NCBI RefSeq assembly: GCF_010672455.1
Contig: NZ_JAAHGO010000032.1
Location: forward strand, 31,997-73,354
Direction: 5' to 3'
Length of the DNA: 41,358 nucleotides
DNA from: Okeania sp. SIO2C9
GTDB taxonomy: Bacteria; Cyanobacteriota; Cyanobacteriia; Cyanobacteriales; Microcoleaceae
Shown: positions 1 to 41,358 of the stretch, piece by piece
How the letters are laid out: the number at the start of each line of letters is the position of its first letter
Position numbering within the stretch: position 1 is the first letter of the stretch
Position numbers and translations under genes: made by a program
Notes under the pieces: model-generated
What the model saw: the letters and a program-made list of their open reading frames with translations, nothing else
What the model was told of the DNA's origin: nothing
Databases searched by the model: none

Positions 1-387
1 ATAGCAATCAAATTATCACAAATGATTTAGGATTGCTATAGAGGATAATTTATGAGTGACAATTTAAGCATCCAAAGCTCATATTTTTACGATCAATATT
101 TTGGGTTTAATACCCCCCGTCTACAGGATGTTTATAATTAGTTGGGGTTTGAGTCTCCATCAACTTCTTGCTTCTTTCTTCTTCCTTCTTCAAATAGCAA
201 TCAAATTATCACAAATGATTTAGGATTGCTATCGGGGATAATTTATGAGTGACAATTTAAACATCCAAAGCTCATATTTTGATTATCAATATTTTGGGTT
301 TAATACCCCGCCGTCTACAGGGTGTTTATAATTAGTTGGGGTTTGAGTCCCCATCCACTTATTACTTCTTTCTTCTTCCTTCTTCAA
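1..387. repeat. Two-copy tandem repeat of about 193 bp
   Basis: Copy 1 spans about 1-193 and copy 2 about 194-387, both beginning with ATAGCAATCAAATTATCACA and ending in a TTCTTCCTTCTT-rich tract. They differ by a few substitutions and small indels. Each holds a short ATG-led frame starting MSDNL (52-141 in copy 1, 29 residues), but an indel changes its C-terminus in copy 2, so coding is unlikely. No gene is seen before 403. Confidence 0.85.
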
Positions 388-402
388 TATTTTTTTTAAG
401 TT

Positions 403-1964
403 ATGAATCAAGATTTACAAAATCAAGTATGTATTGTTACAGGTGGAAATTATGGTGTTGGTTTAATGACTGCTGTTGGTTTAGCTAAAGCTGGATTTCA
501 TGTAGTTATTACCTGTCTTTTTATTAGTAAATCCACAAAAAATGTAGATTATATTCGTAAAATTAGTGACAATAAAAACGTTTAATTTTTTCCTTTAAAT
601 CTAGCTTATTTAGATTCAGTTCGTCAATTTGTTGATTTGTTCTTAGCCAGGCAACTTCCTCTAGATATTTTAGTTAACAATGCCGGAATTTTTAATCAAA
701 GAGGTACTACTCAAGAGGACTTTGAACTAATTTAGGGAACTAACTATTTAGGTCATTTTTTACTGACATATCTTTTATTAGAAAAACTCAAGAGTTCTGC
801 TTTTAGTAGAATTATTATGGTGGCTTCCGATTTGGCATTAAAGCCAAAAACTATTCCTTGGAATTTATTAGTCAAAAAAACACCCCTCAACTTTTTAGAA
901 CTTTATTCTGTCTCTAAATTATGTTTGTTACTTTTGACAACTGAACTTGCCAGACAGTTAGAAAATACAAATGTAACCGTTAATGCCGTTCACCCAGGAT
1001 TTGTGCAATCTAATATTACAATTTGGCATCGTCTGAGTAAATATATAGGTTTAGGGATTTCTCCAGAAAAAGGTGCAAATAGTACATTATTTTGTGCCCA
1101 CTCTAGTCAACTAAAAGAGATAAGTGGTAAATTTTTTGATTCCCAAACCCAGGAAATTCCTTTGCCAAAAATAACAACAGATATTCACCTAGCAAAACAA
1201 CTTTGGGAAAGAAGTTTACTCTGGAGTGGATGCCAGAATACAACAACTAACGAAACAATTAATTATGATAACTTTTCTGGAATATCCGGTCCTTACACCC
1301 TCAAACTAGACAGTCAATAAATTGCTCAAATTACCAAAACAATTTTTGCATAAATCTTACCAAAACCTCCAAGCAAATTATTATTTTTACGCCTTTTAAA
1401 ATTTTTATGGAAATTGAAATTTGGTTCAGCCTTTCTATTATTAGTTCAAATTTGGAAACAAGAATTTCACATGGAAAGACATCTTGATTCCCCTGGGATT
1501 TGGAAAATATGTCAGGATGAAAAATTATTGAAAAAATTGCAAGAATATTTAGGAAAAAAATTAGTATTATGGCGCTCTGAACTCTGGGTAAATTATCCCG
1601 CAAAACAATTAATCCCCTTGTGGAACAGAGACTCTTATCCAAAATTGCTTTCTGGTGTAGGTAAAACAATTAATATTTATATTGCTCTGACTGAAGTCAA
1701 TAAATTTAATGGCTTTGAATTTATACCAAACGCTAAAAAAGACCGCAATTTATCTGTAAAAATGACAGACCCTTTTAGTGGCAATGATTTCTTTGAAGTT
1801 ACAGAAAAATTGGCAGAAAATTCAGTACCAGTAATTCTCAAACCAGGTCAATTTGTGATGTTTACAGATTAACTTATTCATCGCTCTGTAAGTAATACTA
1901 GCGGTCAAGTTAGACTATCATTAACTTTACGAGTTACTCAACCTAACGTAGAAGTTTTACCTAA

Positions 1965-1968
<4 letters not shown>
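403..1968 (+). pseudogene. Short-chain dehydrogenase fused to phytanoyl-CoA dioxygenase-like domain, broken by five in-frame stops
   Basis: One reading frame runs from the ATG at 403 to a TAG at 1966-1968 with no frameshift, interrupted by TAA 583, TAG 733, TAA 1318, TAA 1351 and TAA 1870. The first part is a classical SDR: TGGNYGVG cofactor loop, NNAG, catalytic YSVSK and a PGFVQS motif. The second part resembles the phytanoyl-CoA dioxygenase (PhyH) family: an RDSYP segment followed by NGFEFIPN, a distal IHRSV histidine and a VRLSLTLRV strand. The expected HxD metal pair reads N-R-D (codon AAC at 1624), so the iron site may be lost. Every internal stop sits where glutamine fits (for example GTNYLGHF preceded by a stop, and LDSQ-stop-IAQI). 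Decay by C-to-T change is the simplest reading; recoding is the alternative. Read through, the product would be about 521 residues. The right end runs into a MITE-like element. Confidence 0.8.
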
Positions 1969-2220
<252 letters not shown>

Positions 2221-2271
2221 ATAATCCTAATTATCAACAGTCAGTATTGTTGTAGCAGAAGGAAGAGGGAA

Positions 2272-2402
2272 GAAGGAAGAAAGAATAAGGAATAAGGAAT
2301 AAGGAATAAGGAAGAAAAGAAGACAAAAATCAGAAATAATAAATCAATCAAGAAGGAATAAGGAATAAGGAAGAAAAGAAGACAAAAATCAGAAATAATA
2401 AA
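2272..2402. repeat. Heptamer (GGAATAA) array and 44-bp direct repeat
   Basis: AAGGAATAAGGAATAAGG arrays are followed twice by the same stretch (GAAGAAAAGAAGACAAAAAT and on through AGAAATAATAAAT). The unit is 7 bp, as in cyanobacterial STRR sequences. The rest of 2221-3256 shows no gene apart from the inverted-repeat element at 2702-2826. Confidence 0.75.
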
Positions 2403-2701
2403 TTAATATAAACAGTGATATAGATAGCTATTTTCTAGGATGATTATAGACTTTTTTTTAAAGTATAAAATTCTAATTTTATTTTTGGATAGTAAATATT
2501 GAGTTAGTTAGGACATAGAGTGATGATGAATTGAATACGAAGAAATATTTTTTCCACTTTTGTCTATTTCCTGGCATATTTATAGTTAATAATTAGTACT
2601 ATGCTAAGGGCGAAAAAAGAATATTTATAATAATAACGGGACTGAAAAGATTATCGTTCGGATATCTCCTGGATTAAAAAAGGATACTCACACTCATAAA
2701 T

Positions 2702-2826
2702 GATATAGCGTTTCTCAAATTAGTGAGGTACACCTATATTTATTTCTATTCTATTCCCTGTTCCCTGTTCCCTGTTCCCTAAAACAAGCGAATTTTGTAC
2801 TTTACCAATATGGGAATTGCTATATA
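2702..2826. mobile_element. Small inverted-repeat element around a TTCCCTG heptamer array
   Basis: The left end GATATAGCGTTTCTCA pairs imperfectly with the right end TGGGAATTGCTATATA. A TTCCCTG heptamer array lies in the middle. Its length and lack of coding capacity suit a MITE-like sequence. No other clear copy was aligned in this window. Confidence 0.45.
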
Positions 2827-3256
2827 GAAGTTATTTATTTTGACAAAAAAATAAGGTTTCAAGTTCTCACATTCCTATTGCAGGAGGTAGTGATAACTGT
2901 TTCGCTGCACGATATAAAAAACGCAGTTCCTCCGGAAGAAGCTAACTGATAACTGAATTTACTCCTATAAAAAATCTAACTATTTGTAGAAAAAATTTAT
3001 CACACTTGGTATTATAAAATTGGCAATCTAGATATCCGTCCCCCATAAACTACTAACTTTGGGTATAATATCTCTATATCAAAATTTTCTGTATCTAACT
3101 AAGAAAGTTTTCATAGTAATTAAAAATTCTACTGATGAAATAAAAAGTAGTTTTCTAGTCAAACACAAATTTTTTTTACAAATAGCCTGAATACGAAACT
3201 AATTTGCCAGAATATAAATAGACCAAGAAGCTATTAAAAATTATGAAGGACAACTT

Positions 3257-3865
3257 ATGGAATCAGCTTATGTTTTCTGTCTAATTATTGGTGGAGCATT
3301 TGTGGCACTCTCCGCCTTTGCCGGTCTAGATGGTGTAGATTTTGACCAAGACTTTGACCCAGACTTAGAAATTACGGACCAATCAAGTAAACAAGTTAAT
3401 ACTTCAATATATCAGCGTCGCCGAAGATTATGGCTACCATTATTCAGCCTCAAATTTTGGACTTTTGGCAGTTGTTTCTTTGGGCTAACTGGTATTTTGT
3501 TATCCTATATTTCTCCCACTCTTTCACCAACAATAATTGCCATTATTTCTATAATTGTTGGTATTTTATGTGGCACAATTATGGCATGGGTATTACATAC
3601 CTTAAAAAACCGTCAAGCTGATAGCTTGGTGCGTAGTGGCGACCTCGCAGGTCTTTCTGGAATTGTGGAGATTCCTTTTGATAAAAATAGTAGAGGCAAA
3701 ATCAGATTAAATGTGAAAAATTCTATTTTAGAATTGATGGCTTTTACTGAAGAATCTAGGGAATTTACTAGAGGAGAAAAAGCATTTATCGTGGGAATAG
3801 AAAATAATAGAGTATGGGTAGTATCAGAAGATTATCTAGATAAAAAATCAGAGGATGAATCTTAA
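3257..3865 (+). CDS. NfeD-like membrane protein
   Basis: This 202-residue protein has a hydrophobic N-terminal segment (about residues 4-22), an acidic loop rich in Asp (FDQDFDPDLE), two further membrane segments (about 75-115) and a C-terminal soluble domain of about 75 residues. The C-terminal part, with GLSGIVEIPFD and SRGKIRLNVK, reads like the OB-fold NfeD domain. NfeD proteins partner with SPFH/flotillin proteins in membrane microdomains, and two such proteins follow on the same strand. AAGGA lies about 8 bases before the ATG. The following gene shares the soluble domain, which points to gene duplication. The family call rests on domain shape and context rather than an alignment. Confidence 0.7.
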   Translation: MESAYVFCLIIGGAFVALSAFAGLDGVDFDQDFDPDLEITDQSSKQVNTSIYQRRRRLWLPLFSLKFWTFGSCFFGLTGILLSYISPTLSPTIIAIISIIVGILCGTIMAWVLHTLKNRQADSLVRSGDLAGLSGIVEIPFDKNSRGKIRLNVKNSILELMAFTEESREFTRGEKAFIVGIENNRVWVVSEDYLDKKSEDES

Positions 3866-3933
3866 TATTTTTCAGCTATCCTTGAACGCGATTTTGCAAT
3901 TCCCCAATTTCAAGAGATTTTCTGCCAACTTAT

Positions 3934-4078
3934 ACCAAATTGATAAATGTTTGCTACAAATAACTTTCTAGGTGGCGCGGTGGCGCGGTGGCGGGGTAAA
4001 TTATTAATTGTTAGTTATTAATTATTAATTATTTACTAGCCAGTTTATTTGTAACATTTTTTTTCACGCTTGGTATTA
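3934..4078. mobile_element. MITE-like element, family B, copy 1
   Basis: The left end (TACCAAATTGATAAATGTTT, then GCTACAAATAACT) is mirrored by the right end (TTTGTAACATTTTTTTTCAC ... TTGGTATTA). Similar ends recur at 10868-10993, 19870-20087 and 25241-25433. The interior holds GGTGGCGCGG and TTAATTA direct repeats, and no gene. Confidence 0.65.
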
Positions 4079-4106
4079 AATATAGTTGCGATCTGAATAA
4101 ATAAGC

Positions 4107-4451
4107 ATGAAAAATCAACTTTTAATGTTAGCCTATATTTCAGTGGGAGTAGGAATATTTGGTGGGATGTTAATAGTATTATTGTTGTCGATTTTTCGAC
4201 AAAACCAAGTCATAAATAGTCTTGTCACCCCTCAAGATTTTTTAGGTCTACCCTGCACTGTGGAAATTCCATTTGATACTCATAGTAGAGGTAAAGTTAG
4301 TCTAAATGTTAAAGGTTCTAGCATAGGATTAATTGCCCGTACAACAGAAGAATCTAAAGAATTTACTAAGGGAGAACAAGTATTTATTATCGGCACAGAA
4401 AATAATCAGGTGTGGGTAATTTCCAAATCATCTTTTCAACACCAGGAATAA
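4107..4451 (+). CDS. Short NfeD-like protein with a single membrane segment
   Basis: This 114-residue protein has one N-terminal membrane helix (about residues 5-28, LMLAYISVGVGIFGGMLIVL) followed by a soluble domain sharing GLPCTVEIPFD, SRGKVSLNVK, EESKEFTKGE and NNQVWVIS with the 3257-3865 product. It lacks that protein's extra membrane helices. It probably presents an NfeD-like OB domain at the membrane as a partner of the SPFH proteins encoded next. No strong ribosome-binding site is visible before the ATG. About 200 bp of short repeats separates it from the next gene, so co-transcription is uncertain. Confidence 0.68.
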   Translation: MKNQLLMLAYISVGVGIFGGMLIVLLLSIFRQNQVINSLVTPQDFLGLPCTVEIPFDTHSRGKVSLNVKGSSIGLIARTTEESKEFTKGEQVFIIGTENNQVWVISKSSFQHQE

Positions 4452-4467
4452 TCATAAATGATGAATA

Positions 4468-4560
4468 ATGACGGAGGAATCAGGAGTCAGTTAGGAGAGC
4501 CGTCGGATTGGCGACATACAGGAGTCAGGAGGGAAGAAGAAGGAAGAAGAAGGAAGAGCA
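4468..4560. repeat. Short tandem repeats (GGAGTCA and GAAGAAG units)
   Basis: GGAGTCAGTTAGGAG and ACAGGAGTCAGGAGGGAAGAAG repeats fill the gap between the second NfeD-like gene and the first SPFH gene. No coding capacity was seen. Confidence 0.6.
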
Positions 4561-4668
4561 GAAGAAAGTTTGTATCATTCATTAAATGGACATGATATTA
4601 TATAAAACTTCCATACTACTACATGAAAAATACTATATTTCACAAAAATCCATGAGGAAACTTAACTA

Positions 4669-6075
4669 ATGAAAAGTAAAAATTTAGAATCAAATCAAGC
4701 CGAATCAACCACTGTAGAAATAACACAAATTCCTCCTGTAATACAAAGGGAGCCAATTCAGGATTTTACAGGAAAAATTTCTACAGGTTTACCCATCGCT
4801 CTATCTATATTTGGAGTGATAGTATTAATCTGGTTTATCAACACATTCATACAAATTTGTAAACCCAATGAAATACTAATTTTATCCGGTCGAAAACGGC
4901 GGACAAAAGAAGGAGAAACAGTTGGTTATCGCGTAATCTTCGGTGGTAGAGCAATTCCCATTCCAATTCTAGAAACTACCAAAACAATGGACCTACGTAC
5001 CATGCCAGTACCTGTGGAAGTGCGGAATGCTTACTCCAAAGGCGGTACTCCACTAAATATTCAAGCGATCGCCAATATCAAAGTTTCCAACGACCCCAAA
5101 ATAGTAGGCAATGCCATAGAAAGATTTCTTGACCGCGACCGCTCAGAAATTACTCGTGTAGCAAGAGAAACCCTAGAAGGTAACCTCCGTGGTGTAGTTG
5201 CCACCCTGACCCCCGAACAACTAAACGAAGACCGTCTCCAATTCGCCGAACGCATTGCCGAAGATGTGAGTCGCGACTTAGCAAAATTAGGCCTACAACT
5301 CGACATCCTGAAAATTCAAAGCGTTTCCGATGACGTAGACTACCTCAACTCCATTGGTCGCAAACAAATTGCCATGATTCGCCGAGATGCAGAAATAGCT
5401 GAATCTAATGCCAAAGCAGAAGCAGAACAAATAGAAGCTGACTGCCAACGACAGTCAGAAATTGCCAAAACCGAGTCATTAACATTAACCGTAAAGAAAG
5501 AAAACGAACTCCGTAAAATCAAAGCAGAATTGGAACAGCAAGCACGTTCAGAAGAAGAACGAACCAAAGCTGCAGCTAAGGAAGCGAGGGCAAGAGCAGA
5601 ACAATTATTACAAACAGTCCGCGCCGAATTAGAGCGGTTGCGTTTAGAAGCGGATGAAGTATTGCCAGCAGAAGCACAACGGCAAGCAAAAGAACTCATA
5701 GCAAAAGGAAATGCTGCTTCTCTTTCAGAAAATGCTCAAGCTGAAGCTTTAGTTAACGATATGCTTTCCCAGGTTTGGCAAGAGACTGGTAAAGATGCTG
5801 CGGAATTGTTCTACTTACAACAAATTAGTATGATTTTGCGTGAGTCTGCTAAGGTAACCGAACAAGTTAAATTGGAAAATATCAAAGTTATTGATAGTGG
5901 AGATGGCAAGTCCATAGCTAGTTTGGTGAATGCTTATCCTGAAATCTTCCGCCAGTTCCTCAACAATGTTAATCAAACCCTTGGCATTGATGTAACAGGA
6001 AACTTTAGGAATGGGAGTAGGGGAGTAGGAGAGGGTGTAAGATTTGACACGGAGACGCGGGGACGCGGGGAGTAG
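4669..6075 (+). CDS. SPFH/flotillin-like membrane protein
   Basis: This 468-residue protein has a membrane anchor near residues 40-62 (LPIALSIFGVIVLIWFINTF), then an SPFH (band 7) domain of about 180 residues with PNEILILSGR, GYRVIFGGRAIPIPILE and AIANIKVSNDP. A long charged Ala/Glu-rich coiled coil follows (about 240-360) and then a short C-terminal domain. This is the layout of flotillins, which oligomerise on the inner face of the membrane. GAGGAAAC precedes the ATG. A near-paralogue lies at 6641-7921 and two NfeD-like genes lie upstream, a combination typical of SPFH-NfeD pairs. The last 15 or so residues (GSRGVGEGVRFDTETRGRGE) are encoded by the start of the repeat tract that follows, so the native end may have been shifted by repeat growth. 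Confidence 0.88.
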   Translation: MKSKNLESNQAESTTVEITQIPPVIQREPIQDFTGKISTGLPIALSIFGVIVLIWFINTFIQICKPNEILILSGRKRRTKEGETVGYRVIFGGRAIPIPILETTKTMDLRTMPVPVEVRNAYSKGGTPLNIQAIANIKVSNDPKIVGNAIERFLDRDRSEITRVARETLEGNLRGVVATLTPEQLNEDRLQFAERIAEDVSRDLAKLGLQLDILKIQSVSDDVDYLNSIGRKQIAMIRRDAEIAESNAKAEAEQIEADCQRQSEIAKTESLTLTVKKENELRKIKAELEQQARSEEERTKAAAKEARARAEQLLQTVRAELERLRLEADEVLPAEAQRQAKELIAKGNAASLSENAQAEALVNDMLSQVWQETGKDAAELFYLQQISMILRESAKVTEQVKLENIKVIDSGDGKSIASLVNAYPEIFRQFLNNVNQTLGIDVTGNFRNGSRGVGEGVRFDTETRGRGE

Positions 6076-6125
6076 GGGAGTGAAGGAGTGGGGGAGTAGG
6101 GGAGTAGGGGAGTAGGGGAGTATAG
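6052..6125. repeat. Octamer array (GGGGAGTA)
   Basis: GGGGAGTA units, with GACGCGGG variants, run across the end of the first SPFH gene and beyond its stop. The array contributes the last residues of that protein. Confidence 0.8.
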
Positions 6126-6141
6126 TTATAAACATATACTA

Positions 6142-6345
6142 TATAACCGGATTCTATATCAAGCACACAAGTATATTTTTTTGCCCTACTCCCTACCTTA
6201 GAGAGTATGTTTTTGATAATCAAGAGATAACGTGGGTAACACAAAGTAGACAAAGGAGGAAAGTGAACTTGGAAGGAGAAACAAGCAACATTCAAACTTA
6301 TAATATCTAGGCTTTTTTCTCCCTTGTCTCCTTGTCCTCCTCTTC
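6142..6345. repeat. 204-bp direct repeat, copy 1
   Basis: It starts TATAACCGGATTCTATATCA and is identical to 6391-6594 until the last bases. It holds AAAGGAGGAAAG and a run of T near the end, but no convincing gene. A minus-strand frame of about 47 residues appears in both copies only because the DNA is duplicated. With copy 2 it fills most of the 565-bp gap between the two SPFH genes. Confidence 0.9.
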
Positions 6346-6390
6346 TTTACTTCCTTCTTCCCTCTTCCCTCTTCCTTTTTCCTTCTTCCC

Positions 6391-6594
6391 TATAACCGGA
6401 TTCTATATCAAGCACACAAGTATATTTTTTTGCCCTACTCCCTACCTTAGAGAGTATGTTTTTGATAATCAAGAGATAACGTGGGTAACACAAAGTAGAC
6501 AAAGGAGGAAAGTGAACTTGGAAGGAGAAACAAGCAACATTCAAACTTATAATATCTAGGCTTTTTTCTCCCTTGTCTCCTTGTCCTCCTTTTC
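6391..6594. repeat. 204-bp direct repeat, copy 2
   Basis: This is the second copy of 6142-6345, offset by 249 bp and ending about 45 bp before the second SPFH gene. It may act as leader or promoter DNA for that gene, but no promoter boxes could be assigned. Confidence 0.9.
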
Positions 6595-6640
6595 TTCCTC
6601 TTCCTTCTTAAATAACTAAAATTATGGAGTCAAAAAAATC

Positions 6641-7921
6641 ATGGAAATAGTATTAGCATTACTGGCAGTTTTCGGTCTTGGTACTGGTGCAGGTGTCTTT
6701 GTCATTCGCAACCTTTATTATATTTGTCAACCAAGTGAAGTCCTAATTTTTTCTGGAAGTCGTCACCGTGTTGGAGACAGCGATAAAAAAGTTGGATATC
6801 GTCTTGTCAAGGGAGGTAGTAGCATTCGCGTCCCCCTATTAGAACAAGCTTTCCGCATGGACTTGAGTAATATGATTATTGAACTTAAGGTTAATAATTC
6901 TTATTCTAAAGGTGGTATTCCTCTCACAGTCGAGAGTGTGGCAAATATCAAAATTGCTGGGGAAGAACCTACTATTCACAATGCGATCGAGCGCCTGCTA
7001 GGCAAAACTCGCCAGGAAATTGAAAAATTAGCCCAGGAAACTCTAGAAGGAAATTTGCGTGGTGTATTAGCTTCTCTGACGCCCGAACAAGTCAATGAAG
7101 ACAAAATTGCTTTTGCCAAAAGCTTGCTGGAAGAAGCAGAAGACGACCTAGAAAAATTAGGTTTAGTTTTGGATACTCTGCAAATTCAGAATATTGCTGA
7201 TGATGTAGGATATCTTGATTCTATTGGTCGAAAACAACAGGCAGAATTGTTACGAGATTCTCGTATTGCTGAAGCACAAACCCAGGCCGAATCAATTATT
7301 AGAGAGGCAGAAAACCAAAAAGATACTTCTTTCAAACAGATTGAAACTAAAATTGCTGTAGCTCGTGCAGAAGCTGAAAGGCGCATTCAAGATGCGGTGA
7401 CAAAACGACAAGCAGTGGTGGCCGAAGCAGAGGCTGATATTGGTTCAGAAGTGGCGCGGACTCAGGCTGAAGTAGCAGTACAGAATGAGCGTATTAAGCA
7501 AGTTGAACAACAGTTACAAGCAGATGTAGTTGCTCCCGCAGAAGCAGAATGTAAACGAGCGATCGCTAGTGCTAAGGGAGATGCTGCTGCTATTGTCGAA
7601 CCAGGAAAAGCACAAGCAGAGGGTATTAAGAAGCTGGCAGAATCTTGGAAAGCTGCTGGTGCAAACGCACGAGAAGTTTTTCTGTACCAGAAATTGGAAG
7701 AGTTGCTGAAGATTATGGTATCTACTGTGCCAGAAGTTGATGTGGATAATGTTACCGTAATTAATGCTCAAGCTGGGAGCAATGCTACAAAAATGGCTGC
7801 CTTTATTGAGGAGTTCAAGCAAACTACTGGTATTGATGTAGCTGCTACGGTAAATAATTTAAGCGATCGGGGAGTCGGGAGTAGGCGAGATGGGGAGAGC
7901 GAGACACCTAGAAACTACTAG
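6641..7921 (+). CDS. SPFH/flotillin-like membrane protein, second copy
   Basis: This 426-residue protein has an N-terminal membrane helix (residues 1-24) and then an SPFH domain closely parallel to that of the gene at 4669, sharing PSEVLIFSG, VGYRLVKGG, NSYSKGGIPLTVES and TLEGNLRGVLASLTPEQVNED. A long Ala/Glu/Gln-rich coiled coil (about 205-330) and a C-terminal segment follow. It is expected at the cytoplasmic membrane as an oligomeric scaffold, possibly hetero-oligomeric with its paralogue. GGAG lies about 13 bases before the ATG. The C-terminus (GVGSRRDGESETPRNY) is again derived from short repeat DNA, as in the first SPFH gene. Confidence 0.88.
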   Translation: MEIVLALLAVFGLGTGAGVFVIRNLYYICQPSEVLIFSGSRHRVGDSDKKVGYRLVKGGSSIRVPLLEQAFRMDLSNMIIELKVNNSYSKGGIPLTVESVANIKIAGEEPTIHNAIERLLGKTRQEIEKLAQETLEGNLRGVLASLTPEQVNEDKIAFAKSLLEEAEDDLEKLGLVLDTLQIQNIADDVGYLDSIGRKQQAELLRDSRIAEAQTQAESIIREAENQKDTSFKQIETKIAVARAEAERRIQDAVTKRQAVVAEAEADIGSEVARTQAEVAVQNERIKQVEQQLQADVVAPAEAECKRAIASAKGDAAAIVEPGKAQAEGIKKLAESWKAAGANAREVFLYQKLEELLKIMVSTVPEVDVDNVTVINAQAGSNATKMAAFIEEFKQTTGIDVAATVNNLSDRGVGSRRDGESETPRNY

Positions 7922-7957
7922 AATGACACACCTTAAATGATTTTAGTCAGTCCAGTA

Positions 7958-8062
7958 GTGTCGTGTCAAGCCTTAAATGTTGTATTAGAATTTTCGACAA
8001 AAACAATGTATTATATAGATTTTGCCATTTTCCTATTACCCTATTTTTAGCTTGACACGACA
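7958..8062. mobile_element. MITE-like inverted-repeat element
   Basis: A perfect 12-bp inverted repeat, TGTCGTGTCAAG and CTTGACACGACA, bounds about 80 bp of AT-rich DNA. It touches the next inverted-repeat element, so the two are nested or tandem. No gene is present. Confidence 0.6.
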
Positions 8063-8143
8063 GTAGGGTGTGTTAGCGGTAGCGTAACTGAGCGAAACAT
8101 TTGGGATAGGCGGTGCGTTACATTTCATTAACGCACCCTACTA
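8062..8143. mobile_element. MITE-like element (AGTAGGGTGYGTTA ends)
   Basis: The left end AGTAGGGTGTGTTAGCG pairs with the right end TTAACGCACCCTACT. The same type of ends bound 26880-27014 between hupS and hupL. The rest of the gap to 8270 holds GGTAGTGGGAG and CCAACCTACG repeats and no gene. Confidence 0.7.
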
Positions 8144-8270
8144 GACTGTTGCCAAACAAAACCAACCTACGGTATGATAACGGTAGTGGGAGCAATATCC
8201 TCCCTTCCCTGTCGCTTAACCCAACCTACGCTATTATAGCTTATCCGAACAAGTGATATACTCCTGACCC

Positions 8271-9743
8271 CTAACTCAAAACCCAATTTACCAGAGTCCG
8301 AACACCATAACCAGTTGCACCAGCATTATTGTAACCATTCTCAGCATCTATCCATACAGGACCTGCAACATCCAAATGCGCCCAAGGTGTATCTTGAACA
8401 AATTGCTTCAAAAATAAAGCAGCAGTAATAGCGCCACCAGGGCGAGGTCCAGTATTTTTCATATCAGCGTGCATAGCTTTCAACCCCTCAAAATATTTCT
8501 CCTCCAAAGGCATCCGCCATAGTTTCTCACCAGCACTTTCTGCTGCTGCCGCCAGTTGCCCCGCTAAATCATCATCCGGACTCCATAAACCAGCAATATC
8601 ATTACCCAATGCCACAACACAAGCACCTGTGAGAGTAGCTAAATCAACGATCGCATCTACTCCTAATTTATCGGCAAAGACTAAAGCATCTGCCAAAGTC
8701 AAACGCCCTTCTGCATCTGTGTTATTAACCTCAATAGTTTTGCCATTAGAAGCAGTGAGGAAGTCTCCAGGGTGCATGGCGTGGCCACTAACCATATTTT
8801 CAGTAACAGCACTAATAAAGTGAACCTCCACATCTGGTTTAAGTTGAGCGATCGCCTTCACAGTACCAAAAGTTGTACCAGCTCCACCCATATCAACTTT
8901 CATTATTTCAATACCACTACCAGAAGGCTTTAAGTTTAAGCCACCAGAGTCAAAAGTTAAGCCTTTCCCTACTATTGCTAACTTTTTACGAGGACTACCT
9001 TCTGGTTTGTAGGTGATATGAATAAATTTTGGTGGTAAGTCAGAAGCTTGAGCAACTCCCAGGAAAGCTCCCATGCCTAATTTTTCACAATCTTCTCGTT
9101 CCAAAATTTCTATAGTTAGCCCAAATTCTTTAGCTAAAGCTTCAGCCGTTTCAGCCATAGTTATTGGGGTACAAGAGTTAGCAGGTGCTGCTACAAGTTC
9201 CCTGGCTAGGATCACCCCAGAACAGACTTTCCGGGCACGGGCGATGGCTTCATCAGAGCCAGCTAAACCGATTAAATCTACTTTTTCTACATCTGGCCCT
9301 TGATCTTCCAGTTTAGATTTAAAGCGATGATCTTGATGGAGGACTAACTCAATGCCTTCTGTGATGGCTGTAGCTGTAGCTTCAGCATTGTCACATATTG
9401 GCAAGCTAATGCCTAGAGTTTTGCATCTCTCCTTTTTTGCCAAACGTCCACAAGTTGCTGCTGCTTGGCGCAGAGTTTCTAATTTTAACTCTTCCGATTT
9501 ACCCAGGCCCACTATAATAATTTTACGGATGGATTTTTTGCTGCCCACGCGAGTCGAGGCACTGCTGTTAACTTTACCCTTAAATTCTGTTTCCTCGATT
9601 AGTTCAGATAAAGTGTCAGTCAGCTTTTCATTCAAATAGGCCATATCCCCGGTTAATATGCTATCGGTATCTTCAAATAAACCAATGGCTAAGGCATCTC
9701 CGGTCCATTCTAACAGAGGTGTATTAATTGCTCTAATTTCCAT
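8271..9743 (-). CDS. pepA: Leucyl aminopeptidase (M17 family)
   Basis: This 490-residue cytoplasmic metallo-aminopeptidase removes N-terminal residues such as leucine from peptides. The M17 signature NTDAEGRL is at residues 341-348. The metal-binding and catalytic stretch [20 protein letters not shown] and KVDMGGAG are intact upstream, and the conserved LATLTGAC follows. Length is normal for the family. The gene stands alone on the minus strand between repeat tracts and reads as a housekeeping gene. An upstream A/T-rich stretch with AAGGAAAT precedes the ATG. Confidence 0.95.
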
Positions 9744-9848
9744 CTTGATTTCCTTATTAACTGGTAGTTGGTAAATTATCTTAATCGTTTTTTTGAGTTC
9801 AAACTCGGATAATTACTTTTTTAATGATTTTTTTGATTAAGTTAATAT

Positions 9849-9882
9849 GTAAGCATTCAGCCGTCAGCCATCAGCTATAAGC
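9849..9882. repeat. AGCTGA-type repeat, left flank of four-helix-bundle gene
   Basis: AAGCATTCAGCCGTCAGCCA is followed by TCAGCTATAAGC. It is the reverse complement of the GCTGAATGCTT repeat just after the gene (10290-10304), and the same sequence recurs near 40855 and 41245. Confidence 0.7.
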
Positions 9883-9911
9883 TTCATTACTTTTAAAGGA
9901 GGAAAAAGCAA

Positions 9912-10301
9912 TTGAGAGATTTCACAGAATTAAAAGTATGGGTAAAAGCACATCAGCTAACCTTGGCAGTCTATCGAGTAACATCTACATTTCCAGCGGC
10001 ACAATTACATGGTTTGACAAGTCAAGCTCGTCGCTCTTGTGCTTCAATTGCTGCAAATATTCCAGAAGGATTTGGTAGAAATGGAAATGTAGAGCTATCT
10101 CGTTTTTTTCAAATTGCCATGGGTTCAGCCAGTGAACTTGAGTATCATCTTTTACTTGCTCACGATCTGCATTTAATCAAATCTTCAGAATATGAATGCC
10201 TTGCTGAAAATGTGCTAGAAGTAAAACAAATGCTTGCTTCATTTATTAAAAGGCTAAATGCTAGGGCATTCCGCACCGAAAACCTGACAACTAATAGCTG
10301 A
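9912..10301 (+). CDS. Four-helix-bundle protein (S23/IVP, Avd-like family)
   Basis: This 129-residue protein starts at TTG, supported by AAAGGAGGA eight bases upstream. It carries family hallmarks: FTELKVWVKAHQL near the start, LTSQARRSCASIAANIPEGF in the second helix, and ELEYHLLLAHDLHLI. Members of this family were first found as intervening-sequence proteins of 23S rRNA genes, and one branch is the Avd accessory factor of diversity-generating retroelements; they form pentameric four-helix barrels that bind nucleic acid. No reverse transcriptase is nearby. The gene lies between inverted copies of the GCTGAATGCTT repeat (9849-9882 and 10286-10307), so it may have arrived with them. Its exact role is unknown. 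Confidence 0.85.
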   Translation: MRDFTELKVWVKAHQLTLAVYRVTSTFPAAQLHGLTSQARRSCASIAANIPEGFGRNGNVELSRFFQIAMGSASELEYHLLLAHDLHLIKSSEYECLAENVLEVKQMLASFIKRLNARAFRTENLTTNS

Positions 10302-10307
10302 ATGCTT
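10286..10307. repeat. AGCTGA-type repeat, right flank of four-helix-bundle gene
   Basis: AACTAATAGCTGAATGCTTA overlaps the end of the gene and is inverted relative to 9849-9882. Confidence 0.65.
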
Positions 10308-10610
10308 ACCTTAATATACCTTAATTTTGGCAATAGATTTAAATGACCAGAAAAGAGATAGTTGAGACTGGTAATGGCTTTTCAGGTATCAGTTTCTGAA
10401 TACTAATTCCTTTGAAAGAGGTATTATTTTACCTATATATTAGGTATCTATAGTATAGATAATGGTAATATTTTCTATCTTTCATATCATAAAAACTAGA
10501 TGAAAAATTCTGCCTCGATCCAAATATGAATAATTTTTTTTTTACGTAATACTTTAAAATCTAATAAAGCGCTTTTCATTTAAGTAGACTACAAAATTCT
10601 TTTGGTTTAG

Positions 10611-10675
10611 GAAGCAGGGAGTAGGGAGTAGTGAGTAGGGAGTAGGGAGTAGGGAGTAGGGAGCAGACAGTAGGA
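10611..10675. repeat. Heptamer array (GGGAGTA)
   Basis: Nine or so AGGGAGT units with small variants lie upstream of the ethylene-sensor gene. The 10302-11185 gap holds this array, a MITE-like element and AT-rich DNA, with no gene. Confidence 0.85.
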
Positions 10676-10867
10676 GAATGCTTTGGCCACTGTAGTCTAT
10701 CTATTTGAAAACCGCTATATTTCATATTTTTAAACTGTAGTTATATTCTTCTTAATTCAGGTTAAGTTAATTTTCTCCTAGTAAATATATTTTTTTAATA
10801 TGTAAGAATATGTTTAGTTTCCAACAATAAGTTATCTATTGTTAATTTTAGATATACTATTCTTGTT

Positions 10868-10993
10868 ATACCAAATTGAAATGAAGCTGCATAGAATAAT
10901 ACTTAAAGCACAATTGACTGTAGATAGGCATAGATAAATATAGATTAATGAATGAATTTCGTAATTCTATGCAACCTCATATAAAATTGGTAT
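10868..10993. mobile_element. MITE-like element, family B relative
   Basis: The left arm (ATACCAAATTGAAATGAAGC, then TGCATAGAAT) pairs with the right arm (ATTCTATGCAACCTCATATA, then AAATTGGTAT) almost throughout, giving a hairpin of about 28 bp around 70 bp. The outer ends match the other family B copies. It lies about 190 bp before the sensor gene. Confidence 0.75.
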
Positions 10994-11185
10994 TAGGCAT
11001 AAGTATATATATAAATTTTTATCTCTATAAAATAGAACAGACAAATAGTAAATATACTGATAAACAAAGAGCTACCGAGGGACAAATTCTCAAGATAGAA
11101 GAGTTTAAGCATAACTAACTTAAGATTTTAAACTATAGCAAAATAAAAGATTATAAATTTCAAAAAATTTACGAAAGTAGTTATT

Positions 11186-14100
11186 ATGTGGCAACTAATA
11201 CAAAACATATTTTCCCCAGAACAATTGATGCCCCATGGACAATGCTATCTTTGGGAATCAGGCTTAATTTGGCTACACGCTAGCTCAGACACATTAACAG
11301 CAATAGCTTACTACTCCATCCCATTCATGTTAGTGTACTTTGTCCGTCAACGAGAGGATGTACCCTTTAAATCGATATTCTGGATGTTTGGGGCCTTCAT
11401 TGCTTCTTGCGGTACAGTCCATCTCATGGAAGTTTGGACTTTGTGGCATCCCGCCTATTGGTTATCAGGAGGTCTCAAAGCAATTACAGCAATAGCTTCC
11501 CTATACACAGCCCTGGAAATGTATCTTCTGATTCCGCAGGCATTAAAATTACCAAGTCCATCCAAATTAACAGCAATTAACAAAACTTTAGAATCAGAAA
11601 TTAGAGAGCGCCAAGAGGTAGAAGAAGCACTACGAAAAAGTGAAAGTCAATATCGTGGCATAGTCGAAGACCAAACAGAATTGATTTGTCGTTTTTATCC
11701 AGGGGGAGTTTTGAGTTTTGTCAACGATACTTATTGTCGCTATTTTGATACAACGCCAGAAGAGCTAATTGGGATAAGTTTTTATCAGTTTTTGCCCTCT
11801 TCGGAGATGGTAAGGCTACAACAACTATTAGATACTCTGACCCCAGAACAACCCACAGCTATCAATGAACAAATGGTAGAAATGTCCAACGGAGAGTGGA
11901 GATGGCAGGAATGGACAAATCGGGCAATATTTGACGAAGACAATAACTTAGTAGAGTATCAAGCAGTGGGGCGAGATATCACAGCTATCCGAGAAAGCGA
12001 AAGACGCTTCCAGGCTATTTTTAATCAAACATTTCAATTTATTGGACTTTTAAACCCAGACGGTACTATCTTAGAAGCTAATCAGACATTTTTAGACTTT
12101 ACTGGTCTCAAACATGAAGATATTGTCGGACATTTTTTTTGGCAAGTTAAATGGTGGTTAGCAGTGGATGATGAGGAAAATCCTAGAGACATAGAGACTA
12201 AACATAGACTTGCTCAAGCACAAATGAGACAAGCGATCGCTAAAGCAGTCAAAGGTGAGTTTGTACGTTATGAAATTATGGTAGTTGGTCAAGGTAAACA
12301 AGTAATTACCATCGACTTTTCTCTCAAACCAGTTTTTGACGAACTTGGACAGGTGATATTATTAATTCCCGAAGGTCATGACATCACGGATCGCAAACAG
12401 GCAGAAAAAGAACTTTCTATTCTCAATGCTGAATTAGAAACACGAGTTCTAGAGCAAACTTCCCAATTAAGGCTGATTAACCAAGCTTGTAAAAATCGAA
12501 TTAGACAGCAGCGAGCTGTGGCTCAAATTACTCAAGAAGCCTTATCAGGCAAAGATATTTCTCTGCTGATGGATCAGATTGTACAAATAGTTGCCCAAAT
12601 ATTAGATGGAGAATACTGCAAGATTCTCCAATTGTTACCTGATGGTAATTCTTTACTATTACGGGCTGGTATTGGTTGGCAAGAGGGACTTGTAGGTCAT
12701 GCGATAGTAAATACTGGCAGTGATACTCAAGCAGGTTATACCCTACATTCATCTGAACCTGTAATTGTAGAAGACCTTCGTCTTGAAACCAGATTCAGAA
12801 GACCAAAACTGCTGTGCGACCATGGAATTATTTCTGGAATTAGCGTTATTATCCCGGGCGCTGAAAAACAAAAACCTTATGGTATACTTGGTATACATAC
12901 TAAAATGAAGTGGTGGTTTACTCAAGATGATGTTTATTTTTTGCAGGCAGTCGCTAATGCACTAGGTACAGCGATCGAACGACAGCAAACTCAGGATTCT
13001 CTGAGGTCTAGCGAGGAAAAATTCCGTCAAATTGCAGAAAATATCCGAGAAGTTTTTTGGATAACTACCCTTGACAAAAGTGAGTCGATCTACGTCAGTC
13101 CTACTTATGAACATGTTTGGGGGCGCTCCATTACAAATTTAGAAAAATGGCGAGAAACATTTACAAATAGCATTCATCCATTAGACCGCGATTGCTTTGT
13201 TTTAAATGACGAGAAACAACGGCGTGGTGAGTTTACTAACGATGAGTATCGAATTGTACGACCTGATGGTGAAATTCGCTGGATTTGGAGTCGTGCTTTT
13301 CCTGTACGCGATCGAGCCGGAGAAATATACCGCACTGCAGGTATTTTTGAAGATATTACAGAACGCAAACAAATGGAGCTGGCTCTGTTTCAAGAAAAAG
13401 AATTAGCCGAAATTACATTAAAATCTATTGGAGATGGGGTGATTACTACTGATGAAAAAGGTAATGTTGATTATCTTAATCCCATTGCTGAAAAAATTAC
13501 TGGATGGAAATTATCAACAGCTAAAGGTTTGCCACTAGCTGAGATTTTCCAAATTTTTGATGAACTAGACCGTACACCGATGGAGAGTCCGGTAGATAGA
13601 GTTTTCCGAGAACGGCAAATCGTCGAGCTGGCAAATAATACTCTTCTGGTGGCGCGTGATGGTCAAGAGTATGCAATAGAAGATTCTGCCGCTCCGATCA
13701 AAACAGAAGACAATCAAATATTAGGGGTAGTGTTAGTATTTCGAGATGTGACAGACAAGCGCAAGTTGAGGAATCAAATATTTTGGCAAGCTCAACACGA
13801 TTCTCTAACAGGGTTGTTAAACCGCAGAGAATTTGAGAAACTTTTAGAAAATTCTTTGGTGGATGTGAACAAATACAACCAAGTACATACTCTTGCTTAT
13901 ATAGATTTAGACCGATTTAAAATTGTTAATGATACTTGTGGTCATAGAGCTGGGGATGAATTGTTGCGTCAGATTACCCTTCTATTACAATCTCAATGTC
14001 GCAAAGCAGATATTTTGGCTAGGATCGGTGGAGATGAATTTGCTTTGCTATTATTGCAGTGTAACATGAATAATGCTCAGACAGTAGTGCAACAGTTGAT

Positions 14101-15148
14101 TGATAGTATTCAGGAGTACAGATTTGTATGGGAGGATAAGACTTTTAATATTGGTGTTAGTATTGGTATAATTACTCTTAGTCAGGAAAGTCTCAACCAG
14201 GCAGGTATTGTAGATGATGTTAATTGGCTCCTCAGTGCTGCTGATGCTGCTTGTTATATCGCGAAAAATCGAGGCCGAAATCGTTTTCATATTTACCAAA
14301 GTGATGATTTAGATTTGAAGCAGCAAAAAAATACTGTGCATTGGGTAACAAAAATTCATCAAGCTTGCGAACAAAATCTTTTCTGTTTGTATTATCAACC
14401 TGTTGCACCATTGCCAGATTCGCATTTGAGTCATTTTTATTATGAGATACTTTTACGCTTGAGAGATGAAACAAATCAATTGATTCCGCCAATGGCTTTT
14501 CTTCCAGCAGCAGAAAGATATAATCTGATGCCAATGATTGACCGTTGGGTGATTCAAAACTTTTTTAGTTATTTGTCACAGCTCAAAGGTCAGTTGCACC
14601 CTTCTTTTGAGAATCTTAACCGTGAGAGATTTTTTAGGGGGGGGTCAGATATAAATGCAGATACAATTTATGCAATTAATATTTCTGGTGAAACAGTTAA
14701 TGATGAGCAATTTATTACTTTTTTACAAGGACAATTAGCCAGATTTAATATTTCTCCAAAGGCAATATGTTTTGAGATTACTGAGACAGTGGCGATCGCT
14801 AATTTATCTCAAGCTGCTAAGTTAATTAGACAACTTAAGAATTTGGGTTGTCACTTTGCTCTAGATGACTTTGGTAGTGGAGTATCTTCTTTTACTTATC
14901 TTAAAAATTTGCCCGTAGATTACTTAAAAATTGATGGCAGTTTTGTCAAGGATATTGTCAGCGACCCCTTAGATTATGCAATAGTTGAAGGAATGAATCG
15001 GATTGGCCATGTGATGGGTCTCAAAACGATCGCTGAGTTTGTGAGCAATGGTGCTATCTTAGATAAAATTAAGACTATAGGTGTAGACTATGGTCAAGGT
15101 TATGGAATTTCTTATCCACAACCCTTAGATGTGCCAGATGAGGAGTAG
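11186..15148 (+). CDS. Ethylene-receptor-like sensor with PAS, GAF, GGDEF and EAL domains
   Basis: This 1320-residue membrane protein begins with three hydrophobic helices that match the plant ETR1 ethylene-binding domain at a constant offset of 10: D35, Y42, P46, I72, C75 and H79 correspond to ETR1 D25, Y32, P36, I62, C65 and H69, where Cys and His hold copper. Approximate further domains are PAS (150-265), PAS (270-405), GAF (440-600), PAS (605-730) and PAS (735-860). The GGDEF domain has intact GGDEF at 948-952 and an upstream RKAD that fits the product-inhibition I-site. The EAL domain reads EIL at 1087-1089, keeping the metal-binding Glu, and has ETE-type, DDFGSG, LKIDGSF and KTIAEF motifs, so both cyclic-di-GMP synthesis and breakdown look possible. 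It likely couples ethylene (or another small ligand) and GAF/PAS inputs to c-di-GMP. Which activity dominates cannot be told. An octamer array follows the stop directly. Confidence 0.92.
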   Translation: MWQLIQNIFSPEQLMPHGQCYLWESGLIWLHASSDTLTAIAYYSIPFMLVYFVRQREDVPFKSIFWMFGAFIASCGTVHLMEVWTLWHPAYWLSGGLKAITAIASLYTALEMYLLIPQALKLPSPSKLTAINKTLESEIRERQEVEEALRKSESQYRGIVEDQTELICRFYPGGVLSFVNDTYCRYFDTTPEELIGISFYQFLPSSEMVRLQQLLDTLTPEQPTAINEQMVEMSNGEWRWQEWTNRAIFDEDNNLVEYQAVGRDITAIRESERRFQAIFNQTFQFIGLLNPDGTILEANQTFLDFTGLKHEDIVGHFFWQVKWWLAVDDEENPRDIETKHRLAQAQMRQAIAKAVKGEFVRYEIMVVGQGKQVITIDFSLKPVFDELGQVILLIPEGHDITDRKQAEKELSILNAELETRVLEQTSQLRLINQACKNRIRQQRAVAQITQEALSGKDISLLMDQIVQIVAQILDGEYCKILQLLPDGNSLLLRAGIGWQEGLVGHAIVNTGSDTQAGYTLHSSEPVIVEDLRLETRFRRPKLLCDHGIISGISVIIPGAEKQKPYGILGIHTKMKWWFTQDDVYFLQAVANALGTAIERQQTQDSLRSSEEKFRQIAENIREVFWITTLDKSESIYVSPTYEHVWGRSITNLEKWRETFTNSIHPLDRDCFVLNDEKQRRGEFTNDEYRIVRPDGEIRWIWSRAFPVRDRAGEIYRTAGIFEDITERKQMELALFQEKELAEITLKSIGDGVITTDEKGNVDYLNPIAEKITGWKLSTAKGLPLAEIFQIFDELDRTPMESPVDRVFRERQIVELANNTLLVARDGQEYAIEDSAAPIKTEDNQILGVVLVFRDVTDKRKLRNQIFWQAQHDSLTGLLNRREFEKLLENSLVDVNKYNQVHTLAYIDLDRFKIVNDTCGHRAGDELLRQITLLLQSQCRKADILARIGGDEFALLLLQCNMNNAQTVVQQLIDSIQEYRFVWEDKTFNIGVSIGIITLSQESLNQAGIVDDVNWLLSAADAACYIAKNRGRNRFHIYQSDDLDLKQQKNTVHWVTKIHQACEQNLFCLYYQPVAPLPDSHLSHFYYEILLRLRDETNQLIPPMAFLPAAERYNLMPMIDRWVIQNFFSYLSQLKGQLHPSFENLNRERFFRGGSDINADTIYAINISGETVNDEQFITFLQGQLARFNISPKAICFEITETVAIANLSQAAKLIRQLKNLGCHFALDDFGSGVSSFTYLKNLPVDYLKIDGSFVKDIVSDPLDYAIVEGMNRIGHVMGLKTIAEFVSNGAILDKIKTIGVDYGQGYGISYPQPLDVPDEE

Positions 15149-15154
15149 GAGAGA

Positions 15155-15236
15155 TGGGGAGTGGGGGAGATGGGGAGATGGGGAGATGGGGAGATGGGGA
15201 GATGGGGGGATGGGGAGATGGGGAGATGGAGAGATT
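15155..15236. repeat. Octamer array (GGGGAGAT)
   Basis: About ten GATGGGGA units immediately follow the sensor gene. A long plus-strand frame rich in Gly, Asp and Trp is produced by the repeat and is not a gene. Confidence 0.9.
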
Positions 15237-15377
15237 GAAGTAATTATAGAATTGTCAACATATAATTATATAATCGGGTTCTGTATCAAGAGTAATTTTA
15301 TGTTTATATTAAGCATAAAATTAGTAATAGGTTCAGTCCGGAAATAAGTCAGAAAATGTGTAGCTCAGTGACATACT

Positions 15378-15406
15378 CCCACACTAAGCTGGCGCTATAG
15401 TGTGGG
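15378..15406. other. Right-end hairpin of the IS200/IS605-type element
   Basis: CCCACACTA and TAGTGTGGG pair around an 11-base loop inside the last codons of TnpB. Hairpins at this place are the recognition structures of IS200/IS605 ends and part of the guide RNA scaffold. The exact element end was not fixed. Confidence 0.6.
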
Positions 15407-15747
15407 CTTCTCGTTTCGTAGCCCTGCCATTGCATCGGGCTAGCGCGTGCTTTAAGGACGGAATGCCCTACCGCCCTATTTTTGATATTTATCGCTGCGT
15501 TTAAGTCGCGGTCTATGACAATACCGCAGTGCGGGCAAGAATGAGTTCGTATTTTTAATTCTTTCTTGACTTTTTCACCACAATTTGAGCAGTCTTGGCT
15601 AGTATTTTTGGGGTTCACTGCTATGGTTTTCTGTCCAGCATTTCCGGCTTTGACAGTTAAAATAGTCAGGAATTGACCCCATCCAGCATCATTAATTGAT
15701 TTACTCAAATGGGTCTTTGCTAGCCCTTTTATATTTAAGTTTGCCTC

Positions 15748-15766
15748 CGGCACGCCGCTCCGCGTC
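15748..15766. mobile_element. 19-bp GC-rich insertion in tnpB
   Basis: Removing CGGCACGCCGCTCCGCGTC rejoins the two frames into [14 protein letters not shown], the normal TnpB sequence. The flanking TC is compatible with a 2-bp duplication. It resembles the small GC-rich interspersed sequences of cyanobacteria; a related motif (GCCGCTACGCGGAGG) begins the insertion at 24182. Confidence 0.75.
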
Positions 15767-16719
15767 TACATGGGCAATAACTTCAGCTTTTGATAACAAT
15801 TCATTGGCTGTTTTAAAATGAAAATCTTTACGTTTATCGGCTACTTTTTTATGTTGTTTAGCTACAGCTAGAAGAGCTTTTAACCATCTTTTGCTGCCTT
15901 TCTTTTTACGGGATAAACGTTTTTGTAGAGTCTTTAATCGCTGCTGAGATTTTCGATAGTATTGAGGTATGGGGACAGACTCTCCTTCACTTGTTACTAA
16001 GAATTCCTTCAGCCCCATATCGATTCCCAGAGTATTTTTTAATGTAGGTTTCACATCACAACTCAAAGCTGGAACTGATTTGTCTTCTAGGGATAAAGTC
16101 GCATAATAACCATCTGCTTTACGACTAATAGTCACAGTTTTAATTTGAAAACCATCAGGTAACGGCCGATGTTGAATCAACTTTATATTGCCTATTTTGG
16201 GCAAGTTTATCTTGTTTCCTTCTATGCAGTCTTGCTTGATTTGAGGATAAGTAAAACTGCGATAACGCCCTTTTCCCTTAAACCTTGGTTTGCCTAATTT
16301 ATGTCCACTTTTGTCTGCCTTAAACCATCTATCAAAGGCAAGTTTTACCCGTTTTATACAATCTTGCAGGACCTGAGAATGAATCAACTTGTACTCAGGA
16401 AACTTGTCTTTGGTATTGACCAAATCTTTTTTTTGAGAGTAATAATCTGGATCATCTAAGAGTTGAGGAATTGGCATCACCAAGGGACAAGCGTTAACCG
16501 GACAGCGATTTTCTAACCACCATGAGAACCGCTCGTCTAACCGATAGTTGTACTGCCGACGCAACAATTCCAGCCACATTTCTATGACTGCGGTTTGTTC
16601 TTTGTTGGGCCTTAATTTATATTGGTAGGCAGTGCGCATGGTGGAAAATTTCCAGGGTTATTGCAATATCATAATACAAGTTTTTCAACTAGGGCGAAAG
16701 CTTATGCTGGGATAGTATG

Positions 16720-16752
16720 CAAATTGAATGGGCATCGAACCCATTCAATTGG
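16720..16752. other. Left-end hairpin of the IS200/IS605-type element
   Basis: AATTGAATGGG and CCCATTCAATT pair around a 7-base loop about 80 bp upstream of the TnpB start. This fits the subterminal hairpin at the left end of such elements. The rest of 16640-17132 has no gene. Confidence 0.55.
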
Positions 16753-16906
16753 CCGCCGATTCATCTCACACTCCTCTTTAAAATTTCGCGCGCAGGCTTC
16801 TCGGCAGTTTAGCTAAAGAAAATAATCCAAGATATGATTACTAATAGGGGCTAAGTCAAAATTTTGATGAAAGTCCATTACTCAACTCTGAAATGAGATG
16901 GAAATA

Positions 16907-16952
16907 TAGCAGAAGGCAGAAGGCAGAAGGCAGAAGGCAGAAGGCAGAAGGA
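16907..16952. repeat. Heptamer array (GCAGAAG)
   Basis: Five or six AGGCAGA units in a row lie between the TnpB element and the lytic transglycosylase gene. Confidence 0.85.
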
Positions 16953-17132
16953 AAAATCTAGCGTTGCCTGAATTTTCAGCTTTGGATATGTTCTCACCTT
17001 TCCTTCGACCGCCATAATTACTGTTTTTCCCAAAACTGTAGTCTAAAATACAAATCAGGAAAAATAGAATTATCGCTAAGAAAAAAAATTATACCATATA
17101 CCCTTTAAAATTAATTAACTAACAATAAGTAA

Positions 17133-19298
17133 ATGCTAAAGCAAAATATAACAAAAGTTTCTATACTGGTCGGCGTTTCTATAAGTGCTTTATTATTGGG
17201 AGTGTTTCTACCAGAACTTATAAACAATAACAAAAGTATCTCTCAAAACGCAATCCAAAATCAGAAGCTCAACCCAGAGCTAGATGTAACAAATTTTGTG
17301 TCATATCCACCCCAACAACGAAGGAATAAACTCGAAGCTGCTATAAAGAAAGAAAAATCTCTAAATAGCAGTAGAGCACGTTATATTCTGGCCAATGATT
17401 TAATGCAACAGGGAGAGGTAGAGTCGGCGATCGCTCAACTGAAAAATTTAGACCAAGAATATACAATTCTAGCACCATACGTTATCTTAAAACGGGCACA
17501 AGCTTATGAATTAACTGGGAATACTGAGAAAGCACAAGAAGCTTGGTCAGAATTATTAGCAACTTATCCAGAAGAACCAGTAGTAGCAGAAGCTTTGTAT
17601 GTTCTAGGAAAACAAAATCCGGAATATTGGGATGAGGCGATCGCTAAATTTCCAGGTCATCCCACTACAGTGAAAATTGCTCAAGAAAGACTGAAGCAAA
17701 ATCCTAATCAACCTCAGTTGTTATTGCTCATTGCTAAATATGGTTTTCATGTGCCGGAATATGGAACAGTATTAGAACAACTCAGAACAAAATATGCCTC
17801 CCAGTTAACTCCTGAAGATTGGGAAATGATTGCTTTTGGATATTGGGAAAAGCAGGATTATTATAAAGGTGGTCTGGCATATCAGAAAGCAACTAAGACG
17901 CCCAAAAATTTATATCGTTATGCTAGGGGTTTATGGTTAGGGAGAAAAACTAAGGAGTCCCGCGAAGCTTACAAAGCCTTAATTAACCAGTTTCCCAATG
18001 GAGGAGAAGATACAGCTTTGGGTTTGATTCGTTTGTCGAGACTGGTAGATCGAAAAGAAGCCATACCATATCTTGACAGGGTAATTGCTAATTTTCCTAG
18101 TCATGCTGCCGAAGCTATGCTCGATAAGTCTAAGTTACTCGATCGACTGGACTCTGCTAAGTCAGCTTCACAGGTACGTCAACAGTTGTTGAGTAAGTAT
18201 AAGAATTCTGATGCTGCTGCTGAATTACGGTGGGAGTTGGCCGAAAAAGCTGCTGCGGGGGGCAATTTACAAGTGGCTTGGAAGTGGGCACAAGAGTTGA
18301 CTGCGAATAATCCTGATAGTGAGTTAGCACCACAAGCAGGTTTTTGGGTAGGTAAGTGGGCACAGCAACTTGGGCAGACAGAGGATGCTAAAAAGGCTTT
18401 CGAGTATATGATTTTACGCTATCCCCACTCTTATTATGCTTGGCGATCGGCGGTGATGTTGGATTGGCCTGTGGGTGATTTTACTACTGTTCGTCCTCTA
18501 TCTCCAGAGGTTGTACATACTAAAGGGCGAGACCCATTGCCTTTTGGTTCTGACACATTGCGAGAACTATATCAGATTGGTCAAGACCGGGATGCTTGGA
18601 AACAATGGCAGGTAGAATTTGAAGACCGGATGAGTCCAACTGTTGCTCAACAGTATACTGATGGTGTGTTAAGGATTGGTATCGGAGATAATTTGGATGG
18701 TATTTGGATGCTTACTAGCTTGAGCAAACGGGAAAAACCAGAGGAGATAGCTGAGTATAAAGCATTGAAGGAAAAGCCTACTTATTGGCAAACTTTGTAT
18801 CCTTTTCCTTATTTGGAAACTATTGTGAAATGGTCTAACAAACGAGAGTTAAATACTGTGTTGGTTACTGCTTTAATTCGTCAAGAGTCTCGTTTTATGC
18901 CGAAGATAAAATCGGTAGTTGGTGCTACGGGGTTAATGCAAGTTATGCCAGAAACGGGAAAGGAGGCAGCTAAGAATATTAATCTTGTGAGCTATGATTT
19001 AGAGAATGTGAATGATAATGTAAATTTGGGTACTTATTACTTGGATTTTACTCATAAAGAGTACAAGAATAATTCGATGTTAGCAGTGGCGAGTTATAAT
19101 GCTGGACCGAATGCTGTGAGTAGTTGGTTAAAGCGGTTTGGGTTTAATGATGCTGATGCTTTTGTGGAGAAAATTCCTTATCCTGAAACGAGGGGTTATG
19201 TGGAGTCTGTGTTTGAAAATTATTGGAATTATTTACAAATTTATAATCCTGAAGTTGCTCAGTTAATGGAGAGACATTACGCTCAACATCAGAAATAA
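17133..19298 (+). CDS. Soluble lytic transglycosylase-like protein with TPR region
   Basis: This 721-residue protein has an N-terminal hydrophobic anchor or signal (residues 9-29, VSILVGVSISALLLGVFLPE), a long helical region with TPR-like repeats (about 80-480), and a C-terminal SLT domain. The catalytic Glu is E585 in ALIRQESRF, followed by GATGLMQVMPETG and VASYNAGPNAVSSW. It cleaves the glycan strands of peptidoglycan in the periplasm with formation of anhydromuropeptides, in growth or recycling. Length and order match Slt70-type enzymes. It stands alone, and a GTCAAAA heptamer array follows its stop. Confidence 0.92.
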   Translation: MLKQNITKVSILVGVSISALLLGVFLPELINNNKSISQNAIQNQKLNPELDVTNFVSYPPQQRRNKLEAAIKKEKSLNSSRARYILANDLMQQGEVESAIAQLKNLDQEYTILAPYVILKRAQAYELTGNTEKAQEAWSELLATYPEEPVVAEALYVLGKQNPEYWDEAIAKFPGHPTTVKIAQERLKQNPNQPQLLLLIAKYGFHVPEYGTVLEQLRTKYASQLTPEDWEMIAFGYWEKQDYYKGGLAYQKATKTPKNLYRYARGLWLGRKTKESREAYKALINQFPNGGEDTALGLIRLSRLVDRKEAIPYLDRVIANFPSHAAEAMLDKSKLLDRLDSAKSASQVRQQLLSKYKNSDAAAELRWELAEKAAAGGNLQVAWKWAQELTANNPDSELAPQAGFWVGKWAQQLGQTEDAKKAFEYMILRYPHSYYAWRSAVMLDWPVGDFTTVRPLSPEVVHTKGRDPLPFGSDTLRELYQIGQDRDAWKQWQVEFEDRMSPTVAQQYTDGVLRIGIGDNLDGIWMLTSLSKREKPEEIAEYKALKEKPTYWQTLYPFPYLETIVKWSNKRELNTVLVTALIRQESRFMPKIKSVVGATGLMQVMPETGKEAAKNINLVSYDLENVNDNVNLGTYYLDFTHKEYKNNSMLAVASYNAGPNAVSSWLKRFGFNDADAFVEKIPYPETRGYVESVFENYWNYLQIYNPEVAQLMERHYAQHQK

Positions 19299-19299
19299 G

Positions 19300-19385
<86 letters not shown>

Positions 19386-19552
19386 GAATGAAAAAAGAGG
19401 AGGAGAAGGAGAAAGTTTTTTATGACTAATTATCCGGACATGATATAACTGACCCTTCCGAAGCTTAAAACTCAGACAAGGCAGATTTTTCTTTCTTCCT
19501 TACTTTCCTCTGTCCTAGATAATTACAGCGGTTTTCATTTGGGTAAACCACA

Positions 19553-19580
19553 GTAGGGACGTTCCATGGAACGTCCCTAC
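19553..19580. repeat. 28-bp perfect palindrome
   Basis: GTAGGGACGTTCCATGGAAC continues to GTCCCTAC, a perfect palindrome. Related palindromes lie at 20025-20051 and 28809-28836, a REP-like family. Confidence 0.85.
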
Positions 19581-19627
19581 AAGATTTTGCTTGTGAAGAT
19601 GTGGTTCATCAAGAGCGAAAAGCGCTG

Positions 19628-19845
19628 TAGGGCTTGGTGATTAAATATCAAAGCATTGACTGATATTGATTTTAGCATTTTTTGGTCTAAAAAAGTGCCA
19701 GCTTTTCAGCAGAAAAAGGTCAAAAAGCTAGTATTTTGGGATGATTATGGCAGAAAAATCACTCTGACAATTTTTCTGACTACCTCCTCTATAATTCCCA
19801 TTTCTCCTGTCTCCTACTAAAAGACTTTTTCAGCAAACCCTAATT
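19628..19845. mobile_element. MITE-like element, family A, copy 2
   Basis: It runs from TAGGGCTTGGTGATTAAATA to GACTTTTTCAGCAAACCCTA. It is the inverted counterpart of 1965-2220: ends match closely, the middle is diverged, and both contain a TCTCCTGTCTCCT tract. It has no coding capacity. Confidence 0.75.
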
Positions 19846-19869
19846 AAAGCTTTCTTCCTTCTGCTATAT

Positions 19870-20087
19870 TATACCAATTTGAAAAAAGAATGCTACAAAA
19901 AGGTAGATATTGCTCGGATATGCTTAAAAATAGCTACTCCAGTTCATTTGAGATAGTTATCTATCTTTTTTTTCCCTTTTTTTCAATATTTACCCCTTCT
20001 TCCTTCTTCCCTCTTCCTTCTTTCGTACGGACGTTCATGCAACGTCCCTACCATTTGTAACAAACATTTATCAAAATGGTATTAGAA
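19870..20087. mobile_element. MITE-like element, family B, copy
   Basis: The left end (TATACCAATTTGAAAAAAGA, then ATGCTACAAA) mirrors the right end (TTTGTAACAAACATTTATCA, then AAATGGTATTA). Inside lie a CTTCTTCC tract and the palindrome GTACGGACGTTCATGCAACG (20025-20051). Confidence 0.65.
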
Positions 20088-20099
20088 ATTCCATCAAGG

Positions 20100-20350
20100 G
20101 TGAGGTACACCTGTGGCGAGCAAGATGCTCGCACCACAAAATTTTATTGGTAGTCGTGCATTGTCCGGCAATGTTTGTTATGAGAACAGTGGGAGCATCT
20201 TGCTCCCGTGCCTGGTATTACCAGGCAACAGGCAACAGGCAACAGGCAATAGGCAATAGGGAAGATATAGGAAAAAAGTATTTTTGCAAATATGAGATGC
20301 ACCTGATTTTTCCTTAACAGTGGGAGCATCTTGCTCCCGTGCTTGGTATT
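20100..20350. repeat. Palindromic GGGAGCATCTTGCTCCC repeats and GCAACAG array
   Basis: GTGGGAGCATCTTGCTCCCG occurs at about 20189 and 20320, and a relative (GCGAGCAAGATGCTCGC) at about 20114. A GGCAACA heptamer array lies between them. The palindromes could end transcription from the convergent replication gene, but none has a clear T-run. Confidence 0.75.
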
Positions 20351-20410
20351 ACCCGTGCTTGGTATTACTTTTTGCTGTATACCATTGCGCGAGCAGGATT
20401 ACCATTTTAT

Positions 20411-23400
20411 TTAAACTCGGTCTTTACAAGATTTAGCATGACTAGCACTAAACCACTGCTGAAACACCTCAAACCTACCATCATCAGGATTAACAATACG
20501 ATAAATTCGCAATCGCTTTTTCTGATGAGTTTCTGTGCGCAAACACTCCAAACTATAACCAATTTTATCCAAAAAACGCCGCACTATTGTAATAGGACTA
20601 GAATTTACCGCCAAACCTATCCCAACTATAGTTTTAATTGCAGCTCGGTTTGCTAAAGCAGTCTTGGCTAACAATTGCAAATCTTCATCAATATTTTTTA
20701 ACTCTCGTTGCCTATCTTTCAACAATGGCGGTATTTTCAATAATTCCATCACTCCAATGGTTGCACCCAATAAGCGATCGTTAAAATCAGGTATGAAAAT
20801 ATTTCCCTTGCCCAACTCCAAAATTGTTTTCGCTATTTCAGCATCTCGTGCTACTAAGTATTGTCGTCCTACGGTCATAAAATAATGTAGTTGCAACTGT
20901 TGATACCATCCAGCATCATCTTTTTCTACCAATTCAGAAGTTATCGGAATACTATAACGCAACATTAATTCAAATCTTCGTTGTTCGCGTTGTTGTTTGC
21001 TGGTTTTGGATAATCGCTTTTTGAGTTTTTGATATTCGGCAAAACTAATATTTCGGGCAGTAGCGATCGCTTCACATTCTGTCTGATAATTTTGCTTAAT
21101 TACTGTAGTGATCGCCTCTTGTAAATCATTAATTTCAGTAAGTGTTTCAGACGATTTTTTGGCTTCTAAATTATTAGTTAAAACTTCTGGGGAAGCTTGG
21201 AGAATATGATGTCCTTCGATTCGCAAAGCTTCTAAAATAGACTCTCGATATTGATTCATTCCTGCATTGAAACGAACAGCTAGTTTTGCCCAACACAAAA
21301 AAGATTCTGCCTGAAAACCTGTTTCTAAATCTTCCAAACCATCAAAATCTGATTGTTGTAATAGTCTAATATTGAGTTGAGTCAGACGTTGTTCGGAATT
21401 GAGCAAAGAAGTAATAGAAGTAGAACCATTTCCAACTTGATTAAAACCAGAATTTGCTACCCATAAATATCTCGGAATATTCTCACGAACTCTACCTAAA
21501 GATTGACAAACGGAAGTTGCTCCTTGTACTCCTTGAGCAATAGCCCAAACTGAAGTAAAATGACCTTGAATATCGATACTAATTCCTGTTTCAATGGAGG
21601 GAGAAGCTAAGACAATATCGTATTGTGGCAATACTTGATTTAATGATTTAATACAACCATAAGCAGGATGATTAGATTCAGCTAAAGATTCTGAATCTAT
21701 TCTGAGTATTTTTAAGTCAGGAAACTGTTTTTTTAGATAAGCTTCTAAAGCACGAGTTCCCCATTTACTTGTGATTTTTTGTGCTGATAAACATACCATT
21801 GGTTTGCCACCTTCACGGATATGTTTATGTAAATCTGCAATTAATCTTTTAGGAGTAGTTTCTGGATAATTAAAAACTTGCCAAGCTTCTTTTTCTCCTG
21901 GTATCCAATCATTTTGAATAATAAAAGGTTCTAATTTTACTCCTGCTAAAGCTTGTAGATAATCTATTGAAATATCACTTAAGTCAGCATCAGCTATAAA
22001 TACCTGACCGACACCTCCTAAAACATTTTGCATTAATGTTTTGAAAGACCTGAGAATTTCTACTCGGTTTTGCCGACAAGTATTAGAATTTAAACCATGC
22101 CAAATCACCTGTTCTATTTCATCAATAATTACCACTCCATCAGACCAATCTTCAGGATTAAAACTAGCCTGAGAATTAGGATGTAGGGAATCAATACATA
22201 GACCAATACCTAATAATTTATTATCCGATTTTTTATCTACTTCTGTAATGTACTTTAGTCCAAAACGTTGACATAACTCTTGTACTAACTGTACTCGATG
22301 ACCAATAACTAAAACCTTTTGATTGCGAGCTACAGCTTCACTGACAATTTTCTCTAATAACTTGGTTTTTCCAGTACCCTTAGCAGATTTAATTCCTACC
22401 AATTTTGCCGGAAAATCAGTGCTATAAGCTAGGTCAAGATTATCTAACTTTTGTAAATTATTACTGCTGATAGAACCTAAAATATGTTGTTCAGAAAGAT
22501 AACGACTATTAACTCTAAGATTTACAGGATATGTGAGTTTGCTAAATGATTTAGCCTTCCAAAGTTCTAAAGGTAATGCGTTTTTATAAGCTTCATCAAA
22601 CACACCTTGCCCATGATTTGCGATTAAATCGTCAACTCCTTTACCCAATTCTGGACTCCAGGAAATAACTTTAACATTACATCCTTTCCTTGTGAGTAAA
22701 TATCCAGTTTGTCTAATAGCAGCATGAACATTTTTAATAGTCTTAGGTTTAGTATCTTGGTCAAATGCAATATAAATTTCTCGACGATTATTTGCTAGCT
22801 TTTCTAACTGAGGAATTAAATGTGATTTACCAATACGGTTGCCATATTCATCTCTAATAACTCGATATCCACCAAAAATTCCTGGTAAAGCGATCGCTAC
22901 ATAAGCACCTGTTAATAAAGCACCAGTTTTTTTTGCACCTTCAGTAATACATAAAGGTATTTCAGGATGAGCGATAAACCACTGCCAAAAACCAAGGTCT
23001 GGTTGATTATTATCAATATCTTCTGGCAGAATTTCTATTTGATAACGACTAGCAATTTGATGCCACAAATGTAGGGGTATTTTTAGGGCAAATAAACTGG
23101 TAGGAGTTTTCGGAGGATGTTCGTATTTAATTAACTTTTTTTGGTCATAACTGTGACGTGGTTGACTAGGTTTAAAACAACCCCAAAGGTCCTCTTCTCC
23201 TGTCAGTAAATCAATTCCCGAACACCACCATCCACCTTCTTCAACGTGTTGGTATCGTTTTAATATTTGGCTAGTTACTCGGCCATCATTTCGTCTAGGA
23301 ATGGCATCAGAATAAAACAAAAATTCATAAGGCCGTTGTCCTTCTAAAGGTATAACATTAAGTTGTATTAGTTGGTCATCGACACAACTATTAGTCCATT

Positions 23401-23440
23401 CTCGGAAATAATTAATTTGTGGTTCGGTCTTTGGGGTCAT
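20411..23440 (-). CDS. Plasmid replication protein, CyRepA1-like (DUF3854 plus helicase-like ATPase)
   Basis: This 1009-residue protein has an N-terminal region resembling the DUF3854 Toprim/primase-like domain, with PLCITEGAKKTGALL, AIALPGIFGGY and EIYIAFDQDT (about 155-240). An ATPase part follows, with Walker A SAKGTGKTKLLE (about 349-360) and a DEIEQV Walker B (about 436-441), then ASPSIETGISI and QSLGRVREN helicase-like motifs. This order and length match the cyanobacterial replication protein group called CyRepA1. Such proteins are usually found on plasmids, so a chromosomal copy suggests an integrated plasmid remnant, unless the window itself is an extrachromosomal replicon. Walker residues are intact. 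The ATG at 23440 has no strong ribosome site. Confidence 0.8.
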   Translation of the reverse strand: MTPKTEPQINYFREWTNSCVDDQLIQLNVIPLEGQRPYEFLFYSDAIPRRNDGRVTSQILKRYQHVEEGGWWCSGIDLLTGEEDLWGCFKPSQPRHSYDQKKLIKYEHPPKTPTSLFALKIPLHLWHQIASRYQIEILPEDIDNNQPDLGFWQWFIAHPEIPLCITEGAKKTGALLTGAYVAIALPGIFGGYRVIRDEYGNRIGKSHLIPQLEKLANNRREIYIAFDQDTKPKTIKNVHAAIRQTGYLLTRKGCNVKVISWSPELGKGVDDLIANHGQGVFDEAYKNALPLELWKAKSFSKLTYPVNLRVNSRYLSEQHILGSISSNNLQKLDNLDLAYSTDFPAKLVGIKSAKGTGKTKLLEKIVSEAVARNQKVLVIGHRVQLVQELCQRFGLKYITEVDKKSDNKLLGIGLCIDSLHPNSQASFNPEDWSDGVVIIDEIEQVIWHGLNSNTCRQNRVEILRSFKTLMQNVLGGVGQVFIADADLSDISIDYLQALAGVKLEPFIIQNDWIPGEKEAWQVFNYPETTPKRLIADLHKHIREGGKPMVCLSAQKITSKWGTRALEAYLKKQFPDLKILRIDSESLAESNHPAYGCIKSLNQVLPQYDIVLASPSIETGISIDIQGHFTSVWAIAQGVQGATSVCQSLGRVRENIPRYLWVANSGFNQVGNGSTSITSLLNSEQRLTQLNIRLLQQSDFDGLEDLETGFQAESFLCWAKLAVRFNAGMNQYRESILEALRIEGHHILQASPEVLTNNLEAKKSSETLTEINDLQEAITTVIKQNYQTECEAIATARNISFAEYQKLKKRLSKTSKQQREQRRFELMLRYSIPITSELVEKDDAGWYQQLQLHYFMTVGRQYLVARDAEIAKTILELGKGNIFIPDFNDRLLGATIGVMELLKIPPLLKDRQRELKNIDEDLQLLAKTALANRAAIKTIVGIGLAVNSSPITIVRRFLDKIGYSLECLRTETHQKKRLRIYRIVNPDDGRFEVFQQWFSASHAKSCKDRV

Positions 23441-23449
23441 TTAATAATG

Positions 23450-23506
23450 CACTCTATATACAGTGAAGGATTTTTATTATATTGGAAAAACACACTATAT
23501 ACATAT
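23450..23506. promoter_or_regulatory. Possible iteron-like or promoter repeats upstream of the CyRepA1-like gene
   Basis: CACTCTATATACAGTG and CACACTATATACATAT lie 10 and 50 bases before the start and share CWCTATATAC. Two short repeats could be autoregulatory sites or iterons, but AT-rich chance similarity is possible. Confidence 0.3.
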
Positions 23507-23770
23507 AAAATTTTCTTAAGACTCCGGGACTAATGGCCTCAACAAATAATTTTTGAATAGCTATAAATCTTAATAATTGATACAGCAATTTAGAACTCTC
23601 TGGAGGTAAAAATTTTGGCGTTGCTTAAATGTAATGATAATTAGACATTTCCTCCACCCATAGGGAGTAGAGAGTAGGCAGTAGGCAGTAGGGAACCCAC
23701 CCCAACGCCCCTCCCCCTCCCAGGAGGGGAAATAATTGATGTATCTATTGGGATAATTGATTTGATTTTT

Positions 23771-23963
23771 TGGCGTTGGTAATTTGAGGTATGATATCTT
23801 GTCTGGATAAGAGCACGATAGAAGTCCATGACCTTTACGCAACCACAAAACTTTCTCCTTCTATTCCTCTTTCTTCTTCTTTCTTCCCTCCTGACTCCTG
23901 ACTTCTGACTCCTGACTCCTAAGTAATTAAGATTAATATCATACACTAACTTACCAACGCCGA
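23771..23963. mobile_element. MITE-like element, family C, copy 1
   Basis: It starts TGGCGTTGGTAATTTGAGGT, then ATGATATC, and ends ATATCATACACTAACTTACC, then AACGCC. Copy 2 at 33243-33479 has the same ends, the same CAAAAAACTTTCTCCTTCTA-like middle and a GACTCCT heptamer array. No gene is in it. Confidence 0.75.
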
Positions 23964-24080
23964 TTTTTTATTCTTGGAGATGTCTATTAGCTGAAGGTAA
24001 AATTGAAAAACTTATGTTTTGCGCCCAAAGTTAATCTCAAAATCATTACCACGACTCAACGCCAAAATTTTTGGCAGTAG

Positions 24081-24333
24081 CAATCTATTGAGCAGTTGCA
24101 CAAAGAGTTAGAAGTATGGAGTCAAGAGCGTAATCACACTGCGAGTAAGGTCATTTGGCATTTCTCTACTGACGATACTAGTGCCGCTACGCGGAGGTCA
24201 GAACTCAGAAGTCAGAAGTCAGAAGTATTGATTGGTAAGGCTTTTAGGATTTTGTAACTGGTCAGTTATTTCCGCCATTCTGCACTAGAGTCAAACTGCA
24301 ACATCTTTATCCTGTGTTTGAAACTCCCGAAGA
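24081..24333 (+). pseudogene. C-terminal fragment of an IS630-family transposase
   Basis: The frame QSIEQLHKELEVWSQERNHT, continuing to VIWHFSTDDT, resumes after a 102-bp insertion as RVKLQHLYPVFETPEE. This matches the C-terminal end of IS630-type DDE transposases, which close with a WxFTTxDARIKLxxLYP motif. The catalytic part is gone, so the fragment is dead. The upstream boundary lies near 24080, where repeat DNA begins. Confidence 0.7.
24182..24283. mobile_element. 102-bp insertion with ACTAG target duplication, carrying a GTCAGAA heptamer array
   Basis: ACTAG stands on both sides (24177-24181 and 24284-24288). Removing the insertion and one ACTAG restores the transposase frame DDTRVKLQHLYP. 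The insert begins TGCCGCTACGCGGAGG, continues into AACTCAGAAGTCAGAAGTCA, and ends GCCATTCTGC. It has no coding capacity. Confidence 0.75.
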
Positions 24334-24574
24334 GAATAATATCAAATCCGGTAGCATTGGTATAATTAGATAGTTAATTAGGAGTCATATAGAATCCGGT
24401 TATATAGTAGAGTTGTCGCTAAATAGATAGAAAAAATCTCCAAAACCTAGACAGGGTAATTATTTTGAGTATTTTGAGCTATAAATAACTACAAGCTTTA
24501 CATAGGGGGGTTTCTACAATTTTTTAGTTTATAAAGCGACAAGTCTAGTATCTGTTTATAACTATACTTCAAGC

Positions 24575-24625
24575 ATTCAATCTCCCCGACTCCCCGACTC
24601 CCCGACTCCCCGAATTCCCGAATCC
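24575..24625. repeat. Octamer array (GACTCCCC)
   Basis: Four CCCCGACT units with a degenerate tail lie in the gene-free stretch 23441-25906. Nearby are CCGGATTTGATATCA motifs at 24345, 24651 and 24752, a short dispersed sequence seen across the window. Confidence 0.8.
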
Positions 24626-24889
24626 CCCCAACAACTCTAATAAGTGTTCAACCGGATTTGATATCAGTCCTCAGGAGTCAGGAGGAAAGAGAATTTAGAA
24701 ATATTTGCGACGTTAGCGAAGATGAAACATTTTTTTATACCGAACCCTAGCGGATTTGATATAACTCCCCGATTTGTTCTCAGCACTGTCAATTCATAGC
24801 GATCGCCTATTAGACATCTCCAGAAAAGAGGCAGTAGGGAGAAAGAATTGATAATTTATGTGTGATAATTGATTTTATTTTGGATTTTT

Positions 24890-25088
24890 ACCGAAAAATT
24901 GTGGGTATGCGCCTCCCCTTTTAAGGGGATAATAAGCGGTCGAGGGATGGCGAGGTCTCCTCGCCATATCCAATCGACTCCTGTGAAGAAAAATTTTCAT
25001 CTCTTTGTAAATCCTCTTCTTTTCAAGGAGAGGTAATTATTCATTATTCATTATTCATTATTCATTATTCATTATTCATTGTTGAACA
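24890..25088 (+). repeat. About 200-bp dispersed repeat, copy 1
   Basis: It begins ACCGAAAAATTGTGGGTATG and ends in a TTATTCA heptamer array and TTGTTGAAC. The inverted copy is at 32857-33070. The two differ by GC-rich additions: GGATGGCGAGGTCTC is shared, and copy 2 has extra TTTGCGCAGCATTCC-type sequence. Confidence 0.85.
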
Positions 25089-25240
25089 GATGTCTATTTA
25101 TTTCAACTAAGCATTTCCTGATATTTTCCGGGACTGATGCGTAGATATATTGGGCATGAGTATACTTGAGCATTACAAAATAATGTGTGATGCTTATGAC
25201 AATGTAACACAAAGATATTTCTAAGCGTTAGATAATACCA

Positions 25241-25433
25241 ATTTCATAAAATATTACTACAGTCTCGACACGGGCAACAGGCAACAGCTCCGGAAGGCAA
25301 CAGAGAAAGAAAAACTGGATAAAAAAGAGGAAAAAATGCTTTATTTTGACATTTTATATGGATATATACAATTTTTAATTGTAGCAATAAATCACAAATT
25401 AAGATGTAACTACCTTTTTTGAATTTGGTATAA
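25241..25433. mobile_element. MITE-like element, family B, copy
   Basis: The left end (ATACCAATTTCATAAAATAT, then TACTACAG) mirrors the right end (GATGTAACTACCTTTTTTGA, then ATTTGGTAT). The interior has a GCAACAG array interrupted by CTCCGGAAG, a small GC-rich motif. The remaining DNA to 25906 shows no gene. Confidence 0.6.
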
Positions 25434-25906
25434 CTTTCAAGAAGTTTAGCATTTAGTAATCGAATTGAGGGGTCGAATATTGAAAGAAGATATATTTCTA
25501 AGAACAGAGTTAAAGTCTGGGATGCTAAATATTCCTGATATGTAGAAAATTTCAGAAAATCTAGGACAACTTAATTTTAGTTTTTCTCAAGATTTTCTTA
25601 TAGCAGTCGCCATGATTGTATTTGACATATCAACAATTTAAAACTCAGACAACGCAAGATTTTTCCTTCTTTCTTCTTATTTCTGCCTTCTTCCATAGCA
25701 ATAAAACTTTGAAAATAAAGTATCAAAAGCAACCAAATAAAAATTAGTTAAACTAACAATTAATCAATAATAAAGAATTTCGTAAAGAAATGGAAAATTG
25801 TCATTATATCCCCTTTATAATTCCATAAAGGTTGAATTAGGGTGCGACAAGTCCTAATCGTAAATCCCATTTCAACCTCAGACAAAAGAGAGGAGAATCG
25901 GGGAGA

Positions 25907-26869
25907 ATGATCAATCTACTGTGGCTTCAAGGTGGAGCCTGTTCTGGCAATACCATATCATTTCTCAATGCTGAAGAACCAAATATTTGTGACCTAATCA
26001 CAGACTTTGGCATTAATGTACTTTGGCATCCTTCTTTAGGATTTGAACTTGGTACAGACGTTCAACAATTATTAAAAGATTGTATTTCGGGAACAATACA
26101 TTTAGATATATTAGTATACGAAGGAACTATAATTAACGCTCCCAATGGTACGGGAGAATGGAACCGTTTTGCTGATCGCCCGATGAAAGATTGGGTTAAA
26201 GAATTATCCGAAGTTGCAGGTTTCGTCGTGGCAGTGGGAGACTGCGCTACTTATGGCGGTATTCCGGCAATGTCACCAAACCCCAGTGAATCTGAAGGTT
26301 TACAATTTCTCAAACGGAAAAAAGGCGGATTTTTAGGAGAAGACTTCAAGAGTAAAGCTGGATATCCAGTTATCAATATTCCCGGTTGCCCCGCGCACCC
26401 AGATTGGATTTCCCAAATATTAGTAGCGGTTGCCACTGGTAGACTTGATGACATTACCTTAGACGAATTTCACCGCCCCGAAACATTTTTCAAAAGCTTT
26501 ACTCAAACAGGTTGTACTCGCAACGTTCACTTTGCTTATAAAGCTTCAACTTCAGATTTCGGGCAGCGTCAAGGATGTCTATTCTATGACTTGGGTTGTC
26601 GCGGACCGATGACTCACTCTTCCTGTAACCGCATTTTATGGAACCGAGTTTCCTCCAAGACTCGTGCGGGAATGCCATGTTTAGGTTGTACGGAACCAGA
26701 ATTTCCATTCCACGACCTCGCACCGGGAACAGTATTCAAGACTCAAACAGTCATGGGAGTTCCCAAAGAATTACCTACGGGAGTCAACCGTAAAGACTAT
26801 GCTCTGCTAAGTATCGTTGCTAAAGACTCAACTCCAAAGTGGGCAGAGGAAGACTTCTTTACAGTTTAA
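25907..26869 (+). CDS. hupS: Uptake [NiFe] hydrogenase small subunit
   Basis: This 320-residue protein is the electron-transfer subunit of the cyanobacterial uptake hydrogenase, which oxidises H2, in diazotrophs mostly that made by nitrogenase. Iron-sulfur cysteines are visible in GGACSGNT (near the N-terminus), GDCATYGG, NIPGCPAHP, GCTRNVHF, GQRQGCLFYDLGCRGP, HSSCNR and GMPCLGCTEP, enough for three clusters. There is no twin-arginine signal peptide, as is normal for cyanobacterial HupS, so the enzyme faces the cytoplasm. GGGGAGA sits close before the ATG. hupL follows after 319 bp with two hairpin elements between them. Confidence 0.96.
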   Translation: MINLLWLQGGACSGNTISFLNAEEPNICDLITDFGINVLWHPSLGFELGTDVQQLLKDCISGTIHLDILVYEGTIINAPNGTGEWNRFADRPMKDWVKELSEVAGFVVAVGDCATYGGIPAMSPNPSESEGLQFLKRKKGGFLGEDFKSKAGYPVINIPGCPAHPDWISQILVAVATGRLDDITLDEFHRPETFFKSFTQTGCTRNVHFAYKASTSDFGQRQGCLFYDLGCRGPMTHSSCNRILWNRVSSKTRAGMPCLGCTEPEFPFHDLAPGTVFKTQTVMGVPKELPTGVNRKDYALLSIVAKDSTPKWAEEDFFTV

Positions 26870-26879
26870 AATATGAGTC

Positions 26880-27014
26880 TAGTAGGGTGCGTTAGACGGC
26901 AAAAATCTAGACTATTAAGGGGATTAAACAATCCGTCGTAACGCACAATTTTAGATGTGTCAGCGTTACGTTACTGGATGATGGTGCGTTACGCTGGCGC
27001 TAACACACCCTACT
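26880..27014. mobile_element. MITE-like element between hupS and hupL
   Basis: AGTAGGGTGCGTTAGACGG pairs with GCTAACACACCCTACT at the other end. The ends match the element at 8062-8143. It may form a hairpin in the hupSL transcript and so change the ratio of HupS to HupL. Confidence 0.75.
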
Positions 27015-27051
27015 GGACCGACTAATGAGTGTGGGTATTTATTATTGGATC

Positions 27052-27109
27052 GGGGGCGGGTTTACCAGATCGTGGCTAACACCATTAATTTAACGCGGAA
27101 CCCGCCCCT
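27052..27109. repeat. GC-rich inverted repeat between hupS and hupL
   Basis: GGGGGCGGGTTT and AACCCGCCCCT form a stem around about 35 bases. With the preceding element it fills most of the hupS-hupL gap. It may protect or attenuate the transcript. Confidence 0.7.
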
Positions 27110-27188
27110 ACTATTGCACTATTTTAGGTGTGTCACGCCACTATAGAAACTGTAGCTACTGATAACTAATAACTGAATAACAGAAATA

Positions 27189-28793
27189 ATGGTTCAAACT
27201 AAAGTACAAACATTAGATATTTCTCCCGTGGGACGCGTTGAAGGCGACCTAGATGTAAGAGTTGACATTCAAGATGGATATGTAACCAATGCTTGGACTC
27301 AAGCACAAATGTTCCGAGGTTTTGAAGTCATCCTCAAAGGCAAAGACCCTAAAGCTGGTCTCATTGTCACCCCCAGAATATGCGGAATTTGCGGTGCTTC
27401 TCACCTCACCTGTGCTTCCTGGGCGTTAGATACAGCTTGGCAAACAGAAGTACCCCGGAACGCTATCCTTGCTCGTAACCTCGGTCAACTGGTAGAAACA
27501 CTCCAAAGTCATCCGCGCTTCTTCTACGGTTTATACGCGATCGACTTAACAAATAAAAAATACTACAGTAGTCCTTTCTACGAAGAAGCTTGCAAACGTT
27601 TCGCAGCATTTACAGGTACATCCTACGAACCAGGTATTACCGTTGCATCCAAACCCGTAGAAATATACGCTCTATTCGGCGGTCAATGGCCACACTCTAG
27701 TTTCATGGTTCCCGGTGGCGTCATGTGCGCTCCCACTCTCACCGATGTTACCCGCGCCTGGGCAATGTTGGAATATTACCGCAACAACTGGTTGGAACCA
27801 ATATGGTTGGGTTGTTCCATTGACAGGTTTGAACAAATTCAAACTTATGAAGATTTCATGGAATGGTTGGATGAAAATCCTAATCATGCTAGTTCCGACC
27901 TGGGTTTCTATTGGCGCATGGGTCTGAATATTGGTTTGGATAAAATTGGTGCGGGTGTTGGTAAATATATGAGTTGGGGATATTTGCCTCACGAAGATAA
28001 ATATCAACGTCCGACTATTGAAGGTCGGAATGCTGCAATGATTATGAAAAGTGGTGTTTACGATAGCGCTACAGATATTCATCAATTGATGGAGCATACT
28101 TTTACGCGGGAGAATACTGCCCACGCTTGGTATAACGAGGGTGATGGAGATGTACATCCTTTTGACCGCACTACCGTACCCATTCCTAATAATGATATTG
28201 ATTTTGATGGTGCTTATTCTTGGTCAACTGCTGTATCTCACCAAGACTTAGGTCGGATGGAAGTTGGTGCTTTAGCGCGGGAATTAATATCAGGTGGCGA
28301 CCATGGGGAAAGTTGGCAGCAGAAAGACGGTTTAATTTTAGATATGTTCAAGAAAATGGGCGGACCGAGCGTACATTTGCGCGTGTTTGCCAGAATGCAC
28401 GAACTAACTAAGTTGTACCGTGAAACAGAACGTTGTTTGCGGGAGTTTAAGTTGCGCGATCCTTGGTATATTAAGCCTGAAGAAAAAGATGGTCGTGGTT
28501 GGGGTGCGACTAATGCTAGTCGTGGTTCCCTCTGTCATTGGGTGGAAATAGAAGGGGGTAAGATTAAGAATTATCAGGTTATTGCGCCGACTACTTGGAA
28601 TGTGGGACCCCGTGATGGTGAAGGTGTGCGCGGACCTATTGAGGAAGCGTTGGTTGGTATTCCTATTACTGATGTGAATGACCCTGTGGAAGTCGGTCAT
28701 GTTGCTCGGTCTTTTGATTCTTGTTTGGTGTGTACTGTTCACGCTCATGATGCTAAGACTGGGGAAGAGTTGGCACGGTTTAGGACTTCATAA
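27189..28793 (+). CDS. hupL: Uptake [NiFe] hydrogenase large subunit
   Basis: This 534-residue protein carries the Ni-Fe active site. The N-terminal motif RICGICGASH gives C65 and C68, and the C-terminal motif DSCLVCTVH gives C512, C515 and H518. The 16 residues after H518 would be removed by the HupW-type protease when nickel is in place. The gene is continuous, with no excision element of the kind that interrupts hupL in some heterocystous strains. The start ATG at 27189 is followed by the usual TLDISPVGRVEGD. A 28-bp palindrome lies 16 bp after the stop. Confidence 0.97.
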   Translation: MVQTKVQTLDISPVGRVEGDLDVRVDIQDGYVTNAWTQAQMFRGFEVILKGKDPKAGLIVTPRICGICGASHLTCASWALDTAWQTEVPRNAILARNLGQLVETLQSHPRFFYGLYAIDLTNKKYYSSPFYEEACKRFAAFTGTSYEPGITVASKPVEIYALFGGQWPHSSFMVPGGVMCAPTLTDVTRAWAMLEYYRNNWLEPIWLGCSIDRFEQIQTYEDFMEWLDENPNHASSDLGFYWRMGLNIGLDKIGAGVGKYMSWGYLPHEDKYQRPTIEGRNAAMIMKSGVYDSATDIHQLMEHTFTRENTAHAWYNEGDGDVHPFDRTTVPIPNNDIDFDGAYSWSTAVSHQDLGRMEVGALARELISGGDHGESWQQKDGLILDMFKKMGGPSVHLRVFARMHELTKLYRETERCLREFKLRDPWYIKPEEKDGRGWGATNASRGSLCHWVEIEGGKIKNYQVIAPTTWNVGPRDGEGVRGPIEEALVGIPITDVNDPVEVGHVARSFDSCLVCTVHAHDAKTGEELARFRTS

Positions 28794-28808
28794 ATTAGCA
28801 AGATAAAA

Positions 28809-28836
28809 GTAGAGACGTTGCATGCAACGTCCCTAC
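28809..28836. terminator. Palindrome after hupL, possible terminator or REP-like site
   Basis: GTAGAGACGTTGCATGCAAC continues to GTCCCTAC, an almost perfect 28-bp palindrome of the same family as 19553-19580. There is a T-rich stretch about 6 bases later (GGGTTATTTTTAATATG), so it may stop hup transcription. Confidence 0.5.
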
Positions 28837-28947
28837 AGGGTTATTTTTAATATGGTTCGTTGACGTGAAAACTTTTGTATGATAAGGCGAGTTCCATCTT
28901 ACTTCTGCTATTATAGATAAACAATTCTTTTTTTGGAGCATAAGTTG

Positions 28948-29217
28948 ATGGAAACACTCTTATTAAGTTATGAAGAAGTTGGGAAGATTGCTGAACAGCT
29001 TTATCAAAATAGTATCCGTGCTGCTGTTGAAACACCAGAGAATATAGGTAAAATGGTGGTTATTGATATTGAAACAAGGGATTACTCTGTTAATAAAGAT
29101 CCTTTAGAAGCAGCAAATTATCTCTATGAGAAAAATCCCCTAGCTAGATTATTTGGCATTCGTATTGGATATAATGTGGCTGTTTCTTTTGGCGGTAATA
29201 TGGAGCGTGTTATTTGA
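28948..29217 (+). CDS. Small conserved-looking protein of unknown function
   Basis: The 89-residue product starts at ATG 28948, supported by GGAG nine bases upstream; a longer frame from TTG 28933 is less likely. It is soluble, with an N-terminal helical part (LLSYEEVGKIAEQLYQNSIR), a strand segment KMVVIDIETRDYSVN and a C-terminal LFGIRIGYNVAVSFGG. I believe similar short proteins occur in cyanobacteria, but I cannot name the family. A GTCAGAA heptamer array follows its stop. Confidence 0.65.
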   Translation: METLLLSYEEVGKIAEQLYQNSIRAAVETPENIGKMVVIDIETRDYSVNKDPLEAANYLYEKNPLARLFGIRIGYNVAVSFGGNMERVI

Positions 29218-29218
29218 A

Positions 29219-29272
29219 GTCAGAAGTTAGAAGTCAGAAGTCAGAAGTTTTGATCAAGTGAGAAGTCAGAAG
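29219..29272. repeat. Heptamer array (AGTCAGA), 3' flank of Avd-like gene
   Basis: GTCAGAAGTTAGAAGTCAGAAG continues for about 50 bp. It is inverted relative to the CTTCTGACTTCTGACTTC array at 29700-29742 on the other side of the four-helix-bundle gene. Confidence 0.85.
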
Positions 29273-29273
29273 T

Positions 29274-29663
29274 TTATTCTTTGAGTTTTTTAACAGCAGC
29301 AACTAATATTTCAATAATTTATTCAGTTTCTTGAGTCAGACTTTTAAACTTTTCTAAAGATACTATTTCGGCTTCTATTATAACTTCTAGCCAGTATTTT
29401 GTTTCTCTAGCTTCTTTGAGAGCAATTTCATATTTGCTGATAAAATCTCTTTTAGATTGGGCAGATTTAGCTTCACTACAATTAGCTCCGATAGAAGTTC
29501 CCGATTTTAATAATTGATGGGCTAAAGTTCTACTAACTTGAGACTGTCCTTCTAACCAAGTACAAGCTTTGACTATTCTAACTGCAAACTTCTTAGTTCT
29601 TTCTTGAATTGAAATTTGTTGATTATTCAAATTATTTCCCAACTCCAAAACTTCTAACTTCAA
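29274..29663 (-). pseudogene. Four-helix-bundle protein (S23/IVP, Avd-like) with in-frame stop
   Basis: The frame gives ERTKKFAVRIVKACTWLEGQ, HQLLKSGTSIGANCSEAKSA, YEIALKEARETKYWLEVIIE and then LTQETE, where a TAA (29319-29321) ends the open part at 114 residues. In the same frame 14 more residues follow, IIEILVAAVKKLKE, before a second TAA at 29274-29276. These residues look like the normal C-terminal helix, so the first stop, in a position where Gln fits, is probably a mutation or is read through. Loss of 15 residues may still leave a working protein. The start is uncertain: the first 11 or so residues from TTG 29663 come from the heptamer DNA. It lies just downstream of the trypsin-FGE gene on the same strand. 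Confidence 0.75.
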
Positions 29664-29699
29664 ATTATTTCCCTATTCCAAAAACCTCAAACTTCTAAA

Positions 29700-29742
29700 C
29701 TTCATAAAAACTTCTGACTTCTGACTTCTAACTTCTGACTTC
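29700..29742. repeat. Heptamer array (CTTCTGA), 5' flank of Avd-like gene
   Basis: ACTTCTGACTTCTGACTTCT units lie between the Avd-like gene and the trypsin-FGE gene. With 29219-29272 they form an inverted pair around the Avd-like gene. Confidence 0.85.
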
Positions 29743-31168
29743 ATTCACTCCCGCCATCACATACTACACGAAAACCAATATAGAGGTTGTGGTTGTCGCG
29801 CCAATGGATGTAGTAGCGAGACGCAGAACGGCAGATAAGAGGAATGTTGTTCCAGGAACCGCCCCGCAATACGGCATTATGTTCTTTTTCATCATTTTCC
29901 AGCCAAGCACTGCCATCAGTAAGCGCACCTTTATAGTTATCATGCCAAACATCCTGACACCATTCCCAAACATTGCCGTGCATATCGTATAAACCAAAAG
30001 CATTAGGAGGAAAATTTCCCACATCGGTTGTTTATTCTCGAAATTTACCTTTAGACGCGTTGCCATAAGTATACTTGCCATTATAGTTAACTAACTCAGA
30101 CGTTATAGTTTCTCCAAAGTAAAACGGTGTAGTTGTAGCAGCGCGACAAGCATATTCCCACTCACTCTCACTAGGTAGTTTGTAGTTTTTTCCAGTTTTC
30201 TGAGATAGCTGGTGACAAAATTCTACAGCATCGTACCATGACACACATTCTACTGGGCGGTTTCCTCCTTTAAAGTTAGAGGGATTTTTTCCCATAATAG
30301 CTTGATATTGATCTTGAGTAATAGGATATTTACTCATATAAAAAGGTTGTAGAGTAACTTGATGTTGAGGACTTTCGCTATAACCTCTTACCTCTTCATT
30401 TTCCGACGAACCCATAAGAAAAGTTCCCCCAGGAATAGCCACCATTTCTAACACCACACCATTACCCAAATCTTCAGTAAAAAATACTGCTTCATGGAAA
30501 CGACGCTCAATTTCTTCGCCTTTCTTGTTTACCGTTATGACATCAAATTTTTCTAGGTAAAAATAAGAAATAATAGGAGGCATTTGAGGCCAAATTTTCT
30601 TCAAAGCTTCTACCGAAATAGCTAACCCCTTTGCTCCATCATTCTCCATATTGGTAGCTACACCCAACACACCACCAGTTTCCAAGTCAACAACAGGTGC
30701 GCCACTATAACCTCTACGGAGGCGATCGCCTTCATCAACTAACAAATTCCAAACTGCCACCCTTTCATTATTTTGACGAGCAAAACGCTTTTTCCCAAAA
30801 GTTCCATCAACAGTTTCCAGCAAGATTTTTTTCTCTTCACCATAGAGATAATGACCTGCTGTCCGAAACTTTCGATTTTTTGCTTCAGATAAACTTATTA
30901 GCTGGAAAAGTGGCACATTCAGCTTTTCAACTCCCAACACTGCTAAATCAAAACCCTTAACATCTCCTATTCCTAAAACTTCTGCTGGAATATTATTCAC
31001 CAAAACATTTTCCTCACCACCCACATCCTCAATAACATGAGCACAGGTTAGCAAATAGGTATAATTATCCTCTTGATAAAAAGCAAATCCAGTACCAATA
31101 ACATCTGCCTTGCGAGAGTTGTCACTAGCACTGGTAATTAAAACAATAGATTCTTCTAAATTACTCAT
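29741..31168 (-). pseudogene. Trypsin-like protease fused to FGE-sulfatase (C-type-lectin fold) domain, with in-frame TAA
   Basis: From ATG 31168 the frame encodes a trypsin-like domain with triad H44 (LLTCAHVIE), D74 (GFDLAVLG) and S155 (RRGYSGAPVV), then an FGE-sulfatase domain from about 236 (EMVAIPGGTFLMGS, SESEWEYACRAATTTPFYFG). A TAA at 30032-30034 stops it at residue 378, after ASKGKFRE. The same frame continues TTDVGNFPPNAFGLYDMHGN through VWEWCQD and RGGSWNN to GFRVV, ending at 29741. The usual FGE text is REQTTDVG, so the TAA replaces a Gln codon. Read through, it would have 475 residues. The ATG overlaps the stop of the upstream Trypco1 gene. The FGE end has DGR-target features. 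Truncated, the FGE fold would be incomplete. Confidence 0.85.
29780..29851 (-). other. Candidate DGR variable region in the FGE domain
   Basis: Between GGSW and IGFRVV the codons are AAC AAC ATT CCT CTT ATC, then TGC CGT TCT GCG TCT, then CGC TAC TAC ATC CAT TGG, then CGC GAC AAC CAC AAC CTC TAT. The changeable positions almost all have the NNY form that adenine-targeted mutagenesis makes from AAC/AAT, whose products are never stops. No template repeat was found in this window, so the call rests on codon pattern and domain context. Confidence 0.5.
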
Positions 31169-31484
31169 TCTCTGACTTTTTAGGTTTCAGAACCAACTTA
31201 ACCTTTAAATTCGTACCTGCCTTTGCTTTAGTAATATAAAGATTACCCTCCCCCTCAAAATTAAAACCCACTTCCACCTCAGCTTGTTCAATTTCCATAT
31301 CCTTATTAATTTCTTGCCAAGCTTCAGCAATAGGGCGACTAATACTAATTAATATAGGTTTAACTTTAGCAAAACTCGACTTAACTTCTTTAATACCATT
31401 AGTAGAAATAGGCTGGGCTTCATTCTCTGGGACTTCTGCCTCAACTAAAATACCATCTTCTAATTCAATTAATCTGGTGGCCAT
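31161..31484 (-). CDS. Trypco1-domain protein (CU044_2847 family), partner of the trypsin-like protease
   Basis: This 107-residue protein starts MATRLIELEDGILVEAEVPE and has IKEVKSSFAKVKPILISISR, AWQEINKDMEIEQAEVEVGF and KAKAGTNLKVKLVLKPK. This matches the small Trypco1 domain, named for its co-occurrence with trypsin-like proteases in predicted conflict systems. It ends 8 nt inside the start of the trypsin-FGE gene (ATGAGTAA overlap), so the two are translated together. It probably regulates or delivers the protease. The family call is from memory of its pattern and strongly helped by context. Confidence 0.75.
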   Translation of the reverse strand: MATRLIELEDGILVEAEVPENEAQPISTNGIKEVKSSFAKVKPILISISRPIAEAWQEINKDMEIEQAEVEVGFNFEGEGNLYITKAKAGTNLKVKLVLKPKKSENE

Positions 31485-31674
31485 ATATAATTATATAATT
31501 ATTGGTAACTTTAACAGCTATTCTATTCCAGAATATCTCTTGAATTTTCAGGATAATGTAAAAATCTAGGAAAATTTAATACCAATTCACTTAAAAAATG
31601 TCACAAATAGTTGGTAACTGATGAAGTAAAATAATTAGATGAAATTACTGTAAAATTTAGGTTTCAAGTCGCTA

Positions 31675-31860
31675 AAATATCTCTTTCATCACTTCTGACT
31701 TCTGACTTTTTACTTCTGACTTTAGTGAAACGATATAACTTGGTGGCAACTCACCTTCACAGTAGAGCGATCGCCCAAGTTTTAATTATTAACCTCAAGA
31801 ACTTAACTTCTGACTTCTGACTTCTGACTCCTGACTTCTGACTTCCGCAATTTGTCTCAT
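31675..31860. repeat. Heptamer arrays (ACTTCTG) in the gap upstream of Trypco1
   Basis: TTCTGACTTCTGACTTTT occurs at about 31693 and a longer ACTTCTGACTTCTGACTC array at about 31803-31845. The gap 31485-31975 has no gene apart from these and the following inverted-repeat element. Confidence 0.75.
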
Positions 31861-32005
31861 ATCATGTCCGGTAGCATCGGTCTTGTATAGTAAATAGGCA
31901 ACAGGCAACAGGCAACAGGCAACAGGCAACAGGCAAGAAAAAACTTAAATTTCCTGTAGATATCCACGCTAACTTTTACACAAACGATACCAACGGACAT
32001 GATAT
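31861..32005. mobile_element. Small inverted-repeat element (ATATCATGTCCGG ends) with GCAACAG array
   Basis: ATATCATGTCCGGTAGCATC is mirrored by GATACCAACGGACATGATAT. A GGCAACA heptamer array fills the middle. Its right end forms the last codons of the nuclease fragment at 31976, indicating that it inserted into that gene. Confidence 0.65.
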
Positions 32006-32158
32006 CACTTCCTCAACAGTGAAACTAAGAATTTGTGCCACTTGTGCCACATCCATTCCTGTTGCTAAGAGTTGAGAAACAGCATTGATCCGTGCTTGTT
32101 CGACCTTTTCTGCACGAGCTTTTTCTATTTCTGCTCTTTGTGCTCCTGTTAACAACAA
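31976..32158 (-). pseudogene. C-terminal fragment of a PD-(D/E)XK (Rpn-like) nuclease family protein
   Basis: The 60-residue frame ALLTGAQRAEIEKARAEKVE with SQLLATGMDVAQVAQILSFT-VEEV looks like the C-terminal tail typical of cyanobacterial Rpn/PD-(D/E)XK nuclease proteins. There is no catalytic part. The upstream side is cut by GC-rich DNA (CCGCTAACGCCCTCACTAG on the minus strand), and the last residues come from the inverted-repeat element. It is a remnant. Confidence 0.6.
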
Positions 32159-32228
32159 AATCTAGTGAGGGCGTTAGCGGAGCTTGACGTTAGTCAATGC
32201 CATTCGCCCCTACTGACTTCTGACTTCG

Positions 32229-32762
32229 TTATTCCCGCCAATATTTTGGGTCATCCAAACTATCTGCACAGATAATTTTTCCACTGAAATTTCCAATCAT
32301 TCCCGGACGCAATTCTTGAACCATCCAAGCATCTGCATTTTTTTCTGGTATCGGATAGGAAGGCTCAAACCCAAGATTCCCTGCTGGTTTAAATCCGAAA
32401 CGTGGATAATATGTAGGATGACCGAGAACAAAAACGAGGTCTACGCCAGATTTCGATAAAATATCTAATCCATTTTTAATGAGTTTACCGCCAATACCTT
32501 GTTTTTGAACATCAGGCATAACTGCTAGGGGACCCAGAATTGAAATTGATAAGGGAGCATTGTATTCCAGAGTAGCTCTAGAGAACATAATATGTCCTAC
32601 TGCTCTATTTTCTTGGAAAGCTAACAGGGAAACAATAGGTTTGGCACTATCGTCGCCAAGAAGCAGTTGCACAATTTCAACACACTCGTCTGAACCAAAT
32701 GCCGCGCGTTCGACAGACAGAACATCTTCTAAATCTGAATCTAAAGCTTTTCGTATAATCAT
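32229..32762 (-). CDS. GNAT-family N-acetyltransferase
   Basis: This 177-residue protein has the GNAT acetyl-CoA-binding pattern: a central strand LGPLAVMPDVQKQGIGGKLI with the Q/RxxGxG/A loop (QKQGIGG) and a following helix, then VFVLGHPTYYPRFGFKPA, where YYPRFGF is typical of the YhbS-like branch. The substrate is unknown. The gene stands alone; its 5' end and promoter are partly duplicated at 33116-33172. Confidence 0.88.
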   Translation of the reverse strand: MIIRKALDSDLEDVLSVERAAFGSDECVEIVQLLLGDDSAKPIVSLLAFQENRAVGHIMFSRATLEYNAPLSISILGPLAVMPDVQKQGIGGKLIKNGLDILSKSGVDLVFVLGHPTYYPRFGFKPAGNLGFEPSYPIPEKNADAWMVQELRPGMIGNFSGKIICADSLDDPKYWRE

Positions 32763-32856
32763 TAATCTGTCTAAGAATTTAATGCTATTATTTTATCCCA
32801 ATATAACAGTGGAGTTGGCGATCGCCAACATTCTCAAATTCTCTTGCCTCAGTCAC

Positions 32857-33070
32857 GTTCAACAATTAATAATGAATAATGAATAATGAATAATGAATAA
32901 TTACCTCTTCTTTTCAAGGAGAGGATTGACAAATTCATGAAAATTTTTCTTCACAGGAGTCGATGGTCGGACAGCTCCGAGACCTCGCCATCCCATCCTA
33001 CGGAATGCTGCGCAAACGACCGCTTATTATCCCCTTAAAAGGGGAGGCGCATACCCACAATTTTTCGGTA
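32857..33070 (-). repeat. About 200-bp dispersed repeat, copy 2 (inverted)
   Basis: This is the reverse complement of 24890-25088, from GTTCAACAATTAATAATGAA to CACAATTTTTCGGTA. It includes AATAATG heptamers and extra GC-rich inserts. Confidence 0.85.
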
Positions 33071-33115
33071 ATCAATTAACTTCTGAGTTCTGACTTGGGG
33101 ACTTCTGACTTCAAA

Positions 33116-33172
33116 TAAATGCCGTGCGTTCGACAGACAGAACATCTTCTAAAGCTTTTCGTATAATCATTA
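33116..33172 (-). repeat. Partial duplicate of the GNAT gene start
   Basis: It contains GTTCGACAGACAGAACATCT, then TCTAAAGCTTTTCGTATAAT, the same as 32707-32760 except for a 12-bp loss (ATCTGAATCTAA). It cannot code for a working enzyme. Confidence 0.8.
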
Positions 33173-33242
33173 TTTGTTAATGCTTTGGTCAATCTCTACC
33201 TTATGTATTAACAACTAGACTAATTGAAACGTAGAGAAAAAT

Positions 33243-33479
33243 AAATTTCGGCGTTGGTGATTTGAGGTATGATATCATGTCCGGATAAAAGCCAGATAAA
33301 ACTCCGTTCCACTTACACGGAAACGTACGTTGTGCGTCAGCAAACAAAAAACTTTCTCCTTCTACTCGGGGTTTTTTCTTCTTTCTTCCCTCTTGACTCC
33401 TGACTCCTGACTCCTGACTCCTAAGTTCCTAAGTAATTAAGATTAATATCATACACGCGCTTCAGCAACGCCGAAATTT
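33243..33479. mobile_element. MITE-like element, family C, copy 2
   Basis: AAATTTCGGCGTTG and CAACGCCGAAATTT form a perfect 14-bp terminal inverted repeat. The middle shares TTTGAGGTATGATATCATGT, AACTTTCTCCTTCTA and AAGTAATTAAGATTAATATC with 23771-23963. A GACTCCT heptamer array and a GC-rich variation (ACGGAAACGTACGTTGTGCG) distinguish it. Confidence 0.8.
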
Positions 33480-33518
33480 CCACCCCACGGAATTAATTTG
33501 GAGTGGAAAAATATCAAC

Positions 33519-33794
33519 TTAATAACGACGCATCTCATTCAGAAACTTATTCTGATAACGCAAAAATTCTCTCCGAGACTCCTGGAAACGACGTTTATGA
33601 TATTGATAAATAGACTCACGCAAATTTTCTAGTTCCTGAATCCGACGTCGCTGATCCTTGAGAAACTCTTGCCGATATCTGAGATATTCTGTATGCCACT
33701 CATTAAAACGACGTTGACCATCACGAACTAACATTTGACGATAATGTTCGTGATTCAGCAAATGTATCGGAACATTACTAAGATCTCTCATCAC
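33519..33794 (-). CDS. Arg-rich coiled-coil protein with 40-residue internal repeat
   Basis: This 91-residue protein has no recognised domain. It is very rich in Arg, Glu, Gln, Phe and Tyr and looks fully helical. Two segments 40 residues apart match: RRFNEWHTEYLRYRQEFLKD (28-47) and RRFQESRREFLRYQNKFLNE (68-87), each followed by RR. GAGAGG precedes the ATG. It lies downstream of the gas-vesicle genes on the same strand, 210 bp after the 676-residue protein. By context it could be a small gas-vesicle accessory or GvpC-like protein, but nothing proves this. Confidence 0.65.
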   Translation of the reverse strand: MMRDLSNVPIHLLNHEHYRQMLVRDGQRRFNEWHTEYLRYRQEFLKDQRRRIQELENLRESIYQYHKRRFQESRREFLRYQNKFLNEMRRY

Positions 33795-34003
33795 TCAATA
33801 CCTCTCAAATAAACATCTAAATCCTAAAATGTTAAAATTTTAGTTATTTAATTTAATATATCACAAAGGAATCAGGAATAAAGAAGAAGAAATAAATATT
33901 GAATCAAAAAAGGTAAATAATGATAGAGATAGGTAGCTTATACAATTTTAAAAACTTATTTTAGGCATAAATTGATGACTTTCTTTCATTCTCTAACTCA
34001 AAT

Positions 34004-36034
34004 TCAAGACATTTTATTTATACTAGGATGTAATTTAACACTCATTCCAGCCCAAGGAACATTATGTTCTGTATAAGTTACCAATCTGGCTTTACCAGTA
34101 ACTAAATCGTACTTAACAAATTGACCATTAAATATCGCAAATAATCGATCGCCGTAAAAATCTAGACTACCAGAATTCTTAATTCCACTAGCACCAGCAA
34201 CAGCAATAGGGGTACCATTATGATTAAGTCGCATCAGATATCTTTGCCGATTATTATTATTACCAAAATCTGAATATGCTCTGCCTTTACTATCAAAAGC
34301 TAAACCACCACAATAAAAAGGATAATAAGATTTATAAGACCTAATAATTATTCCTGCACCTGTATTTACATTTACTTTTAATAATGTTTGAGGACTCATT
34401 GCATAAAGAGTTTTTCTATGTTTAGAAAAAGCCAAACTAGCTACTTTACTATTACCTAATTTACCAATAATTGTAGTTTTGGCAGTAGTGGGATTTATTC
34501 TGACTAAATCTGTTGTTTTTTGGTCGCGCCACCGAATACCATAGAGTATATTTCCACAAAAAGCAATATCAACTATGTGCATACCCATAGAACCAATTAA
34601 GACTGTTTTTCCTGATTCTATATCTAGGGTATAGAGATTACTTGCTTTGCCTTTAGGGTACAAATCTTGAATATAGATTAATCCTTTAGTCGTTTTATAA
34701 ACTACGTCTGATGTGTCTGGAATTTCTGAGGGGGAAACTTCGTCTGGGTCTTCTTGTTCTATATCGGTGGGCTGTTCCGATGACTCTGGGAACAATGGGA
34801 GACCTGATGGGGATACTTCGTCTGGCAGTTGGAATTGTTCTACTATATTGGTTGGTAATTCCGAGGAGTCTGATCCTGACGGTGGTGGACCTGATTCTGG
34901 TATTTTTTTTTTTGACTTTCCCAGGCGTTTTGTCTCCTGATTTTTGGTCTTTTTATTTTGGCTTCCACCAAGTAAATTACCTGTAAGTTCCCCTATTCCG
35001 CCTGTTAATTTTTCTGTAAGTTCCCCGACTTCGCCTGTTAAGTTTTCTGTAAGTTCCCCGATTTCGCCTGTTAAGTTTTCTCTAAGTTCTCCTATTTCGC
35101 CTGTTAAGTTTTCTCTAAGTTCCTCTATTTCACCTGTTAATTTTTCTGTAAGTTCCCCTATTTCATCTGGTAATTTTCCTACTATTTCTCCTCCACTATT
35201 ACCAAGAGATTTCAAACTTTGCAATGGATTAGTAAGTAGAGATAAAGGATTGAAAAAGAGAAGTTTTAAAAAATTGCCAATTGTGGTAATAAATGCTATT
35301 AAATTTTTAACAATATATTTGATAAATGACCAAATTTTACCAACTACATTAACTATAAATAAATAGGTTTTAACTGGAATAGCAATGAATATTTGAAATA
35401 GTATTTTCACCCATGAAAATATTTTATTAACAGTGTCAATTATAAATTCATATATTTTGATAATTAGATTTATACAAGCTTTAAAAACAGCTTTTACCAA
35501 TGACCAAATTTTACCAACTACATCAACTATAAATAAATAGGTTTTAACTGGAATAGCAATGAATATTTGAAATAGTATTTTTATTCCTAAAAATATTTTG
35601 CTAATTTTATCAATTATAAATTCATAGATTTTGACGATCAAATTCACACAAGCTTTAAAAACAGCTTTCAGCCATGACCAAATTTTGCCGATCGCCTGAA
35701 GTAAAAATAGATATATTTTGACGGGAATAGCAATGAATAGCTGAAATAATGTTTTTATCCCTGAAAATATGTTGCTAATAATGGTAAAAATGAATATAAA
35801 AAAACTTTTGATATAATTATAAATTCCTATCAAAATACCAAAACCAGGTAAAGGTAGTTTTCCCGTGACATTCTCCACCGTTTCTGTAAGTTGATTTGGT
35901 ACATCTTGAAGAGAAGATAAATTTTCTGTGGGCAAATTTTCAGTAAGATTTTCTACTACATCAGTAGCTTTCTTGAAAGGATTGGGAATAGAAGGTAAAT
36001 CCCCTTTCTCTTGCCGATTTTTGAAATTTTTCAT
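34004..36034 (-). CDS. Gas-vesicle-linked protein with hydrophobic 58-residue repeats, 11-residue repeats and a propeller-like C-terminus
   Basis: I do not recognise this 676-residue protein. Residues 1-60 are polar. About 93-250 contain 58-residue repeats: IAIPVK at 101, 159 and 217, and GKIW at 116, 174 and 232. Each is hydrophobic with regularly spaced Lys, suggesting long amphipathic or membrane helices. About 292-357 contain six 11-residue repeats (GELTEKLTGEI and variants), a hendecad coiled-coil or surface-binding pattern. A Lys/Pro/Ser/Glu-rich linker follows (358-440). About 446-676 have repeated strand motifs such as LYTLDIESGKTVLIG, LVRINPTTAKTTIIG, LLKVNVNTGAGIII and FVKYDLVTGKARLV, like a beta-propeller. 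AAAGGAG before the ATG is strong. It follows gvpA, GvpC-like and gvpA genes on the same strand, so a gas-vesicle tether or surface protein is a reasonable inference. Confidence 0.75.
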   Translation of the reverse strand: MKNFKNRQEKGDLPSIPNPFKKATDVVENLTENLPTENLSSLQDVPNQLTETVENVTGKLPLPGFGILIGIYNYIKSFFIFIFTIISNIFSGIKTLFQLFIAIPVKIYLFLLQAIGKIWSWLKAVFKACVNLIVKIYEFIIDKISKIFLGIKILFQIFIAIPVKTYLFIVDVVGKIWSLVKAVFKACINLIIKIYEFIIDTVNKIFSWVKILFQIFIAIPVKTYLFIVNVVGKIWSFIKYIVKNLIAFITTIGNFLKLLFFNPLSLLTNPLQSLKSLGNSGGEIVGKLPDEIGELTEKLTGEIEELRENLTGEIGELRENLTGEIGELTENLTGEVGELTEKLTGGIGELTGNLLGGSQNKKTKNQETKRLGKSKKKIPESGPPPSGSDSSELPTNIVEQFQLPDEVSPSGLPLFPESSEQPTDIEQEDPDEVSPSEIPDTSDVVYKTTKGLIYIQDLYPKGKASNLYTLDIESGKTVLIGSMGMHIVDIAFCGNILYGIRWRDQKTTDLVRINPTTAKTTIIGKLGNSKVASLAFSKHRKTLYAMSPQTLLKVNVNTGAGIIIRSYKSYYPFYCGGLAFDSKGRAYSDFGNNNNRQRYLMRLNHNGTPIAVAGASGIKNSGSLDFYGDRLFAIFNGQFVKYDLVTGKARLVTYTEHNVPWAGMSVKLHPSINKMS

Positions 36035-36070
36035 CTCAAACTCCTTTAATTAATTAAAAGGTTTAAAAAT

Positions 36071-36139
36071 AGACATCTCCGTAAATTAAAATTTAACAAC
36101 TGTTTGACAATAGTTATAGGTTAATTATCGGAGATATCT
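36071..36139. terminator. Hairpin between gvpA and the 676-residue protein gene
   Basis: AGACATCTCCGTAAATTAA and TTAATTATCGGAGATATCT form an imperfect 19-bp stem with about 30 bases between. It could weaken read-through from the gvp operon or be an independent repeat. It lacks a following T-run on the transcribed strand. Confidence 0.4.
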
Positions 36140-36253
36140 AATAGAATTTGAATTTGATAGTGCATCAAATCATTAGTGCGAAATATGTTACCGTTTCAAC
36201 ATTAATTTGATAGACAACTTTTCACACAAAAACCTTGACTTAACCCTATTGAT

Positions 36254-36526
36254 TTATACTAAAGTAGGAGAAGCCATAGGTTGTCCTATTTCAGTTTCAT
36301 CAGTAGTTCCTACTGCAGGTGCTGCTGCTAGAGCTGTTAAACCAACTGCTTCTGCATATTTTAAGTAAGTTTCTACTGAAGCAATAACTATCCTAGCTTC
36401 AACAGCAAGTAATTCAATACCTACTAAAGAAACCCTTACCCAGGCATCGATGACAACACCTTTGTCAAGAATGCGGTCTACAACTTCAGCTAGACTGGAA
36501 GATGAGTTAACTTTTTCTACTGCCAT
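36254..36526 (-). CDS. gvpA: Gas vesicle structural protein GvpA, second copy, with C-terminal extension
   Basis: The first 70 or so of 90 residues are near-canonical Gvp[54 protein letters not shown]. GvpA builds the gas-vesicle wall ribs. Typical cyanobacterial GvpA ends near residue 71; here an extra tail of about 20 residues ([19 protein letters not shown]) follows the normal end. AAGGAATAA lies before the ATG. It follows the GvpC-like gene by 40 bp. Confidence 0.95.
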
Positions 36527-36566
36527 AATTTTGATTTATTCCTTATACTTCAAAGTATTGAATCGC

Positions 36567-37046
36567 TTAAGGACCCCAAACATAATCATGCAAATTAGTT
36601 CGGAAGCGTTGTAATTTCTCAGCCAACTCCTGAGCCATTAATGCCCGATCATAACTGAATTGTTCCTGAAGTTGCAACACTTCAAGCTTAAGTTCTAATA
36701 CTTCTTGTTTGCGTTGAGCAATCTCTTCTAACCGCTCCTGACGTGCTTGTTGTTCATACAAATGCAGTGCTTCAACATAATCTTCTAACATTGTCCGCAC
36801 TTGTTTATAACGTTCGGCATTTTCCAACTGCCTTTGTTGTTTTTCTGCTGCACCTGTTTCCTGAAGCTTTGTCACAAACTCCTCTAACATAGTGTGAAGC
36901 ATCTGAGCTTCTTCATCAAGCTCTTGTCTAATAGCACGAAGTTCAGCTTGAGTTTGTTGTCTGTGTTGGGCAACCTCTAGTTTGCGTTCGGCAATTTCCG
37001 TTAATCTTTGCGATCGCTCTTTTGCCCATATATCTTTAAGAGCCAT
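36567..37046 (-). CDS. gvpC: GvpC-like gas vesicle protein
   Basis: This 159-residue helical protein is rich in Glu, Gln and Arg. TMLEEFVTKL (52-61) and TMLEDYVEAL (85-94) are exactly 33 residues apart, and TNLHDYV (150-156) comes 65 later, matching the 33-residue period of GvpC, which binds and stiffens the vesicle outside. The end LQRFRTNLHDYVWGP resembles the GvpC terminus (LLKFRQDLFVSIFG type). It sits between two gvpA genes, 21 bp after the first. The protein is shorter than usual GvpC, and its first part (RLTEIAERKLEV repeated at 105) is unusual. Confidence 0.82.
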   Translation of the reverse strand: MALKDIWAKERSQRLTEIAERKLEVAQHRQQTQAELRAIRQELDEEAQMLHTMLEEFVTKLQETGAAEKQQRQLENAERYKQVRTMLEDYVEALHLYEQQARQERLEEIAQRKQEVLELKLEVLQLQEQFSYDRALMAQELAEKLQRFRTNLHDYVWGP

Positions 37047-37067
37047 AATTAAAGTTGTGCCTTAGTA

Positions 37068-37361
37068 TTAATAAACTCCAGCAGCAGAAGGTTCTGTTAC
37101 TCCTATTGCGTCCATAGGTTCATCATCTAAATCACTAGAAATAACTTCTCCCGGTGCTGCTGCTAGAGCTGTCAAACCAACTGCTTCGGCATATTTTAAG
37201 TAAGTTTCTACTGAAGCAATGACTACCCTAGCTTCAATTGCCAGTAATTCAATACCGACTAAGGAAACACGAACCCAAGCATCTATGACAACACCTTTAT
37301 CAAGAATTCGGTCTACAACTTCAGCGAGACTGGAAGATGAGTTGATTTTTTCTACTGCCAT
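37068..37361 (-). CDS. gvpA: Gas vesicle structural protein GvpA, first copy, with C-terminal extension
   Basis: The canonical GvpA body (to about residue 70) carries [20 protein letters not shown] and [14 protein letters not shown]. The 97-residue length exceeds the usual 71; the tail ([20 protein letters not shown] and on) is acidic and differs from that of the second copy. AAGGAAT precedes the ATG, and the AT-rich 37362-37440 region likely holds the operon promoter. Main wall protein of the gas vesicle. Confidence 0.95.
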
Positions 37362-37436
37362 AATTTTTATTCCTTAATTTGCAATAAGCATCAATTTAAC
37401 AGTTTCCTAGCTTGGTTTAGCAACTATGTAATTTTG

Positions 37437-37590
37437 GCGTTGCTGATTCTGGGTATGATTCAAGCTCCCCTAACCCCCCAATTTTGGGGGGAATAAAACT
37501 CTAAAAGTCCCCCAATGGGTAGGGGATGCGCGGGGGCGAAGGCGAGAACCAAACAATCGCGCATTCATACTTCAATTCAGCAACCATGTA
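37437..37590. repeat. Family C-like inverted repeat between gvpA and gvpF/L
   Basis: GGCGTTGCTGATTCTGGGTATGATTCA is mirrored imperfectly by CATTCATACTTCAATTCAGC-AACC. A C-rich tract (CCCCCCAATTTTGGGGGG) inside forms its own hairpin. The 418-bp gap 37362-37779 also has AACAGGGAATAGGGAATAGG heptamers and no gene. Confidence 0.6.
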
Positions 37591-37779
37591 ATTTTTTAGT
37601 TGACTTTCAAGTAAGCGCTGCTAAATATTAGGATGCTGAAATAATCCGCTTTACAGAGATTTTTAAGTCTCAGTTAACTATAACATTATCTTTGTCATTC
37701 TGATGATAATTTTCATATAGCAGGGAACAGGGAATAGGGAATAGGCAACAGTGGGAAAAACATTTCTTTTTGTTTCTTG

Positions 37780-38457
37780 CTATACAAAATGATAAGGGGG
37801 GAGTGGCTCACTCAAACTAATTTCCCAATAGGAACACTCAGCTTGCCAAGTTGGTAATTGTTGAGTAGTTAGAACTTCTACTTCACTATTGGCCAACAAA
37901 TGGACTTGTTTAGTCTCCCCTTCTGTACTATTTTTCCAGACTGCTTGTGGATATTCTTTGAGAATTAACTGACGTATATTTTCCAGTTGTTGACGTTGTT
38001 CAGTTTGAAAAGCTTGCTGTTGTTGAAAGCGTTGTTTTTTAGCTAATAAATAAGCTTTGCCACGAGCATTACTACTTTCTAGGTTAGAAGGGGGAGAAAC
38101 AGGAGAAAATTTGATGGTATATTCTGCCTTTTCTGCCAATTGAGTTAAAGTAGTCAGATATTGTTGCTGATTATTTTGTAAGTGATTAACAATATTTTCA
38201 ACAGTAGCAAAAGCATTTCCAAATCTGAGTGGTATTAGGGAAGTTTGCTGAAATATTTCTCGAACTACAAGATCGTGGGTTAATACTGCTTGGAGTAATT
38301 TTTCGTCTGTTTCCTGTATTGCCTCAATAGATATATCTGCTTCAGTTACAGCAGCCAGATTTTGATATGTAATTAGTTCGACTTCCTTTTCCATGCCTTT
38401 TGGCAATGCTAGGGATGATTTGGGTAAATTAACGAAAGCGTAGACATAAAATGACAT
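37780..38457 (-). CDS. Gas vesicle protein GvpF/GvpL family
   Basis: This 225-residue protein fits the GvpL/GvpF family, accessory proteins that nucleate gas vesicle assembly and interact with GvpA. It starts SFYVYAFVNLPKS and has the family's THDLVVREIFQQTSLIPLRFGNAFAT stretch (split here into ligand-like segments THDLVVREIF and LIPLRFGNAF). A helical Gln-rich region (about 135-180) follows, ending in a strand segment and LPPYHFV. It lies upstream of the gvpA genes on the same strand, separated by a repeat-filled gap, so it may have its own promoter. GvpF and GvpL are not told apart here. Confidence 0.9.
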   Translation of the reverse strand: MSFYVYAFVNLPKSSLALPKGMEKEVELITYQNLAAVTEADISIEAIQETDEKLLQAVLTHDLVVREIFQQTSLIPLRFGNAFATVENIVNHLQNNQQQYLTTLTQLAEKAEYTIKFSPVSPPSNLESSNARGKAYLLAKKQRFQQQQAFQTEQRQQLENIRQLILKEYPQAVWKNSTEGETKQVHLLANSEVEVLTTQQLPTWQAECSYWEISLSEPLPPYHFV

Positions 38458-38494
38458 TTTAAATATTGGCAGTTATGACAGTGAGTTTTTTGCT

Positions 38495-38687
38495 CGTAGG
38501 TTGGGTTGAGGGTTTCCCGAAACTCAAAACAACTAATATCATGTCCAGATAATAATTTTTTTGTTTGTAGTAGGGCTTTAGCCCTAAGTATAGATAGGGC
38601 TAAAGCCCTACTACGAGCCTTTCAATGATAAGAAATTGTTGGGTTTCCCTCCGGGAAGCTCCGCTAACGTCCCTCAACCCAACCTAC
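38495..38687. mobile_element. Inverted-repeat element (GTAGGTTGGGTTGAGG ends)
   Basis: CGTAGGTTGGGTTGAGG pairs with CCTCAACCCAACCTAC. Inside is a second hairpin at 38567-38614 (GTAGTAGGGCTTTAGCCCTA mirrored by GGGCTAAAGCCCTACTAC) and a CTCCGGGAAGCTCCGCTAAC GC-rich insert. It ends 1 bp before the stop codon of the ATPase gene and may serve as its terminator. Confidence 0.75.
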
Positions 38688-38688
38688 A

Positions 38689-40623
38689 TTATTTAAAATT
38701 ATGAGACTGTTTTTGACTCATTAGAGCATTGTAAGCAGTAGTAAAGTGAGCATTTGTAATCCTGATTTTCTTTGGAGACTTAATTCCTTTAGCGCTATAA
38801 CTACGAATAGCAGCTAAAGCAGCTTGATTAGTCAACAATGCCAAATCTGCTCCATTCCAACCTTCTGTGCGACTTGCCCAATCTTTCAAATTTACTGCTT
38901 GCAGTGGGCGACCTTGATTATGAACTTTCAAAATTGCTAAACGACCTGCTATATCTGGCAAGTCTACCTTTATTTGCAAATCCAATCTTCCCGCTCGCAG
39001 TAATGCTGGGTCTAGAGCATCAGGACGGTTAGTTGCTCCCACCAATAATATCTGAGTACAGTCGCGCAAACCATCTAATTCTGTTAATAGTTGACCAACT
39101 AGGCGATCGCTTACTCCAGAATCTCCGATAAATTTACCACGAGCAGGAGCTAGAGTATCAATCTCATCAATAAATATTACACAAGGTGCAACCTGTCTTG
39201 CTTTAGAAAAAAGTTCTCGTACTGCTTCTTCTGCTGCTCCCACCCACTTACTCAGCAACTCCGGTCCGTTGACAGCAATAAAATTAGCTTGTGCTTGGGA
39301 AGCAACTGCTTTTGCCAGCAAAGTTTTTCCGGTTCCTGGTTCCCCCCATAATAAAATTCCTTTGGGAGCTTTTGCCTTAGTTTGTTCATATAATTCTGGA
39401 TATAGTAATGCACCTTCAACTGACTCTTGTAATTTTTGTTTGACTGCATCCAGACCGCCAATATTTTGCCAACTGACATTAGGCACTTCTACCGCTACAG
39501 ACCGTAATACAGAAGGTTTAATTTCCTTAATTGCTGCCAGAAAATCAGTTTGCAATAAACTCATATCCTCTGGAGTCGGACTATCTAAAGATGGAACTTG
39601 ACGACGGAGAGCTAAATAAGCTGCTTTTTGACATAAAGCTTTTAAGTCAGCACCTACTAACCCAACTGCCATATCGGCAATTTCTCCCAAGTCAACAGAA
39701 CTATCTAATGGCATAGAATTTGTCATTATCTGCAAAATTTCTAATCTTCCATTGCGGTCTGGAATACTGAAATTAATTTCTCGGTCAAATCTTCCCGGAC
39801 GACGCAGAGCAGGATCGATATGGTCTGGGCGGTTTGTTGCTGCTAAAATTAAGACACCCTGATGTTCGACAAATCCATCCATTAGTCCCAATAATTGGGC
39901 GACTAATCGTTTTTCGACTTCTCCTTCGACTTTGCTACGGTCTGGAGCAATACTATCAATCTCATCTATAAATATCAGACAAGGAGCAGATTGTTTTGCT
40001 TTGGTAAAAATTTTGCGTAACCTTGCTTCTGCTTCTCCATAATATTTGCTGATTACTTCTGGTCCGTTGATCGCAATATAATTGAGTCTCAGTTCTTCTG
40101 CTATTGCTTTAGCTGTGAGAGTTTTACCCGTACCTGGCGGTCCAACTAATAAGACTCCACGAGCAGGTTCTAATCCTAATTGTGATAATAAATCTGGGCG
40201 TTTGAGTGGGAGTTCTATTACTTCTCTTAATTCTTGAATTATTTCGGACATACCTCCAATGTCTTTGAGGGTAGGTCTTGATTTAGTTTCTGGGGGTGGG
40301 GGAGTAAAGTTAGTTTGTTGTTGAGGTCTATTTTCTGTGGAACCGCCAGTTTCTTTTGAGGTGGGTGCTGGTTTTGTATCTGGGGGTGGGGGAGTAAAGT
40401 TAGTTGGTTGTGGAGGTCTGGTTTGTCTAACAGGTTGTCTGATTTGGGTTTGATAATGGTCTCTTCTTCTTGGTATGTTAGTGTTAGTTCTTCTGGGAGT
40501 ATTGTTAATAGTTCGAGACTGTACCTGATAGGAAGTTTTTGCTTCCCCTGTTTCGGATTTTTTTTCTAGAACTTTTGCCAATTCTATTATTTGTCTTAAG
40601 TCTAATCTTAGAAAATGATTCAT
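38689..40623 (-). CDS. Double AAA+ ATPase, CDC48/VCP-like, linked to gas-vesicle genes
   Basis: This 644-residue protein has a short N-terminal helix (LRLDLRQIIELAKVLEKK), a Pro-rich low-complexity stretch (about 65-115, TNFTPPPP twice) and two AAA modules. Module 1 has Walker A GPPGTGKT, Walker B IFIDEIDSIAP and arginine fingers RRPGRFDRE. Module 2 has GEPGTGKT, IFIDEIDTLAP and LRAGRLDLQ. CDC48-type enzymes unfold or remodel protein complexes. It precedes gvpF/L on the same strand, so a role in gas-vesicle assembly or breakdown is an inference. It differs from the MoxR-type GvpN. Its promoter and first 42 codons are duplicated upstream. Confidence 0.88.
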   Translation of the reverse strand: MNHFLRLDLRQIIELAKVLEKKSETGEAKTSYQVQSRTINNTPRRTNTNIPRRRDHYQTQIRQPVRQTRPPQPTNFTPPPPDTKPAPTSKETGGSTENRPQQQTNFTPPPPETKSRPTLKDIGGMSEIIQELREVIELPLKRPDLLSQLGLEPARGVLLVGPPGTGKTLTAKAIAEELRLNYIAINGPEVISKYYGEAEARLRKIFTKAKQSAPCLIFIDEIDSIAPDRSKVEGEVEKRLVAQLLGLMDGFVEHQGVLILAATNRPDHIDPALRRPGRFDREINFSIPDRNGRLEILQIMTNSMPLDSSVDLGEIADMAVGLVGADLKALCQKAAYLALRRQVPSLDSPTPEDMSLLQTDFLAAIKEIKPSVLRSVAVEVPNVSWQNIGGLDAVKQKLQESVEGALLYPELYEQTKAKAPKGILLWGEPGTGKTLLAKAVASQAQANFIAVNGPELLSKWVGAAEEAVRELFSKARQVAPCVIFIDEIDTLAPARGKFIGDSGVSDRLVGQLLTELDGLRDCTQILLVGATNRPDALDPALLRAGRLDLQIKVDLPDIAGRLAILKVHNQGRPLQAVNLKDWASRTEGWNGADLALLTNQAALAAIRSYSAKGIKSPKKIRITNAHFTTAYNALMSQKQSHNFK

Positions 40624-41358
40624 TGTTTTAATTTTTGATGGTTTAACTTAATATTTGTGTTTGTAAATTCTTCAGTATTTAAACTATTTGTATCAGAATA
40701 ATCATCATGATGTAATTTATTGCAATAATATGATGTCCGAATAATAAATAATAAAAAAGTTTTTGTTTGTAGTTGGGCTTTAGCCCATCAAATATCTATA
40801 CTTCGGGCTAAAGCCCTACTACGAGCTTTAATTATAACTATTCAAGCTGATAGCTGATAGCTGATGGCTGAATGCTTTTCATTTGGGAGTATTGTTAATA
40901 GTTCGAGACTGTACCTGATAGGAAGTTTTTACTTCCCCTGTTTCGGATTTTTTTTCTAGAACTTTTGCCAATTCTATTATTTGTCTTAAGTCTAATCTTA
41001 GAAAATGATTCATTGTTTTAATTTTTGATGGTTTAACTTAATATTTGTGTTTGTAAATTCTTCAGTATTTAAACTATTTGTATCAGAATAATCATCATGA
41101 TGTAATTTATTGCAATAATATGATGTCCGAATAATAAATAATAAAAAAGTTTTTGTTTGTAGTTGGGCTTTAGCCCATCAAATATCTATACTTCGGGCTA
41201 AAGCCCTACTACGAGCTTTAATTATAACTATTCAAGCTGATAGCTGATAGCTGATGGCTGAATGCTTTTCATTTGGGAGTATTGTTAATAGTTCGAGACT
41301 GTACCTGATAGGAAGTTTTTACTTCCCCTGTTTCGGATTTTTTTTCTAGAACTTTTGC
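40495..41358. repeat. 390-bp tandem repeat spanning the ATPase gene start and promoter
   Basis: GGGAGTATTGTTAATAGTTC occurs at 40495, 40885 and 41275, a period of 390 bp; copy 3 is cut by the window end. One base differs between copies 1 and 2 (Ala codon GCA against Val GTA of the reading frame), while copies 2 and 3 agree over the visible part. Each unit holds the first codons of the ATPase gene, its upstream region, the GGGCTTTAGCCC palindrome and a GCTGATA array. A real duplication and an assembly effect are both possible. Confidence 0.95.
40879..41013 (-). pseudogene. Duplicated 5' end of the AAA ATPase gene
   Basis: From ATG 41013 the frame encodes MNHFLRLDLRQIIELAKVLE and on to TINNTPK, then a TGA, 44 residues in all. 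The first 43 residues equal those of the ATPase except for Ala-to-Val at position 28. It is driven by its own copy of the promoter region and could make a short N-terminal peptide, but no function can be claimed. Confidence 0.8.

Follow-up and report, generated by a model that had tools for sequence, protein, structure and literature searches.

P676, a protein of helical repeats and a modelled propeller encoded beside gvp genes in Okeania, as a possible gas-vesicle tether

Introduction

PMC7204071 and PMC10903477 define GvpC by its 33-residue helical repeats, and the second source has it binding through Arg, Phe and Leu residues on one face. PMC10903477 also describes GvpU and GvpT as gathering vesicles via an elongated GvpA C-terminus; it confines these two proteins to Bacillota and gives them as absent from cyanobacteria, where tight vesicle packing is seen nonetheless.

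The stretch of DNA analysed here, called the window, comprises 41,358 nucleotides from Okeania sp. SIO2C9 and encodes a 676-residue protein, P676, next to gas-vesicle genes. We propose, with a probability of about 0.4, that P676 is a cytoplasmic accessory tether of gas vesicles in a single lineage of cyanobacteria, Okeania with its close kin, and would grip the C-terminal tails of GvpA. By analogy, it may share with GvpU/GvpT of Bacillus megaterium the job of gathering or placing vesicles by an elongated GvpA C-terminus; the proteins are apparently unrelated, and are set apart by the review's description and by the helices-stalk-propeller layout of P676. P676 resembles GvpC in being encoded next to gvpC and in having helical repeats, some of them 11 residues long, but differs from it in its periods (29/58 and 11 residues, with no 33-residue repeat) and in possessing a hydrophobic region and a propeller domain, and the cluster has a gvpC of its own. 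A literature search at the level of abstracts found no description of P676 or of the long Okeania GvpA tails.

Results

P676 follows a gvpA-gvpC-gvpA row

The first-pass annotation had placed a 676-residue protein within a gas-vesicle cluster, and the open reading frame was recovered exactly, on the minus strand, with gvpA (twice) and gvpF/L among its neighbours. The features of the region are as follows.

34004..36034, minus strand: P676 coding sequence, 676 aa, intact from ATG to stop
36041..36047, minus strand: AAAGGAG, ribosome-binding-site-like by sequence, 6 nt upstream of the P676 ATG
36254..36526, minus strand: gvpA copy 2 (gvpA2), with C-terminal tail, by family model
36567..37046, minus strand: gvpC, an assignment by position and sequence character (every Pfam and NCBIfam model stays below its cut-off)
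37068..37361, minus strand: gvpA copy 1, with an acidic C-terminal tail of 33 residues, by family model
37780..38457, minus strand: gvpF/L (Pfam GvpL_GvpF, 6.3e-32)
38689-40623: CDC48-like AAA+ ATPase, upstream of gvpF and of the gvpA-gvpC-gvpA2-P676 row
33519..33794, minus strand: basic protein of 91 aa, in which a 35-residue motif occurs once clearly and once in worn form

P676 is thus the fourth gene, after gvpA, gvpC and gvpA2, and is followed by the 91-aa gene; gvpF and the AAA+ ATPase lie upstream. The intergenic gaps measure 219 bp between gvpA2 and P676 and 212 bp between P676 and the 91-aa gene, and a search of both gaps for terminator-like sites on the P676 strand came back empty. 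Promoter-like matches occur in both gaps, at chance level for the region (26 against 21.3 expected). One of them (36152-36124, 9/12) stands ahead of P676 and makes co-transcription less than certain, even if such matches are no commoner than chance. Read by eye, the N-terminus of P676 has no evident signal-like segment.

P676 combines two repeat regions, a linker and a predicted propeller

Four parts can be told apart in the protein, all encoded on the minus strand.

35249..35857, minus strand: residues 60-262, hydrophobic lysine-bearing 29-residue units, net charge +17
34970..35167, minus strand: residues 290-355, six acidic 11-residue units, net charge -14
34697..34969, minus strand: residues 356-446, linker, lysine-rich then Pro/Ser/acid-rich
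34007..34696, minus strand: residues 447-676, basic beta-propeller modelled with 20 strands

Within residues 66-275, 84 of 152 positions are identical at a lag of 58 (z 19.9, 1000 shuffles), and the 58-residue units begin at residues 89, 147 and 205. A signal at lag 29 over the same residues (z 9.2) indicates that every 58-mer consists of two related 29-mers, of two flavours that alternate; clear 29-residue units start at residues 89, 118, 147, 176 and 205, and divergent ones at 60 and 234. IAIPVK and GKIW, which had been reported at constant spacing in hydrophobic 58-residue units, are indeed placed identically in all three. The hydrophobic moment of residues 66-262 peaks at 99.25 degrees and exceeds that of all 1000 shuffles, a result to which the repeat itself contributes, and 19-residue hydropathy within residues 60-262 reaches 1.87 at the points sampled. 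In the full-length AlphaFold model (five close rows; pLDDT 38.4), helices are placed at residues 65-158 and 164-261 with low confidence and the linker has no structure. None of the Foldseek matches of this model exceeded a TM of 0.24, and they were set aside; a PDB sequence search with the hydrophobic part gave no matches.

The six GELTEKLTGEI-type units of the first-pass annotation are present as well, with 48 of 70 identities at lag 11 in residues 280-360 (z 14.2). Aliphatic residues occupy positions 3, 6 and 10 in all six units, and this spacing recurs in Okeania sp. SIO1I7 (6/6) and in genome G369 (10/10) despite changes at other residues; in G358 it is looser. A 3-4-4 spacing, as found in three of the four 11-mer tracts tested, characterises hendecad coiled coils. 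Judged by this spacing, the 11-mer helix of P676 probably forms such a coiled coil, which would make P676 probably oligomeric. An identity as apolipoprotein A1/A4/E (PF01442) was rejected at 31.8 bits against a curated cut-off of 90.

The propeller alone (AlphaFold, five close rows) gave a best model with pLDDT 79.9, pTM 0.81 and 20 strands, the other four models ranging from pLDDT 68.9 to 35.1. Such a strand number would suit five four-stranded blades. Foldseek related the model to propellers of the kelch, TolB and nidogen kinds, with E values as low as 7.7e-9 and a TM of ~0.6, so that structure prediction and structural search agree with the propeller-like end described earlier. The DUF6923 model (PF21959) scores 21.4 bits with P676, below the curated cut-off of 27, and 36.3 bits with the G358 homologue, above it; the propeller probably belongs with the DUF6923-type propellers. 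With a profile of the propeller, a PDB sequence search returned only weak diisopropyl-fluorophosphatase matches.

Cyanobacterial DUF6923/DUF4394-like proteins carry a propeller homologous to that of P676 (33-39% identity), whereas the other domains read in them differ. Their open frames span from ~170 to 1860 aa, one of them (L056) with a weak VWA match, and no gvp genes were seen around these distant relatives in the six loci whose surroundings were listed. Net charge separates the two groups: the six P676-type propellers range from +9 to +15 and 15 distant relatives from -10 to +6, five of the latter being above zero. At loci L050, L056 and L059, the motif RREEEI.[IL]IRKVRKVEE.D.SPACP[IV]N occurs either in a small neighbouring protein or as a fusion to the distant propeller proteins.

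Distribution and selection

In an order sample of 388 genomes, P676 found matches at E <= 0.001 in 79 and clear homologues (at least 55% identity) in only eight. The gene is intact or nearly so in six of them (G000, G250, G323, G297, G308 and G358), that of G308 running to the contig end; G305 holds a fragment, and in G369 the frame is broken and the gene ends at the contig end. A further 25 genomes match at E <= 1e-20 over the propeller only, with 33-39% identity, and the remaining matches are taken as weak propeller or helical-repeat matches. Weak matches to residues 264-360, such as an MCE-like protein of the own genome (L006, named by eye), were discarded as helical-repeat look-alikes and not homology. 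Of the 386 genomes of a phylum sample, six match at 1e-6, and a match along the whole protein is confined to the own genome. No relatives of P676 were found in viral contigs, and PADLOC gave no match.

Relatives of P676 include those of Okeania sp. SIO2B3, SIO1I7, SIO2F4 and SIO3B5. By eye, the hydrophobic repeat varies by whole units: the own genome, SIO1I7 and SIO2B3 have three 58-mers each, SIO2F4 and G358 have two, and SIO3B5 has none; in the alignment, the SIO2B3 homologue carries the 11-mers. The SIO3B5 homologue (L048 305-1900) is without both 29-mers and 11-mers and repeats a linker unit about eight times, at a spacing of ~81 nt. That of G358 (L043 11316-13772) bears an extra ~180 C-terminal residues in which no Pfam family passes its cut-off.

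Comparisons of the window's P676 with its homologues gave dN/dS values of 0.21-0.45 for the propeller (five comparisons) and 0.19-0.44 for the 29-mer region (four comparisons, SIO3B5 being without this region), as against 0.71-1.29 for the linker and 0.54-1.76 for the 11-mers, both of which look relaxed. Between SIO1I7 and SIO2B3, the ratio is 0.18 for the propeller and 0.87 for the 29-mer region, the latter from few changes (dS 0.05). These values indicate that selection maintains the propeller and, over the longer branches, the 29-mer region as well. Against SIO2F4 (L047), residues 263-355 have a dS of 0-0.02 and the linker one of 0.07, amid an N-terminal part and propeller at 0.2-0.3; so near-identical an 11-mer block between diverged flanks is likely the product of local recombination.

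Linkage to gas-vesicle genes

P676 stands directly behind gvpA-gvpC-gvpA in five of the eight genomes with a clear homologue. In SIO3B5 (G297), transposase-like fragments, named by eye, lie between the gvp row and P676. Erosion has reached the gvp cluster of G305, where 392 bp of the P676 propeller region remain near a gvpN remnant; in G369, the contig ends within P676. Of the 28.3-kb G358 contig that carries P676, 19.9 kb were read and showed no gvp genes; gvpF, gvpC and gvpA are found elsewhere in that genome. Conservation beside gvp genes, which the first-pass annotation had put forward as a check, is therefore seen in five of eight genomes; homologues always lying away from gvp, which it had named as contrary evidence, were not found, G358 being the one case. 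The synteny is young, and the unrelated GNAT and Trypco1 genes on the far side are conserved as well as P676, so that synteny alone is weak evidence for a role of P676.

Long acidic GvpA tails accompany P676

GvpA tails were read, for the copies in the stretches fetched, in 102 of the 109 gvpA-positive genomes of the order sample (all except G305, G329, G319, G167, G180, G211 and G378). In all six genomes with an intact P676 the tail is acidic and 25-33 residues long, with a charge of -3 to -7 in the three tails computed, as against 7-11 residues in 95 of the 96 genomes without one. Fisher's test for a long tail against an intact P676 gives 5e-9, which is no proper probability because the genomes are related. 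The sole long tail without P676 among the 102 genomes, in G033 (L077), has 90 residues and is Pro/Gly/Val-rich and non-acidic.

The pairing holds in G358 though P676 is unlinked to gvp there, and both traits are missing from G153 and G349, which bear the same genus label as G308. In the shorter tail, a motif of the form DE.E[IM]GQP[MV].SP is common to G358 and four of the five Okeania-type genomes (the variant in SIO2F4 reads VDEIGQPMTSP), and it is kept despite a gvpA dS of ~0.9 between the own genome and G358. The gvpF tree places G308 as sister to G153, G329, G349 and G362 (98/97), which implies about one joint gain and one joint loss; in the AAA+ ATPase tree (8 rows), G308 groups with Okeania (100/99), and a single change then suffices. 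The pairing of tail and P676 thus reflects only one or two evolutionary events.

Discussion

Pairing with the GvpA tail, adjacency to gvp genes and joint erosion in G305 support a tie between P676 and gas vesicles. In the arrangement that we propose, the basic C-terminal propeller would dock on the long acidic GvpA tails, which among the genomes read are confined to Okeania and its close kin; the acidic 11-mer helix and the linker would form a stalk; and the cationic 29-residue hydrophobic helices would either enter a membrane, lying in its plane, or pack against one another. Helices anchored or packed in this way would hold vesicles to the membrane or gather them into clusters. We infer tail binding, membrane or self-association, a cytoplasmic location and a tethering function for P676; the co-occurrence of a basic propeller with an acidic tail suggests binding, and the propeller could instead bind nucleic acid or lipid. 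Where the first-pass annotation let the protein lie along the vesicle surface or tether it, tethering is now the best-supported role and a GvpC-like position along the surface is unsupported. The orientation given there, with the propeller facing the cytoplasm or a membrane, is probably to be turned around: its basic charge makes the propeller the likelier vesicle-facing end, and the hydrophobic part the likely anchor.

Counted against the tether are the relatedness of the species, the coverage of GvpA by the copies in the fetched stretches, the young synteny, the promoter-like match ahead of P676, the unlinked gene of G358, the SIO3B5 homologue without repeats, the ratio of 0.87 in the 29-mer region between SIO1I7 and SIO2B3, the relaxed look of linker and 11-mers, the G033 tail and the poor full-length model. 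SIO3B5, with propeller and long tails and without anchor or stalk, fits a core of propeller and tail; either the anchor can be done without or this copy is being lost.

P676 may have nothing to do with gas vesicles, being a membrane-associated propeller protein that stands beside gvp by inheritance from an Okeania ancestor, with the tail pairing a coincidence of one lineage. We regard this as doubtful and yet a real contender: P676 lies elsewhere in G358, unrelated neighbour genes are equally conserved, only one or two events underlie the pairing, and no gvp genes were seen at the six listed loci of distant propeller relatives. Speaking against it, G358 has both traits unlinked while G153 and G349 miss both, P676 eroded together with the cluster in G305, and the charge of the propeller contrasts with that of its relatives. 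The tail pairing and charge data would equally suit a membrane platform for assembly or nucleation that holds GvpA by its tail, not a tether of finished vesicles, and the place of P676 in the gene row agrees with such a part; this is improbable, since 103 of the 109 gvpA genomes of the order sample do without an intact P676, which is hence not a general assembly factor.

That the repeats lie along the vesicle surface as in GvpC is more improbable still. Helical repeats encoded next to gvpC, and a Pfam Apolipoprotein match on the 11-mers (E 1.5e-7, at 31.8 bits far below the cut-off of 90), are in its favour. The analogy had been drawn from the 33 = 3 x 11 repeats of GvpC, but P676 has no 33-residue period of its own, the lag of 33 being the third multiple of 11; it is hydrophobic and not hydrophilic; BLASTP against the window's own GvpC found no similarity (E 4.2); the repeats are absent from SIO3B5; and PMC10903477 has GvpC attach by Arg, Phe and Leu residues that share a face. 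The analogy is thus unsupported.

Returning to the tether, a more specific version would make P676 the first cyanobacterial one, its propeller reading a GQP..SP-type linear motif in the acidic GvpA tails, with a coiled-coil stalk and a repetitive in-plane membrane anchor, independent of the Bacillus GvpU/GvpT and tuned in length by repeat number; this version is rather unlikely. P676 and the matching GvpA tail make a testable pair for vesicle placement and packing in cyanobacteria. If the tether reading is true, vesicle clustering or tethering would have a second origin, and the pair would offer a peptide-tag handle to position gas vesicles in engineered cells.

Other genes of the region

The 91-aa neighbour of P676 carries the 35-residue motif YRQMLVRDGQRRF.EWH.EFLRYQ, of which G349, G362, G329 and G153 have more than one copy, next to gvpF. 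The motif family occurs in 45 of the 388 genomes, and gvpA in 41 of these 45 as against 68 of the other 343; one of the 45, a 22% match in a 1741-aa frame of G285, looks false. By eye, gvp-like genes surround or adjoin the match in 13 of the 15 loci fetched (15 of the 45 genomes). In the g4 genomes, which we take to be Planktothrix-like, the protein is short and away from gvpA where both share one contig. The family is also seen at L072, L076, L074, L070 and L102-L115.

No curated family scores above its cut-off with the window's 91-aa protein. The tandem copy of G349 marginally passes Nse4_C (27.9 against 26) and XylR_N (23.3 against 23) with no passing stretch, and we read both as chance; that of G362 scores 29.7 bits with NCBIfam FRAT_87_prot against a cut-off of 50, and a literature search on FRAT-87 found nothing. 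Homology of the family to GvpC was rejected (hhalign probability 0.05%), as was a shared Arg/Phe/Leu face in the motif, where only Phe (three residues) clusters clearly. The 91-aa protein thus belongs to a family that is uncurated, marked by the 35-residue motif and common in the vicinity of gvp genes in cyanobacteria. As a new helical protein of the vesicle wall, it is a stronger candidate than P676.

A CDC48-like double AAA+ ATPase (relatives named by eye and aligned) recurs near cyanobacterial gvp genes, at 38689-40623 in the window, L070 10957-12876, L074 2362-4281, L113 and L114. At 29741-31168 on the minus strand of the window, a gene of trypsin-like plus FGE-sulfatase-like character seems to have been split, giving two frames that overlap; its relatives at L045 and L046 have 476-478 aa in one frame.
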